The position numbers and the translations under genes were made by a program. Of a stretch of 49,691 bases of DNA, positions 1 to 49,691 are shown one piece after another. Each line of letters starts with the position of its first letter. Position 1 is the first letter of the stretch. Below the pieces are notes generated by a model, which worked only from the letters and a program-made list of their open reading frames with translations, made no database searches and was not told the DNA's origin. This stretch comes from a virus. Location of the stretch: the IMG/VR virus record IMGVR_UViG_3300009503_000005, positions 1-49,691 of that record; one strand, given 5' to 3'.

Positions 1-123
1 AGTGGACATTACAAAGTGTGTATGCAGCAATTGTAAAGACGCTCGCGAAATGCGGTTTTGGCTGTGAAATTCGGCGGCAAGTTGTTATAATCAGTGCGGT
101 TGTGAAAATCAGTACTGGAGGCA
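1..123. repeat. Terminal direct repeat, left copy
   Basis: This stretch is identical to 49569-49691. It shows that the sequence closes into a circle, or is terminally redundant. It contains a TATAAT box at 86-91 and ends four bases into a long inverted repeat (120-203). Whether the redundancy is biological or just assembly overlap cannot be decided from the sequence alone. Confidence 0.97.
63..91 (+). promoter_or_regulatory. Putative promoter of the plus-strand gene at 244
   Basis: A perfect -10 box, TATAAT, lies at 86-91. The -35 region, about 17 bases upstream, is poor (TGTGAA at 63-68). The predicted start, near 98, gives a leader of about 145 bases that includes the inverted repeat at 120-203. 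Confidence 0.55.
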
Positions 124-203
124 GTTAACGAAAATTAACCAGGTGGGCCCTGTAAAATACACGATTTTGCGAGTGGCTTGGTGGTTAATTTTCATTAACT
201 GCC
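120..203. repeat. 22-bp inverted repeat with a 40-base loop
   Basis: The arms are 120-141 and 182-203 and match at 21 of 22 positions. They share the half sequence TTAACNGAAAATTAACCA in opposite orientations (N is the mismatch). The loop holds a smaller AT-rich inverted repeat (GTAAAAT / ATTTTGC). The element lies between the promoter and the Shine-Dalgarno of the gene at 244, so it could be an mRNA leader hairpin, an operator or part of a replication origin. No T-run follows, so a plain terminator is unlikely. Confidence 0.85.
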
Positions 204-243
204 TTTAGATGCTATGCTCACAACCGGAAAGGAGATAGTTGGC

Positions 244-2070
244 GTGGAAGAAGACAAAGCCAGCACAGCAGCACCGCCGCCGCCGGAGTCGGAAATCGCC
301 TATGAGAAGGCCATGGAAGACATGGAAAAGTCGGAGGCTGAACTGATTGAGCAGGAGGTAGAGGAATCCGATAGCGGAGACCGAGTGGTAATCCTGACAG
401 GAAAGAAGAAGCTCAAGAAGCGGGAAGAGAAACCCAAACTGCCCCGCCCTTATACTCGCCATTTCAAGGACGAAAACCAGGATCCCAGGGCCAAGTCCGA
501 CAAGTTCTTTCTGTATTGGAAAACCTTGTGGAATGACCCTGACATCCGAGACCGCATCGTAGTTTACGTCTATCGCATCTGGCCGGTGATGAAGAAGGAT
601 TTCCGGCAAGTGGACAAGTGCTTCGAGCCGCTGAATGGACCTGAGGATTTACTACGCGCCTACGGATGCGGGGATTACAACCTGAAGCTGAAAGACGCTC
701 TGGACCGCAGTGAAGGCGCTATCAATTGCACGATTACCAATATCGGCAGCAGACAGTTAACTGAGCACCCACCAGTGCTTGATCTGGAAGGGCTGGAGCT
801 GGATGATCCACTCAACCGCAGTTATCTGGTCTGGTGCCGTAGTAGAGGCATTCAGATACCCGGTGATTCGGGGTATGTTTCGGAGAAAGGAGACGAAGTG
901 GCAACAGTAGAGGCAGTCAAAGAGTTAACCAGCACCGTGACGCGTATGACGGACCGGATGCTGGATGCGGCGGATGAGAAAATCAAGCTGGCGGATGCGC
1001 TGGCCAAGACCAAGAAGGAAGACAACGGTGACAGCGTAGTGGCAAAGACGCTGGACATCGTGAAGGTGGCTACGGAATCAGCTTCCAGCATTGTGAAGCA
1101 GGGTGTCGAGCAGGCGCTCAAAGTCCAGAACGCCGATCCTGCTGAGACTATGCGAAACGTAGTGAATATGGCTAAGGAGCTGATGCCGAAGCAGGATGAG
1201 GCCAGCAAGAATGTCATCCAGTTGATCATGGAGCGCGACAAGCAGTATGTGGATAAGGTGTTCCAGATCCAGCAGGAACGCATCAGCGCCATGGAGCGGT
1301 TGCTGGAGCAGCAACTCATAGCAAAAACCACAGCTGCAAATCCGGCGGCAGCTCCGGCTCCAGCTCCGGCTACGCCAGCAACTTCGCTGTCCCAAGTGAT
1401 TGAGGAGATGGCGGAGATGCGAGACAAGATGCGCCGGGCATTGGGGCTCGATGAGGAAGCGGAAAAGCCGAGTAAAAGCTGGACCGACTATCTGCCCCAG
1501 ATCATCGCCGGACTCACCACGCTGGGCACTGCCATTAGCGCTGGGCTATACAATCTGGCAGTGAGTAAGACTGGGCAGGGCGCACCCGTGAATCCGCTTC
1601 AGGCAGCACAGCCGGAAGCACAGGAGATGATGGGAAACCCCATGTCCGCACCAGCACCTGAAAATGCTACTCCTAGTGGAGAAGGGAATACAATGACACG
1701 ATTCACACAATTCCTATCAATGGTGCAGAGACCGCTGCTCAGATCTTTTACCGAGGGCGAATCCGGAGCGGACTTCGCCGCGCGGCTGATCGAGCTGACC
1801 GATGACGGTATGTTTGGTCCCAATGCGCAGGGCCGCCAGGTGTACGACGCCGTGCTGGAATTCGGAGAGGCGCTGGTGGCATCGATGATCAAGACCTACC
1901 CGCCCATCTGGAACGTGGTCAGCCAGACACCGCAAAAGTGGGAACGGTTCCTGCACGAGTTCTTCACCGCAGATCAGATCTGGGCGGCGGAAGATGCAGC
2001 AGAATCAACACCAGCTCCAGCGCCATCGCCAGTAGCGAGTATGAAGCGGAAAACCAAGTCTACTATGTAG
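244..2070 (+). CDS. Conserved unknown protein with one central membrane segment
   Basis: 608 residues and not assigned to a named family. The start is chosen at GTG 244 because AAGGAG stands nine bases before it; the in-frame ATG at 214 has no ribosome binding site. The charged N-terminus is followed by a folded region (about 70-220) rich in aromatic residues, then long helices likely to form a coiled coil (about 225-365), an Ala/Pro linker (about 365-380), one hydrophobic segment (about 418-440) and a C-terminal helical domain of about 120 residues. It is the only long plus-strand gene and has its own promoter and structured leader. By impression, similar N-terminal domains occur in uncultured-phage contigs. 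A role in replication, genome anchoring or the virion is possible; none is shown. Confidence 0.85.
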   Translation: MEEDKASTAAPPPPESEIAYEKAMEDMEKSEAELIEQEVEESDSGDRVVILTGKKKLKKREEKPKLPRPYTRHFKDENQDPRAKSDKFFLYWKTLWNDPDIRDRIVVYVYRIWPVMKKDFRQVDKCFEPLNGPEDLLRAYGCGDYNLKLKDALDRSEGAINCTITNIGSRQLTEHPPVLDLEGLELDDPLNRSYLVWCRSRGIQIPGDSGYVSEKGDEVATVEAVKELTSTVTRMTDRMLDAADEKIKLADALAKTKKEDNGDSVVAKTLDIVKVATESASSIVKQGVEQALKVQNADPAETMRNVVNMAKELMPKQDEASKNVIQLIMERDKQYVDKVFQIQQERISAMERLLEQQLIAKTTAANPAAAPAPAPATPATSLSQVIEEMAEMRDKMRRALGLDEEAEKPSKSWTDYLPQIIAGLTTLGTAISAGLYNLAVSKTGQGAPVNPLQAAQPEAQEMMGNPMSAPAPENATPSGEGNTMTRFTQFLSMVQRPLLRSFTEGESGADFAARLIELTDDGMFGPNAQGRQVYDAVLEFGEALVASMIKTYPPIWNVVSQTPQKWERFLHEFFTADQIWAAEDAAESTPAPAPSPVASMKRKTKSTM

Positions 2071-2102
2071 ACCTGAGACTAGATCCGGAGTATGATATTG
2101 CC

Positions 2103-2282
2103 ATGCTGTATGGCGCTCAGTGGACTGTGCAGTACCGCTGCTCTTACCGGGAGTACTGGTATGACGACCGGGAGTTTGACAACCCCCATGTCGCGATGCA
2201 ATACGCGGCTTCACTAGCACAGTCCACTAGACGCAGAGTGCGAGTAGTGGACCCGAATGGGAATGTGGTAGCGATGTGGTAG
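2103..2282 (+). CDS. Small unknown protein, or -1 frameshift extension of the preceding gene
   Basis: 59 residues from ATG 2103, with GGAG twelve bases upstream. The reading frame continues upstream into the end of the preceding gene, and the residues encoded there (about 2044-2102) also look protein-like (YYVDLRLDPEYDIA), but that stretch has no usable start codon. Either this is a short separate gene, or ribosomes shift -1 near AAA ACC at about 2053 and add this tail to the 608-residue protein. The aromatic and arginine content looks like a small folded domain. Function unknown. Confidence 0.45.
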   Translation: MLYGAQWTVQYRCSYREYWYDDREFDNPHVAMQYAASLAQSTRRRVRVVDPNGNVVAMW

Positions 2283-2304
2283 TGAATGTGAGTGCCGATA
2301 CTGG

Positions 2305-4341
2305 CTACCGATACAAGCGTCGGTACTCATCCTCGCCGAATTCCGCCACCAATTGCCGCTTGTATTTCCGGCATAGCATCCGCGCCAGCACTGCATCCCG
2401 CCGCGAGAACGGATCTCGCTTTGCTAGCGCATGCCCCAACGCGGCATCGTAGCGGTTGAATCCGGAGTAATCAAGCTGCGATGCATAATCGCAGACGGAA
2501 GCCAAGTATTGGACGAACTTCTGAGCAATGAATACCTGCTCCTCAGTGATGCTCTCGGATTCGACGTCAATCCTGGCTCGAGTAGCCGTACTCACTTCTG
2601 ATTCCGTCTCCCCAGGCACCACTACTTCCTGAGCATAGGGAGAGGAGTAATCGCCGTCCAGGGCGGTTTCGATGACCTGCTGCTTCTCGACCAACACCTT
2701 GGCCATGTGCGCCGTAAGTGAATCCTGCAGCACCAGATGCTGCACCAGCACGGATTCCGGCTGGCCGATACGGTGCAGTCGATCTTCAGCCTGCGCTATG
2801 TTGGATGGCACCCAATCCAGCTCGAGAAACACAACGTGAGATGCGGCGGTGAGTGTGATACCGAGGCCTGCAGCCTGGATGCTGCCGATGAATACCAACA
2901 CGGACTTGTCATTCTGGAACCGGTCCACGGATTGCTGCCGATTCTCAGCGCTCATTTCACCGTAGAACAGCACGGTGGAACCGGGACCCAGTTTCTTTTC
3001 ACAGATCTCCTGTAGGCCGTGAATGACATCGTGGTGGTGACAAAAGAACACGATTTTGTTTCCACTCTCCAGGATCTCCTCAATCAGAGCAGACGCCGCT
3101 TTGAGTGTGGCGATACCTACCATGTGGCGCACTTTCGCCATATCGCTGAACGCCACGGTATACGCCGCCCGCAGCTCCCGTACCGCCTCTCGGTACTCCT
3201 CTTCACTGCCGCTGGCCCGCATCACCAGCATCTTGCTACGCGCCTCGGCGATGCGGTCACTGGCATTCTGATAGGCTTTGCGCTCTTCATCCAGCACTCG
3301 CTCAAAGCCCTCACTGGGGACTTCGATAACCTGCCGGATCTTCGGCGGCAATTCCGTAAGCACCTGGGACTTCAGCCTGCGCACCATAAATAGGCGTCTG
3401 GCCTCGGCTTGGAGCTCCTCTAGATTCTGTGGTCCGGTGAACTCCCATCCGTAATAGCCCTGCTGATAGCCTGCATAGCGGGCGTAGAAGCGAGTGCGGC
3501 TGCGGAAGTGCTCTGGTTTCTGCTGGTAGCTCAGATGTCGAGTGCAGAAGTCAACGATGTTCCAGAACTCCTGCGGTCGATTTAGAATCGGAGTTCCGGT
3601 AAGCGCCAATCGCTTCCGAGCCTCGATGGGACGTTGATGTACAATCCAGGATCCTGATTCCGGATCCCAAGTGCGTTTTCCCAGGATCAGTTTGGTGCGC
3701 TTGGCGTCAGGATTCTTGACGTAGTGGGCCTCATCCAGCACCAACAAGTCCCAGAGCACGGAGTGGATGTGCTCAATGTGACGGTCAATGATATCGTAAT
3801 TGATAATCACAACATGGGTTTCCGGCCACTCCGTACTCGATGCCACACCGATGGACAGCTTCCGTACCAGCCATTTGTCCATTTCCCGCGCCCAGTTGAT
3901 TTTCAGTGACGCCGGGCAAATCACCAACACGCGCCGGATGCTGATATCGTAGTTGATAAGTCCAATGGCCTGAATGGTTTTGCCCAGTCCCATTTCATCC
4001 GCAATCAGCGCTGCTGGTCTCCGAGCCGCATAGGCGATACCGGCCTTCTGATAGGGTAGGTAAGCTAGTCCATCCGGAACCGGGATATAGATATCCGCAT
4101 CGGTCGCAGCGCTGGACTCCATCTCCTGCTTCTGGCGGCGGATGTGAGCGTTAAGTTCTTCACTTGCAGCCGCATCCGCATAGTTCCGCAACTTCAGTGC
4201 CACCTCGGGATTAGGCGTCCACCACCGCCGCATGTTGGGGTCCCAAGACATGCCAGCCTCTTTGGGGATCGATCTGGTGTCATAACCTCCCAGCCAGACG
4301 TATCGGCCATCACGGTAAGTGAGATACGTTATGGATGCCAT
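2305..4341 (-). CDS. SNF2-family DNA-dependent ATPase (SMARCAL1-like)
   Basis: 678 residues. The N-terminal 50 or so residues (WDPNMRRWWTPNPEVA) resemble the small domain found before the motor in phage and SMARCAL1-like SNF2 proteins. Motor motifs: Walker A DEMGLGKT (115-122), DEAH (203-206), LTGTPILNR, and the C-terminal helicase motifs AGLGITLTAASHVVF and EDRLHRIGQ. Such enzymes translocate on double-stranded DNA and remodel forks or protein-DNA complexes. The ATG at 4341 has GGTGG just upstream; a GTG at 4350 is the alternative. It is the last gene of the early region, follows the ParB-like gene by 20 bases, and converges on the plus-strand genes. Confidence 0.95.
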   Translation of the reverse strand: MASITYLTYRDGRYVWLGGYDTRSIPKEAGMSWDPNMRRWWTPNPEVALKLRNYADAAASEELNAHIRRQKQEMESSAATDADIYIPVPDGLAYLPYQKAGIAYAARRPAALIADEMGLGKTIQAIGLINYDISIRRVLVICPASLKINWAREMDKWLVRKLSIGVASSTEWPETHVVIINYDIIDRHIEHIHSVLWDLLVLDEAHYVKNPDAKRTKLILGKRTWDPESGSWIVHQRPIEARKRLALTGTPILNRPQEFWNIVDFCTRHLSYQQKPEHFRSRTRFYARYAGYQQGYYGWEFTGPQNLEELQAEARRLFMVRRLKSQVLTELPPKIRQVIEVPSEGFERVLDEERKAYQNASDRIAEARSKMLVMRASGSEEEYREAVRELRAAYTVAFSDMAKVRHMVGIATLKAASALIEEILESGNKIVFFCHHHDVIHGLQEICEKKLGPGSTVLFYGEMSAENRQQSVDRFQNDKSVLVFIGSIQAAGLGITLTAASHVVFLELDWVPSNIAQAEDRLHRIGQPESVLVQHLVLQDSLTAHMAKVLVEKQQVIETALDGDYSSPYAQEVVVPGETESEVSTATRARIDVESESITEEQVFIAQKFVQYLASVCDYASQLDYSGFNRYDAALGHALAKRDPFSRRDAVLARMLCRKYKRQLVAEFGEDEYRRLYR

Positions 4342-4361
4342 AATTGCCACCGAATTCGAAA

Positions 4362-5198
4362 CTATAGGACTAACTCCCGCAGGTCGGAAATGAAGTCCTG
4401 AACAGACTTCTCACCACGCAGCAGGCGCATTACAAGGTGCACCACAGCGCTGACTTCATTGTCGGAAGGTAGTTTCCGCGCTACAGCTCCGAGCTCAGTA
4501 ATGACCCGTGTGCGTGAGAAATGCCCTCCGACACGGGGGTGTGAATCGGAATGGGAATTCACCTTCGCTTTCGGCTCCGGAGTCAGGGTTTCAGTAGTGA
4601 TTGCTCCCACTGTGGACTCCAGCTTCCGCTCTCTCAGCAGGGCCTCCGCTCTCTCTATCGCCTGCTGCTCTCGCAACTGAGACAGGAGATAACCTTCATA
4701 TGCGGTAATCTGATTCCCCACCAGTTTCTGTACCTGTTCCGGCAACCGTAACAGGCCTAAATGCTGCGATATCCAGGCTGGGGAGCGCCCAAACATCTCT
4801 GCGATGCGCTTCATAGGTACGCCTCGGTCCTGAAGGCGCTTGGCAATCTGCGCGACTTCAATGGGTGTGTAATCCATCCGGGCGCTGTTCTCCGCAATCT
4901 GGGCATGCTCGGCATCCACATTCGCGGGGAGCAGCATTACCACGGCGGATCTCAGCGGCGAGTAGTCCGGAACCAGCTTCTTTTTCGCTATCAACTGCAG
5001 CGCCGCCGCGCGGCGATGACCATAGACGACGCGGTAGCCGGTCTTCTCCTGGCGCACTCCGATGGGCTGCAGCTGATAGCCCACCGAGATGAGGTCCTCG
5101 ACCATCTGCTGCACCTTGAGGTCTGCTGTACGGAGATTGTCCTCGAGTATCAGTTTCGAGGGTGCTACTTTCAGTACACGATTCGGCTGCGGCATCAT
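4362..5198 (-). CDS. ParB/Srx-like domain protein with helix-turn-helix
   Basis: 278 residues. A ParB-type N-terminal domain shows YRVVYGHRR (55-63) and ENSARMDYT (103-111), followed by a helix-turn-helix (MKRIAEMFGRSPAWISQHLGLL, about 129-150) and a helical C-terminus. ParB proteins bind centromere-like parS sites and use CTP; phage relatives also act as transcription regulators or nucleases. No ParA-type ATPase was seen, so classical plasmid partitioning is not assured. A strong GGAGGTGAG precedes ATG 5198. The inverted GGACAGTA arrays at 26091-26220 are one untested candidate binding site. Confidence 0.92.
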   Translation of the reverse strand: MMPQPNRVLKVAPSKLILEDNLRTADLKVQQMVEDLISVGYQLQPIGVRQEKTGYRVVYGHRRAAALQLIAKKKLVPDYSPLRSAVVMLLPANVDAEHAQIAENSARMDYTPIEVAQIAKRLQDRGVPMKRIAEMFGRSPAWISQHLGLLRLPEQVQKLVGNQITAYEGYLLSQLREQQAIERAEALLRERKLESTVGAITTETLTPEPKAKVNSHSDSHPRVGGHFSRTRVITELGAVARKLPSDNEVSAVVHLVMRLLRGEKSVQDFISDLRELVL

Positions 5199-5235
5199 AA
5201 CTCACCTCCAGAACCACAGCATATGTTTTCCGGCC

Positions 5236-5439
5236 TCATATCTCGTTCGCCTCCTGCATGAGGATCAGCTCCTCGCAACCATATACGGCGTGAGCACCGC
5301 AGTTGGAGCAGATATACGCTTTGGCGTCCGGCTCGATGCCGTGATGTAGTGTCCAGCAGCGAGTGCAATAACCGGAATCGGATCCGGCTTCCACATGCCG
5401 AATGAGAGTGCGCATTGACGGGCGCTTCCTGATCTTCAC
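5236..5439 (-). CDS. Small zinc-ribbon protein
   Basis: 67 residues. Two CxxC pairs (CTRCW and CSNCG) separated by about 20 residues form a likely zinc ribbon. Start GTG 5439 has GGAGG six bases upstream and overlaps the stop of the preceding membrane-protein gene (GTGA). Possible roles are a transcription or replication accessory protein; nothing specific can be said. Confidence 0.75.
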   Translation of the reverse strand: MKIRKRPSMRTLIRHVEAGSDSGYCTRCWTLHHGIEPDAKAYICSNCGAHAVYGCEELILMQEANEI

Positions 5440-5612
5440 AGCGCACCTCCCGACTGGATTAGCCAGTAGCCCGTAGCAACAAGGCCACCAGCAAGCGCTA
5501 TCAGTGCGAGTAGCGCGATGGCTAGCCCACAGCCACTGTGGGAGCGCTCAGTGAATCTCACTTCTCCCTTCTCATACGGAGACTCGTAGTGACTCTCATA
5601 TCTGCTAATCAT
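5436..5612 (-). CDS. 58-residue single-span membrane protein
   Basis: A short charged N-terminus is followed by one strongly hydrophobic segment near the C-terminus (LAIALLALIALAGGLVATGYWLI). The start ATG 5612 has GGAGGG upstream and overlaps the stop of the gene before it (ATGA); its stop in turn overlaps the next start (GTGA). The tight coupling supports a real gene. Function unknown. Confidence 0.72.
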   Translation of the reverse strand: MISRYESHYESPYEKGEVRFTERSHSGCGLAIALLALIALAGGLVATGYWLIQSGGAL

Positions 5613-5905
5613 TCCTTCTCCCTCCTCTCTCTGACTACCGTGATTGATTTCACTACTGCTACCACCAGTAACAACAGAATCAGAATCGTTACTGGCACTG
5701 AATCTGCCTCCCGCGCCAATGCGATGCTCAGCGCCGACACTGCGACGCCACTGAGAAAACCCGGAATCGCATTGCGTATTGCCGATTCCCCGTCCTCGCT
5801 CACCACCCACAGCAGTGCTGCTGCGGGCGCTAGCGCTAGGTATGACATAGCACCTGGCGCTAGCAGAAGCGCTCCAGCCGTCCACGCCAAAATGGTTGCC
5901 CACAT
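5609..5905 (-). CDS. 98-residue membrane protein
   Basis: Three to four hydrophobic segments (near the N-terminus, 25-35, 45-62 and 70-88) with a positively charged C-terminus (VVRERREKE). AAGGAGGG precedes ATG 5905. It lies in a run of small genes between 5.2 and 8.8 kb that are probably early host-modifying functions. No family recognised. Confidence 0.78.
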   Translation of the reverse strand: MWATILAWTAGALLLAPGAMSYLALAPAAALLWVVSEDGESAIRNAIPGFLSGVAVSALSIALAREADSVPVTILILLLLVVAVVKSITVVRERREKE

Positions 5906-5914
5906 GTACCCTCC

Positions 5915-6208
5915 TTAGTAGTACGGGAGCCCGCGCGGGCCCCAGTACCGACTCCGTTCCACAGCATCACGAATTTCACCGCACAGCCGCACTGCGGCTT
6001 CGTTGCGCAGATCATGATGCTCGTCCGCATAGCGCAGCAGCACCTTCACAATGTTGCTGATGAAGCGCTGCTGCACCGTGCGATGATTGTGGATAAGGGT
6101 ATCATACATGGTGTCGGAGATAGATTCATCTCCAGATCCGAAGTACAGCAGACCGAGAATGCGGTCCATCGCGGACCGCAGCTCCTGAATCGACTCCTCT
6201 CTCGTCAT
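5915..6208 (-). CDS. Unknown 97-residue helical protein
   Basis: Mostly helical, acidic and histidine-containing, ending in RYWGPRGLPYY. GGAGGAACC stands directly before ATG 6208, the same ribosome binding site used by many genes here. No domain recognised. Confidence 0.78.
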   Translation of the reverse strand: MTREESIQELRSAMDRILGLLYFGSGDESISDTMYDTLIHNHRTVQQRFISNIVKVLLRYADEHHDLRNEAAVRLCGEIRDAVERSRYWGPRGLPYY

Positions 6209-6216
6209 GGTTCCTC

Positions 6217-6447
6217 CTACCTCCTCATGCCACTCAGTTTACCGTCGACATTGATGCTGAGATCCCGATAGTATCCACTCATCAGACGCACCCACCCGTA
6301 CTCAGTTCGTACCTCATACCGCGCCGCGATGCGGCTGAGCTTCAGCCGGTAGCGATTGCCCTGAGGAGTCACTCGCTGATAGTGACCCCAGGAATCGCGT
6401 TTCCAGCCGTGGGATTCGGCCCACGCAACCACCTCGTCTCTGGTCAT
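6217..6447 (-). CDS. Unknown 76-residue basic protein
   Basis: Short beta-rich protein with tryptophan and arginine (WAESHGWKRDSWGHYQRV). GGAGGTG precedes ATG 6447, which overlaps the stop of the upstream gene by four bases. The layout resembles small phage nucleic-acid-associated proteins, but this is only a resemblance. Confidence 0.75.
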   Translation of the reverse strand: MTRDEVVAWAESHGWKRDSWGHYQRVTPQGNRYRLKLSRIAARYEVRTEYGWVRLMSGYYRDLSINVDGKLSGMRR

Positions 6448-6833
6448 GATTTCACCTCCGGCGGCTCAACGAAGCCCACATGGCGGAATACCGCTACCTT
6501 GCGCACACTGCCGTCCGGTTGGGGTTCCTCTACGGACTCCCGCAAGGTAAATGAGTAGAGGGGTTGAATGCCGAGCGCTCGCAGTTCATGCTCCAAAGCA
6601 GACATGAGATAGGGAGCGCCGCCGATCATCGCGGAGTCACATCCGTAGCCGTCGGCGATTTCAGCCAGCACCGACGCACGCAGCATGATTTCCCGCTGCG
6701 TGGGGATAGACGAGAAGGTGAGTAGATTCTGTATCTGCCGCTTGTTGATGTCTCCGGGTTCTACTACCCCCTGGGCTTTCTGCTCGGGAGTAGCAGTGTG
6801 TTGCGTGAGATTGAGAATGCTACTGATAGCCAT
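6444..6833 (-). CDS. Conserved phage protein of the NLTQHxATPEQ type
   Basis: 129 residues beginning with ILNLTQHTATPEQ, and containing MIGGAPYLMSALEHELRALG and a C-terminal GSVRKVAVFRHVGFV. I recognise this as a family seen in many phages and mobile elements, usually annotated as hypothetical. The pattern suggests a small alpha/beta domain (Rossmann-like by impression). GGAGGAACGAAT precedes ATG 6833. Function unknown. Confidence 0.85.
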   Translation of the reverse strand: MAISSILNLTQHTATPEQKAQGVVEPGDINKRQIQNLLTFSSIPTQREIMLRASVLAEIADGYGCDSAMIGGAPYLMSALEHELRALGIQPLYSFTLRESVEEPQPDGSVRKVAVFRHVGFVEPPEVKS

Positions 6834-6857
6834 ATTCGTTCCTCCTATTGAATTTCA

Positions 6858-7361
6858 CTACTCGATTGGCGGCAGCACTGGTGAATCGGATTCCGCCTGT
6901 GCTTCCGCTTCCACTGCCTCTTCGTAAATAGGACGGCCCATATCATCCCACCCTGCCAGCTTGGGCATGGCGATCCAAACATGGACCAGGGTATCGTTTT
7001 CCCATGGTGCTCTGCCGAAGTAAAACCGGAACCCCCGTGCCAGGGGTTCCAGCAACGACGTAGGAACGTAGGCGTAGTGCCACTCCTGACGGAGTAGCCG
7101 GAAATCCGGCCCGAGCAGCGGCGGGGGATCCTGACCTTCAGGTGGAACATCGAAGGCCAGTGCATGCTTCCGGTTCCACACTCCCGATACACCGAGATCG
7201 GGACGGTATGTGACGCCCCGGTGGCTCCGGTACATCGAACACCGACCATCGACTTCCGCCGCTACGCCACGGTAGCGGATGGTGACATCAGTGCTGCTGC
7301 TGAGACTTTCAATGGCGTTGGTCAGACGCCAAAAGATGTGACCTTTGATTCTGTAGTTCAT
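6858..7361 (-). CDS. Unknown 167-residue protein
   Basis: Beta-rich with many tryptophans (HIFWRLTN, VWNRKHALAF, HVWIAMPKL) and an acidic low-complexity tail (AVEAEAQAESDS). The start is placed at ATG 7361, after GGAGGAACA, overlapping the previous stop as ATGA. No family recognised. Confidence 0.78.
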   Translation of the reverse strand: MNYRIKGHIFWRLTNAIESLSSSTDVTIRYRGVAAEVDGRCSMYRSHRGVTYRPDLGVSGVWNRKHALAFDVPPEGQDPPPLLGPDFRLLRQEWHYAYVPTSLLEPLARGFRFYFGRAPWENDTLVHVWIAMPKLAGWDDMGRPIYEEAVEAEAQAESDSPVLPPIE

Positions 7362-7981
7362 TGTTCCTCCTCTGATTCTGATTCTGATTCTGCTATTCTC
7401 TCCAGCATCGATTCCACAGTGGGCCAATCGATGCCGGATATGGTTGTGGGGTCAACGCTCAGATCCGGAGCGGATTCGTAGCCGATGTCCGCTAGGGGAC
7501 CCCGTTTTCGCCATCCACCGCGATATACGGGTCTGCCTTCCGAATCGTAATAGTCGATGGGCAGACCGTGATCTGAGAACCGAATGGTGCCACTCGGTCC
7601 GTGAATGTAGGTGCTGGAGCCGGATTCATATACCGAATACAGCTCCGGGTACTGCAATGCGTAAGTGACAGCCCGCTCCATGAGCGGCTCCACTTTCCCG
7701 TGGTACAACCGATACTGTCTATCGACAGCCTCGTCCCGTCTCTGCTCCTTTGCGGCTTCTCGCTCCGCCTGTTCTATCTCATGCTGGTCCTCAGCAAAAA
7801 TGCTGAGGATGTAGTCCTCCAGGTTCTCGACGCCATAGGAGGCTATTGGCAGCTCCCCAAACGGGTCATCGAGGTCATTGACCCGGATGAAGTCGACGAT
7901 ACTACCGTCGTACTTGGCATCCAGAATGGGCTGGAGTCCATTCTCTTCTACGAGTCTCTCAACGAACTCATACGTTGTCAT
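7358..7981 (-). CDS. Unknown 207-residue acidic protein
   Basis: A helical N-terminal half, a central charged segment (about 68-90), and a C-terminal tail that is a run of Glu and Ser (ESESESEEEQ). AAGGAGAAACC precedes ATG 7981. It is coupled to the genes on both sides by short overlaps. No family recognised. Confidence 0.82.
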   Translation of the reverse strand: MTTYEFVERLVEENGLQPILDAKYDGSIVDFIRVNDLDDPFGELPIASYGVENLEDYILSIFAEDQHEIEQAEREAAKEQRRDEAVDRQYRLYHGKVEPLMERAVTYALQYPELYSVYESGSSTYIHGPSGTIRFSDHGLPIDYYDSEGRPVYRGGWRKRGPLADIGYESAPDLSVDPTTISGIDWPTVESMLERIAESESESEEEQ

Positions 7982-8585
7982 CGGTTTCTCCTTTCATCAG
8001 AGCATCCAAGAAACCCGACGGCTGTGGCGGCTCTGGTCGCCGCCACTTGTCGCCGATAGGGAAAGCATACTCCCACAGCGGCGGCGGGTGGTAGATCTCG
8101 GTAAGGGGGTTCAGCACCCGCACGTCCACCGGAGAATCGTCCGGATGCGGGCACACCATCTCCACACCTGTAATCAGGAGGTCCGGATACCCCCAGATCT
8201 CCTGATTCAGCCTTCCCTTACTCGAGACGTGAATGCCCGCTACGGCGTGGTGGCGGCTGCCGTCCGGGTTGAGCTGCCAGTAGTGGGCCCAGTAAGCGCC
8301 ACTCTGACCTCGGCGCTCAGTGAGACCCAGGCGCTTACATTCGTGGTCACCGTAGCGCCATCCAACCTCGACCCAAACTCGATATGCGTCGTCCTGGTAA
8401 CGCATATCAATCACCTTCGCTGCCGCCAGAATGTGTAGCAGCAACCAGGATTCCGGGGCGCATCCCCGTAGAGGGCTGACGGTGACCATGCCCTCGTAGG
8501 GCTTGTTCAGTGTGACTTCTACTACCCCATGACGGGGGTATTCCTCACCGTCATAGAGGTTTCGGTGACGGAAAGAGATCTGCAT
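7968..8585 (-). CDS. Unknown 205-residue protein
   Basis: Rich in Trp, His and Pro; the central segment (VWVEVGWRYGDHE, GAYWAHYWQLNPDG) looks like a compact beta fold. The start ATG 8585 follows GGGAGGCATAGA; the in-frame extension upstream lacks a ribosome site and overlaps the neighbour. It overlaps the downstream gene by 14 bases. Confidence 0.78.
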   Translation of the reverse strand: MQISFRHRNLYDGEEYPRHGVVEVTLNKPYEGMVTVSPLRGCAPESWLLLHILAAAKVIDMRYQDDAYRVWVEVGWRYGDHECKRLGLTERRGQSGAYWAHYWQLNPDGSRHHAVAGIHVSSKGRLNQEIWGYPDLLITGVEMVCPHPDDSPVDVRVLNPLTEIYHPPPLWEYAFPIGDKWRRPEPPQPSGFLDALMKGETDDNV

Positions 8586-8586
8586 T

Positions 8587-8781
8587 CTATGCCTCCCTGA
8601 ACGAGACACAATTGAAATCCGCGAACTCGCATGGGCCATCATGGCCCCATTGCGATTCGGGATCGCCCAAATGAAAAACACGCGCATGACCGCACACGCA
8701 AAGTGCAGACATGCGGCGTGCTTCTTGCAATTCCAGGACGATGTTAAGATCATCGTCCGAATGCTCTTTCTGCTTTGTCAT
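8587..8781 (-). CDS. 64-residue Cys/His protein, probable zinc binder
   Basis: Motif C-x-C-GH-x4-H followed by C-x5-C (CVCGHARVFH ... CEFADFNC). Small proteins with this C-x-CGH pattern recur in phages and are thought to bind zinc. The start ATG 8781 has GGAGG six bases upstream. It is the first gene after the terminator at 8796-8826. Confidence 0.75.
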   Translation of the reverse strand: MTKQKEHSDDDLNIVLELQEARRMSALCVCGHARVFHLGDPESQWGHDGPCEFADFNCVSFREA

Positions 8782-8795
8782 CAACGCCTCCACAA

Positions 8796-8826
8796 ATCAA
8801 AAGCCCCACCGGGTCCCGATGGGGCT
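8796..8826 (-). terminator. Rho-independent terminator
   Basis: Stem AGCCCCA/TGGGGCT (8802-8808 with 8820-8826), followed on the minus strand by TTTT. It ends the transcript of the gene at 8832-9263. Confidence 0.8.
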
Positions 8827-8831
8827 AGTGA

Positions 8832-9263
8832 CTACGACATCAGCATGCCTTCTTCCGCCAGGTCCGCGCGACGACGGCGGGACCAGACCACATTCCTGGT
8901 CCAGTCCCTCAGCGGCACCATTTCCCCGCGCTCGGCGGCGCGGAGATAACGCTCCTCGGCACGCTCCGAGATGAAACCTACGAGCATGCCAGACTCGGTC
9001 TCGTAGCACACAATGGGTCCTTCCGGATCACAATGATCCGGTAACTCGTCGTAAAAGTGGATTTCATCGCCGAAATCCACACTCCTGTCGGCCACGTCTA
9101 CGACCGCGAGACCACGGTCGAAAGCTGAGCCCATCCTGTCCGCATAGTTATATGCGGACACAGCCGTGGCGAAATCCGCCACGGGCGGATGAAGCTGTGG
9201 ACTCTCTATTCGTTCCGGATCCTGGGGATCAGGATCCGCTATGGGACATACCAGAAAGCGCAT
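8832..9263 (-). CDS. Unknown 143-residue protein in a private terminator cassette
   Basis: The N-terminus is hydrophobic and proline-rich (MRFLVCPIADPDPQDP); the C-terminus is basic and helical (SRRRRADLAEEG). AGGAGGAACC precedes ATG 9263. It is bracketed by terminators at 9281-9306 and 8796-8826, so it looks like a self-contained cassette. No family recognised. Base composition in 8.8-11.4 kb looks richer in G and C than in the flanks. Confidence 0.75.
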   Translation of the reverse strand: MRFLVCPIADPDPQDPERIESPQLHPPVADFATAVSAYNYADRMGSAFDRGLAVVDVADRSVDFGDEIHFYDELPDHCDPEGPIVCYETESGMLVGFISERAEERYLRAAERGEMVPLRDWTRNVVWSRRRRADLAEEGMLMS

Positions 9264-9280
9264 ATGGTTCCTCCTAAATG

Positions 9281-9306
9281 AAAATCCCCTGGGAAAATCC
9301 CAGGGG
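9281..9306 (-). terminator. Rho-independent terminator
   Basis: Perfect stem CCCCTGGGA/TCCCAGGGG at 9286-9306, followed on the minus strand by ATTTTC. It lies just after the gene at 9316-9570. Confidence 0.82.
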
Positions 9307-9315
9307 TGCTGATTC

Positions 9316-9570
9316 CTACGACCACTCTCCCAGCCCGGGACGGTCGTGGTCCTCGGGCCTCGCTGCACGGATGTGATCCGCGCAGTAGACGATTTTCCCG
9401 CTCGGGTCCTGAATCCCAAGCGGGTGCCGCATCCCGCACGGGCAGTCTACGAGGTCGACAATGAGACTGCCCTCCGGAGCAGAGATGATCTGCTCCAATT
9501 CATCATCCCCGTACCAGTAGGGGTCTGAGTAGCCCCTAGGTCGGGAAAATCGACGTGTAAAAAACTCCAT
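9316..9570 (-). CDS. 84-residue Cys-containing protein behind a hammerhead leader
   Basis: Contains DCPCGMRHP and VYCADHIRA, so a small metal site is possible. AGGAGGAACC lies directly before ATG 9570. Its leader (9571-9650) folds as a hammerhead ribozyme, so its mRNA is probably cut 23 bases before the start codon. A terminator follows at 9281-9306. Function unknown. Confidence 0.75.
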   Translation of the reverse strand: MEFFTRRFSRPRGYSDPYWYGDDELEQIISAPEGSLIVDLVDCPCGMRHPLGIQDPSGKIVYCADHIRAARPEDHDRPGLGEWS

Positions 9571-9588
9571 CGGTTCCTCCTGCGGTTT

Positions 9589-9645
9589 CCCACTACTCCC
9601 CAGTGGGGAGTTTCGACCAGGGACCATCTGGTCTCGTCAGGCGGG
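9589..9645 (-). ncRNA. Hammerhead ribozyme (type I), leader of the gene at 9570
   Basis: All core positions are present: CUGACGA (9640-9634), then stem II (G9633 to G9628 pairs with C9620 to C9615, six base pairs), GAAA (9614-9611), stem III (A9611 to C9605 pairs with G9601 to U9595; loop ACU), and cleavage triplet GUA ending at 9594. Stem I pairs CCCGC (9645-9641) with GUGGG (9593-9589), including one G-U. Both RNA ends lie in stem I, so it is type I. The predicted cut is between 9594 and 9593, just upstream of the Shine-Dalgarno. Stem sequences differ from the second copy at 10335-10394 while pairing is kept. Confidence 0.88.
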
Positions 9646-9652
9646 GGAAAAC

Positions 9653-9688
9653 AAAATCCCCTACCGGGGATCACTCCTCGGTAGGGGA
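9653..9688 (-). terminator. Rho-independent terminator
   Basis: Ten-base-pair stem TCCCCTACCG/CGGTAGGGGA (9657-9666 with 9679-9688), then TTTTG and a second T-run on the minus strand. The stop codon of the gene at 9671 lies in the loop. The hammerhead starts immediately downstream. Confidence 0.8.
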
Positions 9689-10312
9689 CTCCAGTGCTTG
9701 CCGCAGCAGCGCCGCGAAGGCGGACTCCGCCTCGCGGCTCTTGGCCTCGGCAATGACATCAGTGAGAGTGACGGAGCCATCGTCCGCCACCCTGATGTAG
9801 TACTCGGTGGGCGACCCGTAGGTGCGCCCGCTACGGGACACCCCAAGGGTTGTCCCTGCTGGGGCCCAGAGCAGGTACTCGGGCCCGCCACCGGCGCGGC
9901 CCGCCATTCCCTGGGCACAGCGGCCCCGGGCCAGAATCCGGACCTCAGCAGGGAGGTCCTCGAGCACCATGGACTGGTGCGCGTACCTACCCCCACAGCG
10001 GGGACACTCTCCCTCCCCGTAGGGAATCTCCCTCTCCTGAGGGCAGCCCGTGAATCGGAATGGGCCGCCGAGGACCCAGGATCCTCGAAAACCGCTCTGA
10101 TCCCGGATTAGGATCAGAGCCCCGGTTCCAGGGGCGCTGGTGAAGGCAAAGCCCCCATCGCTCCCCTCCGGGATCAGCTCTACCCCATTGGGCACGGGCA
10201 CGAGCACCCGCTCGCGCCCGCGACCGGGCTCTCCGACCGCGATGGTGCGGTCGGGTCCGACGTGGATTTTAGGCTCCACTTGCCCGTAGCGGAAAATCGT
10301 GTATACTTTCAC
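9671..10312 (-). CDS. Unknown 213-residue protein with a CxxC motif, behind a hammerhead leader
   Basis: Beta-rich, with a zinc-knuckle-like segment (GECPRCGGRYAHQSM) in the middle and a helical C-terminus. The start is set at GTG 10312 because GGAGGAACC lies just upstream. The leader 10313-10400 is a hammerhead ribozyme. It ends in its own terminator. It shares the leader design with the gene at 9570. No function recognised. Confidence 0.78.
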   Translation of the reverse strand: MKVYTIFRYGQVEPKIHVGPDRTIAVGEPGRGRERVLVPVPNGVELIPEGSDGGFAFTSAPGTGALILIRDQSGFRGSWVLGGPFRFTGCPQEREIPYGEGECPRCGGRYAHQSMVLEDLPAEVRILARGRCAQGMAGRAGGGPEYLLWAPAGTTLGVSRSGRTYGSPTEYYIRVADDGSVTLTDVIAEAKSREAESAFAALLRQALESPTEE

Positions 10313-10334
10313 TGCGGTTCCTCCTCTATGGTTT

Positions 10335-10394
10335 CCCACGACACCCCGAAGCTGGGGTGTTTCGCCCTGGCACCACCAGGGCTCGTCAGGCGGG
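10335..10394 (-). ncRNA. Hammerhead ribozyme (type I), leader of the gene at 10312
   Basis: Core: CUGACGA (10389-10383), stem II of seven base pairs (10382-10376 with 10370-10364; loop UGGUG), GAAA (10363-10360), stem III (10360-10354 with 10347-10341; loop AGCUUC), cleavage triplet GUC ending at 10340. Stem I pairs CCCGC (10394-10390) with GUGGG (10339-10335). The predicted cut is between 10340 and 10339. Stems II and III differ in sequence from the copy at 9589-9645 but keep every pair, which is strong support for the fold. Confidence 0.9.
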
Positions 10395-10407
10395 TCGGGT
10401 GGGATGG

Positions 10408-11100
10408 TCAAGCGTCGACGCGCCTGATCATCTCGTGGGGACGCCAATTGGGCGTCCCGTTGTCCCGCAGCAAGGATTTGAACAGCACGACGGTATACGT
10501 CGTGCCGTCGGCGCGGACGGCGGTGCCAGCAGTGGCACCGTCAGGCGCTGTGGATCCATACGCACACCACAGCTCTGGCCTGGACAGGAGCCACTCGGCG
10601 GTGACTCCCTCCCACAGGCCATCGGGTCCAGCCGCCTGGGCCAGGGCGGCGTTGATGTTCGCCGCCCACGCCTCGGCCTGGGCGCGGCGCTTCTGTTCCG
10701 CCGCTTCCTCTCGGCGGCGGATGGCGGAGGTGGTAGCGGCTTCCCACTCGGAGGCGGTGCGCACTCCGAGCGGGAGGTTCCAGAAGGCATAGGAGCCAGC
10801 GCTCCCCTCCCATGAGAGGAGCACCTCGGCCCCGTTGTCCCCTGCCGCCTGGGCCATGGCGGTAAGGATATCCCGGGCCCACTCGGGCATCCGGCGGGAG
10901 AGCACATTGTGCTCCCCCTTCTGGGCACCGATGGACCCGGTGCCGTACACCACCAGCTCCCTCCTGGAGCCGCTGATGGGGTGGTGGCGCACGATCTCCA
11001 CCACCCGGACGAGCCGGGGTTCCCGACCCTCAGGCGGGGCCGGGATGAACCGATGCTTTGTTCCGTGGTCATTTGGTGACCACCATCCACCCGCTATCAT
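10408..11100 (-). CDS. Unknown 230-residue protein with a coiled-coil centre
   Basis: The N-terminal third is beta-rich; residues about 120-160 form an Ala/Glu/Arg helix (RRREEAAEQKRRAQAEAWAA); the C-terminus returns to mixed structure. GGAGGGCATT precedes ATG 11100. A terminator at 11117-11146 separates it from the gene upstream, and the second hammerhead begins just after its stop. No family recognised. Confidence 0.78.
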   Translation of the reverse strand: MIAGGWWSPNDHGTKHRFIPAPPEGREPRLVRVVEIVRHHPISGSRRELVVYGTGSIGAQKGEHNVLSRRMPEWARDILTAMAQAAGDNGAEVLLSWEGSAGSYAFWNLPLGVRTASEWEAATTSAIRRREEAAEQKRRAQAEAWAANINAALAQAAGPDGLWEGVTAEWLLSRPELWCAYGSTAPDGATAGTAVRADGTTYTVVLFKSLLRDNGTPNWRPHEMIRRVDA

Positions 11101-11116
11101 AATGCCCTCCTAAACG

Positions 11117-11146
11117 AAAAGCCCCAGGGGACACAGCCCTGGGGCT
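11117..11146 (-). terminator. Rho-independent terminator
   Basis: Ten-base-pair stem AGCCCCAGGG/CCCTGGGGCT (11120-11129 with 11137-11146), followed by TTTTCG on the minus strand. It ends the gene at 11153-11410. Confidence 0.85.
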
Positions 11147-11152
11147 CGATTC

Positions 11153-11410
11153 CTACACGAGATTCTGAGCGACCCAGCGGTCGCCGACCTCCACCCGAAG
11201 GGTGGAGGGGGAGTAAAACATATTACTCCATCCACGGCGAGAATACGCCTGTGGATATAGTATGATCCTACCGGAGCGGGTGGTGAAATGCCACCGCTCC
11301 CCCATCAGGGTCGGAGCGGCATCCGACCCCGGGATCACCGCCACGGGGACGTGCGGGCGAGCGCCCGCTGCGAGCCGGACGGCCCGCTTCTGCTTCCTTG
11401 TCAACTCCAT
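11153..11410 (-). CDS. Unknown 85-residue basic protein
   Basis: Basic N-terminus (MELTRKQKRAVRLAAGARP) and a beta-rich rest with several aromatic residues. ATG 11410 has GTAGGAGGAACG upstream, and a good promoter lies at 11429-11457. It is the first gene of the terminator-separated block. Function unknown. Confidence 0.77.
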   Translation of the reverse strand: MELTRKQKRAVRLAAGARPHVPVAVIPGSDAAPTLMGERWHFTTRSGRIILYPQAYSRRGWSNMFYSPSTLRVEVGDRWVAQNLV

Positions 11411-11428
11411 CGTTCCTCCTACGATTCG

Positions 11429-11457
11429 AGTATGCGACATCTCACTAGTAATGTCAA
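11429..11457 (-). promoter_or_regulatory. Sigma70-type promoter of the gene at 11410
   Basis: On the minus strand: -35 TTGACA (11457-11452), a 17-base spacer, and -10 CATACT (11434-11429). The 13-bp palindrome at 11474-11486 lies 16 bases upstream of the -35 box. Confidence 0.75.
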
Positions 11458-11473
11458 TACCCACGGCGCACTT

Positions 11474-11486
11474 TTTAGAAACTAAA
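11474..11486. promoter_or_regulatory. 13-bp palindromic operator candidate, copy 1
   Basis: TTTAGAAACTAAA. Identical copies, in one or the other orientation, lie at 23479-23491 and 27430-27442, each time in a promoter region. Here it lies over a possible second minus promoter (TTGAAA, 17 bases, TCTAAA). Confidence 0.65.
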
Positions 11487-11550
11487 TTTCCTTTGTTTTC
11501 AACGACTTGCGAGTCGTAAGGTGATTTTCTGGTGGTGGTAGGTGATGCCG

Positions 11551-11838
11551 CTATCCCCGTCGCGACAACTCGAACGCCCGGGCCCACTGCTGCCCTGCCT
11601 TCATGATCTTCTCCAGCAGCTCCGGTTTCGACAGTGGCTTTTGCACTCCAGGTCCCACGATGAGATAGGGACGATAGTCGGGATCATGGAAGGACCCGTC
11701 CCACTTCAAAACCACGTTGACCCTGGCTCCCTCACGGTACAGAGCGTCAATGACGGTGCGGATTTGATCCTCTTCTGTGTATGGATCCCAGTCGATTCGG
11801 GATATCCCCTTCCGCCTGTCCAACCAGCCTACTTTCAT
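11551..11838 (-). CDS. Unknown 95-residue protein
   Basis: Alpha/beta protein with PYLIVGPGVQKPLSK and a basic C-terminus. The start is set at ATG 11838, which overlaps the previous stop (ATGA) and has GGAGG upstream. It is co-transcribed with 11835-12359. A small hairpin lies downstream at 11502-11518. Function unknown. Confidence 0.75.
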   Translation of the reverse strand: MKVGWLDRRKGISRIDWDPYTEEDQIRTVIDALYREGARVNVVLKWDGSFHDPDYRPYLIVGPGVQKPLSKPELLEKIMKAGQQWARAFELSRRG

Positions 11839-12359
11839 CTCAGCACCCTCCTCGCCGCTCTCCGTACTCGCTTCGGCCATCCCTGCGCGATCTCAGGGGC
11901 CCACGGCTGCCTCCAGCGCCCATCCCAGGAGCTTTCACGCTCCGGCCAATCCTGACCAACAGCATCGACTAGATCCTCGATCTCATGGTAGGGATCATGC
12001 GCACCGGCGACATGGTGAGGAGCCATAGGGGATGCCACATACCATACCCACCCCGGACCCCCGCTGTCCCACTCCCGCCAGTGCTCGGATCCGACTTGGG
12101 CCGCTGCTACCCAGCACCAGGGTTTCAATGCGTAGTTTCCCCCGGCGAATTTGCATGCGGCGTTGAGCGTCAAACACAGACTCACCGCCACATCTGGATC
12201 CGCAGGGTCGCCGGGAACCTCCACGCCCAAGTCGAATACGTAGTCCTTGATGTACCGCAGAATCTCCTCTGGGTAGCGCCGCACTGTGTCCACTGTCCAG
12301 CGCTCTTCCTGTTCCGCCTCCCGGCTCTGGAGCGACGTCAGGTATCTGTCAGCCCGCAT
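11835..12359 (-). CDS. Unknown 174-residue protein from a leaderless promoter
   Basis: Tryptophan-rich C-terminal half (WVAAAQVGSEHWREW, GWVWYVAS). No ribosome binding site precedes ATG 12359; instead the -10 box TACACT ends six bases before it, so the mRNA probably starts at the start codon. Upstream in-frame ATGs lie inside the promoter and are unlikely. Function unknown. Confidence 0.77.
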   Translation of the reverse strand: MRADRYLTSLQSREAEQEERWTVDTVRRYPEEILRYIKDYVFDLGVEVPGDPADPDVAVSLCLTLNAACKFAGGNYALKPWCWVAAAQVGSEHWREWDSGGPGWVWYVASPMAPHHVAGAHDPYHEIEDLVDAVGQDWPERESSWDGRWRQPWAPEIAQGWPKRVRRAARRVLR

Positions 12360-12365
12360 AGCCAC

Positions 12366-12395
12366 AGTGTAGAGTGGCATTGATATCGAGGTCAA
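12366..12395 (-). promoter_or_regulatory. Leaderless promoter of the gene at 12359
   Basis: -35 TTGACC (12395-12390), 18-base spacer, -10 TACACT (12371-12366), then six bases to ATG 12359. A second TTGACA stands 13 bases upstream. Confidence 0.75.
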
Positions 12396-12415
12396 TACCC
12401 AATGTCAATGCCAGT

Positions 12416-12421
12416 TATAAT
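12416..12421 (+). promoter_or_regulatory. Leaderless -10 box of the gene at 12428
   Basis: TATAAT at 12416-12421, six bases before ATG 12428, with no Shine-Dalgarno. The -35 region is weak (around 12393). It is divergent from the promoter at 12366-12395 and shares its DNA. Confidence 0.65.
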
Positions 12422-12427
12422 CCGGTT

Positions 12428-12898
12428 ATGCAATGCCCGATCTGTGGAACAGAGTTCGACCCCACTGTGCACCATGGCGGCTGGCAGAAGCGCTATTGCA
12501 GCCGCCGGTGCTTGTCAAAATCGGAAACCTACCGGATGCGCATCAATTACATCCGTCGCCATGCAGTGTTCCTGTTCCGCATGGCGTACCAGATGCTCAC
12601 CGAGGCCAAGCAGCTCGTGGATTCCGTGCCCGGCCATGAAATGGGCCTGCGCTTCCCGGCCCACCAGGAGCTCTGGGACTGGTATCACAAGTTCAAATGG
12701 GAAGGCGATTCCGTATTGGTAACCAACGCCGGTATCACTACTCACGCTCCGGATTCACGCCGCCGAGCTTCTCGACGCGAGGGCCCCGTGGCGAATCCGG
12801 AGCCCGACGTGAATCCGAATCCTGAGTTGGACTCCGCACCGGAGCCCGACGCGAATCCGAATCCTGAACCTGATTTCTGCCCTGAGATCGACGCATGA
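12428..12898 (+). CDS. Zinc-finger protein with an acidic Pro-Asn repeat tail
   Basis: 156 residues. The N-terminus is a four-cysteine finger, CPICGTEF ... KRYCSRRC, followed by a basic segment (RMRINYIRRH) and a helical region. The last 45 or so residues are a low-complexity repeat (EPDANPNPEPD). It is one of very few plus-strand genes and lies inside a long minus-strand region, with its own leaderless promoter. Its last 161 bases overlap, in antisense, the 3' end of the gene at 12738-13181. It may be a small DNA-binding regulator; this is an inference from the finger. Confidence 0.75.
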   Translation: MQCPICGTEFDPTVHHGGWQKRYCSRRCLSKSETYRMRINYIRRHAVFLFRMAYQMLTEAKQLVDSVPGHEMGLRFPAHQELWDWYHKFKWEGDSVLVTNAGITTHAPDSRRRASRREGPVANPEPDVNPNPELDSAPEPDANPNPEPDFCPEIDA

Positions 12899-13181
12899 AT
12901 TCCGGGCGGTCCAGCAGCCCGGCATCGTAAAGTAGGTCCCCGTATTCCTCATCGATTCTGCGCTTCGGCAGCGGAATGTTCGGGTTGTTCCACTGCGTGC
13001 CCGCCATCCCGTCCAGCGCCGCTGCTACGCCATCATCGATGTTGTCGGCGAGCTGCTCCAGCAACTGCAACGATGTGAACATCAGTTCCACATCCTGATT
13101 CCGTTCTCGCAGTACAACCAGCGTCGTGTGGCGACGCCGGATCACAGCGGCCACGCGTGGATTTGTGATCAGTACTCGCAT
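12738..13181 (-). CDS. Unknown 147-residue protein with a low-complexity tail
   Basis: A short alpha/beta N-terminal domain (MRVLITNPRVAAVIRRRHTTLVVLRER) and a helical middle, then a repeated tail (QDSDSRRAP twice). AAGGTGG lies six bases before ATG 13181. The tail region is antisense to the tail of the plus-strand zinc-finger gene. Function unknown. Confidence 0.7.
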   Translation of the reverse strand: MRVLITNPRVAAVIRRRHTTLVVLRERNQDVELMFTSLQLLEQLADNIDDGVAAALDGMAGTQWNNPNIPLPKRRIDEEYGDLLYDAGLLDRPEFMRRSQGRNQVQDSDSRRAPVRSPTQDSDSRRAPDSPRGPRVEKLGGVNPERE

Positions 13182-13222
13182 TGAATGCCACCTTTCAATC
13201 TCACTATGCACATTGAATGCCG

Positions 13223-13606
13223 CTATTGAATACCGCTATTCGCATTCAATTTCTGCTTTGTCTCTCTGACATCAAGCACCAGATAGTCGGTCACATCCTC
13301 ACTGCGAGCGATGATCTCCGGACTCACACCGTTCTCGATCAGCTTCTGCTTGCTGATCGTGCGCCGCTCCTGGCGTCGCAGTGAGATGTTGTAAGCCTCG
13401 TATCTGGTTTTGAATACGGAATTCGCTAGGAGAATGTTGGTCAGCACCTCCTTAGCCGCATTCATTTTCTGTTCCAGTTCCCGGACCTGGCTCCGCAAGT
13501 CCAGATACTCAATCAGTCTCCGCTCTGCCTGCCTCCGGTCTGACTCCGGAATCGATGCATCATATCGAATGTCTGTAATGGTCTCCATTCTGATCTCCGT
13601 TCTCAT
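13223..13606 (-). CDS. Coiled-coil protein coupled to the polymerase gene
   Basis: 127 residues. A coiled coil (DLRSQVRELEQKMNAAKEVL, about 36-55) sits in the middle, followed by a basic alpha/beta part. The start ATG 13606 overlaps the polymerase stop (ATGA) and has GGGGAG upstream. This close coupling suggests a replication accessory role; that is inference only. Confidence 0.8.
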   Translation of the reverse strand: MRTEIRMETITDIRYDASIPESDRRQAERRLIEYLDLRSQVRELEQKMNAAKEVLTNILLANSVFKTRYEAYNISLRRQERRTISKQKLIENGVSPEIIARSEDVTDYLVLDVRETKQKLNANSGIQ

Positions 13607-15000
13607 TTCAGCTCTCCCCACCGCTCGGCTACTGAATACGATGCGCTGTGGGGTACTTTCAAATCCACGCAGCCGATCATGATATCTCTGAGATCGACCG
13701 CAAAACGTTCTGCGCAATCCTCACTCACCTCAAAAACCAATTCATCATGAATTTGTAGCAGCGGCATCACAACGTAATTCTGCCGCCGGTAGCGTTTCAC
13801 CAATTCCATCGCCTCGGCCATAGCGAGTTTGATAATGCCCTGGGCGCTGGATTGAATAGGCATATTCCCAGCTTCCCTGACGGCTTTCCTAGCAATCCTG
13901 GGAATCTCGCTCATCGCCGCTGGCAGCATGCGAACCCGACCGAACATGTCCCACACCATGCCGCGAGTGCGAGCACGGGATTCCTGCTCTCGCATCCAGT
14001 TCCGGATGCCTGGATAGGCGTTGAAAAACCCGCTGATGATGCCCTCGCAGGTCTCGATGCTCAGCACCGGCCCACCCTGGTCTACGATGTTCCATTGCGC
14101 TCCCGGAGCTGTTTGTCCATAGAGAATGCCGAATCCCACCGTCTTGGCTGGCAAGCGCTTCTGCTGTTTGAATTGCTTCCAGTCCCGGCGCTCGTCTTCG
14201 GTCCAGACAACCGTTTCCCCATTATCCTCGCGCTTGGCCATCTTCGACAGCCGCATATAATATTGCTTCTCCGCTTCCGACATCTGAAATGCGGAGAACA
14301 CAGTGAGGGTGTGAATATCGATGCCCTCGCGGAATGCGCGGAGCATATTCTCATCACCGCTAAGATGCCCTGCCAGCACCATCTCGATTTGACTCAGGTC
14401 ACACGATATCAGCAGATTGCCGGGTGCGGCGCGGAAGCAATTGCGAATCTCAATGCCAGTCTTGGTGCGGGCGGGAATGTTTTGCAGATTCGGATTCTCG
14501 CTGCTGAGCCTCCCCGTCTCGGTGCTCGTATGCCGAAACGTGGTGCGCAACCGGCCTTCCGCGTTGAGCATCTGCGGCAGCTTGGCGACGTAAGTATTCA
14601 CCAGCTTTCGCAGCTCCCGGATGCGCAGGATCATATCCACCGCCGGGTGCTGGCCCCGCATCGAGCGCAGCAGCTCGCTGTCCATGCTAATCTGACCACT
14701 GCGAGTCATTTGGAATCCCAGAGGCGCGGACAATCCCAGCTCCCGGATCAGCAAGCTTCGTACGTCATCACTGCTGGCGGCATTCACTTCCCGCCCAACC
14801 TCAATCGCCAGTCTCTCATTCAGATCCGAGATCTCGGCGTTCAATACCACTTCCAGTTGCGCAAACCTATCCCGGTCCGCCAGCAGTCCGTGCCGGTGAA
14901 ACTCGTAGATCATCGGCAGGCATTGCAGATCCAATTTGTAGACGTTGGCGGGGTCAGGATGATCTACGATCCTCACCCCACCGTACAGTGTGGTTCTCAT
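13603..15000 (-). CDS. polA: Family A DNA polymerase, polymerase domain only
   Basis: 465 residues, about half of a bacterial Pol I. Motifs: TETGRLSSENPNLQNIP (160-176), motif A DLSQIE (D201), motif B KTVGFGILYG (286-295), motif C QIHDELVFE (416-424, D419). Both catalytic aspartates are present. There is no 5' nuclease and no 3'-5' exonuclease domain in this chain; a complete exonuclease is encoded on the gene at 15875-17368. An extra segment of about 45 residues separates motifs A and B. It overlaps the genes on both sides by four bases. This should be the replicative polymerase. Confidence 0.97.
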   Translation of the reverse strand: MRTTLYGGVRIVDHPDPANVYKLDLQCLPMIYEFHRHGLLADRDRFAQLEVVLNAEISDLNERLAIEVGREVNAASSDDVRSLLIRELGLSAPLGFQMTRSGQISMDSELLRSMRGQHPAVDMILRIRELRKLVNTYVAKLPQMLNAEGRLRTTFRHTSTETGRLSSENPNLQNIPARTKTGIEIRNCFRAAPGNLLISCDLSQIEMVLAGHLSGDENMLRAFREGIDIHTLTVFSAFQMSEAEKQYYMRLSKMAKREDNGETVVWTEDERRDWKQFKQQKRLPAKTVGFGILYGQTAPGAQWNIVDQGGPVLSIETCEGIISGFFNAYPGIRNWMREQESRARTRGMVWDMFGRVRMLPAAMSEIPRIARKAVREAGNMPIQSSAQGIIKLAMAEAMELVKRYRRQNYVVMPLLQIHDELVFEVSEDCAERFAVDLRDIMIGCVDLKVPHSASYSVAERWGELK

Positions 15001-15308
15001 TGCTCACACTCAGTATCGGAATTCACAGCATAGAACCGATGATCACCACTGGCATTGCGGAACTGCCGCAGATACTCACTGCGCTTGTGCCGCCGTACTC
15101 GCCTAGCGGCATCAGCTCCATCGGCAATAGACAGCAGTACTGCCGCTAGGATCCGGCACAGAGTGGGGCTGGCGGCGATCAGTATCAGCAACGCTGTCAG
15201 AATCACACCCAATCCGCCAAACAGTGGCTTCAGCGAGTCCAGATACATCAGCATGGCTGAAGCCAGCGCAATAGCTGAAATCGATCCGAATACCAATCCT
15301 GCATTCAT
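14997..15308 (-). CDS. Small membrane protein
   Basis: 103 residues with two to three hydrophobic segments (about 5-22, 28-45, 48-60) and a charged C-terminus. AAGGAGGGAAT precedes ATG 15308. It lies between a DNA-binding protein gene and the polymerase gene and overlaps the polymerase start (ATGA). It could anchor the replisome to the membrane or be unrelated. Confidence 0.75.
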   Translation of the reverse strand: MNAGLVFGSISAIALASAMLMYLDSLKPLFGGLGVILTALLILIAASPTLCRILAAVLLSIADGADAARRVRRHKRSEYLRQFRNASGDHRFYAVNSDTECEQ

Positions 15309-15343
15309 ATTCCCTCCTTCACTATCACTATTCGCATTCACAT

Positions 15344-15859
15344 TCACCTCTGACGCCGCAACCAGTTTGGATTGCGGGCTTTGCTGTCCGCCGCCGCCAC
15401 CGACCAGTCCCGTATCAGATCCGGATGGTGCTTCTCGATGTACTCCCTGAGATTATGCGCCGTATCCGAGGATACAGTAGCATTGGCGTCGTGGACGATA
15501 TGGTGCATCCTGGGGTAACTGATGCCCATGATGGAAGCCAGATCCTTTCTCGATACACCGCGCCGCAGCAGCTCATTCACCAGAGAGTGGATATTATGAC
15601 TGCACTTCCGAGTGCGGCTGTAATACTGCTCCACCGCCAGCAACCAGTTGTGCATTTCGGATTCTTCCATTGGAGTCCGAATCGCTCCAAGCTCGATTTT
15701 GCAGTGTGGCAGCACATCCAGATTCATCCTCAACATCGCTCCCATGTACATGTCCAGTACGCGACGCGCGGAATCATCATCGCCGAGCACAATCAGATCC
15801 GCTCCATGCTCCGACTTTCGAATCTCCACTTTGGTATTGATATAGCTGGTAATCGTCAT
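15344..15859 (-). CDS. Helix-turn-helix protein in the replication block
   Basis: 171 residues. A helix-turn-helix lies at about 98-122 (RRGVSRKDLASIMGISYPRM). The N-terminal 90 residues are alpha/beta. The C-terminus ends SKARNPNWLRRQR, a version of the R-x-N-P motif seen in the late proteins. Weak GGAG nine bases before ATG 15859. It may regulate the block or bind an origin; untested. Confidence 0.83.
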   Translation of the reverse strand: MTITSYINTKVEIRKSEHGADLIVLGDDDSARRVLDMYMGAMLRMNLDVLPHCKIELGAIRTPMEESEMHNWLLAVEQYYSRTRKCSHNIHSLVNELLRRGVSRKDLASIMGISYPRMHHIVHDANATVSSDTAHNLREYIEKHHPDLIRDWSVAAADSKARNPNWLRRQR

Positions 15860-15874
15860 TCCCGATTCTCCTCA

Positions 15875-17368
15875 TCAGTTCTCATATTCACTATTGGTTC
15901 CTATATTCACTCCCACTTCCTTGCTCAGCACGGACCACAGCCTCAGTGTGGCATCCGCGTCACGGCAGGCATAACGGATTACGGCATCCGGCGAGCAGCA
16001 GCGAATGTCAGGATGGGGAGCGCCTGTGAATTCCGCAGCCAGAGTGAATGTAGAATCCGAGCCGGATTCCGCTAACCGGATCAGCTTTCCCAGTTTCTTA
16101 TGGATTTCCATTACCGGGCTGCAATCGAGCAGCAGCTTCTGCACTTCTTTCAGCGCTCGGTCCTGCTTCTCGTTCTCGCTGTGGACAACCCACTGAGGAG
16201 CATGCTGCTCGTAGGCGCTCCAGATCTCGGCTATGTGATCCGCAATGCGCTTTCGATAATGCGCCAGAGTCTCACTGCGGCCACGCATGAGGATCTCCAT
16301 TTCCGTGCCGTATTCCCGATTCGGAATCACCATCGGGAATTCGAATTCCAGCCGCGTCTGCTCCCGCCGGGCCCACTCCGCTAGGGATTGCATGATATGA
16401 GGTCGAATCGCCTCATCGTAATCATGCATCTCCATGCCCAGCAGAATCCGTGACAGCGGCTTGAGTCCCAAAGGCAATGTGCGCAGCGAGTAGGCTGCGA
16501 GCATCGTATCGTGAATCTGAACGTGATCCGGAATCTCAATGCCGCTGCGGTTGAGATAGTCCACATCGTAGGGTGCATTGTGGAATACGAGCACAGACGC
16601 CCGACGCAGCACGGATTGCATCACATCCCGATTCCAGGTACAGAATGCCACTCCGGGAGCGGTGGCCCAACTCATCACCACTACCTGATCCGCCGCCGTT
16701 TCCGTATCGACTGCCATCACCGGAGCGGTTTCGATTTCCGATTCCGACTCCACCTTGCAGTAGCGAGCTTCGATATCATCTATCGGCGCTGTTCCAGTTC
16801 TCAGAATTTCTCCCGCTACGGAAAACGACAGCATGATGCTCAGCATGATCTTGGAGATGCGTCCTTCGGACCGCACAGCTGCCGCTGGGTGATAGCTCGG
16901 CACAATCCACATAGCATGTTCCGAGCTCCAATGCGGCACGGCGCATAGGTCATCCATACTGCCAGTGAGTCCCAGCCTATGCGCCGCAATCTTGCCCAGA
17001 GCGATGGCTACGGTAGCAGGACTAGATGCCAGTTCCTGATCTAGGTAGCAAGATGCGCAGTGGTCAATCAGCTCCTGGCTGGGGGTTCTGGCCCCACGAT
17101 GCAGATCCGGCATGCACTTCACCACATTGGTAACCAGCACCTGCTCCCGCTTGCGATTCACATAGGGCAAGTAGAGCTGATTCAGCATCGTACCGCTGTC
17201 GCCGCAGAAGGGAATGCCCTTCTCGTTTTCCGTTTCGCCGGGAGCCTCGCCAATGATGACCAGATCCGCCTTGGGATTCCCCGAAGCGGGAACCACTGTG
17301 GAATTCCTCGGGCACAATGAGCTTTGATAATACTGGCACTGATGACTGCGAATTCTCGATTGTGACAT
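15875..17368 (-). CDS. Uracil-DNA glycosylase fused to a DEDD 3'-5' exonuclease
   Basis: 497 residues. Residues 1-190 match family 4/5-type uracil-DNA glycosylases: GEAPGE (40-45), PFCGDSGTMLNQLY (53-66), TNVVKC (80-85) and PSYHPAA (157-163); cysteines at 11, 19, 85, 104 and 107 could hold an iron-sulfur cluster. Residues about 215-485 are a Pol I-type proofreading exonuclease: AVDTET (D221, E223), FHNAPYDVD (D268) and YACRD (Y466, D470). The polymerase in the neighbouring operon lacks this domain. I infer that the fusion works with it in trans, removing uracil and mismatches. Glycosylase-like domains joined to whole phage Pol A proteins are known (SPO1-type); here the joint is split differently. 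Confidence 0.92.
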   Translation of the reverse strand: MSQSRIRSHQCQYYQSSLCPRNSTVVPASGNPKADLVIIGEAPGETENEKGIPFCGDSGTMLNQLYLPYVNRKREQVLVTNVVKCMPDLHRGARTPSQELIDHCASCYLDQELASSPATVAIALGKIAAHRLGLTGSMDDLCAVPHWSSEHAMWIVPSYHPAAAVRSEGRISKIMLSIMLSFSVAGEILRTGTAPIDDIEARYCKVESESEIETAPVMAVDTETAADQVVVMSWATAPGVAFCTWNRDVMQSVLRRASVLVFHNAPYDVDYLNRSGIEIPDHVQIHDTMLAAYSLRTLPLGLKPLSRILLGMEMHDYDEAIRPHIMQSLAEWARREQTRLEFEFPMVIPNREYGTEMEILMRGRSETLAHYRKRIADHIAEIWSAYEQHAPQWVVHSENEKQDRALKEVQKLLLDCSPVMEIHKKLGKLIRLAESGSDSTFTLAAEFTGAPHPDIRCCSPDAVIRYACRDADATLRLWSVLSKEVGVNIGTNSEYEN

Positions 17369-18100
17369 TCAGTCCCCCTCGTTGATAACCGTTCTGACTT
17401 TCCTGGCAATACCCTTTCCGATTCCTGGAATTTGCATCCAGTCCTGCTCGTCTGCTTCCACCATGCGGCGGATGGTGCGGAATGCCCGCTCCACATCCCG
17501 GCTTCGCTCCCAGCCGATCATGGGCAACTGCACTGCTACCCGGCGCAGAGTGCTGGGAGCTACCAGCAGTGTGGACCTGGGGTCCGGAGTGTAAATCACT
17601 TTGTGGCTCCCATGCTCATCCCAATCCTTCTGCCACCACTGCTGCAGCGTCATGAGCAGCATCGCGGTTTCAATTTCACTGCTCGATCTGCGCACCAGCA
17701 CTCCAATGCGCGTATCCAGCGACGTGAGATAGGACTCGTAATCCCGCCACATGAATTTCTGCTGCCCCACGCGAACATCGGTCCACTTCCCATAGCGGAA
17801 CTGCTGCAGGATTCCGGAATGTGGATCCGACCGCACAATCCCCTCGACGATAAGGTATAGCCGTGCATACTCCACACTCATTCCCGGAAGCTGATGCCCG
17901 CACAGACGCCCGGTGCGCATGCTCTGCAGCAGATCCGTTACGGTTTTGTATTCAGCCCCGATAAGGCAGGGTCCGTGAGGGCCATTCCCGCTCCAGCAGG
18001 CGTCTCCATACTCCAGGCGGCGAAGTTCACACTCCGCGCCCAGCTTACGCAGTGGCTCCAGAAGACGAGAACTGCCCTCGCGGTCATCAATCCAGATCAT
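17369..18100 (-). CDS. ERCC4/XPF-type structure-specific nuclease
   Basis: 243 residues. The N-terminus MIWIDDREG and GAEYKTVTDLLQS (48-60) correspond to the ERCC4 active site (ERKxxxD, here E50, K52, D56, with Tyr for the usual Arg). The C-terminus (222-243, MQIPGIGKGIARKV) is a helix-hairpin-helix. This is the minimal nuclease plus HhH layout of XPF/Mus81/Hef proteins, which cut branched DNA. It overlaps the upstream gene by 14 bases and abuts the glycosylase/exonuclease gene. A role in resolving forks or recombination intermediates is likely. Confidence 0.9.
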   Translation of the reverse strand: MIWIDDREGSSRLLEPLRKLGAECELRRLEYGDACWSGNGPHGPCLIGAEYKTVTDLLQSMRTGRLCGHQLPGMSVEYARLYLIVEGIVRSDPHSGILQQFRYGKWTDVRVGQQKFMWRDYESYLTSLDTRIGVLVRRSSSEIETAMLLMTLQQWWQKDWDEHGSHKVIYTPDPRSTLLVAPSTLRRVAVQLPMIGWERSRDVERAFRTIRRMVEADEQDWMQIPGIGKGIARKVRTVINEGD

Positions 18101-18449
18101 AGCTGGAAATCAGTTTCCCTTCCGCTCCGACTTCATCCATCACCGTATTGCAGACTTCGAAAAGGAATTCCGCAATCCGCTGTTTGGTTTCGTAGTCCAC
18201 ATCCAGATTCACTTCCAATCTCCGAACACGGTCTCCGATGTAGACAGTGAGGTGCTTTCCCAGCCACTTGCAGTGTAGATTCAGGTTGTTCCAACGCGCA
18301 AACTCCCTTTCCTGTCTGTCTATATACTCACTGACCAGGTCCATCACTTTCTCGGCCAGTTCCCTACTGCAATCGCGGATTGCACCCACCTCGTAACCGC
18401 AATCGTCATAGAAAGCGGCTGTGCCATCTGGAAACAAATTCATATCCAT
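18087..18449 (-). CDS. Unknown 120-residue protein
   Basis: Small acidic alpha/beta protein with beta strands near the C-terminus (HLTVYIGDRVRRLEVNLDVDYET). GAGGAATGAG precedes ATG 18449. It lies between the Sak4-like ATPase and the ERCC4 nuclease. Function unknown. Confidence 0.78.
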   Translation of the reverse strand: MDMNLFPDGTAAFYDDCGYEVGAIRDCSRELAEKVMDLVSEYIDRQEREFARWNNLNLHCKWLGKHLTVYIGDRVRRLEVNLDVDYETKQRIAEFLFEVCNTVMDEVGAEGKLISSYDLD

Positions 18450-18498
18450 CTCATTCCTCCATTGTGAGAGTGAACTCGGATCATCGATGTGAATATCA

Positions 18499-19284
18499 CT
18501 ACACCTCCGGCGCCGTCACGCCGTCATCCCAGTTCTCAGCATCAGTTTCCGGCAACGCTTCCATAGCGATTGCCGGAAACAGCGCCATGATGCCGCTGAA
18601 CACGCTGCCGTTGAGCACCGTAGGCCGGTATCGGGAATCCACAACGTGCGTCTGGAATTCCACACCACCACCCTCGAGCTTCACGGTGACGTGTTTGACA
18701 ACCAGGTCCACAATATAGCCGAAGTCCGCGAATCCGGCGCGTTCCCACTCTCCGGTCCAGGAGTCCACGCCGTCTTTATTCGTCTTGTAAACCTTCTTGA
18801 CCTTGTGGATCCAGATGCTGTTTTTGCCGCTCGCAGCAGCTTTGTTGAGCAGCGCCCGGAATTCCGCATTCACCGGGCCGTAGTTGTGCGGCATGACTTT
18901 AGCCAAGCGCCCGAATCGCGCCAGGCGCAGCAGTTCCCAGAATTCGGTTGCGGTGTCGATTACGATACTGCGAAACTGCTTTGAGGTCATGGCCTCATAG
19001 AGCGCTCCGGCTACAGCATCCCAAGCCTTCTCGTAGGCATCGATCTTCAATCCCACAGGCGGCACAGTGTGCTGGAACAGCAGGATCTCTTTTCCCGCTC
19101 GCTGCCATTGCCTGACAGCGCTTTCTGTACCGGCGTCGGAACTGATTACTGCAATCGGACCCGGAGCCGACAGCGCCCAGAACGTCTTGCCACGTTTCTC
19201 GTGACCGTAGCTACACACCGTCAGCCAGGATTGCTCTGTAGTCTCGAGTTTCCGAAAGTAGCTGCTATTACTGCCAGTACTCAT
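18499..19284 (-). CDS. Sak4-like RecA-fold ATPase (AAA_24 type)
   Basis: 261 residues. Walker A GHEKRGKT (27-34), a Walker B aspartate in RSIVIDTATEFW (D110), and the RecA-like core pattern of phage nucleotide-binding proteins of the Sak4/AAA_24 group. These assist single-strand annealing or recombination-dependent replication. The neighbouring PD-(D/E)XK nuclease and candidate ssDNA-binding protein form the usual company. GAGGTGAG lies upstream of ATG 19284, which overlaps the previous stop. Confidence 0.9.
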   Translation of the reverse strand: MSTGSNSSYFRKLETTEQSWLTVCSYGHEKRGKTFWALSAPGPIAVISSDAGTESAVRQWQRAGKEILLFQHTVPPVGLKIDAYEKAWDAVAGALYEAMTSKQFRSIVIDTATEFWELLRLARFGRLAKVMPHNYGPVNAEFRALLNKAAASGKNSIWIHKVKKVYKTNKDGVDSWTGEWERAGFADFGYIVDLVVKHVTVKLEGGGVEFQTHVVDSRYRPTVLNGSVFSGIMALFPAIAMEALPETDAENWDDGVTAPEV

Positions 19285-19664
19285 AGCTCACCTCGCAGCG
19301 CCATCATGATCCGCGACAGTAATCCAGCCTCATGCCATCTCCGCTCTCGCATCAGGTAGCGGAATACCACCTCGTCCAGCTTCATTCCGGAATGCAGGCC
19401 AGCGTCAATTTCCGTTGCATAGTATTTCCTGAGAAACAGGGAAATTGACTCTACTACCCGCTCTGCCTCCCGGACTCGGTTTCGGTCATTGGTGAGCTGT
19501 GTCAGCTCAGATTGCATCCAGCGCTTATTGCTCTCCAATTCCCGCATCTGCTTCTCGAGCTCCTGCATCTGAGCTTCGAGCTTCGACATCACGTCTTGAA
19601 GCTCGTTATTCTCCTGCACAGTCTGTCTGAGTTTCGATATCACATTCTGAACTTCACTATCCAT
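19281..19664 (-). CDS. Coiled-coil protein
   Basis: 127 residues; residues 5-60 form a heptad-rich coiled coil (KLEAQMQELEKQMRELE). The start ATG 19664 has AAGGAGAG upstream; the longer in-frame start has no ribosome site. It lies between nuclease and ATPase genes, so it may be a scaffold or loader; untested. Confidence 0.8.
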   Translation of the reverse strand: MDSEVQNVISKLRQTVQENNELQDVMSKLEAQMQELEKQMRELESNKRWMQSELTQLTNDRNRVREAERVVESISLFLRKYYATEIDAGLHSGMKLDEVVFRYLMRERRWHEAGLLSRIMMALRGEL

Positions 19665-19666
19665 GC

Positions 19667-20200
19667 TCACTCTCCTTTCGCTAAATCGATATACGGTTCC
19701 AATATGTTCTTCCACGTCTGTTTCAACTCCTCAGGGCTATACTCGATATCCCAAATCGCTAATTGATACTGGCGTCCGATATGGAGCACATGCATTCGGG
19801 CTCGAGTCCACTCACCCTCTCCCAGGCACCATAGATACCCCTGCAGTTGCAGATTCCAGTACAGGTTCTCCGTAGGCGGCTTCACTGCCGACGTTGTGGT
19901 CTTGATCTCGTGCAGCAGCTTGTTATCGACATCGATGGCGTCCACGGAGAAGTAGACCCGGTTGGAGAACAGGGTCCCAGGATGATATATCGCATTGGGG
20001 ATCCTGGGACCATACCAGTCCTCCCACGCCAAGCCTACCGCCATGCGCAATTGCGACGCCGCATCCGGAGTATCTCCGTAGGGATCCATATGGCAGGCCT
20101 GGAGGGCGGCCCGGATGACGCCCGAGAGGTGAACGCCTCTAGGCCTTCCGGGATCCCGGTCCGGCAACCGGAACTCGTAGTCAATCCGTTCCGCCCGCAT
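19667..20200 (-). CDS. PD-(D/E)XK nuclease of the Cas4/RecB-like exonuclease type
   Basis: 177 residues. Active-site pattern: E60, D87/D90 (SVDAIDVD), EIK (98-100) and QLQGYLW (118-124). This is the signature of single-strand or end-processing exonucleases used in phage recombination. No cysteine cluster for an iron-sulfur site is evident, unlike true Cas4. Probably acts with the Sak4-like ATPase. Confidence 0.87.
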   Translation of the reverse strand: MRAERIDYEFRLPDRDPGRPRGVHLSGVIRAALQACHMDPYGDTPDAASQLRMAVGLAWEDWYGPRIPNAIYHPGTLFSNRVYFSVDAIDVDNKLLHEIKTTTSAVKPPTENLYWNLQLQGYLWCLGEGEWTRARMHVLHIGRQYQLAIWDIEYSPEELKQTWKNILEPYIDLAKGE

Positions 20201-20208
20201 CGCCGTTC

Positions 20209-20994
20209 CTAGAAGGGAACCTCTTCCGGCAACGACACCATGCCGTCCTCAACGTTGAAGCCGCGTCCGGCCAAGAATTCCGGTGAGCCCGCCAGAGAGA
20301 TCACCGCTTTGCGCTCGTCAGCCGGTAACTTGTTCAGCCGCTTGATGAGCATCATCTGCAGGCTTTGGATCTTCATCGGCTTGCCTGCATCCGAGAGCAC
20401 GCTGAGAACCTCCGAGTAAGCCCGCTCCCGGAGCTCCTCACTCACTTCGGATTTCGCTGCTGACGCTGCTGCGGGCTTCCCCGCCGCTTTGCCTTTGCCC
20501 TCGCGCAGGATCTTAGTAACCGCAAGGTAAGTACGCTCCCGAGCCGGGCCCTCGGATCCCTTGCCGGTATTCAGGCTCTTCCAGGACTCCGGCACCGGCA
20601 AGCGCTTGATGTGCACCTGCATACCGTCAATCACGGAGATGTCGCCGGAATCCAGCTTCGAGACGTCGAAGCCCTCTTTGCGCAGCGACTCCATGAACAA
20701 ATGGAACACCGTATCCTGATACGGAGTCTTGCCGCTCACGGACTCTACGGTTTTACCGTCATCGCTCGGTACGAAATCCGCGACCTTGCCAAACGACAAG
20801 TAATCGGTATGGACAGCACCGCTGTCATCACCGAGCACACGGTAGTCGAGCTTGAGGGCGCACACCAGCCGCTGCGGGTCTGTGATGACGCCGTTGTAAT
20901 CGTAAGTGGTGAACCGAGCGGACGTGATTTCTACATCCACATCGGAGACAAGACCACCCTTCACAAAGGTGGTCGGGTTCAGACTGATAGGCAT
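20209..20994 (-). CDS. Probable ssDNA-binding or recombination accessory protein
   Basis: 261 residues. The N-terminal 145 residues are beta-rich; a Lys/Ala linker (ILREGKGKAAGKPAAASAAK) leads to a helical C-terminal domain ending in acidic and hydrophobic residues (EEVPF), as in SSB tails. I do not recognise a named family; the assignment rests on the fold impression and on its place between a nuclease and a helicase. TGGAGGTCAACA precedes ATG 20994. Confidence 0.8.
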   Translation of the reverse strand: MPISLNPTTFVKGGLVSDVDVEITSARFTTYDYNGVITDPQRLVCALKLDYRVLGDDSGAVHTDYLSFGKVADFVPSDDGKTVESVSGKTPYQDTVFHLFMESLRKEGFDVSKLDSGDISVIDGMQVHIKRLPVPESWKSLNTGKGSEGPARERTYLAVTKILREGKGKAAGKPAAASAAKSEVSEELRERAYSEVLSVLSDAGKPMKIQSLQMMLIKRLNKLPADERKAVISLAGSPEFLAGRGFNVEDGMVSLPEEVPF

Positions 20995-21081
20995 TGTTGA
21001 CCTCCAAATCTAAAGTTGATATTGGTACTCACACCAGCGCTCACACTGGCGCGTGAATGCCATAAGCGGCATTCAAATTCT

Positions 21082-22623
21082 TTACAGCTTGGGGAGTGGA
21101 TCCGGAAGCAGATGCACAGACTCGCTCTGCACCACACGCTTGCGGAACCACTGTGGAAAGATGCCCGGCCTGCGCTTGAATACGGACAGAGCGCAGCCGT
21201 CCACGACCAGGGTTTCACAGCGATCATTGCGGTGGCGCAGTCCCCTACCGCACATCTGCACCAGATTCTGGGCCATGACGTACTGCGGGTATACTGGCCT
21301 GCTCTCTTTTCTCGCTGCGACCACCGGGTCGCTCAGGTCCGGAAACGGGGCTTTGAGAACCACTTGGAACTCCGCTTCCGCATCCGGGAAATCGTGTCCG
21401 ACTCCGACGCTAGGACTCAGCAGCAGTGCTGGTCCTGAAAACAGTTTGTAATTCCGAATCGCGGCTGCAGCGTCAGCGCCGTTGGCATGCCACACCAGGT
21501 GGTGCTGCACCCTGCCACGCAGAAACTCGACCATTTGCATGGTGCGGTTGTAGCTGCCCGTATGGATAATGCCCTTGCGGTCCTGCCGCTGCTTGATCCA
21601 ATGCAGCGCATGCTGCATAGCGGTCTTCAGATCCGACTTCTCACTACGATGATTGAGCACCGGATCCGGTAGCAGGAACACGGGACCGTTCTCACTCGGG
21701 AATTCGCTCTCATAGTCATAGAGCGTGAATTCCCCAGGGGAGAGCCCCAGCAGATAACAGGTCTCCTTGTTGATAGTCGCCGAAACCAGCGTCGTCTTCC
21801 AGCTCCCGAACAGCCATCGGCGGGCGTAATCGGAAGCCCATACGGGAGATGCAAACAGCGCCGCATCGGAATTCCCACGGCGAACAATAGCGCCGGTAGG
21901 GGGAAGCTCGCTCAATCTCACAACCGCATCGTGCAGCGCCGCTGCTTTCCGAGCCGATTTCGGATCCGATGCTGAGGATTCGAGCAGCTTGCGAACTTGA
22001 GGCTCGATTTTGAGCGCCCATTCCGCCCATCGCTTCGGGCTGTCGGATTCCGGCGATGGTTCATAGCGCTGGAGCTGAGATAGTTCTGATTGCGACAATC
22101 GCACGGAGCAGTGGCTGGTGATCATGTCCATCACCATATGGGCCTCGTCCATCACCAGCAGATCCACAGGGAACGCGATTCCGGATTTCCGCAACGCAAA
22201 CCACATGGCGTAATTGGTCACCACCGCTGGCGCTCGCATCGCGGCTTCGAGTTGCTGCTGGTAGGGGCATTCCCGGCAATGATGTCCCAAGCGTCGCGAT
22301 AGTCCGCAGTCGAGTCCGGGATGATCGTGGCACTCGAAATTACTAGCGCCTCTCAGATCCACCACCAGCTTGGGAAACTCTCTCAGGATCTGATTCTGTA
22401 GCGTCTTTGTGGCCGTCAGAATCACCATGCGCTCTGCCGCCAGCCTTCCCGCAGCAACGTAGGCCAGTGTTTTGCCCACTCCGGTAGGGGCCGCATGCAC
22501 CGTGGTTTTCGCTTCCAGCATCGACAGCGCAATGCGCTCCGCCATTTGCGCCTGCTGCGGGCGCATGGCGGTGAATTTCGAAGGGAGAGCTAGCTCTGAG
22601 AAGAACTTGGGATCCTCGAACAT
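21082..22623 (-). CDS. DinG/XPD-like superfamily 2 helicase with iron-sulfur cysteines
   Basis: 513 residues. Walker A APTGVGKT (45-52), four cysteines at about 98, 106, 116 and 119 in the place of the XPD iron-sulfur cluster, DEAH (159-162), and a C-terminal helicase domain with QMCGRGLRHRND. XPD/DinG helicases unwind 5' to 3' and remove R-loops or flaps. ATG 22623 overlaps the stop of the upstream gene, suggesting reinitiation. A hairpin lies after its stop (21053-21074) without a T-run. Confidence 0.93.
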   Translation of the reverse strand: MFEDPKFFSELALPSKFTAMRPQQAQMAERIALSMLEAKTTVHAAPTGVGKTLAYVAAGRLAAERMVILTATKTLQNQILREFPKLVVDLRGASNFECHDHPGLDCGLSRRLGHHCRECPYQQQLEAAMRAPAVVTNYAMWFALRKSGIAFPVDLLVMDEAHMVMDMITSHCSVRLSQSELSQLQRYEPSPESDSPKRWAEWALKIEPQVRKLLESSASDPKSARKAAALHDAVVRLSELPPTGAIVRRGNSDAALFASPVWASDYARRWLFGSWKTTLVSATINKETCYLLGLSPGEFTLYDYESEFPSENGPVFLLPDPVLNHRSEKSDLKTAMQHALHWIKQRQDRKGIIHTGSYNRTMQMVEFLRGRVQHHLVWHANGADAAAAIRNYKLFSGPALLLSPSVGVGHDFPDAEAEFQVVLKAPFPDLSDPVVAARKESRPVYPQYVMAQNLVQMCGRGLRHRNDRCETLVVDGCALSVFKRRPGIFPQWFRKRVVQSESVHLLPDPLPKL

Positions 22624-23168
22624 CACTCCGCTACGAATTCCCGATACCGCTTGGACACAGATCTCCATTCCTCCTGAAACCTCCTCTTCCACTGGCTACT
22701 GTCACTTACTTTGTTAATGGCGTGGTCTATGTAGGCAATATGCGACGCCAGCGTGGTCTTGTCTCCGTCTAATAGCATTTGCTCACAACTCGAGCAGGCG
22801 AGCTCTACCGCAGTGCGGATAGCCTGCTCGTTTTCGTAGTCCCGCATCACTCGGATGATCGCTTCGCAAGCGGAAATGGTAGTCACCACTCCCGGCGCAA
22901 TGCGGTTTACAACACGCAGCGCCAGCACAATGGCGAAGCGAATGAAATCATCCGACGTCGGAAACGGGTATTGTTTCGACTGCACGAGCTGCTCAATGGC
23001 TCTTGCTACCGCCGGGGGAACACGGGAAATGACTTTCGCGCTATGGCCTTTGGTGTCGGCGGCGGGTATATTCCACGCCTCCTCATCCATTTGTAGGTTC
23101 TCGACGCCGTTGATGGCATTGGCTATGACGTCGAGAACCTGGGCCGACTCCTGACTGCGCTTTCTCAT
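22623..23168 (-). CDS. Ribbon-helix-helix-like protein
   Basis: 181 residues. Residues about 40-85 (KVISRVPPAVARAIEQLV, FPTSDDFIRFAIVLAL) match the look of a ribbon-helix-helix DNA-binding domain; the C-terminal 100 residues are helical. It is the second gene of the early operon. It may regulate the operon or bind an origin. Confidence 0.8.
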   Translation of the reverse strand: MRKRSQESAQVLDVIANAINGVENLQMDEEAWNIPAADTKGHSAKVISRVPPAVARAIEQLVQSKQYPFPTSDDFIRFAIVLALRVVNRIAPGVVTTISACEAIIRVMRDYENEQAIRTAVELACSSCEQMLLDGDKTTLASHIAYIDHAINKVSDSSQWKRRFQEEWRSVSKRYREFVAE

Positions 23169-23449
23169 TGCGTGACTCCCGGGATGATTACGGATCTCAC
23201 CGCAGCCCGCTCGAGCTCCACCTGCTCATCCACTACGCCCTTGTGATTGGCCTTGAGTTCTCCCTGCATAGCAGTGAGGAAATCCAAATATGCTGAGGCC
23301 AGTTGCACCACTGCGGCGTGAATGTCAGCATCCGGGGGGAGATTGGTTATCGATTTGACTCTCTCAATCAGGTCCGCTACTGCAGTAAGTCTGGCTTCCA
23401 GATACTGCTTTCGTGCTTCGAGGATGGCTTTCGCTTGATGATATGTCAT
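23165..23449 (-). CDS. Unknown 94-residue helical protein, first gene of the early operon
   Basis: All-helical, with a long first helix (KAILEARKQYLEARL). GCGGAG precedes ATG 23449. The operator at 23479-23491 and promoter at 23491-23519 lie just upstream. Function unknown. Confidence 0.78.
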   Translation of the reverse strand: MTYHQAKAILEARKQYLEARLTAVADLIERVKSITNLPPDADIHAAVVQLASAYLDFLTAMQGELKANHKGVVDEQVELERAAVRSVIIPGVTQ

Positions 23450-23478
23450 TGGTCTCCGCTCTCAGTTCCGATTCTCAG

Positions 23479-23491
23479 TTTAGAAACTAAA
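23479..23491. promoter_or_regulatory. 13-bp palindromic operator candidate, copy 2
   Basis: TTTAGAAACTAAA, placed directly after the -10 box and over the expected start of the early operon, where a bound protein would block transcription. Confidence 0.7.
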
Positions 23492-23519
23492 GCCTAGCCG
23501 CACTCGGTATCAGTGTCAA
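23491..23519 (-). promoter_or_regulatory. Early-operon promoter
   Basis: Minus strand: -35 TTGACA (23519-23514), 17-base spacer, -10 TAGGCT (23496-23491). It drives 23449 and the replication block. Confidence 0.75.
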
Positions 23520-23523
23520 TACT

Positions 23524-23567
23524 CTCAACATGTAGTGGCTCTCACTGAAAATCCACAACATGTTGTG
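23524..23567. promoter_or_regulatory. Paired palindromes of the divergent switch
   Basis: A perfect 14-bp palindrome CACAACATGTTGTG (23554-23567) sits inside the plus-strand promoter spacer; a degenerate copy CTCAACATGTAGTG (23524-23537) sits just behind the early-operon -35 box. The layout fits two operators for the regulator at 23581. Confidence 0.7.
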
Positions 23568-23573
23568 TATACT
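23545..23573 (+). promoter_or_regulatory. Leaderless promoter of the HTH regulator
   Basis: -35 CTGAAA (23545-23550), 17-base spacer, -10 TATACT (23568-23573), then seven bases to ATG 23581; no Shine-Dalgarno. Confidence 0.75.
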
Positions 23574-23580
23574 GATGTCC

Positions 23581-23862
23581 ATGAAAGGTCGCAAGCCCAG
23601 CTCGGAATTGTTCAGTGTAGTCTGGGCTGGGGTGCTCAACCGCTATACCAGAGCAGAACTTGCTAAGCGCTGTGGGATGAGCAGAATGAAGCTGTACCTA
23701 CTGCTGGTGGGGAGACTGCCAATTCGGTGGGAAGACACAGCGGCGCTCAGCCGTGCGGTGGGATTGCCTGCGGATGAGATTCTGCAGCGGTTGCTGCGAA
23801 TGCGGGATGAGTATCAGAAGTCAAAATCGAGTGTGAGTATCAGAAGTCAAAATCGAGTGTGA
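23581..23862 (+). CDS. Small HTH regulator, candidate lysogeny repressor
   Basis: 93 residues. A helix-turn-helix at about 24-43 (TRAELAKRCGMSRMKLYLLL) is followed by a Cro/C1-type second half (LSRAVGLPADEILQRLL). The start ATG 23581 is chosen because the promoter implies an mRNA beginning there, as for lambda cI. It diverges from the early operon over paired palindromes. The last residues are encoded by a 26-bp tandem repeat. A role as switch repressor is inferred from position. Confidence 0.85.
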   Translation: MKGRKPSSELFSVVWAGVLNRYTRAELAKRCGMSRMKLYLLLVGRLPIRWEDTAALSRAVGLPADEILQRLLRMRDEYQKSKSSVSIRSQNRV

Positions 23863-23868
23863 GTATCA
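23807..23868. repeat. 26-bp tandem repeat at convergent gene ends
   Basis: The unit GAGTATCAGAAGTCAAAATC plus GAGTGT occurs twice and is followed by a third partial copy. It covers the last codons of the HTH gene and reaches the stop of the minus-strand gene at 23866. A short slipped-strand duplication. Confidence 0.8.
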
Positions 23869-24342
23869 GGTACTGCTATTGACGACGATCTCAATAGGCT
23901 TGAGTTTGCGGTAGCAGACCGTGCCTCGCGGGAAGTGGGGTGGATCCGCATGGGGCGGCCCGGTCCAAGCATCCGTAACGATCTTCAGCCCCACGCTGCT
24001 GATGTCGGTTTCATCATCGAAGCGGAGTATCAGATTGCGCTTAGGAGGCTCCATCTTGCCACGGGCCAGGCACTTCAGCACTAGCCTGGAGTCCTGGCCC
24101 GCGTAGCGCTTAGCTGCAGCGAGGCTGGAGAATGCAAACAGCCCTCCCACCGGAGCTTGAGACCATTTCCCAATGCGGTACTCAACCGCGAGTGGGGAAT
24201 CAGGAGAGCACATCCGGTTCCTTAAACCCAAAGTGATTACCACTTTGTAGACAACGTCAGTGCTAGTGTCAGTAGCCATACCAGTATCAGTATCAGTATT
24301 CGCCTTCCAGCGCCAGAAGCCGCGCTGACTACCCAGTATCAT
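23866..24342 (-). CDS. Unknown 158-residue protein
   Basis: Beta-rich with a basic middle; no family recognised. The start is uncertain: ATG 24342 has no clear ribosome site, and neither does the internal ATG at about 24279. The N-terminal codons lie in a run of GATACT repeats (24275-24300). It converges on the HTH gene. Confidence 0.65.
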   Translation of the reverse strand: MILGSQRGFWRWKANTDTDTGMATDTSTDVVYKVVITLGLRNRMCSPDSPLAVEYRIGKWSQAPVGGLFAFSSLAAAKRYAGQDSRLVLKCLARGKMEPPKRNLILRFDDETDISSVGLKIVTDAWTGPPHADPPHFPRGTVCYRKLKPIEIVVNSST

Positions 24343-24364
24343 TGCTCAGCGCCGGAACTCGCTA

Positions 24365-24811
24365 TTACCTTCCCCAGCCGATTCCCATTCCGATTGCCAC
24401 TTGTCGGTCCGAGAGACTGGTCTTAATAAGCCGCACCGGAATCACTAGGAACCATCCCTTGCCCAGAGGGGCTACTACAGCACCGCCTCCGGAGTAGGAG
24501 CCGCCTACGTTATCGCCGCTCGAAGCCACACCGGCATCGGCAGTGGCGTAGACCGTGAACGGGCCGAAGTGTTCCAATACCGGAGTGGCAATACCCGTGC
24601 GGAATGAGACCTGGCTGAGGAACTTCGACGGAGACAGTGACGTCACCTCCGCTGTGCTAAAGCTGTAAACCCGATCTGCTACTTGTTTTGTGTAGCTGCC
24701 CCAGCCATTGACTTGCGGAGCCGCGTATTGATTCCAATTCACGCCGCCTGCGACGAAATCAGCGCCGAAAGCGAGCGTGGAAGCGAGAACGGAAAGCAGT
24801 AGTGGTTTCAT
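24365..24811 (-). CDS. Exported beta-rich protein, possibly outer membrane
   Basis: 148 residues. The N-terminus MKPLLLSVLASTLAFGAD is a typical signal peptide with a cleavage site after FGA. The mature part alternates hydrophobic and polar residues with many Gly and Ser and ends GMGIGWGR, like a small outer-membrane barrel. The promoter is leaderless (TATAAT, six bases, ATG). A cell-surface or superinfection-exclusion role in a Gram-negative lysogen is a reasonable guess. Confidence 0.8.
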   Translation of the reverse strand: MKPLLLSVLASTLAFGADFVAGGVNWNQYAAPQVNGWGSYTKQVADRVYSFSTAEVTSLSPSKFLSQVSFRTGIATPVLEHFGPFTVYATADAGVASSGDNVGGSYSGGGAVVAPLGKGWFLVIPVRLIKTSLSDRQVAIGMGIGWGR

Positions 24812-24817
24812 GGCGAT

Positions 24818-24823
24818 ATTATA
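24818..24823 (-). promoter_or_regulatory. Leaderless -10 box of the gene at 24811
   Basis: TATAAT on the minus strand (24823-24818), six bases before ATG 24811. The -35 box is not evident. Confidence 0.6.
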
Positions 24824-24853
24824 ACTCCCTACTCCTCATCAGCATACTCATCT

Positions 24854-25438
24854 TCACCACCCATTCCTATCCAGTCTTGCTCTAGTACTTCCTCGTTCCA
24901 GCTCGTTCCAGTTATCCCACTCCTCTTTGGTCATGACATCCCATTCTCGAATCCTGACCTGGTGGGCATACATAGCAATCACTGCCGGGTAGCGGATTGC
25001 CTTTTTGTGTCTGGGATCCACCATTACCCACTCTTCCGCTATGTAATTCACCAGATCGAAACCATGTTTGAGCAGTACATCACGGATCAGTTTGTTGCTG
25101 GCGCGTTGGATAGCGCCGGTGTAAATCATCTTATCCCTGATCGCCCAGTCCAGAATATGACGGTTACGGGATCTGGTGAGCACCTCCTCTACGACTTCCA
25201 GATGCCCCGGCGGCAGCTTATCCGGTGCTGCAGTCACATCCATATCGAATACCTTGTGGTACTCGATGTCACAAATGGCTACGAACCTACCATAGCGCCG
25301 GGCATCATCAATCGACAGAGCGAAGTGGAACCCGAAGTGTAGCTGGCCAGCTTCATTAGGCCGTTTCCGGTACTCAGTGAAGCTTTCGAACGGCTTAGGA
25401 CTACCATGATAGGCTGTCAATCTCATTGCTGCATTCAC
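24854..25438 (-). CDS. ADP-ribosyltransferase-like protein (ART-PolyVal type)
   Basis: 194 residues. AYHGSPKPFESF (9-20), then GFHFALSIDDARRYG (36-50), and EEWVMVDPRH (135-144) follow the order of the ART domain of phage polyvalent proteins: Y/H first motif, a strand with an alanine-helix-tyrosine, and a late Glu before a V-x-D-P strand. Such enzymes transfer ADP-ribose from NAD to host proteins. Catalytic competence is unproven. It is coupled to the gene at 25435, behind a leaderless promoter; GGAGGTGA precedes ATG 25438. Confidence 0.72.
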   Translation of the reverse strand: MNAAMRLTAYHGSPKPFESFTEYRKRPNEAGQLHFGFHFALSIDDARRYGRFVAICDIEYHKVFDMDVTAAPDKLPPGHLEVVEEVLTRSRNRHILDWAIRDKMIYTGAIQRASNKLIRDVLLKHGFDLVNYIAEEWVMVDPRHKKAIRYPAVIAMYAHQVRIREWDVMTKEEWDNWNELERGSTRARLDRNGW

Positions 25439-26037
25439 CTCCGATAATCATTCCCCATCCAGGGCCGCAGCGCCTCATTCAATTCCGCTACTGACTCCAC
25501 GCCTCGAATTGCGGCCATGAGTTTGCTGACCACACTGGGATTCTCATAGATTCCGAAGAAGTGTTTCGGTACTATGGCCTGTTCATCACAGCCGGAATCG
25601 ATGTCCAGCGCCACCCATTCCACAAAGAACTTGGAGTTCAGGTTACCCCAAGCACGAGCCAGATTGCGGATTACACCGCTGACCACTCGGTCGTTGAGTG
25701 CTGTGGCGCTCAGCGTCAATTCCAGCTCCGTCTCGCGGTACAGATACCTTGCCGCCGGGATAGCGGACTCGAAGAGCATGATGAACTGCGGTCCGTCTTT
25801 GTACTTGTACTGCTTGCCGGGCAGCAGCTCCACGTAGTGATCGCGCACTCGCTTCCGCCAAGCGAGGTTGTTCTTCAGTAGGTACAGCGCGGCGATGGAA
25901 TGCGACCACATGGATTTGGTGGGCATCGCCGCTCCTGCCTCTGGCATCTCATACAGGTTGTACAATTTGCCATCCGCAAAGTATCCCCAGGAAGGGACGT
26001 CATCGTCCGCTTCCCAGTATTCCGGGTTGACTCTCAT
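25435..26037 (-). CDS. Unknown 200-residue partner of the ART-like gene
   Basis: Helical protein with aromatic N-terminal part (EYWEADDDVPSWGYF). No ribosome site; the -10 box TAGGAT ends seven bases before ATG 26037. Its stop overlaps the ribosome site of the ART-like gene. It could be an antitoxin, a target adaptor or unrelated. Confidence 0.77.
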   Translation of the reverse strand: MRVNPEYWEADDDVPSWGYFADGKLYNLYEMPEAGAAMPTKSMWSHSIAALYLLKNNLAWRKRVRDHYVELLPGKQYKYKDGPQFIMLFESAIPAARYLYRETELELTLSATALNDRVVSGVIRNLARAWGNLNSKFFVEWVALDIDSGCDEQAIVPKHFFGIYENPSVVSKLMAAIRGVESVAELNEALRPWMGNDYRR

Positions 26038-26044
26038 AAGTGAA

Positions 26045-26050
26045 ATCCTA
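26045..26050 (-). promoter_or_regulatory. Leaderless -10 box of the gene at 26037
   Basis: TAGGAT (26050-26045), 17 bases downstream of TGTACA and seven bases before the ATG. Confidence 0.55.
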
Positions 26051-26090
26051 TCCCAAACTTGGTTTTCTGTACAGAATCTCGGTGTCACTA

Positions 26091-26220
26091 GGGATGGACA
26101 GTATGGACAGTAGGGACAGCAGCGGGAACATCTTTTCTCTTTTCACTTATCCCTATTCATCTTCAAAACAGAAAAGGAAAAGGGATCTGTCCATACTGTC
26201 CTACTGTCCATACTGCTATC
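26091..26220. repeat. Facing arrays of GGACAGTA repeats
   Basis: Three copies of a 9-10 bp unit GGACAGTA(T) lie at 26096-26120, and inverted copies of the same unit at 26188-26215. An AT-rich, polypyrimidine/polypurine stretch separates them. The arms can pair into a long hairpin. The near-helical spacing suggests a protein-binding array (partition, replication or recombination site) in the gap between the genes at 26037 and 26232. Confidence 0.8.
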
Positions 26221-26231
26221 AGTTCCGATTC

Positions 26232-26597
26232 TCAATCCTCTCTATCGCTCTCAGCCACGAAGTTCGGATCTATTTTCAGATTCCGGGACCTCGATATGAT
26301 ATCCGCCATGGCTTGGATATGCGCCCGGCTCATGGTTTTCCGGTCCAGCGTGGCTACGAAAGTGGTAGCGCCTCGGTCATCCCGTAGCTGAATGGATAGC
26401 GTATCCTCAGTCACTACCAGCTCGCAGCGCTTACCCCACTCCAGCAGCAGACTCATGCTCGGTCTGTATCCGATGCGGCTGGGATCATGCCCTACAGCCC
26501 GCACTACCTCCCAGGCTGCGTACTTGGCTGAGTAGGGGACGGCGCAAGTGGAGATGGATTCAGCTTCCACATACGCAGCGAGATTGCGCTTGTACAT
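26232..26597 (-). CDS. Unknown 121-residue protein downstream of the recombinase
   Basis: Compact alpha/beta protein (KRCELVVTEDTLSIQLRDDRGATTFVATL). GGAGGTGAT lies directly before ATG 26597. The same frame extends to a GTG at 26828 that overlaps the recombinase stop (GTGA) and would add 77 basic residues, including 11-residue repeats (KSKVRS). Both starts are possible; the internal one has the far better ribosome site. Function unknown; excisionase-like position. Confidence 0.72.
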   Translation of the reverse strand: MYKRNLAAYVEAESISTCAVPYSAKYAAWEVVRAVGHDPSRIGYRPSMSLLLEWGKRCELVVTEDTLSIQLRDDRGATTFVATLDRKTMSRAHIQAMADIISRSRNLKIDPNFVAESDRED

Positions 26598-26719
26598 ATC
26601 ACCTCCAGTATCGGTTTTCAGTTTGGACATCTGAGCTCCGGTGTCAACCCCGATTCGGACTTTCGGGCGCTGTTTTTGGACCCCAATAACATACCCGTGC
26701 TTCCACGTCAGCTCCAGAT

Positions 26720-26823
26720 TTGGACCTGACTTGGACTTCTGAGTGCGAGTATTGGACCTCACTTTGGACTTCTGGGCGTCAGTTTTGGACCTCACTTTGG
26801 ACCTCTGAGTAGGAGTATTGGAT
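26720..26823. repeat. 33-bp tandem repeat with TTGGAC words
   Basis: TTGGAC occurs at 26720, 26731, 26752, 26764, 26785 and 26797, and TTGGAT at 26818, giving alternating spacings of 21 and 12 bases. More distant copies lie at 26623 and 26676. Next to a tyrosine recombinase gene, these could be arm-type binding sites, or simply encode basic 11-residue repeats. Confidence 0.75.
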
Positions 26824-26824
26824 T

Positions 26825-27409
26825 TCACTTTTGCACCTTCTTCCAGTTCACTCTGACTTTGGGTTTCTCTTTGGCAGCATAGACCTGCATGGCGGCTTTG
26901 TCTCGCGCCGGATTGGTCACCTGAGAGTAGATGACGGTGGAGGTTATGGAACGATGCCCGAGCCAGTCTCGGATCATGAGCAGGTCCATACCCTGATTGA
27001 CGAGGTGCACGGCGATGGAATGCCTCAGCACGTGGGGATGCTGGAGTTCACGGGGCCACCCGGCTTTGGAGCCGTAATGTCGCATCATGGCGAACATCAG
27101 CTTGCGGCTGACCGAGGACTGACGCTTGGTTACGAACAGCGGCCCCGGATCCCGGCCTCGTACCTTGAGCCAGGCGCTGAGCGCTTTGACCTCAGCGGGA
27201 GAGAGCAGATACTCCCCGGACTGGGAACCCTTGGCGCGGTGCACGAACAGGCGCTGCTCATCCGGCTTGTAATCTTCGAGCATAATCGCTCCGACCTCGG
27301 ACGCGCGTAATCCACGCCAGTAGGCGACAGTGAGGATGGCGTAATCCCTCACGTTGTCCTTGGCGGCGTTGAGCAGGGCTTCGATTTGGGCTTCGGTTGC
27401 GTACTTCAC
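26825..27409 (-). CDS. Tyrosine recombinase, catalytic domain only
   Basis: 194 residues. All catalytic residues are present: R35 (GLRASE), K60 (HRAKGS), H126-R129 (HVLR), H152 (LGHRS) and Y161. There is no N-terminal core-binding domain, so it is much shorter than typical phage integrases (about 300-400 residues) and resembles FimB/E-size or stand-alone invertases. It may integrate the element, resolve dimers or invert DNA. CCGGAGG precedes ATG 27409, and an operator copy lies just upstream. Confidence 0.93.
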   Translation of the reverse strand: MKYATEAQIEALLNAAKDNVRDYAILTVAYWRGLRASEVGAIMLEDYKPDEQRLFVHRAKGSQSGEYLLSPAEVKALSAWLKVRGRDPGPLFVTKRQSSVSRKLMFAMMRHYGSKAGWPRELQHPHVLRHSIAVHLVNQGMDLLMIRDWLGHRSITSTVIYSQVTNPARDKAAMQVYAAKEKPKVRVNWKKVQK

Positions 27410-27735
27410 ATAGACCTCCGGAATGTGAGTTTAGTTTCTAAATTAGACATAGCAGTAATACTGTCACTCAGAGTTTTGTTGATGTCAATAGAGTTATTCG
27501 ACTCGACTAGTGAAAATCACTATTCACGAGACATTACAGTGGAAATTTTGGTGGGAATTCTGCTCTGAAATGTCACATTGGGAATCACAACTGAACGTCA
27601 CATCGGAGGGTGCGGAGGTGAGCTTCGGAGGAACGAATGGGAGTGAGCGGACCCTCTCACCTCCGCACGACGGAGTCAGACGAGGAGGTTGCGTCTGATG
27701 TTGAAACTATAGCATAGCGGAAGTGAATGTCAATA
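27410..27735 (-). promoter_or_regulatory. Promoter and long structured leader of the recombinase
   Basis: A strong minus promoter (-35 TTGACA 27733-27728, 16 bases, -10 TATAGT 27711-27706) starts an RNA near 27699 with a leader of about 290 bases. The leader contains a 6-bp hairpin with a CCTCC loop (27677-27697) and a 13-bp stem (27610-27622 with 27656-27668). A second promoter nearer the gene may overlap the operator at 27430-27442. The half near 27509-27600 is AT-rich and shares motifs with 31343-31433. No coding gene is evident. Confidence 0.7.
27430..27442. promoter_or_regulatory. 13-bp palindromic operator candidate, copy 3
   Basis: TTTAGTTTCTAAA (TTTAGAAACTAAA on the other strand), 21 bases before the recombinase start and touching a possible -10 box TAATTT. 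Confidence 0.68.
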
Positions 27736-27773
27736 GTGAAGGTGAATGTCACTGCTGGAAGTGAATGTCAAAA

Positions 27774-27808
27774 CAAAAATCGGGGTGGCCACTCATCGTG
27801 ACCACCCC
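27774..27808 (-). terminator. Rho-independent terminator
   Basis: Eleven-pair stem (27782-27792 with 27798-27808), followed by ATTTTTG on the minus strand. It ends the gene at 27836-28273. Confidence 0.85.
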
Positions 27809-27835
27809 AATGCGGAATTGAAAGATGAACTGAGA

Positions 27836-28273
27836 CTACTTGTTGCTTGCGAGTGCGTTGGCGATAGCGGCAGCAATGGCGGCGCTAATAGCTTTCAGGG
27901 ACGCGTCGTCAATCGAGACCGCCCGTGCGGTGAGGGTATCCCCAGCGCCTTGCTGTACGGGATTCCACTGGTTGTCAATAGCGATGTCGCCATGGCGTAC
28001 AGCCTGCTTTGACACCAGATTAGCGGTCTCCACGGCGTTCTGGAGCGCTTGGGCTGCGATTTGATTCAGCCGAGTCTGCTCGATCATCGCCTGACGCGCG
28101 GCCTGGATGTCGAGGTCCTGGTAGACGTCATAAGTCCGCTTGATATTGGCGAACGTCACACGCTGGTTCTCATTGTGAGCCTCGCTAGCGGTAGCGCTCG
28201 CGTTCTTGAACGACTCGTCCGTACCCGTTTCGAACTCGCGTTCGCCCTGGTTCGGAGTTGCTACTTCCGGCAT
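27836..28273 (-). CDS. Unknown 145-residue helical protein, monocistronic
   Basis: Helical with two Ala/Gln-rich regions (IAAQALQNAVETANLVSKQAV; ISAAIAAAIANALA). ATG 28273 is preceded by GGGAGA. It has its own promoter (-35 TTGACT 28352-28347, -10 near 28324) and its own strong terminator, so it is expressed alone, perhaps in the lysogen or at high level. By impression, similar helical proteins occur near virion genes of uncultured phages. Confidence 0.78.
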   Translation of the reverse strand: MPEVATPNQGEREFETGTDESFKNASATASEAHNENQRVTFANIKRTYDVYQDLDIQAARQAMIEQTRLNQIAAQALQNAVETANLVSKQAVRHGDIAIDNQWNPVQQGAGDTLTARAVSIDDASLKAISAAIAAAIANALASNK

Positions 28274-28368
28274 AATCTCATTCTCCCTTCGAAGGTCAAT
28301 ACCGCCTATCACGGCGTGATATGATCATCTGACAACTTGCGAGGAAAGTCAATAGCATTGTGGAATGA

Positions 28369-28456
28369 GAGGGAGTCCGGGGGTCGAACCCGGCGTCCTT
28401 AATGCGGGGCGGCCAACCCCCGCCAAGGCTCGGTCTACCATCCAGCCTGACTCCCC
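28369..28456 (-). tRNA. tRNA-like element, 88 bases, non-canonical anticodon arm
   Basis: Acceptor GGGGAGT pairs with ACTCCCT; the T-arm is perfect (CCGGG, TTCGACC, CCCGG); the D-arm has the usual GGTAGA loop. The region between can fold as GGCGG-GGGTTGG-CCGCC, which would read anticodon GTT (Asn), but position 33 is G instead of U and the variable region is 14 bases. CCA is not encoded. It may be a real but odd tRNA, a decayed one, or an attachment-site remnant. Confidence 0.55.
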
Positions 28457-28460
28457 ATAA

Positions 28461-28685
28461 TCAGCGCTCGCCATGGAGTGTGAATGTCTCCAGCGAGTCC
28501 GGATCCACGCCCACAGCCGCTGCGGCTGCGTGAAATCCGCTGAGGAACCCGGACCAGGGGCAGGAATCCCAGTGGTACGCTTTGGTGTCCCCACCTCGGT
28601 AGGGCATACAAGAGCATAGCAGGCATTTGGACCACCACTCCAGACTCCGATTGAGTTTCTGCCTCAGAATCTCATGCTGCTCCAT
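28461..28685 (-). CDS. Unknown 74-residue Cys-containing protein
   Basis: CLLCSCMPYRGGD ... HWDSCPWSG suggests a small metal site. ATG 28685 has GGAG six bases upstream and overlaps the end of the methyltransferase gene. Possibly a partner of the methyltransferase; unproven. Confidence 0.65.
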   Translation of the reverse strand: MEQHEILRQKLNRSLEWWSKCLLCSCMPYRGGDTKAYHWDSCPWSGFLSGFHAAAAAVGVDPDSLETFTLHGER

Positions 28686-29628
28686 TAGCCGCTCCGCTGT
28701 GAGTTCCGTTGATCCCATCCGCTATCAAAATGCGGCGTCCAATCCAGCGCATCACCGGCACGGCCATTGAATTTCCAATCACACGGTACCTTTGCCCATC
28801 CGGAGCGGGTTTACCACGGAATGGCACGAGCGTATAGTCGTCCGGCAATCCCTGGAGCCGTTCGCATTCACGCGGGGTCAGGATGCGAGGACCTATACTG
28901 TCAAGCACGATCATTCCCCTAGCCAGATCGTCTCCTGCATGCCCGGGCCTGCGTCCTCCCTTGCTGGTGCTGAGTAGCGTACCTGCAACCGGAGCTGCTA
29001 TCACTCCATGGCTCGTTTCCGCATCGCCTCCACTATCGGTTCCATTTCCGGCGGCGTTTTCCTGTTTCGCAGTGCTGCTCTCCGCAGCAGCATTCGGCAC
29101 ATCCTGGGAGTCAAATAGTACTGCTGCGGCACGCCGCCAGTCTCCAAGATGTCCGACAACGAAGAGGCGACGGTGCCGCTGGGGCACTCCGAAGAACTGA
29201 GCGTCCAGCACTCGCCAGGCGCAATCATACCCGAGTTCAGCCAGCGCTTTGAGGATGGCTCCAAAGTCCCGTCCCGCATTTGACGACAGAACACCAGGGA
29301 CGTTTTCCCAGACCACCCAACGAGGCCACAATCTAGCAGCAAGGCGGCAAAACTCGATGGCCAGGTTGCCACGCGCGTCATCCAGTCCACCTCGCTTTCC
29401 GGAGATGGAGAACGACTGGCAGGGCGTTCCTCCGGCCAGAATGTCAACTGCACCCACAGTTTCGGTAATCTGTGTGAAGTCCCCATAGTTTTTGACTTTC
29501 GGATAGTGATATTCAAGCAGCGCCGAGCAGAATGGGTCGATCTCAGCAAACCATGCTGGGTGGAATCCCAATGGCTCCCATGCGACTGTAGTAGCTTCAA
29601 TGCCGGAACAGACGGAGCCGTAAGTCAC
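28672..29628 (-). CDS. C5 cytosine DNA methyltransferase (Dcm type)
   Basis: 318 residues. Motif I SVCSGIEATTVAW, catalytic PCQSFS (C70), motif VI WENVPG (107-112), motif VIII QRHRR (150-154), and motif X GNSMAVPV near the C-terminus. The target recognition region is short. It transfers a methyl group from S-adenosylmethionine to cytosine C5. No restriction endonuclease is adjacent, so it is an orphan, probably protecting the genome. GTG 29628 has AGGAGG six bases upstream. Confidence 0.95.
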   Translation of the reverse strand: MTYGSVCSGIEATTVAWEPLGFHPAWFAEIDPFCSALLEYHYPKVKNYGDFTQITETVGAVDILAGGTPCQSFSISGKRGGLDDARGNLAIEFCRLAARLWPRWVVWENVPGVLSSNAGRDFGAILKALAELGYDCAWRVLDAQFFGVPQRHRRLFVVGHLGDWRRAAAVLFDSQDVPNAAAESSTAKQENAAGNGTDSGGDAETSHGVIAAPVAGTLLSTSKGGRRPGHAGDDLARGMIVLDSIGPRILTPRECERLQGLPDDYTLVPFRGKPAPDGQRYRVIGNSMAVPVMRWIGRRILIADGINGTHSGAANGAA

Positions 29629-29675
29629 GTTGAACCTCCTAGTGACTATCAGTTACCAGTATCGAATACCGAAAC

Positions 29676-30464
29676 TCACTGGAGCTTTGAATCCGGCTCT
29701 GGTCCCGGCTCTGACTCCGATTCCGGCTCCGGCTCGACCTCCAGCTCCTCTTCCAGCTCCTCGTCTGCATCTGCTTCCTCTTCCGCTTTCGGACCCGGCT
29801 CCACTTCCAGATCCGGTTCTTCCTCCAGTTCCTCTAGCTCGTCCTCTTCCTCGGGCTCCTCATCCTCTTCGAGCTCCTCATCCTCAAGTTCGTCCTCGAG
29901 TTCATCTTCGTCCTCGAGTTCATCTTCGTCCTCGAGTTCATCTTCGTCCTCGAGTTCATCTTCGTCTTCGAGTTCATCTTCATCCTCGTCCTCAAGCTCC
30001 TCATCCTCTTCGATTTCATCCTCGTCCTCGAGTTCGTCTTCATCCTCGAGTTCGTCTTCGTACTCATCGTCCCAGCACTGGTATGTGCACAGCATTGGAT
30101 CTGTATTCCGCACTGCAATAGCCTCCACGGTTTCTACACAATGATTGCCATTCTCATCGCTCGCAGCAGCGATGATCAGATTCGTTGTCACCATCCTACG
30201 GATGGTGATTTTCGGATTCGGTTCATACATCTCGGCTATGAACGTGTCCAGCGAGTACCGATTCACGTCGTCAGTTTCGCTTGTGACGTCGATGGACTCC
30301 AGCTTGCCCGCGAGGGGGAGCTGGAGGGGGAAGATCATATTGCACCAGCGATTGACATGGACGCCGTGGTCCACAGCCTGGCTGAGGGTGGCATTGCCCA
30401 TGTCGGTGATGCGGATCGGATTGACTCCGTCCATTGCCGGGAAGATGTGAGTGCTGGTTTCCAT
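29676..30464 (-). CDS. Protein with an extremely acidic C-terminal tail
   Basis: 262 residues. Residues 1-130 form a mixed, beta-rich domain with two cysteines (LCTYQCWDDEYED). From about 131 on, nearly every residue is Glu, Asp or Leu, in repeats of DELEDE encoded by an 18-bp DNA repeat. Such tails occur in DNA mimics, anti-restriction proteins and histone-chaperone-like proteins. The genome also encodes very basic proteins (48067-48423, 39608-40369) that such a tail could bind. The promoter is leaderless. Confidence 0.82.
   Translation of the reverse strand: METSTHIFPAMDGVNPIRITDMGNATLSQAVDHGVHVNRWCNMIFPLQLPLAGKLESIDVTSETDDVNRYSLDTFIAEMYEPNPKITIRRMVTTNLIIAAASDENGNHCVETVEAIAVRNTDPMLCTYQCWDDEYEDELEDEDELEDEDEIEEDEELEDEDEDELEDEDELEDEDELEDEDELEDEDELEDELEDEELEEDEEPEEEDELEELEEEPDLEVEPGPKAEEEADADEELEEELEVEPEPESESEPGPEPDSKLQ
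29880..30065. repeat. 18-bp tandem repeats in the acidic-tail coding region
   Basis: The unit CCTCGAGTTCATCTTCGT (plus strand) recurs with small changes, and encodes DELEDE on the minus strand. Such arrays change length easily. Confidence 0.85.
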
Positions 30465-30470
30465 ACCGGA

Positions 30471-30499
30471 ATTCTACACCCAAAACGGGAATCAGTCAT
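30471..30499 (-). promoter_or_regulatory. Leaderless promoter of the acidic-protein gene
   Basis: -35 ATGACT (30499-30494), 17-base spacer, -10 TAGAAT (30476-30471), six bases to ATG 30464. Confidence 0.65.
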
Positions 30500-30752
30500 C
30501 ACCGGAAACGAGCCAGGAAGGCAGATATCCGGTGCAGAATGGCGCGTAGAATGCCTGCTCTTTCGCCGCTTTTGGCCCCAGCGCGATTTTCTGAGGCTGG
30601 TAAGGGGTTCGGGTACCCCCCGGGCTCGTCGGCTCGTCCTGAGCCAATTCTGGGCTCATTTTCAGCCCCAGATCCGGATTCGGCAGCGGATTGGGCTGGT
30701 AATGTCGCATTGTCGCTGGATTCGGTAGCGGGTTGGGCTTGTAGTAGTGCAT
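30492..30752 (-). CDS. Unknown 86-residue protein with PNPLPNP repeats
   Basis: The N-terminus holds two copies of a (K/Q)PNPLPNP motif; the rest is unstructured-looking and ends LVSGDD. GAGGATCACA precedes ATG 30752, close behind the stop of the hydrolase-like gene. Function unknown. Confidence 0.68.
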   Translation of the reverse strand: MHYYKPNPLPNPATMRHYQPNPLPNPDLGLKMSPELAQDEPTSPGGTRTPYQPQKIALGPKAAKEQAFYAPFCTGYLPSWLVSGDD

Positions 30753-30760
30753 TGTGATCC

Positions 30761-31258
30761 TCACGCGGTTGCGACGGCGAGCACTGCGAGGCCGACGATA
30801 CCGGCGAGTATGACGGTGTCGGTGTCGATGTTGGCCCCGATGTCGGAGTAGTAGACATCGGAGCCGCCTTCGAGAGGGGGCGCGTCGTCCTCCAGCACAT
30901 CGGCGAGCTTGACATTGGGGTCGATGCCGGTCCACGTTGACACGTTCTGGATGTAGGCTTCGGTGGGGTTTTCTTTGGGCGGGGCGTACTTGGAGATAAA
31001 CTGCGCCAGTGTCATGCCCTTCGAGGCGTCGAGTCGGATCTGGCGCAGCAGGCCCTCGTAGGATTCCTCATAGCTGGGCCACGCTGCCCACTGCCTGCCT
31101 CCAACGGTAACCGGCACGGCTCCGGGCTGTCCCGCCCAGCTCAGATGCCCCACGTTCCACATCCCGTAGCGCGTCACGATCTGCATATTCACGCTGCGGG
31201 GATCAAATGCGCCTTCCTGGCGGATGATGGCGTCAGCGAGTTCACGGATGGATGCCAT
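30761..31258 (-). CDS. Membrane-anchored peptidoglycan hydrolase-like protein
   Basis: 165 residues. RELADAIIRQEGAF (E15), an aromatic mid-section (WAAWPSYEESYEGLLRQIRLD), and KYAPPKENPTEAYIQNVSTWTG follow the pattern of phage transglycosylase or muramidase-like proteins that act on cell-wall glycans. A C-terminal membrane span lies at about 144-163. It may be a lysin or a virion entry enzyme. The promoter is strong and leaderless, separate from the late operon. Confidence 0.78.
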   Translation of the reverse strand: MASIRELADAIIRQEGAFDPRSVNMQIVTRYGMWNVGHLSWAGQPGAVPVTVGGRQWAAWPSYEESYEGLLRQIRLDASKGMTLAQFISKYAPPKENPTEAYIQNVSTWTGIDPNVKLADVLEDDAPPLEGGSDVYYSDIGANIDTDTVILAGIVGLAVLAVATA

Positions 31259-31264
31259 GGGTAC

Positions 31265-31293
31265 ACGATAACGGCAGTGGGGCTGAATGTCAA
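31265..31293 (-). promoter_or_regulatory. Leaderless promoter of the hydrolase-like gene
   Basis: -35 TTGACA (31293-31288), 17-base spacer, -10 TATCGT (31270-31265), six bases to ATG 31258. A second TTGACA (31318-31313) lies in the next copy of a 25-bp repeat. Confidence 0.8.
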
Positions 31294-31340
31294 TAGCGGC
31301 AGTGGGGCTGAATGTCAATAGCGGCAGTGAGGCTGATTGC
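31271..31340. repeat. 25-bp tandem repeat carrying the -35 box
   Basis: The unit GCGGCAGTGGGGCTGAATGT plus CAATA occurs at 31271-31295 and 31296-31320, followed by a partial third copy. Each full copy carries TTGACA on the minus strand. Confidence 0.88.
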
Positions 31341-32118
31341 GAAATGTCACATGGAAATCACGCAGCGGAATTCACTGCGAAATGTCGAATTGAATTTCAA
31401 AACCCAACGTGACATTACAAAGGAAAATTTTGGATTGTTACAATCGTGTTAATTTTCACCCTGAAAATCACGGGAGGGAGGCCAAGGAGCGAGGAAAGGG
31501 GGGATATATAGGGGGGTATGGAGTGAGGATTATGGAGGGTGGGAGCCGTTAGGCGATTCGCGCGCGCACGCGACTCCGCTTGTATAAATTGATACAAGCG
31601 TTATCTGGAGCAAAGAAGGGGCAAGAGGAAAAAGGAGGGAGGGGGACTATAGGGGGAGGGAGGAATATGGAGTTGGGGGATGATTGGGTGGTCAGCAAGG
31701 AGGGGGGAAAACTTGATTTACTCGAGGCCGTTATGGACAGAACTTTTATTTTCCACACGCGTTTTCACTTCCTCTCAAATTTCGCTATTTCTTCATGGCA
31801 CAAAACTTCTCAAGACATTACGCCGGAAATTCAGCGTTGAAATTCACGCTCGCAATTACGACGTAATGTCACGTTGTAACCACACTGCGATAACGCTTAC
31901 CGATATTGTTTTGTCACGTTGAATGTAAATGCTGATATCCGCTGTGGAGATTGATAGCGGACAGCGAACAATGGCGAGGGAAAGTCAATGCTGGAGCCAG
32001 CACTGAATTCTGGAGCCAGCACTGGAGCTGGAATGGGGATCCGGTTATTATGCCACAAAGATACCGACTGATGGAATGGATCTGATTCCAGCGTCAGTAC
32101 TAGTACTGCTATCTGGTA

Positions 32119-32346
32119 CTAGTTTTTATTCTCAGCGCCATCCTTGAACAGCTCGTCCCGCTTCTGCTGCACGGTTTTCACCAAGGACGGAGCGAAGGCG
32201 TTGATAATAGCGCTGGCCGCCAGCAGCGTAGGAACGTAGCGTGGAGGGATAATGCCGGATAAGTTCTGGGGAGTAGTGAGCACGGCGGCTCCCAAACCAA
32301 CTCCCACAATTTGTATGGCTTTCAGAGCATTGTTAAAGTACTTCAT
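32119..32346 (-). CDS. Holin-like small membrane protein
   Basis: 75 residues with two hydrophobic segments (IQIVGVGLGAAVLT and YVPTLLAASAIINAFA) and a charged C-terminus (KRDELFKDGAENKN), the usual shape of phage holins. AGGAG precedes ATG 32346. It is the last gene of the late operon, next to a spanin-like gene. Confidence 0.72.
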   Translation of the reverse strand: MKYFNNALKAIQIVGVGLGAAVLTTPQNLSGIIPPRYVPTLLAASAIINAFAPSLVKTVQQKRDELFKDGAENKN

Positions 32347-32361
32347 AAAGGCTCCTGAGTT

Positions 32362-32700
32362 TCATTCTTGACTACTGTAGCGAGGTTTCGCAGTGGCTTC
32401 CACAATCCGGTCCAGCCTCTCGCGGTAGTACCGGACTTCTTCCCGCAGCAGATTCAGATTGGTGGCCATCCTCTCCTGGTTTTCCGCCATGGATTGTATC
32501 TTGGCCTCCATCCGGGCTTGATTGTCCTTGATGTGGTCCACATCCGCTTTCATTACCATCACTGCCGCGTATAAAGTGACTGCAAACACTAGGGCTTGTA
32601 TGATCACAGACAGATTCACATCGAGCTTGAAGAAAGGCGTCTTGAAGAAGGGTACTCTAGCTGTGAGATCGGGAACGCTCTTGGAATTGAAGCTAACCAT
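32362..32700 (-). CDS. Membrane-anchored coiled-coil protein, spanin-like
   Basis: 112 residues: a short N-terminus, one membrane span (about 30-52) and a long coiled coil (DHIKDNQARMEAKIQSMAEN). It overlaps the end of the gene upstream; AAAGGAAACG lies before ATG 32700. An inner-membrane spanin or a virion-membrane protein are both possible. Confidence 0.72.
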   Translation of the reverse strand: MVSFNSKSVPDLTARVPFFKTPFFKLDVNLSVIIQALVFAVTLYAAVMVMKADVDHIKDNQARMEAKIQSMAENQERMATNLNLLREEVRYYRERLDRIVEATAKPRYSSQE

Positions 32701-33607
32701 CGACGTTTCCTTTACTGAATTCATAGAACCACCCAGCCAGCCCTCCTAAAACATAGCTGCTGCCGACCTGGATAGTGGCCCCATCATTGGGAACGACAAC
32801 TGACAGTCTGACTCGCTGTCTGGATCGTAGCACAATGAGAGCTCGAGATGAGAACGGCATAGTGGGAGATCCGACTTGGTAAAGAATCTGATTCATCCCT
32901 TTCGGATACTGCAGCCCGACACGCAAGCGCCAGTAGATGTCCTTGCTGCCCGGGTAGTAACCAGCGCCGGTATAGTTCCAGTAGTAGCCATTGATCACTC
33001 CATAGTAGCCCTCGGGCACCACGAATTCCACAATAGGGACCTCGCCGTCGCTGGGGTATGGAGTCACAATAGCGCCCTGGCGCAGGAAACTCTTCCTGGT
33101 CTTGTATCTCACTGCCCAGTGCCAATCCTGCGGTGCTGCGCCGAGCCCAGTGAGGCCACCGGCGGGGGAAAGGACATCCAACCGCATTGCGTCAACGAAC
33201 TTCTGTACCTGGTGCAGCTTCTCAGTAACGGCGGCGTCATAGACGTTCGCTTTAGGCATGAATACCAGCGCCTTACCGCCTCCGGAGGGGCTGAGAATGG
33301 ATATCGGAATAGGCGGTGGTGGATCAGCACTGATAGTGCCGTTGTACATCTTCGGCCCAGACTGCACTGTGGAGCTCGAATACAGCGCTGCACTGGTATT
33401 CCATACAATGATCTCCATGAATGCCTGAGTGACTCTAGCATTCACAGTCTGGCCGCTGGAGGCAATCTCATCGTAGACCTGGGTTACTCTCGCATTAGGA
33501 GTCTGACCACTGGAGGCAATCTCATCGTACGCCTGCGTGACTCGCGCATTCGGAGTCTGACCGCTCGATGCGATTTCGTCGTAAGCTTGAGTTACCCGGC
33601 CTGCCAT
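32693..33607 (-). CDS. Shaft-repeat protein with a beta-sandwich C-terminal domain
   Basis: 304 residues. Residues 4-72 are four copies of an 18-residue repeat, RVTQAYDEIASSGQTPNA, a motif common in phage fibre or appendage proteins. A linker leads to a C-terminal domain (about 165-300: VPEGYYGVINGYYWNYTGAG, WRLRVGLQY) that is clearly related to the protein at 36196-36741. I infer a receptor-binding spike or fibre. Confidence 0.8.
   Translation of the reverse strand: MAGRVTQAYDEIASSGQTPNARVTQAYDEIASSGQTPNARVTQVYDEIASSGQTVNARVTQAFMEIIVWNTSAALYSSSTVQSGPKMYNGTISADPPPPIPISILSPSGGGKALVFMPKANVYDAAVTEKLHQVQKFVDAMRLDVLSPAGGLTGLGAAPQDWHWAVRYKTRKSFLRQGAIVTPYPSDGEVPIVEFVVPEGYYGVINGYYWNYTGAGYYPGSKDIYWRLRVGLQYPKGMNQILYQVGSPTMPFSSRALIVLRSRQRVRLSVVVPNDGATIQVGSSYVLGGLAGWFYEFSKGNVDG
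33430..33600. repeat. 54-bp tandem repeat encoding the shaft repeats
   Basis: Three to four copies of a 54-bp unit; the last copies are nearly identical in DNA, so expansion is recent. Confidence 0.88.
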
Positions 33608-33648
33608 AGTTGATTACCAGTGCTCAATATCAGCATTCGCATTCACTG

Positions 33649-34686
33649 TCACACTGTGAGTTTGTAACCGAACTTCGCTGCAGTTGCTTGCGCCGGAGTC
33701 CACGCCGCTGCTGTTTCCGGATTGGTCATCCAGATCTTCTTGTAGACGTAGTATGTGGATGTCAGCGTGTCATCCGCTCCGGAATCATACGCCGTGGTGG
33801 TCGGCTTCACTACCGCTCGCATCGCTCGTGGCCCCGCGTCATCCCTACGGGCGTCATAACAGACTTGGAGAGCGTGAACTGTAGTGCCAATGCTGGGAGC
33901 AGTAAACGTAAACGTGTCCTGCTGTCCCGCAGTGCTGCTGTAAGTGTAGCTGGTGTCACCATTCGCTGGGGTTTCGTTCACCGCAGACCAGTTCGCTGCG
34001 GATCCAGTCACTGCAAACTGCACAGCATCATTGCCAGTGGGAAATTGAGAATAAATCCGGATTTCCGGCAGCATGGGGTCAGTTGGGAGTCCAGTAGCAA
34101 TGATCCAGTTGTCATAGTAGTTGGCATATCCTCCTTCTCCTATAACCCTGACTCTGTCAATTCTGGTGTTGGATGTGTTCTGCGTGTTCCCTGTAAAATC
34201 GAGTACGTTAGTGCCATCGATATTCACTTTCACTCTCCCGTTCGTGGGGTCTACAGTACACATCACGGAAACATGGCACCAGAAACCGTAAGGAGGAATC
34301 ACACTACTAGCGGTGGCTAAAAGAGTTCCGGCATTAGTTCCACGATATGCATAGAGGTTGAATTTACCACTTACGCTCGAGAACTGAGTGGCTATCGTGA
34401 CTTGTATAGTAGATGCTGCATCATCCCAGAATTGAATCACTGCTTGATTAGTTGTGGAATTCGATTGCGAGGCCTGGAAGTTCATCGCTGTGAAGATCGT
34501 GGTGTAAGGAGCTCCGTTTAGTATTGGGCCTAGCCAAGTGCCACTTCCACTCACACTCGCCGATTTTCCATAACCATATACACCAGTCGCTATGTTAAGG
34601 TTGCTGCCAGCTTTCTCAGCAGTGGTATATCTGTCTCCTATAGTATTGTGCTCAAACCCATCCACATGCAAAAACGTAATCGACAT
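33649..34686 (-). CDS. Concanavalin-like virion protein, paralogue A
   Basis: 345 residues. FLHVDGFEHNTIGDRYTTAE starts a lectin-like (LamG/concanavalin-type) beta sandwich of the kind often found in phage virion proteins, followed by a second beta domain. The body is nearly collinear with the next gene (34695-35738): both share YSSTAGQQDTF, RRDDAG and NAKFGYKLT-type endings. GAGGTGAAGT precedes ATG 34686. Likely surface-exposed binding protein. Confidence 0.82.
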   Translation of the reverse strand: MSITFLHVDGFEHNTIGDRYTTAEKAGSNLNIATGVYGYGKSASVSGSGTWLGPILNGAPYTTIFTAMNFQASQSNSTTNQAVIQFWDDAASTIQVTIATQFSSVSGKFNLYAYRGTNAGTLLATASSVIPPYGFWCHVSVMCTVDPTNGRVKVNIDGTNVLDFTGNTQNTSNTRIDRVRVIGEGGYANYYDNWIIATGLPTDPMLPEIRIYSQFPTGNDAVQFAVTGSAANWSAVNETPANGDTSYTYSSTAGQQDTFTFTAPSIGTTVHALQVCYDARRDDAGPRAMRAVVKPTTTAYDSGADDTLTSTYYVYKKIWMTNPETAAAWTPAQATAAKFGYKLTV

Positions 34687-34694
34687 ACTTCACC

Positions 34695-35738
34695 TCATCC
34701 TGTTAGCTTATACCCGAATTTGGCATTCATTGCTTCCGCTGGAGTCCATGGCAGCCCTGTATCCGGGTTAGTTTGCCAAGTATACCCCAGAATCCAGTAG
34801 CGGCTGCTTATTCCCTGACTCGACACGGGAGTATAGGAACTGGAAGCGGGTTTCACTACAGGAACGAATGCCCGACTGCCAGCATCATCTCTACGCAAAT
34901 TCGTATTCACTCTCACTCCCAGCACCGTAGATACAATACTGGGAGCCGTGTGGACAAACGTGTCTTGCTGTCCCGCAGTGCTGCTGTAAGTGTAGCTGGT
35001 ATCATCATTCGGCGGGACTTCATTCACTGAAGCCCAATTCGAAATCGCTCCCGTGACTGAGAATTGTGTAACGTCATCTGAGCTCGGAAACTGAGTATAG
35101 ATCCGAATCTCCGGCAGCGGTGAGTCCGCATTAGGATCTCCAGTAGCAATAACCCAGTTGTCATACACATTGGATTGACCGCTGACTCTGCCGTGAACGC
35201 GTACTCTATCAATTCTGGAGCTCGCTGTGTTGCGAGTATTGCCAGTGAAATCAATCACTGTGCTGGAATTGATGTTGACTTTCACTCTGCCAATGACCTG
35301 GTCAACGAACACCATAACCGAAACATGCGCCCAAGTACCGGACAGTGGCAGATTCGCTGTGGATGTCGCTAGCAGCGTGCCTGCACTGGTGCCCCTTCTG
35401 GCTCTGAGAATCTGCCCGGATGACCCGTCGTACTGAATCGTGATTGTCACCTGACGTGCACCATTGAGCTCATCGTAGAAGGTCACCAGCGCCGCCTCCG
35501 TCGTGTTGTTGGTTCCGGTGCGGTGATGGAATGCTGTGTACAAAGTGGTATAGGGACTGGAGAGCAGAAAGGGGGCTACGTAGCTGTTCTCATCACCTGT
35601 AATCACCAACGCTCGTCCATAGCTCAAGGCAGGATTCGTATTCGTAGTGGAAGTAGTGCCTGCTATTTCGGCAGAAGAATACCTATACCCCAGCGCATCG
35701 TGCTCAAACCCATCTGAGTGCAGGATCGTATACGCCAT
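34695..35738 (-). CDS. Concanavalin-like virion protein, paralogue B
   Basis: 347 residues. LHSDGFEHDALGYRYSSAE and the full-length likeness to paralogue A indicate a tandem duplication followed by divergence. The start ATG 35738 has GAGGTGGAT upstream. Two copies suggest binding to different glycans or different positions on the particle. Confidence 0.82.
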   Translation of the reverse strand: MAYTILHSDGFEHDALGYRYSSAEIAGTTSTTNTNPALSYGRALVITGDENSYVAPFLLSSPYTTLYTAFHHRTGTNNTTEAALVTFYDELNGARQVTITIQYDGSSGQILRARRGTSAGTLLATSTANLPLSGTWAHVSVMVFVDQVIGRVKVNINSSTVIDFTGNTRNTASSRIDRVRVHGRVSGQSNVYDNWVIATGDPNADSPLPEIRIYTQFPSSDDVTQFSVTGAISNWASVNEVPPNDDTSYTYSSTAGQQDTFVHTAPSIVSTVLGVRVNTNLRRDDAGSRAFVPVVKPASSSYTPVSSQGISSRYWILGYTWQTNPDTGLPWTPAEAMNAKFGYKLTG

Positions 35739-35745
35739 ATCCACC

Positions 35746-36183
35746 TCAGATCTTCAGAATCGGAGCGAATACCGTTGTGTAGTCCGGCGGTGAATACCGA
35801 GGCCACTGCACGTTGATCCACTTTGTGCCATCCGGAGTCACAGGAAATCCGGTGTAGGAGTCGATGTAGCACAGCAGCCTGCTAGTGGAAGCCAACCCCG
35901 TATCGTGCCACAGCACCATGGCGCTGCATGGCCCCACTGCTGCAGACACAGCTCCGAAAGTAATATCGTTAGCTCGCAGCTCACCTCCGGTGAACGTCAC
36001 TCCTGACAGTGGAGTTGTAGCTACCGCTGCGATTGCCGCTGGGGGAATATCACTGTAGTATTGATCATTATTAGGATCCGGAGTATAGACTCCCTGTTTC
36101 AGCAGTGACAGCTGAATGGTGTTGCTGACGATGTTGGGGAATGGGTAACTCTCAAGCGCTTTCTTGTAGATGAAGTTCGCCAT
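35746..36183 (-). CDS. Conserved phage virion-type protein (MANxIYKKAL family)
   Basis: 145 residues. MANFIYKKALE, an N-terminal beta region and the C-terminal pattern LWHDTGLASTSRLLCYIDSYTGFPVTPDG match a family seen beside fibre and lectin-like genes in many phages. A minor structural protein is likely. GAGG lies upstream of ATG 36183. Confidence 0.82.
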   Translation of the reverse strand: MANFIYKKALESYPFPNIVSNTIQLSLLKQGVYTPDPNNDQYYSDIPPAAIAAVATTPLSGVTFTGGELRANDITFGAVSAAVGPCSAMVLWHDTGLASTSRLLCYIDSYTGFPVTPDGTKWINVQWPRYSPPDYTTVFAPILKI

Positions 36184-36195
36184 AATGAAACCTCA

Positions 36196-36741
36196 CTACG
36201 CAGTAGGATAGTACCACCCGAAGGCTGCACACCAGATCCTGCCGCCGCTTAGACTGCTGCTAGTGCTGTGGTTCACAATGTATAGCACTCGCTGAGAATC
36301 CTTCAGCAAGATTCCTCCACGGTAGATCTGATAGGGAGTCTCCAGTGTTCCCAATTGCACAGTCACATTGCCTAAATCACGAGCCCATCGTAATCCTACT
36401 CGAATGCGCCAGGTGAGATTCCCACTGCCATTCGTGAATCCGGTTCCAGTATAGCCGTGCGTAATCGATGTGATTACGCCATCGAATCCCTGAGGCACAG
36501 TGAAACTCAGCACCGTAGTGTCAATGCCATTGGCTGCTGGCAACGGTATGGTATTGATAAGCTGGAACGGCTGCGCATTGGACGGCATCACCATGTGTGG
36601 CGGCTGGTAGTAGGAATTCCGCTTCGGAAAACACGCTGTGATGATGCCGCCTTTGGACTGCGCCTCTTGGTACAGGCTACCGATAGCCCATGCCGAGCGG
36701 TCATACTGATTCGGTTGTGGTACGTAATGTTCCTGAATCAT
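36196..36741 (-). CDS. Beta-sandwich protein related to the C-terminal domain of 32693-33607
   Basis: 181 residues. VPQGFDGVITSITHGYTGTG and WRIRVGLRW align with VPEGYYGVINGYYWNYTGAG and WRLRVGLQY of the shaft-repeat protein. The shared fold suggests both occupy equivalent positions, for example a vertex penton/spike base. Ribosome site weak. Confidence 0.8.
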   Translation of the reverse strand: MIQEHYVPQPNQYDRSAWAIGSLYQEAQSKGGIITACFPKRNSYYQPPHMVMPSNAQPFQLINTIPLPAANGIDTTVLSFTVPQGFDGVITSITHGYTGTGFTNGSGNLTWRIRVGLRWARDLGNVTVQLGTLETPYQIYRGGILLKDSQRVLYIVNHSTSSSLSGGRIWCAAFGWYYPTA

Positions 36742-36823
36742 AGCTCGGGCTTCCCTTCCAGCATCCTATCCGATGCTGACTTTAGTTTCGAATCCGATAT
36801 CAATTTCCCCTGCCGGAGCTGAG

Positions 36824-37333
36824 TCACGCTTCCACCTCCTCGTAGGGCTCAGCGCACAGCAGAACGATTCTCCACTGGATGTTGCTTCCAGTTAGGTTGC
36901 ACACCTCGATGTCATAATCACCGGGTGTTGGAAGCGCTCTGGGCTCCGGCAGCAGAATGATTCTGGGCTCATCCGACAGGCTCTGCCTAGCGTAAATCGT
37001 TACTAGGTCCACAAATTCGCTGAATATCTGAAGTCCGCTGTAGCTCTCGGAAATCTGGACTGAGATTTGATTGTTGGCGGTGGTTAGAGCTCCACCACTG
37101 GTATAGATCATCGCCATCAGACCGTACAGCCAGCTCCCGGGCCGGAAGTGTATCTGATACTCCCAGTTCGAGTATGCGGACAGAATCAGATTCTGATCAT
37201 CCGGCAATTGCACCATGTAAGGCCGAAATGCCGCTGCTCTCCGCAGCAGATCCAATTGGCCTAGGCAGAACGTAGTGTAATCCAGCGGTGATTGCAGGTA
37301 GTTGCTATGGTAGGCGAAACCATCAGGAATCAT
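36824..37333 (-). CDS. Beta-rich virion protein of the jelly-roll-like group
   Basis: 169 residues. GSWLYGLMAMIYTSGG, NNQISVQISESYSG and DYDIEVCNLTGSNIQWRIVLL follow the strand order of the neighbouring proteins at 37420 and 38278. The start ATG 37333 has GGGAGA upstream, inside a 52-bp tandem duplication. Confidence 0.78.
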   Translation of the reverse strand: MIPDGFAYHSNYLQSPLDYTTFCLGQLDLLRRAAAFRPYMVQLPDDQNLILSAYSNWEYQIHFRPGSWLYGLMAMIYTSGGALTTANNQISVQISESYSGLQIFSEFVDLVTIYARQSLSDEPRIILLPEPRALPTPGDYDIEVCNLTGSNIQWRIVLLCAEPYEEVEA

Positions 37334-37435
37334 GCTCAATCTCCCTTCTCAATGCTGATATTCGCACTCAGCATGGGATCCTCATGCTCAATCTCCATTC
37401 TCAATGCCGATACCCACTCTCAGCATGGGATCCTC
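37331..37435. repeat. 52-bp tandem duplication at a gene junction
   Basis: 37331-37383 and 37383-37435 are nearly identical. Each copy holds the end of the upstream gene, a Shine-Dalgarno and an ATG. The first-transcribed copy therefore starts a five-codon mini-ORF (MRIPC) ahead of the true start at 37333. Confidence 0.88.
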
Positions 37436-38268
37436 TTAGCGCCATGCAGCACCCAGTTCACCGTGCGTGGGAACGCGCCGAAGCCAGCATTGCCATCAGC
37501 CAGGCTTTTCACTGACACATGGAATACGGACCCCGTGGGGTAGTACACAGGCATAATCGGCCACAGATAGGACCATACCGTGCCGCTGCCAGTGATGATT
37601 CCAATGCGATCAGCAGGAACATAGTTGCTCGCCATGGCCCTGCCGGTCACATCGTACAGGATGTACTCGAAATTGGTTCCCGCAACCGGAGGCGCTCCCA
37701 AGCTCAGCAACTCGAAGTCCACATCCGAAATCTGATACATGAACTCGAAGCTGGCATTACGCAGCGTGGATGTGATGTTGCAAGCGTAAGGTATATTCAT
37801 ACTCGCTGTGATCGTGTACGGAGAATAGTAGTAATTGCGCCCGTACTCATAGCGAGATTGTAGCTCCTGCGCCACGGATCCCTGATACCGCTTCACGCCG
37901 ATGAACAGCAGCTTAGCAGCGCCGTAGGTGCCTCCGGTGCCGTCCGTGAATGTGATGTATCTCCGGTTTACGTTGTAGATGCTGAAGCGGATTTGAGATC
38001 CGATGGGGAATACCAGTTCCGGAATGATCGGGGCATGGTAATCACTGAGTGACGGCAGAGTGCCGATGTCAAAGTTGTTCGGAGTGCGAATAGACACTCC
38101 GCCGCCGGAACTGGCTGCCGCCGCCACATCCGCAATGCCACCTACCGCCCGCAGCCGAAATTCGCTGGGGTCATCGAGTGTGATGGACAGATCGTTGTAG
38201 GTAGTGCCGTCAACAAGCCCGCTGGCGTCGAAAACATAGATGTATGGCAGATCGAAGTAGGTTTCCAT
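37420..38268 (-). CDS. Beta-rich virion protein with two tandem jelly-roll-like domains
   Basis: 282 residues. Two halves (about 25-130 and 160-275) repeat the same pattern: a short strand pair, P-x-x-P-E/V-x-x-P-x-GS-x-I/F, then I-x-V and a final aliphatic G-x-K-R. The single-domain relative is at 38278. Two fused beta sandwiches could form a double jelly-roll type subunit or a spike. GGGAGGCGTC precedes ATG 38268. Confidence 0.8.
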   Translation of the reverse strand: METYFDLPYIYVFDASGLVDGTTYNDLSITLDDPSEFRLRAVGGIADVAAAASSGGGVSIRTPNNFDIGTLPSLSDYHAPIIPELVFPIGSQIRFSIYNVNRRYITFTDGTGGTYGAAKLLFIGVKRYQGSVAQELQSRYEYGRNYYYSPYTITASMNIPYACNITSTLRNASFEFMYQISDVDFELLSLGAPPVAGTNFEYILYDVTGRAMASNYVPADRIGIITGSGTVWSYLWPIMPVYYPTGSVFHVSVKSLADGNAGFGAFPRTVNWVLHGAKRIPC

Positions 38269-38277
38269 GACGCCTCC

Positions 38278-38706
38278 CTAGCGTAGTTTGCCACGGAGAA
38301 CGCCCCATAGCACAACTATGATGTCATTGGCTAGTCCGGAGGTGTCCTGAATCGAGATCGAAATCTTACTCGACTTCGGAAATACCACCTCCGGGAAGAT
38401 GGGAAATGGAACCCTGGATCCGCTGGGATTCACAAATGCCGTATAGTCAATCAGCGTGTTGCTTAACGTGTAACCATTGGCGTCGGTGAATTGAATCCGG
38501 AAACTGCCGGTGTAACTCGGAAACGACACTGCCCGCCAGAGGAAATCGCCCTCGTCCGTGAACTCGCTGGCGCGGTCGCGCAGGAATTCATTCCCAGAGA
38601 GTGAAAATCCGATCTGGTGGATGCGAGGAACATAGACATAGCGGTCTCCGGGAGCCACTTCGCCCCCAAGCCCTCTTAGCACCGGCGTCGCATATGGATT
38701 ATTCAT
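38278..38706 (-). CDS. Single jelly-roll-like virion protein
   Basis: 142 residues. FPIFPEVVFPKSSKISISIQ and IIVVLWGVLRGKLR correspond to the repeat unit of the gene at 37420. It directly follows the candidate major capsid gene, from which it is separated by a strong hairpin. GGAAGGAG lies upstream of ATG 38706. Confidence 0.8.
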   Translation of the reverse strand: MNNPYATPVLRGLGGEVAPGDRYVYVPRIHQIGFSLSGNEFLRDRASEFTDEGDFLWRAVSFPSYTGSFRIQFTDANGYTLSNTLIDYTAFVNPSGSRVPFPIFPEVVFPKSSKISISIQDTSGLANDIIVVLWGVLRGKLR

Positions 38707-38732
38707 TGCACTGCTCCTTCCCGTAAGTGTTG

Positions 38733-38758
38733 TGGGGCATGGGATGCCCCATGCCCCA
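38733..38758 (-). promoter_or_regulatory. Intercistronic hairpin after the candidate capsid gene
   Basis: A perfect 11-bp stem TGGGGCATGGG/CCCATGCCCCA with a four-base loop and no T-run. This is the typical place for an mRNA stabiliser or partial terminator that raises upstream over downstream expression. Confidence 0.75.
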
Positions 38759-38770
38759 GGTTAGCAGCGA

Positions 38771-39385
38771 TTACTGCACGCCGCGAGCGTAGAAGCCGTC
38801 AAGCACCAGTTGCAACGTCAATCCGGTGCCGCCGCTGCCGCTGGCGGTCAGTGTGTAAGTCCCGCCGGTCAGTTGCGCGTAGAACGTCATCTGGTTCTCA
38901 ATGACGATGGGGATAGCGAGTTTGTGCATCGACTCGCGAATCGGCTCGCCATTGCTCAGATAGGTGATCGTGGTAGACGTAGCTGTGGTGGCAGTCGTCG
39001 CATATATGCCGCCACCGGCGCTGAAGTACCACAGCGGCGCTTCCTGATACACCTTCTGGCCCAGGTAGAACTGGAGCACGAAGTTGTCCAGGACCGAGTA
39101 CAAGTCCGCTGGAGCCACGTTTTCCTTCCACCGCAGGCGGAACCCGAAAATCGAGAACGCCTCAGGGGCAGGCAAGCGCCGGGACTGACTCATATTGGTT
39201 TGCGCTTTGGTCTTGCCACTCGACGGGCCGACATTGGTGAAGAACGCCGTGCTGAGTTCGTTCACCGTGCTGCCAGCAGCAATAGTGACCGTATCGTAAA
39301 TGGGCGTGTGCTGCACGTCCATGCGGTTGCTGACGTAGACCTCGCTTTTGAAGGCCTCCAGAATCATCTGATCGTATGCAGCCAT
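38771..39385 (-). CDS. Candidate major capsid protein, jelly-roll-like
   Basis: 204 residues. After a mainly polar N-terminus, strands IFGFRLRW, LDNFVLQFYLGQKVYQ, APLWYFSAG, KLAIPIVIENQMTFYAQL and TLQLVLDGFYARGV outline a small beta sandwich with an insertion near 125-145. The gene has an excellent ribosome site (GAGGAGAAACAA), a long untranslated leader and a stabilising hairpin behind it, as expected for the most abundant virion protein. No HK97 features are seen. The identity rests on context and fold impression. Confidence 0.65.
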   Translation of the reverse strand: MAAYDQMILEAFKSEVYVSNRMDVQHTPIYDTVTIAAGSTVNELSTAFFTNVGPSSGKTKAQTNMSQSRRLPAPEAFSIFGFRLRWKENVAPADLYSVLDNFVLQFYLGQKVYQEAPLWYFSAGGGIYATTATTATSTTITYLSNGEPIRESMHKLAIPIVIENQMTFYAQLTGGTYTLTASGSGGTGLTLQLVLDGFYARGVQ

Positions 39386-39607
39386 TTGTTTCTCCTCTCT
39401 GCTATGCAGAAGTGATTTCAGTTAATGACGCCCGGGATCCCCTGACGCCATGCATTGTGAATACTGGGGTGAGCGCTCGGTCTCACCCCGTGAATGCGAG
39501 TGGTGAATGCGAGTAGCGGATTCGGAATCACACTGCAAGTAGCAATTCCGGCAGTGGATTCAGAACCGCCTTCACAACCGATTCCCATACCGATCCTGAT
39601 CTCAGAC
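39386..39607 (-). promoter_or_regulatory. Leader of the candidate capsid gene
   Basis: 222 bases with an 8-bp hairpin GGGGTGAG/CTCACCCC (39466-39473 with 39482-39489) and a small GAATGCGAGT repeat. No clear promoter boxes. The hairpin and the long gap are unusual in this otherwise packed operon and may give the capsid gene its own transcript start. Confidence 0.5.
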
Positions 39608-40369
39608 TCACAGCGCGGTCCCGAAAGCCCGAGTCAGCCCGTTGGCCGTCACGCGAGCATTCGGCGCTGCCGGAGCGGGAGCGGGAGCCGGAATGGACAA
39701 AGGGTTCTGCGGAACCGGGAACTGAGCAGGCATCATGTAGCCCATGCCGCTAATGCCGAAGCCGTAATTGCGCAGGCTGGGAACGAACGCGGCAATAGCA
39801 GTGCTGGCCACCTGCATCAGAGCTCCGAAGGTCAAACCTTCACGGAAGCGGGCCTTGCCTTCACTGCCGCCTCCCACTACTGCGCCGCCACCCCAACTCA
39901 CTACTGCGGCGGAAATGGCGTCGCGCACCAGCGGACCCATAGAGCCCGCAAATCCGAGCGCCCCAGCGGGGATGATCTGGCCCACGAAGCGAGTAGCGGC
40001 AACACCTGTGAGACCACCGGCTACCAGCGTCCAGTTGCTGACGCTGAACACCGGGTTGCGGCGGCGATGATGCCTGCGCCGAGTGGTGTAGCGCACCAGC
40101 AACGGATTGTGCCTGCGACGGTGGACCCTGCGGCGGGGATTGTGACGTTTGAATGCCAGCACCGAAACATGCTTACGGCGCCGTCGAGCATTGTGCTTAC
40201 GCTTTCTCTTTGGATTCATAGTTGTTCTCCTTTTCGGGTTTACCGCGCCGAGCGTCAGTACTAGCGCGGGGTTAATCCGGCGGTGCGTGGTGCGCCGCCG
40301 TGCGTTTTTGGTGCGGCGTACTCTCCGGGGATTGGCTAGCCGCCGCACCAGTTTGATCGTAGTCGCCAT
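39608..40369 (-). CDS. Arginine-rich membrane protein, possible DNA-binding virion component
   Basis: 253 residues. The first 115 residues are almost entirely Arg, Lys, His, Asn and Pro, with repeated R-x-N-P (RRINP, KRHNP, RRHNP, RRRNP). Two to three membrane segments follow (about 125-215), then a Pro/Ala tail. The basic part could bind the genome on the inner face of a membrane or capsid. An internal ATG at 40219 has a strong AAGGAGAACAACT site, so a shorter form lacking 50 residues may also be made. Confidence 0.78.
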   Translation of the reverse strand: MATTIKLVRRLANPRRVRRTKNARRRTTHRRINPALVLTLGAVNPKRRTTMNPKRKRKHNARRRRKHVSVLAFKRHNPRRRVHRRRHNPLLVRYTTRRRHHRRRNPVFSVSNWTLVAGGLTGVAATRFVGQIIPAGALGFAGSMGPLVRDAISAAVVSWGGGAVVGGGSEGKARFREGLTFGALMQVASTAIAAFVPSLRNYGFGISGMGYMMPAQFPVPQNPLSIPAPAPAPAAPNARVTANGLTRAFGTAL

Positions 40370-40403
40370 ACGGTTCTCCCTTCTCAACTTCAAGTCCGGA
40401 GCA

Positions 40404-41555
40404 TCAATTCACGATGCCCTCGGGCTTGATCTCGTAGTCGCCACCGATGAATTCCAGATTCTGGTTCAGCCGATCATAAGCGAGCACCGGCAGCGTACCG
40501 CCTTCTTCACCCATGTCGTGCACGTAATCGATGACGTCAAAATCGTCAAAATGCTTCCGCGTGCGGTATGTGACCTGCAACACGGAACCCACAAATACCT
40601 TGTCCTTCTGGATAGCGGATTCTGAGAATCCCATGGATTCCAGATCCAGACTCTGCTCTCCGCCCACAACGTAGAGCTGCTTGCGGTCTGGAGAGCAGCA
40701 CAGCATCACGTCAGCGTCGAAGTTGACTTTGTAAATGGATTCGTTTGCAGCGCTCTGCACTACAAGCTGAACGAGTTGCCCCAGCACTGTCAGCGCATCG
40801 CGCTCGATGTGATCCTCTTCGACTTCCAGGATTTCATCACTCGGTTTCCCGTGGAATTCCTTGTACACTTCCTCAGCAGACTCGATATCATCCACGATTT
40901 CCGGTGGCGCTTCCGACTTCGTGGTCAGTTCCTCACCATCGAATTCCGTAACGGGCTCAGAACTCGGATTCGCTACGGCTCTCCCAAGCCCCAACCCGAG
41001 TGCGTAATACAATTGCTCGGCAGCGAGATTCGGTCTCAGATATCGATCTCCGTGCCGCCTTCCGGCGTTGTCTATCGCTTCCCACAACCCGGTATTGAGA
41101 TTCTGATGCACGGATCCGATCTTGCGTCCTCGGTATAGCACCGTAAACGAAGTCAGTTCCGAGTAGCGGGAGAACGGGGATGCAACCAGCTCCAGATCCC
41201 TTACCGGATTCCTGCGGCTTCTCCGGGCGTCCCGAGTGGAATAAGCAGTCAATTCATAGCTTCCGTTCGGCATGCGATAGATTTGCGCGGCAATAAAGAT
41301 GCTCGGATCCGTTGTGGGCAGAATCATATTGCGAGTCTGCCCATAGGGAACCGCCTGGTCCACATAGCCTTTCAGTCTCAGACCGACGCTGAGCAGCGCT
41401 TTCTCAATCGCGTCGTTGATTTGCCAGATGCCGTCATAGTACGTAGGCAACTTGGCTAGCGCCTGCTGCACACTCCGCGCCAGTTTCCGGTCTGAACTCG
41501 GATTCGGCTTCAGTCTCCCTACTACTTTCGTCGCCAGCTTTGAGTAGTCCTTCAT
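40404..41555 (-). CDS. Unknown 383-residue late protein
   Basis: Contains SRRNPVRD (about 115) and an acidic middle (about 210-245, VTEFDGEELTTKSEAPPEIVDD), then a mixed C-terminal domain. The N-terminal 110 residues look alpha/beta. Its place between an arginine-rich protein and a Cys-rich protein suggests a virion or assembly role. No family recognised. Confidence 0.78.
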   Translation of the reverse strand: MKDYSKLATKVVGRLKPNPSSDRKLARSVQQALAKLPTYYDGIWQINDAIEKALLSVGLRLKGYVDQAVPYGQTRNMILPTTDPSIFIAAQIYRMPNGSYELTAYSTRDARRSRRNPVRDLELVASPFSRYSELTSFTVLYRGRKIGSVHQNLNTGLWEAIDNAGRRHGDRYLRPNLAAEQLYYALGLGLGRAVANPSSEPVTEFDGEELTTKSEAPPEIVDDIESAEEVYKEFHGKPSDEILEVEEDHIERDALTVLGQLVQLVVQSAANESIYKVNFDADVMLCCSPDRKQLYVVGGEQSLDLESMGFSESAIQKDKVFVGSVLQVTYRTRKHFDDFDVIDYVHDMGEEGGTLPVLAYDRLNQNLEFIGGDYEIKPEGIVN

Positions 41556-41559
41556 GACG

Positions 41560-42681
41560 TCACTTCTCCACTGTGAGATTCACCAGATTTTTGGCAACCG
41601 TATTCGCTTTCGACCCATGCGCTGCGAATGCGATTGCGGTTTTGCTGCGGCGCAGGAATTCATCCTTTAGGCAGAGCTTGCACTCCGTGCACCATACACG
41701 TTCTTCCCGGTTGTTCTTATCTCGAAGTTCATGCGGGCATGGTAGCAGCTTGAATCCGTTGCCTGCATCGTAAGCCCCTTTGCGGTACTCGCCCATGTCA
41801 TTCTGAAGGTAGTCTGGAACCACCACCGCGCACCCATACCCGAGCTCATATGCTTGCGGAAGCTGATCCACGCTGTCGCAACTGGCTAGCACGCTGATCT
41901 TCCCACTCCACTGTGATCGCGGAATGTCACGCCAGCCGTGTGTATAATTCCACACGTTCTTCTCTGTACCGTCGGATTTGGTTCCCGGACCCTGTAGCGG
42001 ACCTTCGGCATATATGCTCGCAGCATCGCTGACTATCGACACCGCTTTGGAAGTCACGCAATCTCCCACTACATGGAGCCGCACGGCGTTGTTGATACGC
42101 AGTGCTTTCCATACCGGATATGCGACTCGCAGCACTTGCGCCTCGTCTTCCGCTACCTCTTCCGGAGATGCATCCGCTGCGCCGCTGCGATGCTGAACTC
42201 CAGCCTGCCTATTCAGTTTCGAAGTGTGCACTATGGCTTGAGGACCGGATTCGGCGTAACATCCAGCACCATATAACGGGCACCGGAACCCACTTTTGTT
42301 ATTCGTTCCAGATGGGCACGAGGCCTGTGCCGCATTGGTGCACAGCGTCGGTCCGGTTTTCATATTCCCGCTGTTGATGCTGGCGTTGGCTAATCGATTC
42401 GGACCCCAGATCACAATGGCTTTGCCACTGCTGGTTTTGACTCCAATGCTCTCCAGCAGATCCTTCACCCGCTTCAGGCGTCCACTCAGATCGGATTCCT
42501 TGGCAGCGGCTTTAAATCGCTCCTCACTCACCTTCGCCCATGGGGGATTCTTCGATTTGGATAGCTGCTTCGCTAACTCCGCTGCAGCCTCGAAATCCAC
42601 CGAGATGACATTGCTGACGCTATGCGTGCGCCCGTCCGGGCCCCAAATATGATCGTCTCCACCCACCGTATAGATCGCCAT
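41560..42681 (-). CDS. Cysteine-rich protein resembling phage gp88-like proteins
   Basis: 373 residues. CTNAAQASCPSG, CPLYGAGCYAES, HVVGDCVT, YTHGWRDIP and a C-terminal CxxCxxC (CTECKLC) recall a phage family whose members share S-C-P-x-x-x-x-C and G-C-Y-A motifs and may bind iron-sulfur or zinc. Its function is unknown; finding it inside a late operon is odd. ATG 42681 overlaps the previous stop. Confidence 0.72.
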   Translation of the reverse strand: MAIYTVGGDDHIWGPDGRTHSVSNVISVDFEAAAELAKQLSKSKNPPWAKVSEERFKAAAKESDLSGRLKRVKDLLESIGVKTSSGKAIVIWGPNRLANASINSGNMKTGPTLCTNAAQASCPSGTNNKSGFRCPLYGAGCYAESGPQAIVHTSKLNRQAGVQHRSGAADASPEEVAEDEAQVLRVAYPVWKALRINNAVRLHVVGDCVTSKAVSIVSDAASIYAEGPLQGPGTKSDGTEKNVWNYTHGWRDIPRSQWSGKISVLASCDSVDQLPQAYELGYGCAVVVPDYLQNDMGEYRKGAYDAGNGFKLLPCPHELRDKNNREERVWCTECKLCLKDEFLRRSKTAIAFAAHGSKANTVAKNLVNLTVEK

Positions 42682-43526
42682 CACACTCTCCGCTTTACAT
42701 AGTCGATGTCCCTCTGAATGCGGTGATGCACTTCCGCTACGGACATCGATTCCGGAATTACGTTCTGAAGTACGATTTCGCCGTGTGATTTCAGCTTGTA
42801 AGCTCTGAGATGCGGAATCTTGGAGCGCAACCACATAGCGAAATCCGATAGCGCTTCAGAAGTGCTTCTGTAGCCGCTGAAGCTCAGCGCTTTCCAGACT
42901 GGCTTTGCACCGGGAGCTCCAACTAGCGCCATGCCTTCCATGTCCGTGTACGGATTATGCCGAGCAGCTCTGCGTCCTGCAGCCGCCATAGCCTGGAACG
43001 CTGCTTTGCCGTACTTGCGCCGACCAATCCAAGCCGCCAGCGCTTTGGGATCATATGCTCCTTTCTGCTCCAGCTGCCTGGTCAGTTTGCGAAACCCGAC
43101 ATAGGGATTCAGCACTCGGTACCCGGACTGCACCAAGCGCCAGAACTCACTACTGGCAGCAGGGATCAGCCTTCGAGTCGAAGATTGCAAGCGTTGCCAG
43201 TAGTCGATTTCATCTCTCGGAACCAGTTTCAGAGTTCGTTCTCGAGCATCGGAGAAGTAATAGTCTCGATAGGTGGGATTGCCGCGTCGGTTCACATTGA
43301 CGACGTCCCAGGCGTCTTGAGACAACGCCAGCAATTCCGGACCGTCGTACTTCTCGGTATCCAAACGCCGAGCTCCCTTGCGCAGAGACTTCTGACACCA
43401 CAAGTCCACTAGTTCTCCCGTGTTGTCGAACTCGAAGAAGTAATAGAGATTATCATCGAGTTTCGAGCCAGGCCAGCGGGAATTGAATTCCGCTACATCA
43501 TCAGGACCCATTATCACTACCGGCAT
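42681..43526 (-). CDS. Unknown 281-residue late protein
   Basis: Alpha/beta N-terminal domain (about 1-110), a helical basic middle, and RRAARHNPYTDMEG (about 185), which carries the R-x-N-P motif. ATG 43526 follows GAGG; the longer frame start overlaps the gene before. No family recognised. Confidence 0.77.
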   Translation of the reverse strand: MPVVIMGPDDVAEFNSRWPGSKLDDNLYYFFEFDNTGELVDLWCQKSLRKGARRLDTEKYDGPELLALSQDAWDVVNVNRRGNPTYRDYYFSDARERTLKLVPRDEIDYWQRLQSSTRRLIPAASSEFWRLVQSGYRVLNPYVGFRKLTRQLEQKGAYDPKALAAWIGRRKYGKAAFQAMAAAGRRAARHNPYTDMEGMALVGAPGAKPVWKALSFSGYRSTSEALSDFAMWLRSKIPHLRAYKLKSHGEIVLQNVIPESMSVAEVHHRIQRDIDYVKRRV

Positions 43527-43533
43527 AGACGCC

Positions 43534-44067
43534 TCACTTCTCACGCGCTTTTCTGGCCAGCGCAGCAGTTTTGCTGGCTAGTGCAGCAGCTTTGCTGGTT
43601 ACCGCAGTAGCGTAAGTCGGATATCTCCTCTTGTAATCCGCTAGTTCCTCGTAGTACCTAGCTTTAGCCTCATACTTGGCCGCCAGGCGCTCTGCTCTGG
43701 AGCCACGCCGTGTAACCATCATCAACAGCAGCACTCCCAATCCCAAGCTCAGATACGGATGCTGCTGTACGAAGTCGGTAATACTGCTCACCGTAGGCTG
43801 AACGCTCTGCCACACTGAATCCAACGAGATTTCCCCGATGCCGTTGATATAGCCCATCGAGGCTGTTTTTCCCGCTGGCATTCCCACTGTGCGCAGTGCG
43901 TCAATCAGCGGATTCTGCGGCACTACGAACCCCGCTGGCAGCATCATGCCCACACCCTTTCCCACACCCACTACGGCGCGAGGTCGGAAAGGGTTATTCG
44001 GCACGACAAACCAACCCGGGAGCATTTCTCCCAATCCGGGTGCGGGATGAATATTCACAAATGGCAT
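43534..44067 (-). CDS. Late membrane protein with twin VVPxNP segments
   Basis: 177 residues. MLPGWFVVPNNPF and MMLPAGFVVPQNPL are an internal duplication. One membrane span lies at about 103-117 (LSLGLGVLLLMMV), followed by a basic coiled C-terminus (AAKYEAKARYYEELADYKRR). GAGGG precedes ATG 44067. Probably a virion membrane protein. Confidence 0.75.
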   Translation of the reverse strand: MPFVNIHPAPGLGEMLPGWFVVPNNPFRPRAVVGVGKGVGMMLPAGFVVPQNPLIDALRTVGMPAGKTASMGYINGIGEISLDSVWQSVQPTVSSITDFVQQHPYLSLGLGVLLLMMVTRRGSRAERLAAKYEAKARYYEELADYKRRYPTYATAVTSKAAALASKTAALARKAREK

Positions 44068-44069
44068 AG

Positions 44070-44534
44070 CTATACCCTCTTAGCTGCAACTACTGCGGCA
44101 ATCACTGCGGCAGCGCCTACAGCAATCCACAGCATTTTCGAACTCAGAATTTCCTTCACCGTGTCGGACGCACCCACTAGGAAGCTCGGAACGGTAGCGA
44201 CTCCCGGTAGTGCGGTGTAGTATCGCTGCACGGATTCGTCATAGCGCTCTTTAGCGCCAATGACCGCCTGATCCGGAGTCCACTCTCCTGGCTGCGTCAT
44301 TTGCTCTTCGGTCTCTGGAGCTGGAGGCGCAGGCACTACCGGACCCTGGCATCCGATGCCAAACCACTCGCAATACCAGGGCTCGCCCGTCACGCATTCC
44401 CATTGCGCAGGGACATTGGCTCCTGTGACGGACGGCGTAATGGGAATGGCCCTAGAGTACTGAGGGCACATTCCAGGATCGGAAACGACCGCCACGGTCT
44501 GATATCCCAATCCGCTACTGGATTTGACCATCAT
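44070..44534 (-). CDS. Late membrane protein with Cys-Trp segment
   Basis: 154 residues: a beta-like N-terminus with cysteines (QWECVTGEPWYCEWFGIGCQG), a Pro-rich hinge, EEQMTQPGEWTPDQAV, and one C-terminal span (KMLWIAVGAAAVIAAVVAA). ATG 44534 overlaps the previous stop. By impression, related sequences occur in acidobacterial contigs. Confidence 0.75.
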   Translation of the reverse strand: MMVKSSSGLGYQTVAVVSDPGMCPQYSRAIPITPSVTGANVPAQWECVTGEPWYCEWFGIGCQGPVVPAPPAPETEEQMTQPGEWTPDQAVIGAKERYDESVQRYYTALPGVATVPSFLVGASDTVKEILSSKMLWIAVGAAAVIAAVVAAKRV

Positions 44535-44851
44535 TCCGTCACCCACTGAGCATCGATCACGTTTGTGGAATCGGAAGCCGGAATCACTTTAGCTTTCACT
44601 ACGCCAGTGCGCACTCGCTTTGATTTCGATTTCGACTTCGGTTCTGAATTCCGAATCTCAACTCCGCTATTGCTATTCACCATGCCTCTCACTACCCTTC
44701 TCACCGCCGGGCTGTCCAACTGCTTCACTGCCCGCTGCACGTTCGGCTCGAACGCTAGGTACAGAGCATGCAGAACCGGGTTCTGCTGCGCAATCCGGGC
44801 GATGATGCCGCCAATCAGAATGTCGAGCCGACCTGTGGGATCTGTTCTCAT
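44531..44851 (-). CDS. Unknown 106-residue basic late protein
   Basis: Helical start (LDILIGGIIARIAQQNPVLHALYLAF), then a Ser/Lys run (EPKSKSKSKRVR). ATG 44851 overlaps the previous stop (ATGA), which fixes the start against a longer frame. Function unknown. Confidence 0.75.
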   Translation of the reverse strand: MRTDPTGRLDILIGGIIARIAQQNPVLHALYLAFEPNVQRAVKQLDSPAVRRVVRGMVNSNSGVEIRNSEPKSKSKSKRVRTGVVKAKVIPASDSTNVIDAQWVTE

Positions 44852-45252
44852 CGCATCATCAGAATCAGCAGCAGCGCTCCAATACCGACAGGGATAGCCC
44901 ATGACGGAAGCGATCCGGACATAACTGCGGCTCCGGATTTGCAATACTGACTGTCAATCTCAAAACTCTTACTGGGATCCACGGCGCACACGAGATAGCA
45001 CTTGCCGTCACTGCCGAGCATTGGGTTCCACGGCGCTGAGTAACAGGGAGATCCTGGAGGCACAAACGAGCTCTGGTTTTGTAATCCGAACTGGCTGAAA
45101 TATTGAGACAGATCTGTGGTATCATCAGCTCCCAACGCCGCCATGGCTCTTCGATGTCGATACATGAAATCACCGTCAGCTCTGGTTCCCGATGACGCCA
45201 TCAGCTTTCGTCTCCGGTACATGAAATCATCACCAGCACCCAACGAGATCAT
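44848..45252 (-). CDS. Late membrane protein with DFMYRRR repeats
   Basis: 134 residues. GDDFMYRRRKLMASSG and DGDFMYRHRRAMAALG are an internal duplication; cysteines follow (C70, C84, C88, C103 approximately), then a single C-terminal span (AIPVGIGALLLILMM). It overlaps the 59-residue gene upstream by four bases. Confidence 0.75.
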   Translation of the reverse strand: MISLGAGDDFMYRRRKLMASSGTRADGDFMYRHRRAMAALGADDTTDLSQYFSQFGLQNQSSFVPPGSPCYSAPWNPMLGSDGKCYLVCAVDPSKSFEIDSQYCKSGAAVMSGSLPSWAIPVGIGALLLILMMR

Positions 45253-45428
45253 TTCTCACCTCCCGAACCTGAAATCATTACCAGCGCCAGAACTCCTAGT
45301 GCAATCCAGTACCACGGAATGGATCCGGAGGCGCTCTGCTGCTGCTGCTGCTGTTGCTGCAATACGGGCTTGTCCCAATCGTATTCCGCCGTCAGCTCCG
45401 GATTCGTGGAGCACACATTGACCTGCAT
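45249..45428 (-). CDS. 59-residue single-span protein with a glutamine run
   Basis: MQVNVCSTNPELTAEYDW begins the protein, a run of eight glutamines follows, and one C-terminal span (YWIALGVLALVMISG) ends it. GGAGGTGAT lies directly before ATG 45428, and the stop overlaps the next start (ATGA). It fits the series of tail-anchored small late proteins. Confidence 0.78.
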   Translation of the reverse strand: MQVNVCSTNPELTAEYDWDKPVLQQQQQQQQSASGSIPWYWIALGVLALVMISGSGGEK

Positions 45429-45429
45429 A

Positions 45430-45915
45430 TCACCTCCAGGAGATGGGCGAGCGCCACATCAGACCGCTCAATCCGAATTGGGTAAGGAGCTGGTGGTACT
45501 CAGCCGCAGTGAGTTGCTGATCCGGCGTCACTGACAGCTTCGTGTCCAGTTGCGGTTGATATACTGCGGGATCCGGATCCGCAATACCCAGAATGTCCTT
45601 TGCGCCTTTCATGCGGTAGTAGTTCCACTCCCACCAGTTGAGTCTATAGTCACCAGCGAGGCTGGCTTTGCTGGCATCAACCGCTGCCTGCATGAGAACG
45701 TTGTCTGGAGGTGGTGGAGTAGTGGGAGTAGTGCCAGATCCAGTGCCAGGTCCGGTACCAGTATTGGTTCCAGTGCGTGTACCTGGAGCGAGCGGGGAAG
45801 TGGGAACCTTACCCTGAGTAGCCGCAGCCACATCGCTACTATGCTTTAACCAATTCCAGAGCAGATACGCTCCAGCGGCCAGTAGAATCCATTTCATCAT
45901 GTTGTCTTGATTCAT
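45430..45915 (-). CDS. Late membrane protein with N-terminal anchor
   Basis: 161 residues. One N-terminal span (MKWILLAAGAYLLWNWL), a Thr/Gly/Pro linker (TRTGTNTGTGPGTGSG), then a helical domain with NWWEWNYYRMKG and a C-terminal helical part. GAGGAG precedes ATG 45915. Orientation is opposite to that of its tail-anchored neighbours. Confidence 0.77.
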   Translation of the reverse strand: MNQDNMMKWILLAAGAYLLWNWLKHSSDVAAATQGKVPTSPLAPGTRTGTNTGTGPGTGSGTTPTTPPPPDNVLMQAAVDASKASLAGDYRLNWWEWNYYRMKGAKDILGIADPDPAVYQPQLDTKLSVTPDQQLTAAEYHQLLTQFGLSGLMWRSPISWR

Positions 45916-45920
45916 AGCTA

Positions 45921-46106
45921 TTACTCCTCACTGCTTCCGCCACCAGACAGCAGCATCAATACCAACAGCGCTGCTCCACCTAGGAACCACCAAGACTCGT
46001 AAAAGGGCAGCGGAACCTTTTCAGAAAATGAGCCTCCACCACCTGGGTAAACTACACCTGATCCACCGCTCTGGTTTGTGGTAGTGTCTCCTATGCCAGT
46101 CATCAT
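45921..46106 (-). CDS. 61-residue single-span protein
   Basis: A Gly/Ser-rich N-terminus and one span (WWFLGGAALLVLMLLSGG) near the C-terminus. TAGGAG lies upstream of ATG 46106. One of the small tail-anchored late proteins. Confidence 0.73.
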   Translation of the reverse strand: MMTGIGDTTTNQSGGSGVVYPGGGGSFSEKVPLPFYESWWFLGGAALLVLMLLSGGGSSEE

Positions 46107-46116
46107 ACGAGTGCTC

Positions 46117-47226
46117 CTATTTCTTTCCGCTCATGAGCATTAGCAGCAGCACTGCTCCCGCGCCCAGGAACAGATACATGTTGTCCACTCCGGGAATGAT
46201 GCGACCGCTATCAGCACCAGGACCAGGTTCAGTTATATAGCCAGTACTATCACCAGGGCCAGTGCCAGGGCTAGAGCCAGTATTATCACCAGGACCAGTG
46301 CCAGTATTCACTACTCCAGGCTGCAGCGTGGATCCAGCAGGACCAGCAGGCTTATTCACAATGAACGAGAACGAGCCAGCGGGCTGGCCGCCGACTTTCA
46401 CGGTTTCATACCAGGAGCCCACGGTATCAGAAGTGAACGTGCCGTTCAGAATGAACAGCCCGTTGGCGTCGGTGCTGCCGTAGCGAGTTTCTCCGAGATC
46501 GATGCCATTCTGGTGTGCAGCAATGGTGACGTCCTGATTCGGAGGTCCCGTAACTCGAATCGTCCATGACTTCCCAACTTCCCAGCCACCCGGTGCTGAA
46601 ATCGTAGCGGATAGTGAATACTGATTGCTGGTAGTGGTGCCAGTGGTGGTGCCAGTAGTGGTGCCAGTAGCAGTAGTGGTGCCAGTAGTAGTTTGCGTAT
46701 TCAGCGTGGCCTGCTGATAACGCACATCCGGTGTCGTTGGCAATCCGATATTCTGCGGATAGGCCGCTGCCGTTGCCGACATCCACTGCTGCACGCTCTG
46801 TTGAATACGCTGCTGCTCATTAGGACTGATAGCACGCTGGATGGCAAACTCGACTTTGGGTATGATTCCTTCCCACTTGTCAGGACCAACCTGTTTCCAC
46901 ACGGGAAGCGTAGCTGGAGTGTAACTGTAATACTCGAGGTCATTCCAGTCCCGATCATCCAGTATGAAATCCACAGTGGGAGTAGGACTCACTACTCCGA
47001 ACAGATAATACCCACCAGTAGCCGGATCGTTAGTTTCTACCGTGCCCCGTACCGTATTCGTGTTCGGGTCCGGAGTCAGCTTGGTAATGCGGTCGTAATA
47101 ATAACGCAGTTCCGGTTTGATTTGGCCAGGGGGATAATATTCACGCGCGATGGAACTCTGGAGCTGATTAAAAACACTTTGTACCTGGCCCCAGTCATAA
47201 TCTCGCGCCCAATTGTACTTAGCCAT
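46117..47226 (-). CDS. Late surface-type protein with Ig-like domain and C-terminal anchor
   Basis: 369 residues. An N-terminal helical/aromatic domain (1-165), a Thr/Gly repeat linker, an Ig-like beta domain (about 205-285: GGWEVGKSWTIRVTGPPNQDV), a Gly/Pro/Thr linker, and a C-terminal span (YLFLGAGAVLLLMLMS). ATG 47226 overlaps the previous stop. It looks like a membrane-anchored surface protein of the particle. Confidence 0.8.
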   Translation of the reverse strand: MAKYNWARDYDWGQVQSVFNQLQSSIAREYYPPGQIKPELRYYYDRITKLTPDPNTNTVRGTVETNDPATGGYYLFGVVSPTPTVDFILDDRDWNDLEYYSYTPATLPVWKQVGPDKWEGIIPKVEFAIQRAISPNEQQRIQQSVQQWMSATAAAYPQNIGLPTTPDVRYQQATLNTQTTTGTTTATGTTTGTTTGTTTSNQYSLSATISAPGGWEVGKSWTIRVTGPPNQDVTIAAHQNGIDLGETRYGSTDANGLFILNGTFTSDTVGSWYETVKVGGQPAGSFSFIVNKPAGPAGSTLQPGVVNTGTGPGDNTGSSPGTGPGDSTGYITEPGPGADSGRIIPGVDNMYLFLGAGAVLLLMLMSGKK

Positions 47227-48070
47227 CACTGCCTCCCATCATCATCGCCGCTACAATCAATCCGATACCGCCTATCAGATATAGAGATGGAGTTCCATCC
47301 TCAAGCGGCATTCCAGTATTCGGATCTATGACTCGTCCATCCGGAGTCAGCACCGGATCCGGTTTCATGTTCGGCACCGGATCATTCGCAATTGGATCCC
47401 GATAGCCTACAAACCAGTTCCAGCAATCACCGCTGGGATCCACACTGCCATACTCAATGCAAATGCCGTGATCGTATCGAGTGCATTTGGCGCGGTAGTG
47501 GCAGGATCCGCGATCCCGGTCTGCAATGCATCGCCGTCCTGCATCCCCAAGCTGAGAATTCATGCAGGCCTGCTTCAAGGCCTCCCAGGCGGCGTCGAAA
47601 TTCGCCAGCGCTTGCGCTTGCGATGCTTTGGTTCTCGGCCCGGAGAAGTAGCCCTGGATGTTCTCTATCAGTTTGGGCTCGATGCTGTTTACAATCTTGG
47701 TGGCTTCCGTTTTTTGCGCATTGCGCCGGAATATGGAACTCAACCAGAAAGTCACTCCAGCTACGGCGGCGCCTACTAGAGGTATCGCCCAAGTCGCAGT
47801 GCTGGTGGCGGCGAGCACTCCACTAGTGATTTCACCAGCGGTGCCGATAGCTGCTGTGGTTACGTTGCCACCTCCCGCCGCTGCCTTCACAATCTGTTGT
47901 CCGCCGCTGCTTACAGTCTGGTACAGCGGAGTGGAAGTCTGAGATGGGCTCTGAGAGACAGAACTGTAGTAGGTATCCATCTCACTCCCACCCTCGCCCA
48001 CATCGTACTGCCCCACGGCAACCGGAGCTGGGTGGTAAAGGCTAAACGTGGCTGGATTCCTGATGATCAT
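47219..48070 (-). CDS. Late membrane protein with a conserved Cys region
   Basis: 283 residues. The N-terminus is MIIRNPATFSLYHP; a span lies at about 92-112 (WAIPLVGAAVAGVTFWL); a helical Cys-rich region (about 150-225) contains AWEALKQACMNSQLGDAGRRC, and a second span is at the C-terminus (YLIGGIGLIVAAMMM). By impression the AWEALxQxC...AGxRC region recurs in proteins of uncultured viruses of soil bacteria. It overlaps both neighbours. Confidence 0.78.
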   Translation of the reverse strand: MIIRNPATFSLYHPAPVAVGQYDVGEGGSEMDTYYSSVSQSPSQTSTPLYQTVSSGGQQIVKAAAGGGNVTTAAIGTAGEITSGVLAATSTATWAIPLVGAAVAGVTFWLSSIFRRNAQKTEATKIVNSIEPKLIENIQGYFSGPRTKASQAQALANFDAAWEALKQACMNSQLGDAGRRCIADRDRGSCHYRAKCTRYDHGICIEYGSVDPSGDCWNWFVGYRDPIANDPVPNMKPDPVLTPDGRVIDPNTGMPLEDGTPSLYLIGGIGLIVAAMMMGGSDG

Positions 48071-48423
48071 TTCACTGGGATGATGACCTTCAGGTCTCCC
48101 TTGCGCGTACGCATAATCTTAGCGTCAATGTAGCGCCCAGTAGGAATCGGATTGCGCTTGCGAGCAGTGGCCTTGGCCTTGGCTTTGGTTTTCGCTTTCG
48201 CTTTCACCTTCGATTTCGCCTTCGCTTTGGCCGCTGCCTTAGCTGCCGCTGCGATTTGTGCAGCCTTCTTCGCAGCCTGTTGAAATTTCTTGACAGAGGC
48301 CTTCTTCCACTTAGCTGTCTCTCCTACGAGACCAGGCACATAGTCTGCGGCCGCGCGAATAGGATGAAACCTACCTTGCGCATCGTGAAATCCGGCAGCG
48401 ATGTTTTTGACCTTCAATGGCAT
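48067..48423 (-). CDS. Histone-H1-like Lys/Ala-rich protein
   Basis: 118 residues. Residues 45-88 are Lys/Ala repeats (AAAKAKAKSKVKAKAKTKAK) ending in RKRNPIPTG. Such sequences bind DNA non-specifically. A genome-packing protein carried in the virion is likely. The N-terminal 40 residues are less basic. AAGGAGATTAACAC precedes ATG 48423. Confidence 0.83.
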   Translation of the reverse strand: MPLKVKNIAAGFHDAQGRFHPIRAAADYVPGLVGETAKWKKASVKKFQQAAKKAAQIAAAAKAAAKAKAKSKVKAKAKTKAKAKATARKRNPIPTGRYIDAKIMRTRKGDLKVIIPVK

Positions 48424-48426
48424 GTG

Positions 48427-48780
48427 TTAATCTCCTTTGGACATGAGTAGCGCTACTACAACCACGGCGCCGATGACTAGCACAGTGGTGCTGGATATCG
48501 AACTGGCTACGCTTTCGATTGGTGTATAGGGTCTCTGGCCTCCGATGGGACCTACAGTTCCAGGTTGGGTGGACTGATAGATGGTAGTGCCACCCGGGCC
48601 AGTCTGATAAATCGGAGCAGGATTCTGGTTGATCAGAATCTGCTGTCCAGCTTTGGACCAACTGGTAGCGAGGTCTTTAAAGATATCCCAGAACCCAGTG
48701 CTGCTGCCAGAATCGCTTCCTGAATCACTCTGCCCAAGACCGTACAGAGAAGGGCACTGGCTACAGGTTTCGACTTGCAT
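48427..48780 (-). CDS. Small late protein with C-terminal anchor
   Basis: 117 residues: CSQCPSLYGLGQ at the N-terminus, a helical segment with FWDIFKDLATSW, a Pro/Gly/Thr-rich linker and a C-terminal span (TTVLVIGAVVVVALLMS). ATG 48780 has GGAG six bases upstream and overlaps the end of the preceding gene by 20 bases. Confidence 0.75.
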   Translation of the reverse strand: MQVETCSQCPSLYGLGQSDSGSDSGSSTGFWDIFKDLATSWSKAGQQILINQNPAPIYQTGPGGTTIYQSTQPGTVGPIGGQRPYTPIESVASSISSTTVLVIGAVVVVALLMSKGD

Positions 48781-49417
48781 AATACGCTCCAATTAACAGC
48801 ACCGAGGCCAGAATAGCGGCTTGGTACTGATTTTGTTTCTCATCTCGAATGGGCCACTCCCTTTTCCGGAATACTCTATCTCGATCCGCTTCCCAACCCG
48901 GGAACAACCCGTGAGAAGCGTCTATCGGAGTTCTTTTTCCGTCTCGGTAGGAAGCCACATACACATGGGAAAACTGTTGCGGGTCCCGCTCGTCCGCTGC
49001 TACGGTGACGAAAGCGCAAGGGATGCCTTCCGCCAGCAGCATGGACGCCACCAGCATGGAGAAGTCATCGCAATCCCCCTGCGCGATGGGATGCATGTTC
49101 AGTAGGTCTACAGGGCGGATAAGGGATTCCACGATAGGGTCCTGATACCAGCGCTGTAGTGGTAGCGCAGTGGACTCATCCGTGACAAACCGCACGCGGC
49201 CCCGGACGTAGTAGAAGATCTGGGCTTCCGGGGACTCGGTAGGCATCTCGAGCTTGGCTTGATCGACCGCCTGCTTCACTACATCGGATTTGGAATCCTC
49301 GATGGCGTATTTGGTCATCAGCGCAATGACCGCTGCGGTCTGATCGTCTCCATAGTCCGGCACAGCGGCAAGCGAATAGTTGACCCGGCCCAGGACGGGG
49401 TGGTCGAACTGGTTCAT
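48761..49417 (-). CDS. Transglutaminase-like cysteine protease family protein with C-terminal anchor
   Basis: 218 residues. GDCDDFSMLVASMLLAEG (C116), FSHVYVA (H151) and PIDASHG (D166) form the Cys-His-Asp triad of transglutaminase-like enzymes; a membrane span (about 200-214) ends the protein. It is the first late gene, downstream of the palindrome at 49495-49508. It could mature virion proteins, cross-link them, or modify the cell wall. ATG 49417 has GAGG five bases upstream. Confidence 0.85.
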   Translation of the reverse strand: MNQFDHPVLGRVNYSLAAVPDYGDDQTAAVIALMTKYAIEDSKSDVVKQAVDQAKLEMPTESPEAQIFYYVRGRVRFVTDESTALPLQRWYQDPIVESLIRPVDLLNMHPIAQGDCDDFSMLVASMLLAEGIPCAFVTVAADERDPQQFSHVYVASYRDGKRTPIDASHGLFPGWEADRDRVFRKREWPIRDEKQNQYQAAILASVLLIGAYYASRNL

Positions 49418-49568
49418 GTACACCTCACCGGAGGTGGATTCGGCATCGTGGGGAGGCTACCACGGAACGCAACGAAAATCCAGGGGGTGCGTGTAGTATA
49501 CGTATACTGTATATGCACACTATGCGGTCCGACAACGGCATCTAAGTTGTTGATTTTCCGTAGCGCGC
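49418..49568. promoter_or_regulatory. Late control region with a 14-bp palindrome
   Basis: Between the first late gene and the repeat. AGTATACGTATACT at 49495-49508 is a perfect palindrome and includes TATACT, usable as a -10 box on either strand. The -35 boxes are unclear, as expected for an activator-dependent or late-regulated promoter. In the circle this region joins 1-243, giving about 390 non-coding bases between divergent genes. Confidence 0.6.
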
Positions 49569-49691
49569 AGTGGACATTACAAAGTGTGTATGCAGCAATT
49601 GTAAAGACGCTCGCGAAATGCGGTTTTGGCTGTGAAATTCGGCGGCAAGTTGTTATAATCAGTGCGGTTGTGAAAATCAGTACTGGAGGCA
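49569..49691. repeat. Terminal direct repeat, right copy
   Basis: Identical to 1-123. See the left copy. Confidence 0.97.

Follow-up and report, generated by a model that had tools for sequence, protein, structure and literature searches.

Multiple hammerhead ribozymes were reported by Perreault et al. in 2011 to flank genes in prophages, and they were proposed to cut long phage RNAs into single-gene messages (PMC3088659). According to the main text of that study, pseudoknots are predicted in about 40% of hammerheads, the triple hammerheads of A. tumefaciens cleave in E. coli, and a transcript 5' end of the haloviruses HF1 and HF2 was mapped no more than 3 nt from the hammerhead cut (PMC3088659). 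The purpose of bacterial and phage hammerheads is still described as unknown (PMC10085705). In engineered constructs, a hammerhead has been put to a defined use: RiboJ, an sTRSV ribozyme with an added 23-nt hairpin, sits in the 5' untranslated region, where it cuts off the RNA ahead of it and gives the message a 5' hairpin in front of the Shine-Dalgarno site (Clifton 2018, PMC6206723). With RiboJ, mRNA increases about twofold, the gain in protein is two- to tenfold, and the terminal hairpin was suggested as a possible cause (PMC6206723).

We analyzed a stretch of 49,691 nt from an uncultured phage (the window; IMG/VR record IMGVR_UViG_3300009503_000005, positions 1 to 49,691), whose minus strand carries two complete type I hammerheads, at 9589-9645 (copy A, both stem I strands included) and 10335-10394 (copy B). 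Their core is exact, with CUGACGA and GAAA in both copies and the cleavage triplet GUA in A and GUC in B. Three helices surround it, of which II and III are closed by loops and stem I is open, the type I arrangement. Along the minus strand of copy A, the 5' strand of stem I (9645-9641) is followed by CUGACGA (9640-9634), stem II (9633-9615, 6 bp), GAA (9614-9612), stem III (9611-9595, 7 bp), H17 (9594), and the 3' strand of stem I (9593-9589), the two strands of which read CCCGC and GUGGG. The same elements of copy B occupy 10394-10390, 10389-10383, 10382-10364 (7 to 8 bp), 10363-10361, 10360-10341 (7 bp), 10340, and 10339-10335. Copy A is predicted to be cut at GUA^G, between 9594 and 9593, from the hammerhead consensus NUH and the position in the alignment, and copy B at GUC^G, between 10340 and 10339, from the consensus. 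These sites lie 12 to 14 nt upstream of the Shine-Dalgarno sequence AGGAGG (minus strand, 9576-9581 for gene A and 10320-10325 for gene B) and 23 nt (A) or 27 nt (B) upstream of the start codon. By analogy with the well-studied hammerhead family, both copies would cleave themselves, leaving a 5'-hydroxyl and a 2',3'-cyclic phosphate.

Both copies were recovered by folding, by a descriptor scan, and by a covariance model. The descriptor, which demands the core and three stems of at least 4 bp each, matched the window exactly at A and B and gave no match in 100 dinucleotide shuffles of it. The covariance model R1, built from 21 relatives with the window excluded, scored A at 70.8 bits (E 6e-19) and B at 61.3 bits (E 5e-16), and the next-best match in the window with filters off reached 10.8 bits. 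The original prediction had placed complete type I hammerheads in the leaders of the genes starting at 9570 and 10312, with a cut just ahead of the Shine-Dalgarno site; our results agree with it on both points and supply the strand, which it had left unstated.

A covariance-model search had also been proposed as a check of these elements, and here the outcome depends on the model. Rfam release 15 gave no match in the window at the gathering score; at a relaxed E-value, its type I model (Hammerhead_1, RF00163) reached 17.7 bits versus a gathering threshold of 34, and its type III model produced a misregistered match of 17.3 bits. Taken formally, this speaks against the hammerheads, whereas the phage-built R1 speaks for them. 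However, perfect-core relatives are missed as well: 13 stretches with relatives of the phage family likewise received no Rfam hammerhead call, and dozens of relatives with perfect cores fall below the Hammerhead_1 threshold. We therefore regard the Rfam result as a blind spot of its hammerhead models, which this family exposes, and not as a refutation. The gathering threshold is a limit on scores set by curators and says nothing about the biochemistry of the family, and the window copies share the topology and core of RF00163 although both score below its threshold.

On the minus strand, from 5' to 3', the locus comprises gene C (10408-11100, 230 aa), hammerhead B, gene B (9671-10312, 213 aa, GTG start), a terminator-like hairpin with a T-run, hammerhead A, gene A (9316-9570, 84 aa), a second terminator-like hairpin, and gene D. 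The open reading frames (ORFs) are conserved in related contigs, gene A in L056 and L127, gene B in L056, L058, and L127, and gene C in L057 and L058. A Pfam search of genes A to C returned no match, nor did megablast and blastn searches of the window against named phages. Between the stop codon of gene C and stem I of ribozyme B, which follows about 13 nt downstream, there is no terminator. Ahead of ribozyme A, the intrinsic-terminator-like hairpin (9648-9688, minus strand; arms 9688-9680 and 9665-9657) overlaps the end of gene B, and its T-run (9656-9648) abuts the ribozyme, just as had been noted in the original prediction. In L127, this terminator stem is preserved by a compensatory change from A-U to G-C. 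Since RNA reaching ribozyme A must pass this terminator, antitermination or read-through would have to take place.

The order of genes around the ribozymes (HH) varies among relatives of the window. It is C-HH-B-term-HH-A-term-D in the window and C-HH-A-x-HH-B-term-HH-D in L127, and L058 has an extra gene and hammerhead between C and B; thus, genes change places around the leaders. In L058:1632-2838 and L127:192-1653, the relatives of window positions 9300-11100, genes have been moved or inserted along with a hammerhead leader, in a cassette-like manner. Elsewhere on the minus strand of the window, a DNA polymerase (PHROG 17) at 13603-17368 is split: its ORFs at 13603-15000 and 15875-17368 are separated by two small ORFs, one of which has a weak HTH match.

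The window copies belong to a large family. Among public viral contigs, a first pattern consisting of the core, the first stem II pair, the start of stem III, and GTHGTGGG was found in six contigs, several of them with two copies, and a relaxed pattern was found in 55 stretches. The relaxed pattern with the catalytic A6 changed to T gave 0 matches in the same contigs, which argues that the catalytic base is under selection. The family set, enlarged by searching with variant patterns of stem I and by scanning bacterial genomes, contains 206 distinct ribozymes, for all of which the core, UH, and a stem I of at least 4 bp were required. Bacterial matches come mostly from Firmicutes metagenome bins, with others in cyanobacteria, Desulfoscipio geothermicus DSM 3669, and a Geminicoccaceae bin. 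When whole genomes were searched with R1 (best 150 candidates per genome), the copies of each lay on one contig, consistent with their being prophage-borne. Two named phages carry members, Aphanizomenon phage CL131 (two copies) and Pseudomonas phage PaP3 (one copy). Single-copy stretches are common; at the other extreme, the 46-kb contig 3300036780_000230 holds 16 copies at 16715-24783, about 8 kb, all on one strand.

This family resembles the clustered bacterial and prophage hammerheads of 2011 in being type I, in its canonical core, in its pseudoknot between arms, and in having several copies that flank single genes, whereas the cases in the main text of that study form small clusters, such as the triple one, and not arrays of up to 16 copies in 8 kb (PMC3088659). 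The same source describes HHphage of HF1 and HF2, likewise a leader hammerhead of a virus gene, with a start codon following 13 nt downstream; unlike the window copies, it is a core variant and belongs to archaeal viruses (PMC3088659). The original prediction had called paired copies as gene-leader processing sites in a terminator-separated block unusual; the arrangement has a precedent in the prophage hammerheads already known to flank genes.

Conservation of the structure is evident in the pairing. In an alignment of 21 sequences, 98.6% of pair cells are standard and 15 of 20 pairs have changed on both sides, against 26 to 50% pairing in slid controls, although the pairing of stems I to III is there partly by construction, because the stems were required in selecting the sequences. 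The pseudoknot was not required in picking them. It joins GGU, GGC, or GAC of loop II to ACC, GCC, or GUC in the tail after stem I, and all three of its pairs covary. Watson-Crick pairing is found in 173 of the 206 ribozymes versus 88 (maximum, 105) after the tails have been reassigned among the ribozymes. In both window copies, the loop II GGU matches a tail ACC, these being at 9623-9625 and 9586-9584 on the minus strand for copy A. Within the lineage of the window (L056, L058, and L127; ten ribozymes), the three stems contain 17 cells with double changes versus 5.2 after shuffling. The core and three stems described in the original prediction are thus borne out, and the pseudoknot, together with a hairpin in the 3' product, had been overlooked there.

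The copies share a characteristic gene context. They are intergenic and on the strand of the genes, with their 5' edge at the upstream stop codon. A Shine-Dalgarno site and the start of an ORF of at least 40 aa follow within 120 nt of the cut in 154 of the 196 ribozymes with flanks, compared with 43.6 (maximum, 54) at random positions and 17 on the opposite strand; the median distance from cut to start is 42 nt. In all 48 multi-copy stretches, the copies lie on the same strand, and the gap between adjacent ribozymes is filled by one ORF in 42 of 85 pairs. At the level of sequence, this context and the compensatory changes in three relatives lend support to the idea, put forward originally, that the paired hammerheads act as processing sites in gene leaders. 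In 10 of the 85 steps from gene to ribozyme, the upstream gene stops on the UGA within the CUGA core of the ribozyme that follows. A looser count, in which 68 of 196 upstream frames ended on the core UGA, was dropped because every core contains this UGA and open frames are frequent by chance. Examples of core-UGA stop codons are found in L080:1850-5518 and in L152, L081, L107, L109, L151, and L030; as the 5' strand of stem I is coding in such cases, translation could disturb the folding of the ribozyme.

The cut message begins with the 3' strand of stem I, typically GUGGG or GCGGG, and in most copies a complement to this strand either comes at once (GUGG-GAAA-CCAC or GCGG-GAAA-CCGC) or is found just ahead of the Shine-Dalgarno site (GUGGG...CCCAC). 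Counting as a 5'-terminal hairpin four Watson-Crick pairs from nucleotide 1, within 32 nt, we found one in 142 of the 206 ribozymes versus 24.5 (maximum, 41) with shuffled tails. The excess is seen for compact hairpins (99 versus 14.9 in the control) and for distal ones (43 versus 11.4), and it persists when each stretch is represented by a single ribozyme (84/121 versus 14.4; maximum, 23). When the start is moved one or two bases later, 58 and 22 copies qualify. The hairpin also depends on the strand that each ribozyme carries: giving GCGG to the GUGG ribozymes lowers the count from 73 to 13 of 98, and giving GUGG to the GCGG ribozymes lowers it from 63 to 11 of 89. Some of the rare stem I variants keep it as well (GUAG-GAAA-CUAC, ACGG-GAAA-CCGU, and GCGAG-AAGCCA-CUCGC), and the GCAG class mostly lacks it (present in 2/9). 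That the hairpin is a by-product of the pseudoknot was ruled out for most copies, since the strand at its 3' side matches loop II in only 22 of 142.

In the window, the hairpin is clear for copy A and doubtful for copy B, as judged from product folding. The message of gene A is predicted to start with GUGG-GAAA-CCGC, containing one U-G pair (9582-9593, minus strand; fold probability, 0.99; minimum free energy, -5.9 kcal/mol), in line with the family statistics. For gene B, the candidate GUGG-GAAA-CCAU (10328-10339, minus strand) ends in a G-U pair and is weak (probability, 0.07), a longer competing pairing with CCGC past the Shine-Dalgarno site being preferred in the product. Among the ten sequences of the window lineage, 97.5% of cells allow the hairpin to pair, and its covariation is not significant.

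We propose that these ribozymes are cis-acting sites of co-transcriptional mRNA processing that combine message separation with a 5' hairpin, the best and, in our judgment, the probable explanation of the directly observed sequences, conservation, pairing covariation, and gene context. A transcript spanning genes C, B, and A would fold a hammerhead in each intergenic leader, held active by the pseudoknot between loop II and the tail, and would cut itself. At its 3' end, the upstream message would keep the ribozyme, stem III included, and would carry a 2',3'-cyclic phosphate; the downstream message would begin, just ahead of the Shine-Dalgarno site, with a 5'-hydroxyl and a short, uniform leader. 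In most relatives, the freed 3' strand of stem I would then re-pair just downstream, creating a hairpin at nucleotide 1. This hairpin would block re-ligation, making cleavage irreversible, would protect the 5' end against nucleases requiring it to be unpaired, and would leave the Shine-Dalgarno site exposed. The order of hammerhead first and hairpin second, like the effects on stability and translation, is what we infer. Points that weigh against the proposal are the U-G pair in the copy A hairpin and the weakness of that of copy B, the lack of significant covariation of the hairpin in the window lineage, and the terminator ahead of copy A.

The hairpin may compete with the ribozyme and not just follow cleavage. 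Stem I and the hairpin are mutually exclusive, and the nearest-neighbor energies of ViennaRNA favor the hairpin over stem I even before cleavage (mean probability, 0.69 versus 0.14), in a model that leaves out the pseudoknot and the core contacts. The hammerhead must then win through tertiary contacts or by forming first; otherwise, the hairpin would be a timer limiting cleavage. The latter case would amount to a kinetic switch, in which the downstream strand stops the ribozyme, cutting takes place only before the hairpin strand is transcribed, and uncut polycistronic RNA is intended too, in a ratio that may be regulated. The covariation that conserves the hairpin in the family would suit such a switch, which we nonetheless consider unlikely: the contacts omitted from the energies include a pseudoknot conserved in most copies, the partner strand comes only about 4 nt downstream in many of them, allowing very little time, and the constant position of the cut before the Shine-Dalgarno site in most copies fits processing. 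Still less probable, to a degree that makes it marginal, is that a gene between two hammerheads, with its 5'-hydroxyl and 2',3'-cyclic phosphate ends, is released as a circular or spliced message, its circle being closed by re-ligation or by a host RtcB ligase. Gene B and many genes in the arrays are indeed flanked by two copies, but single copies are common, a paired 5' end would hinder ligation, and circular or spliced products were sought and none seen in the 2011 study (PMC3088659).

The shuffled gene order in the window, L127, and L058 could also be read to mean that near-identical repeated leaders let genes recombine into and out of the operon as mobile cassettes, cleavage being incidental. 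We find this improbable, because the catalytic core is kept, cleavage-dead copies appearing to be rare, and because the stems are maintained by compensatory change and not by sequence identity, which points to a function of the RNA and not to DNA homology. As for chance or nonfunctional hammerhead-like folds, the motif is simple and Rfam finds no match at threshold, yet the empty shuffles, the scores of 61 to 71 bits with an independent model, the lack of core-mutant matches, the covariation, and the conserved context refute them at the sequence level and make this reading the most improbable one. If processing in cis is extended to a widespread mode of phage mRNA processing, we see the case as evenly balanced. 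Each gene would then have its own hammerhead leader to cut the long transcript into single-gene messages, after which the stem I strand would refold as a 5' hairpin that protects the message; such leaders, with as many as 16 in one array, would be the natural equivalent of RiboJ.

The parallel to RiboJ would lie in the removal of upstream RNA and in the hairpin left before the Shine-Dalgarno site; in the phage family, however, the 5' strand of the hairpin is the ribozyme's own stem I strand and not an added element. That several hammerheads flank genes in phages was known in 2011, as was the pseudoknot, and what appears new here is the 5' hairpin derived from stem I. The main text of the 2011 study makes no mention of a Shine-Dalgarno site or of a hairpin after cleavage (PMC3088659). 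A literature search, with subscription papers, preprints, and supplements outside its scope, likewise found no description of a 5' hairpin formed from the stem I strand or of arrays of up to 16, which is no proof of novelty. The family offers a concrete and testable answer to the question of what phage hammerheads are for, namely, message separation with a built-in 5' hairpin, and the isolated phages PaP3 and CL131 are where this idea can be tested. The phage leaders could also provide compact, natural RiboJ-like parts for engineering, the original RiboJ design reportedly being that of Lou in 2012.

In PaP3, the one match to R1 (45.5 bits) lies at L169:44027-44114 on the minus strand, where its 5' edge is at the orf67 stop codon. 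The product can form the hairpin (UUGG-GAAA-UCAA, with one G-U pair), although stem I differs (CCCAA/UUGGG). A possible GTG start is found about 30 nt past the cut, in place of the annotated start. A PaP3 hammerhead, which may or may not be this element, was active in the 2011 assay (PMC3088659).

Hammerheads are not the only ribozymes in such positions. At L027:798-3936 (minus strand; contig IMGVR_UViG_3300024268_000341), most of a succession of small genes are preceded by self-cleaving ribozymes that differ in class, with hammerheads interleaved among two pistol ribozymes recognized by Rfam (60 and 69 bits) and similar leaders past the cut in all of them. On the same strand, L027:255-345 encodes an RNA that folds strongly (z = -4.6) and has no match in Rfam; it occupies a ribozyme-like leader position before AAAAAGAAAAGG and a gene and may represent a further class or variant of ribozyme.
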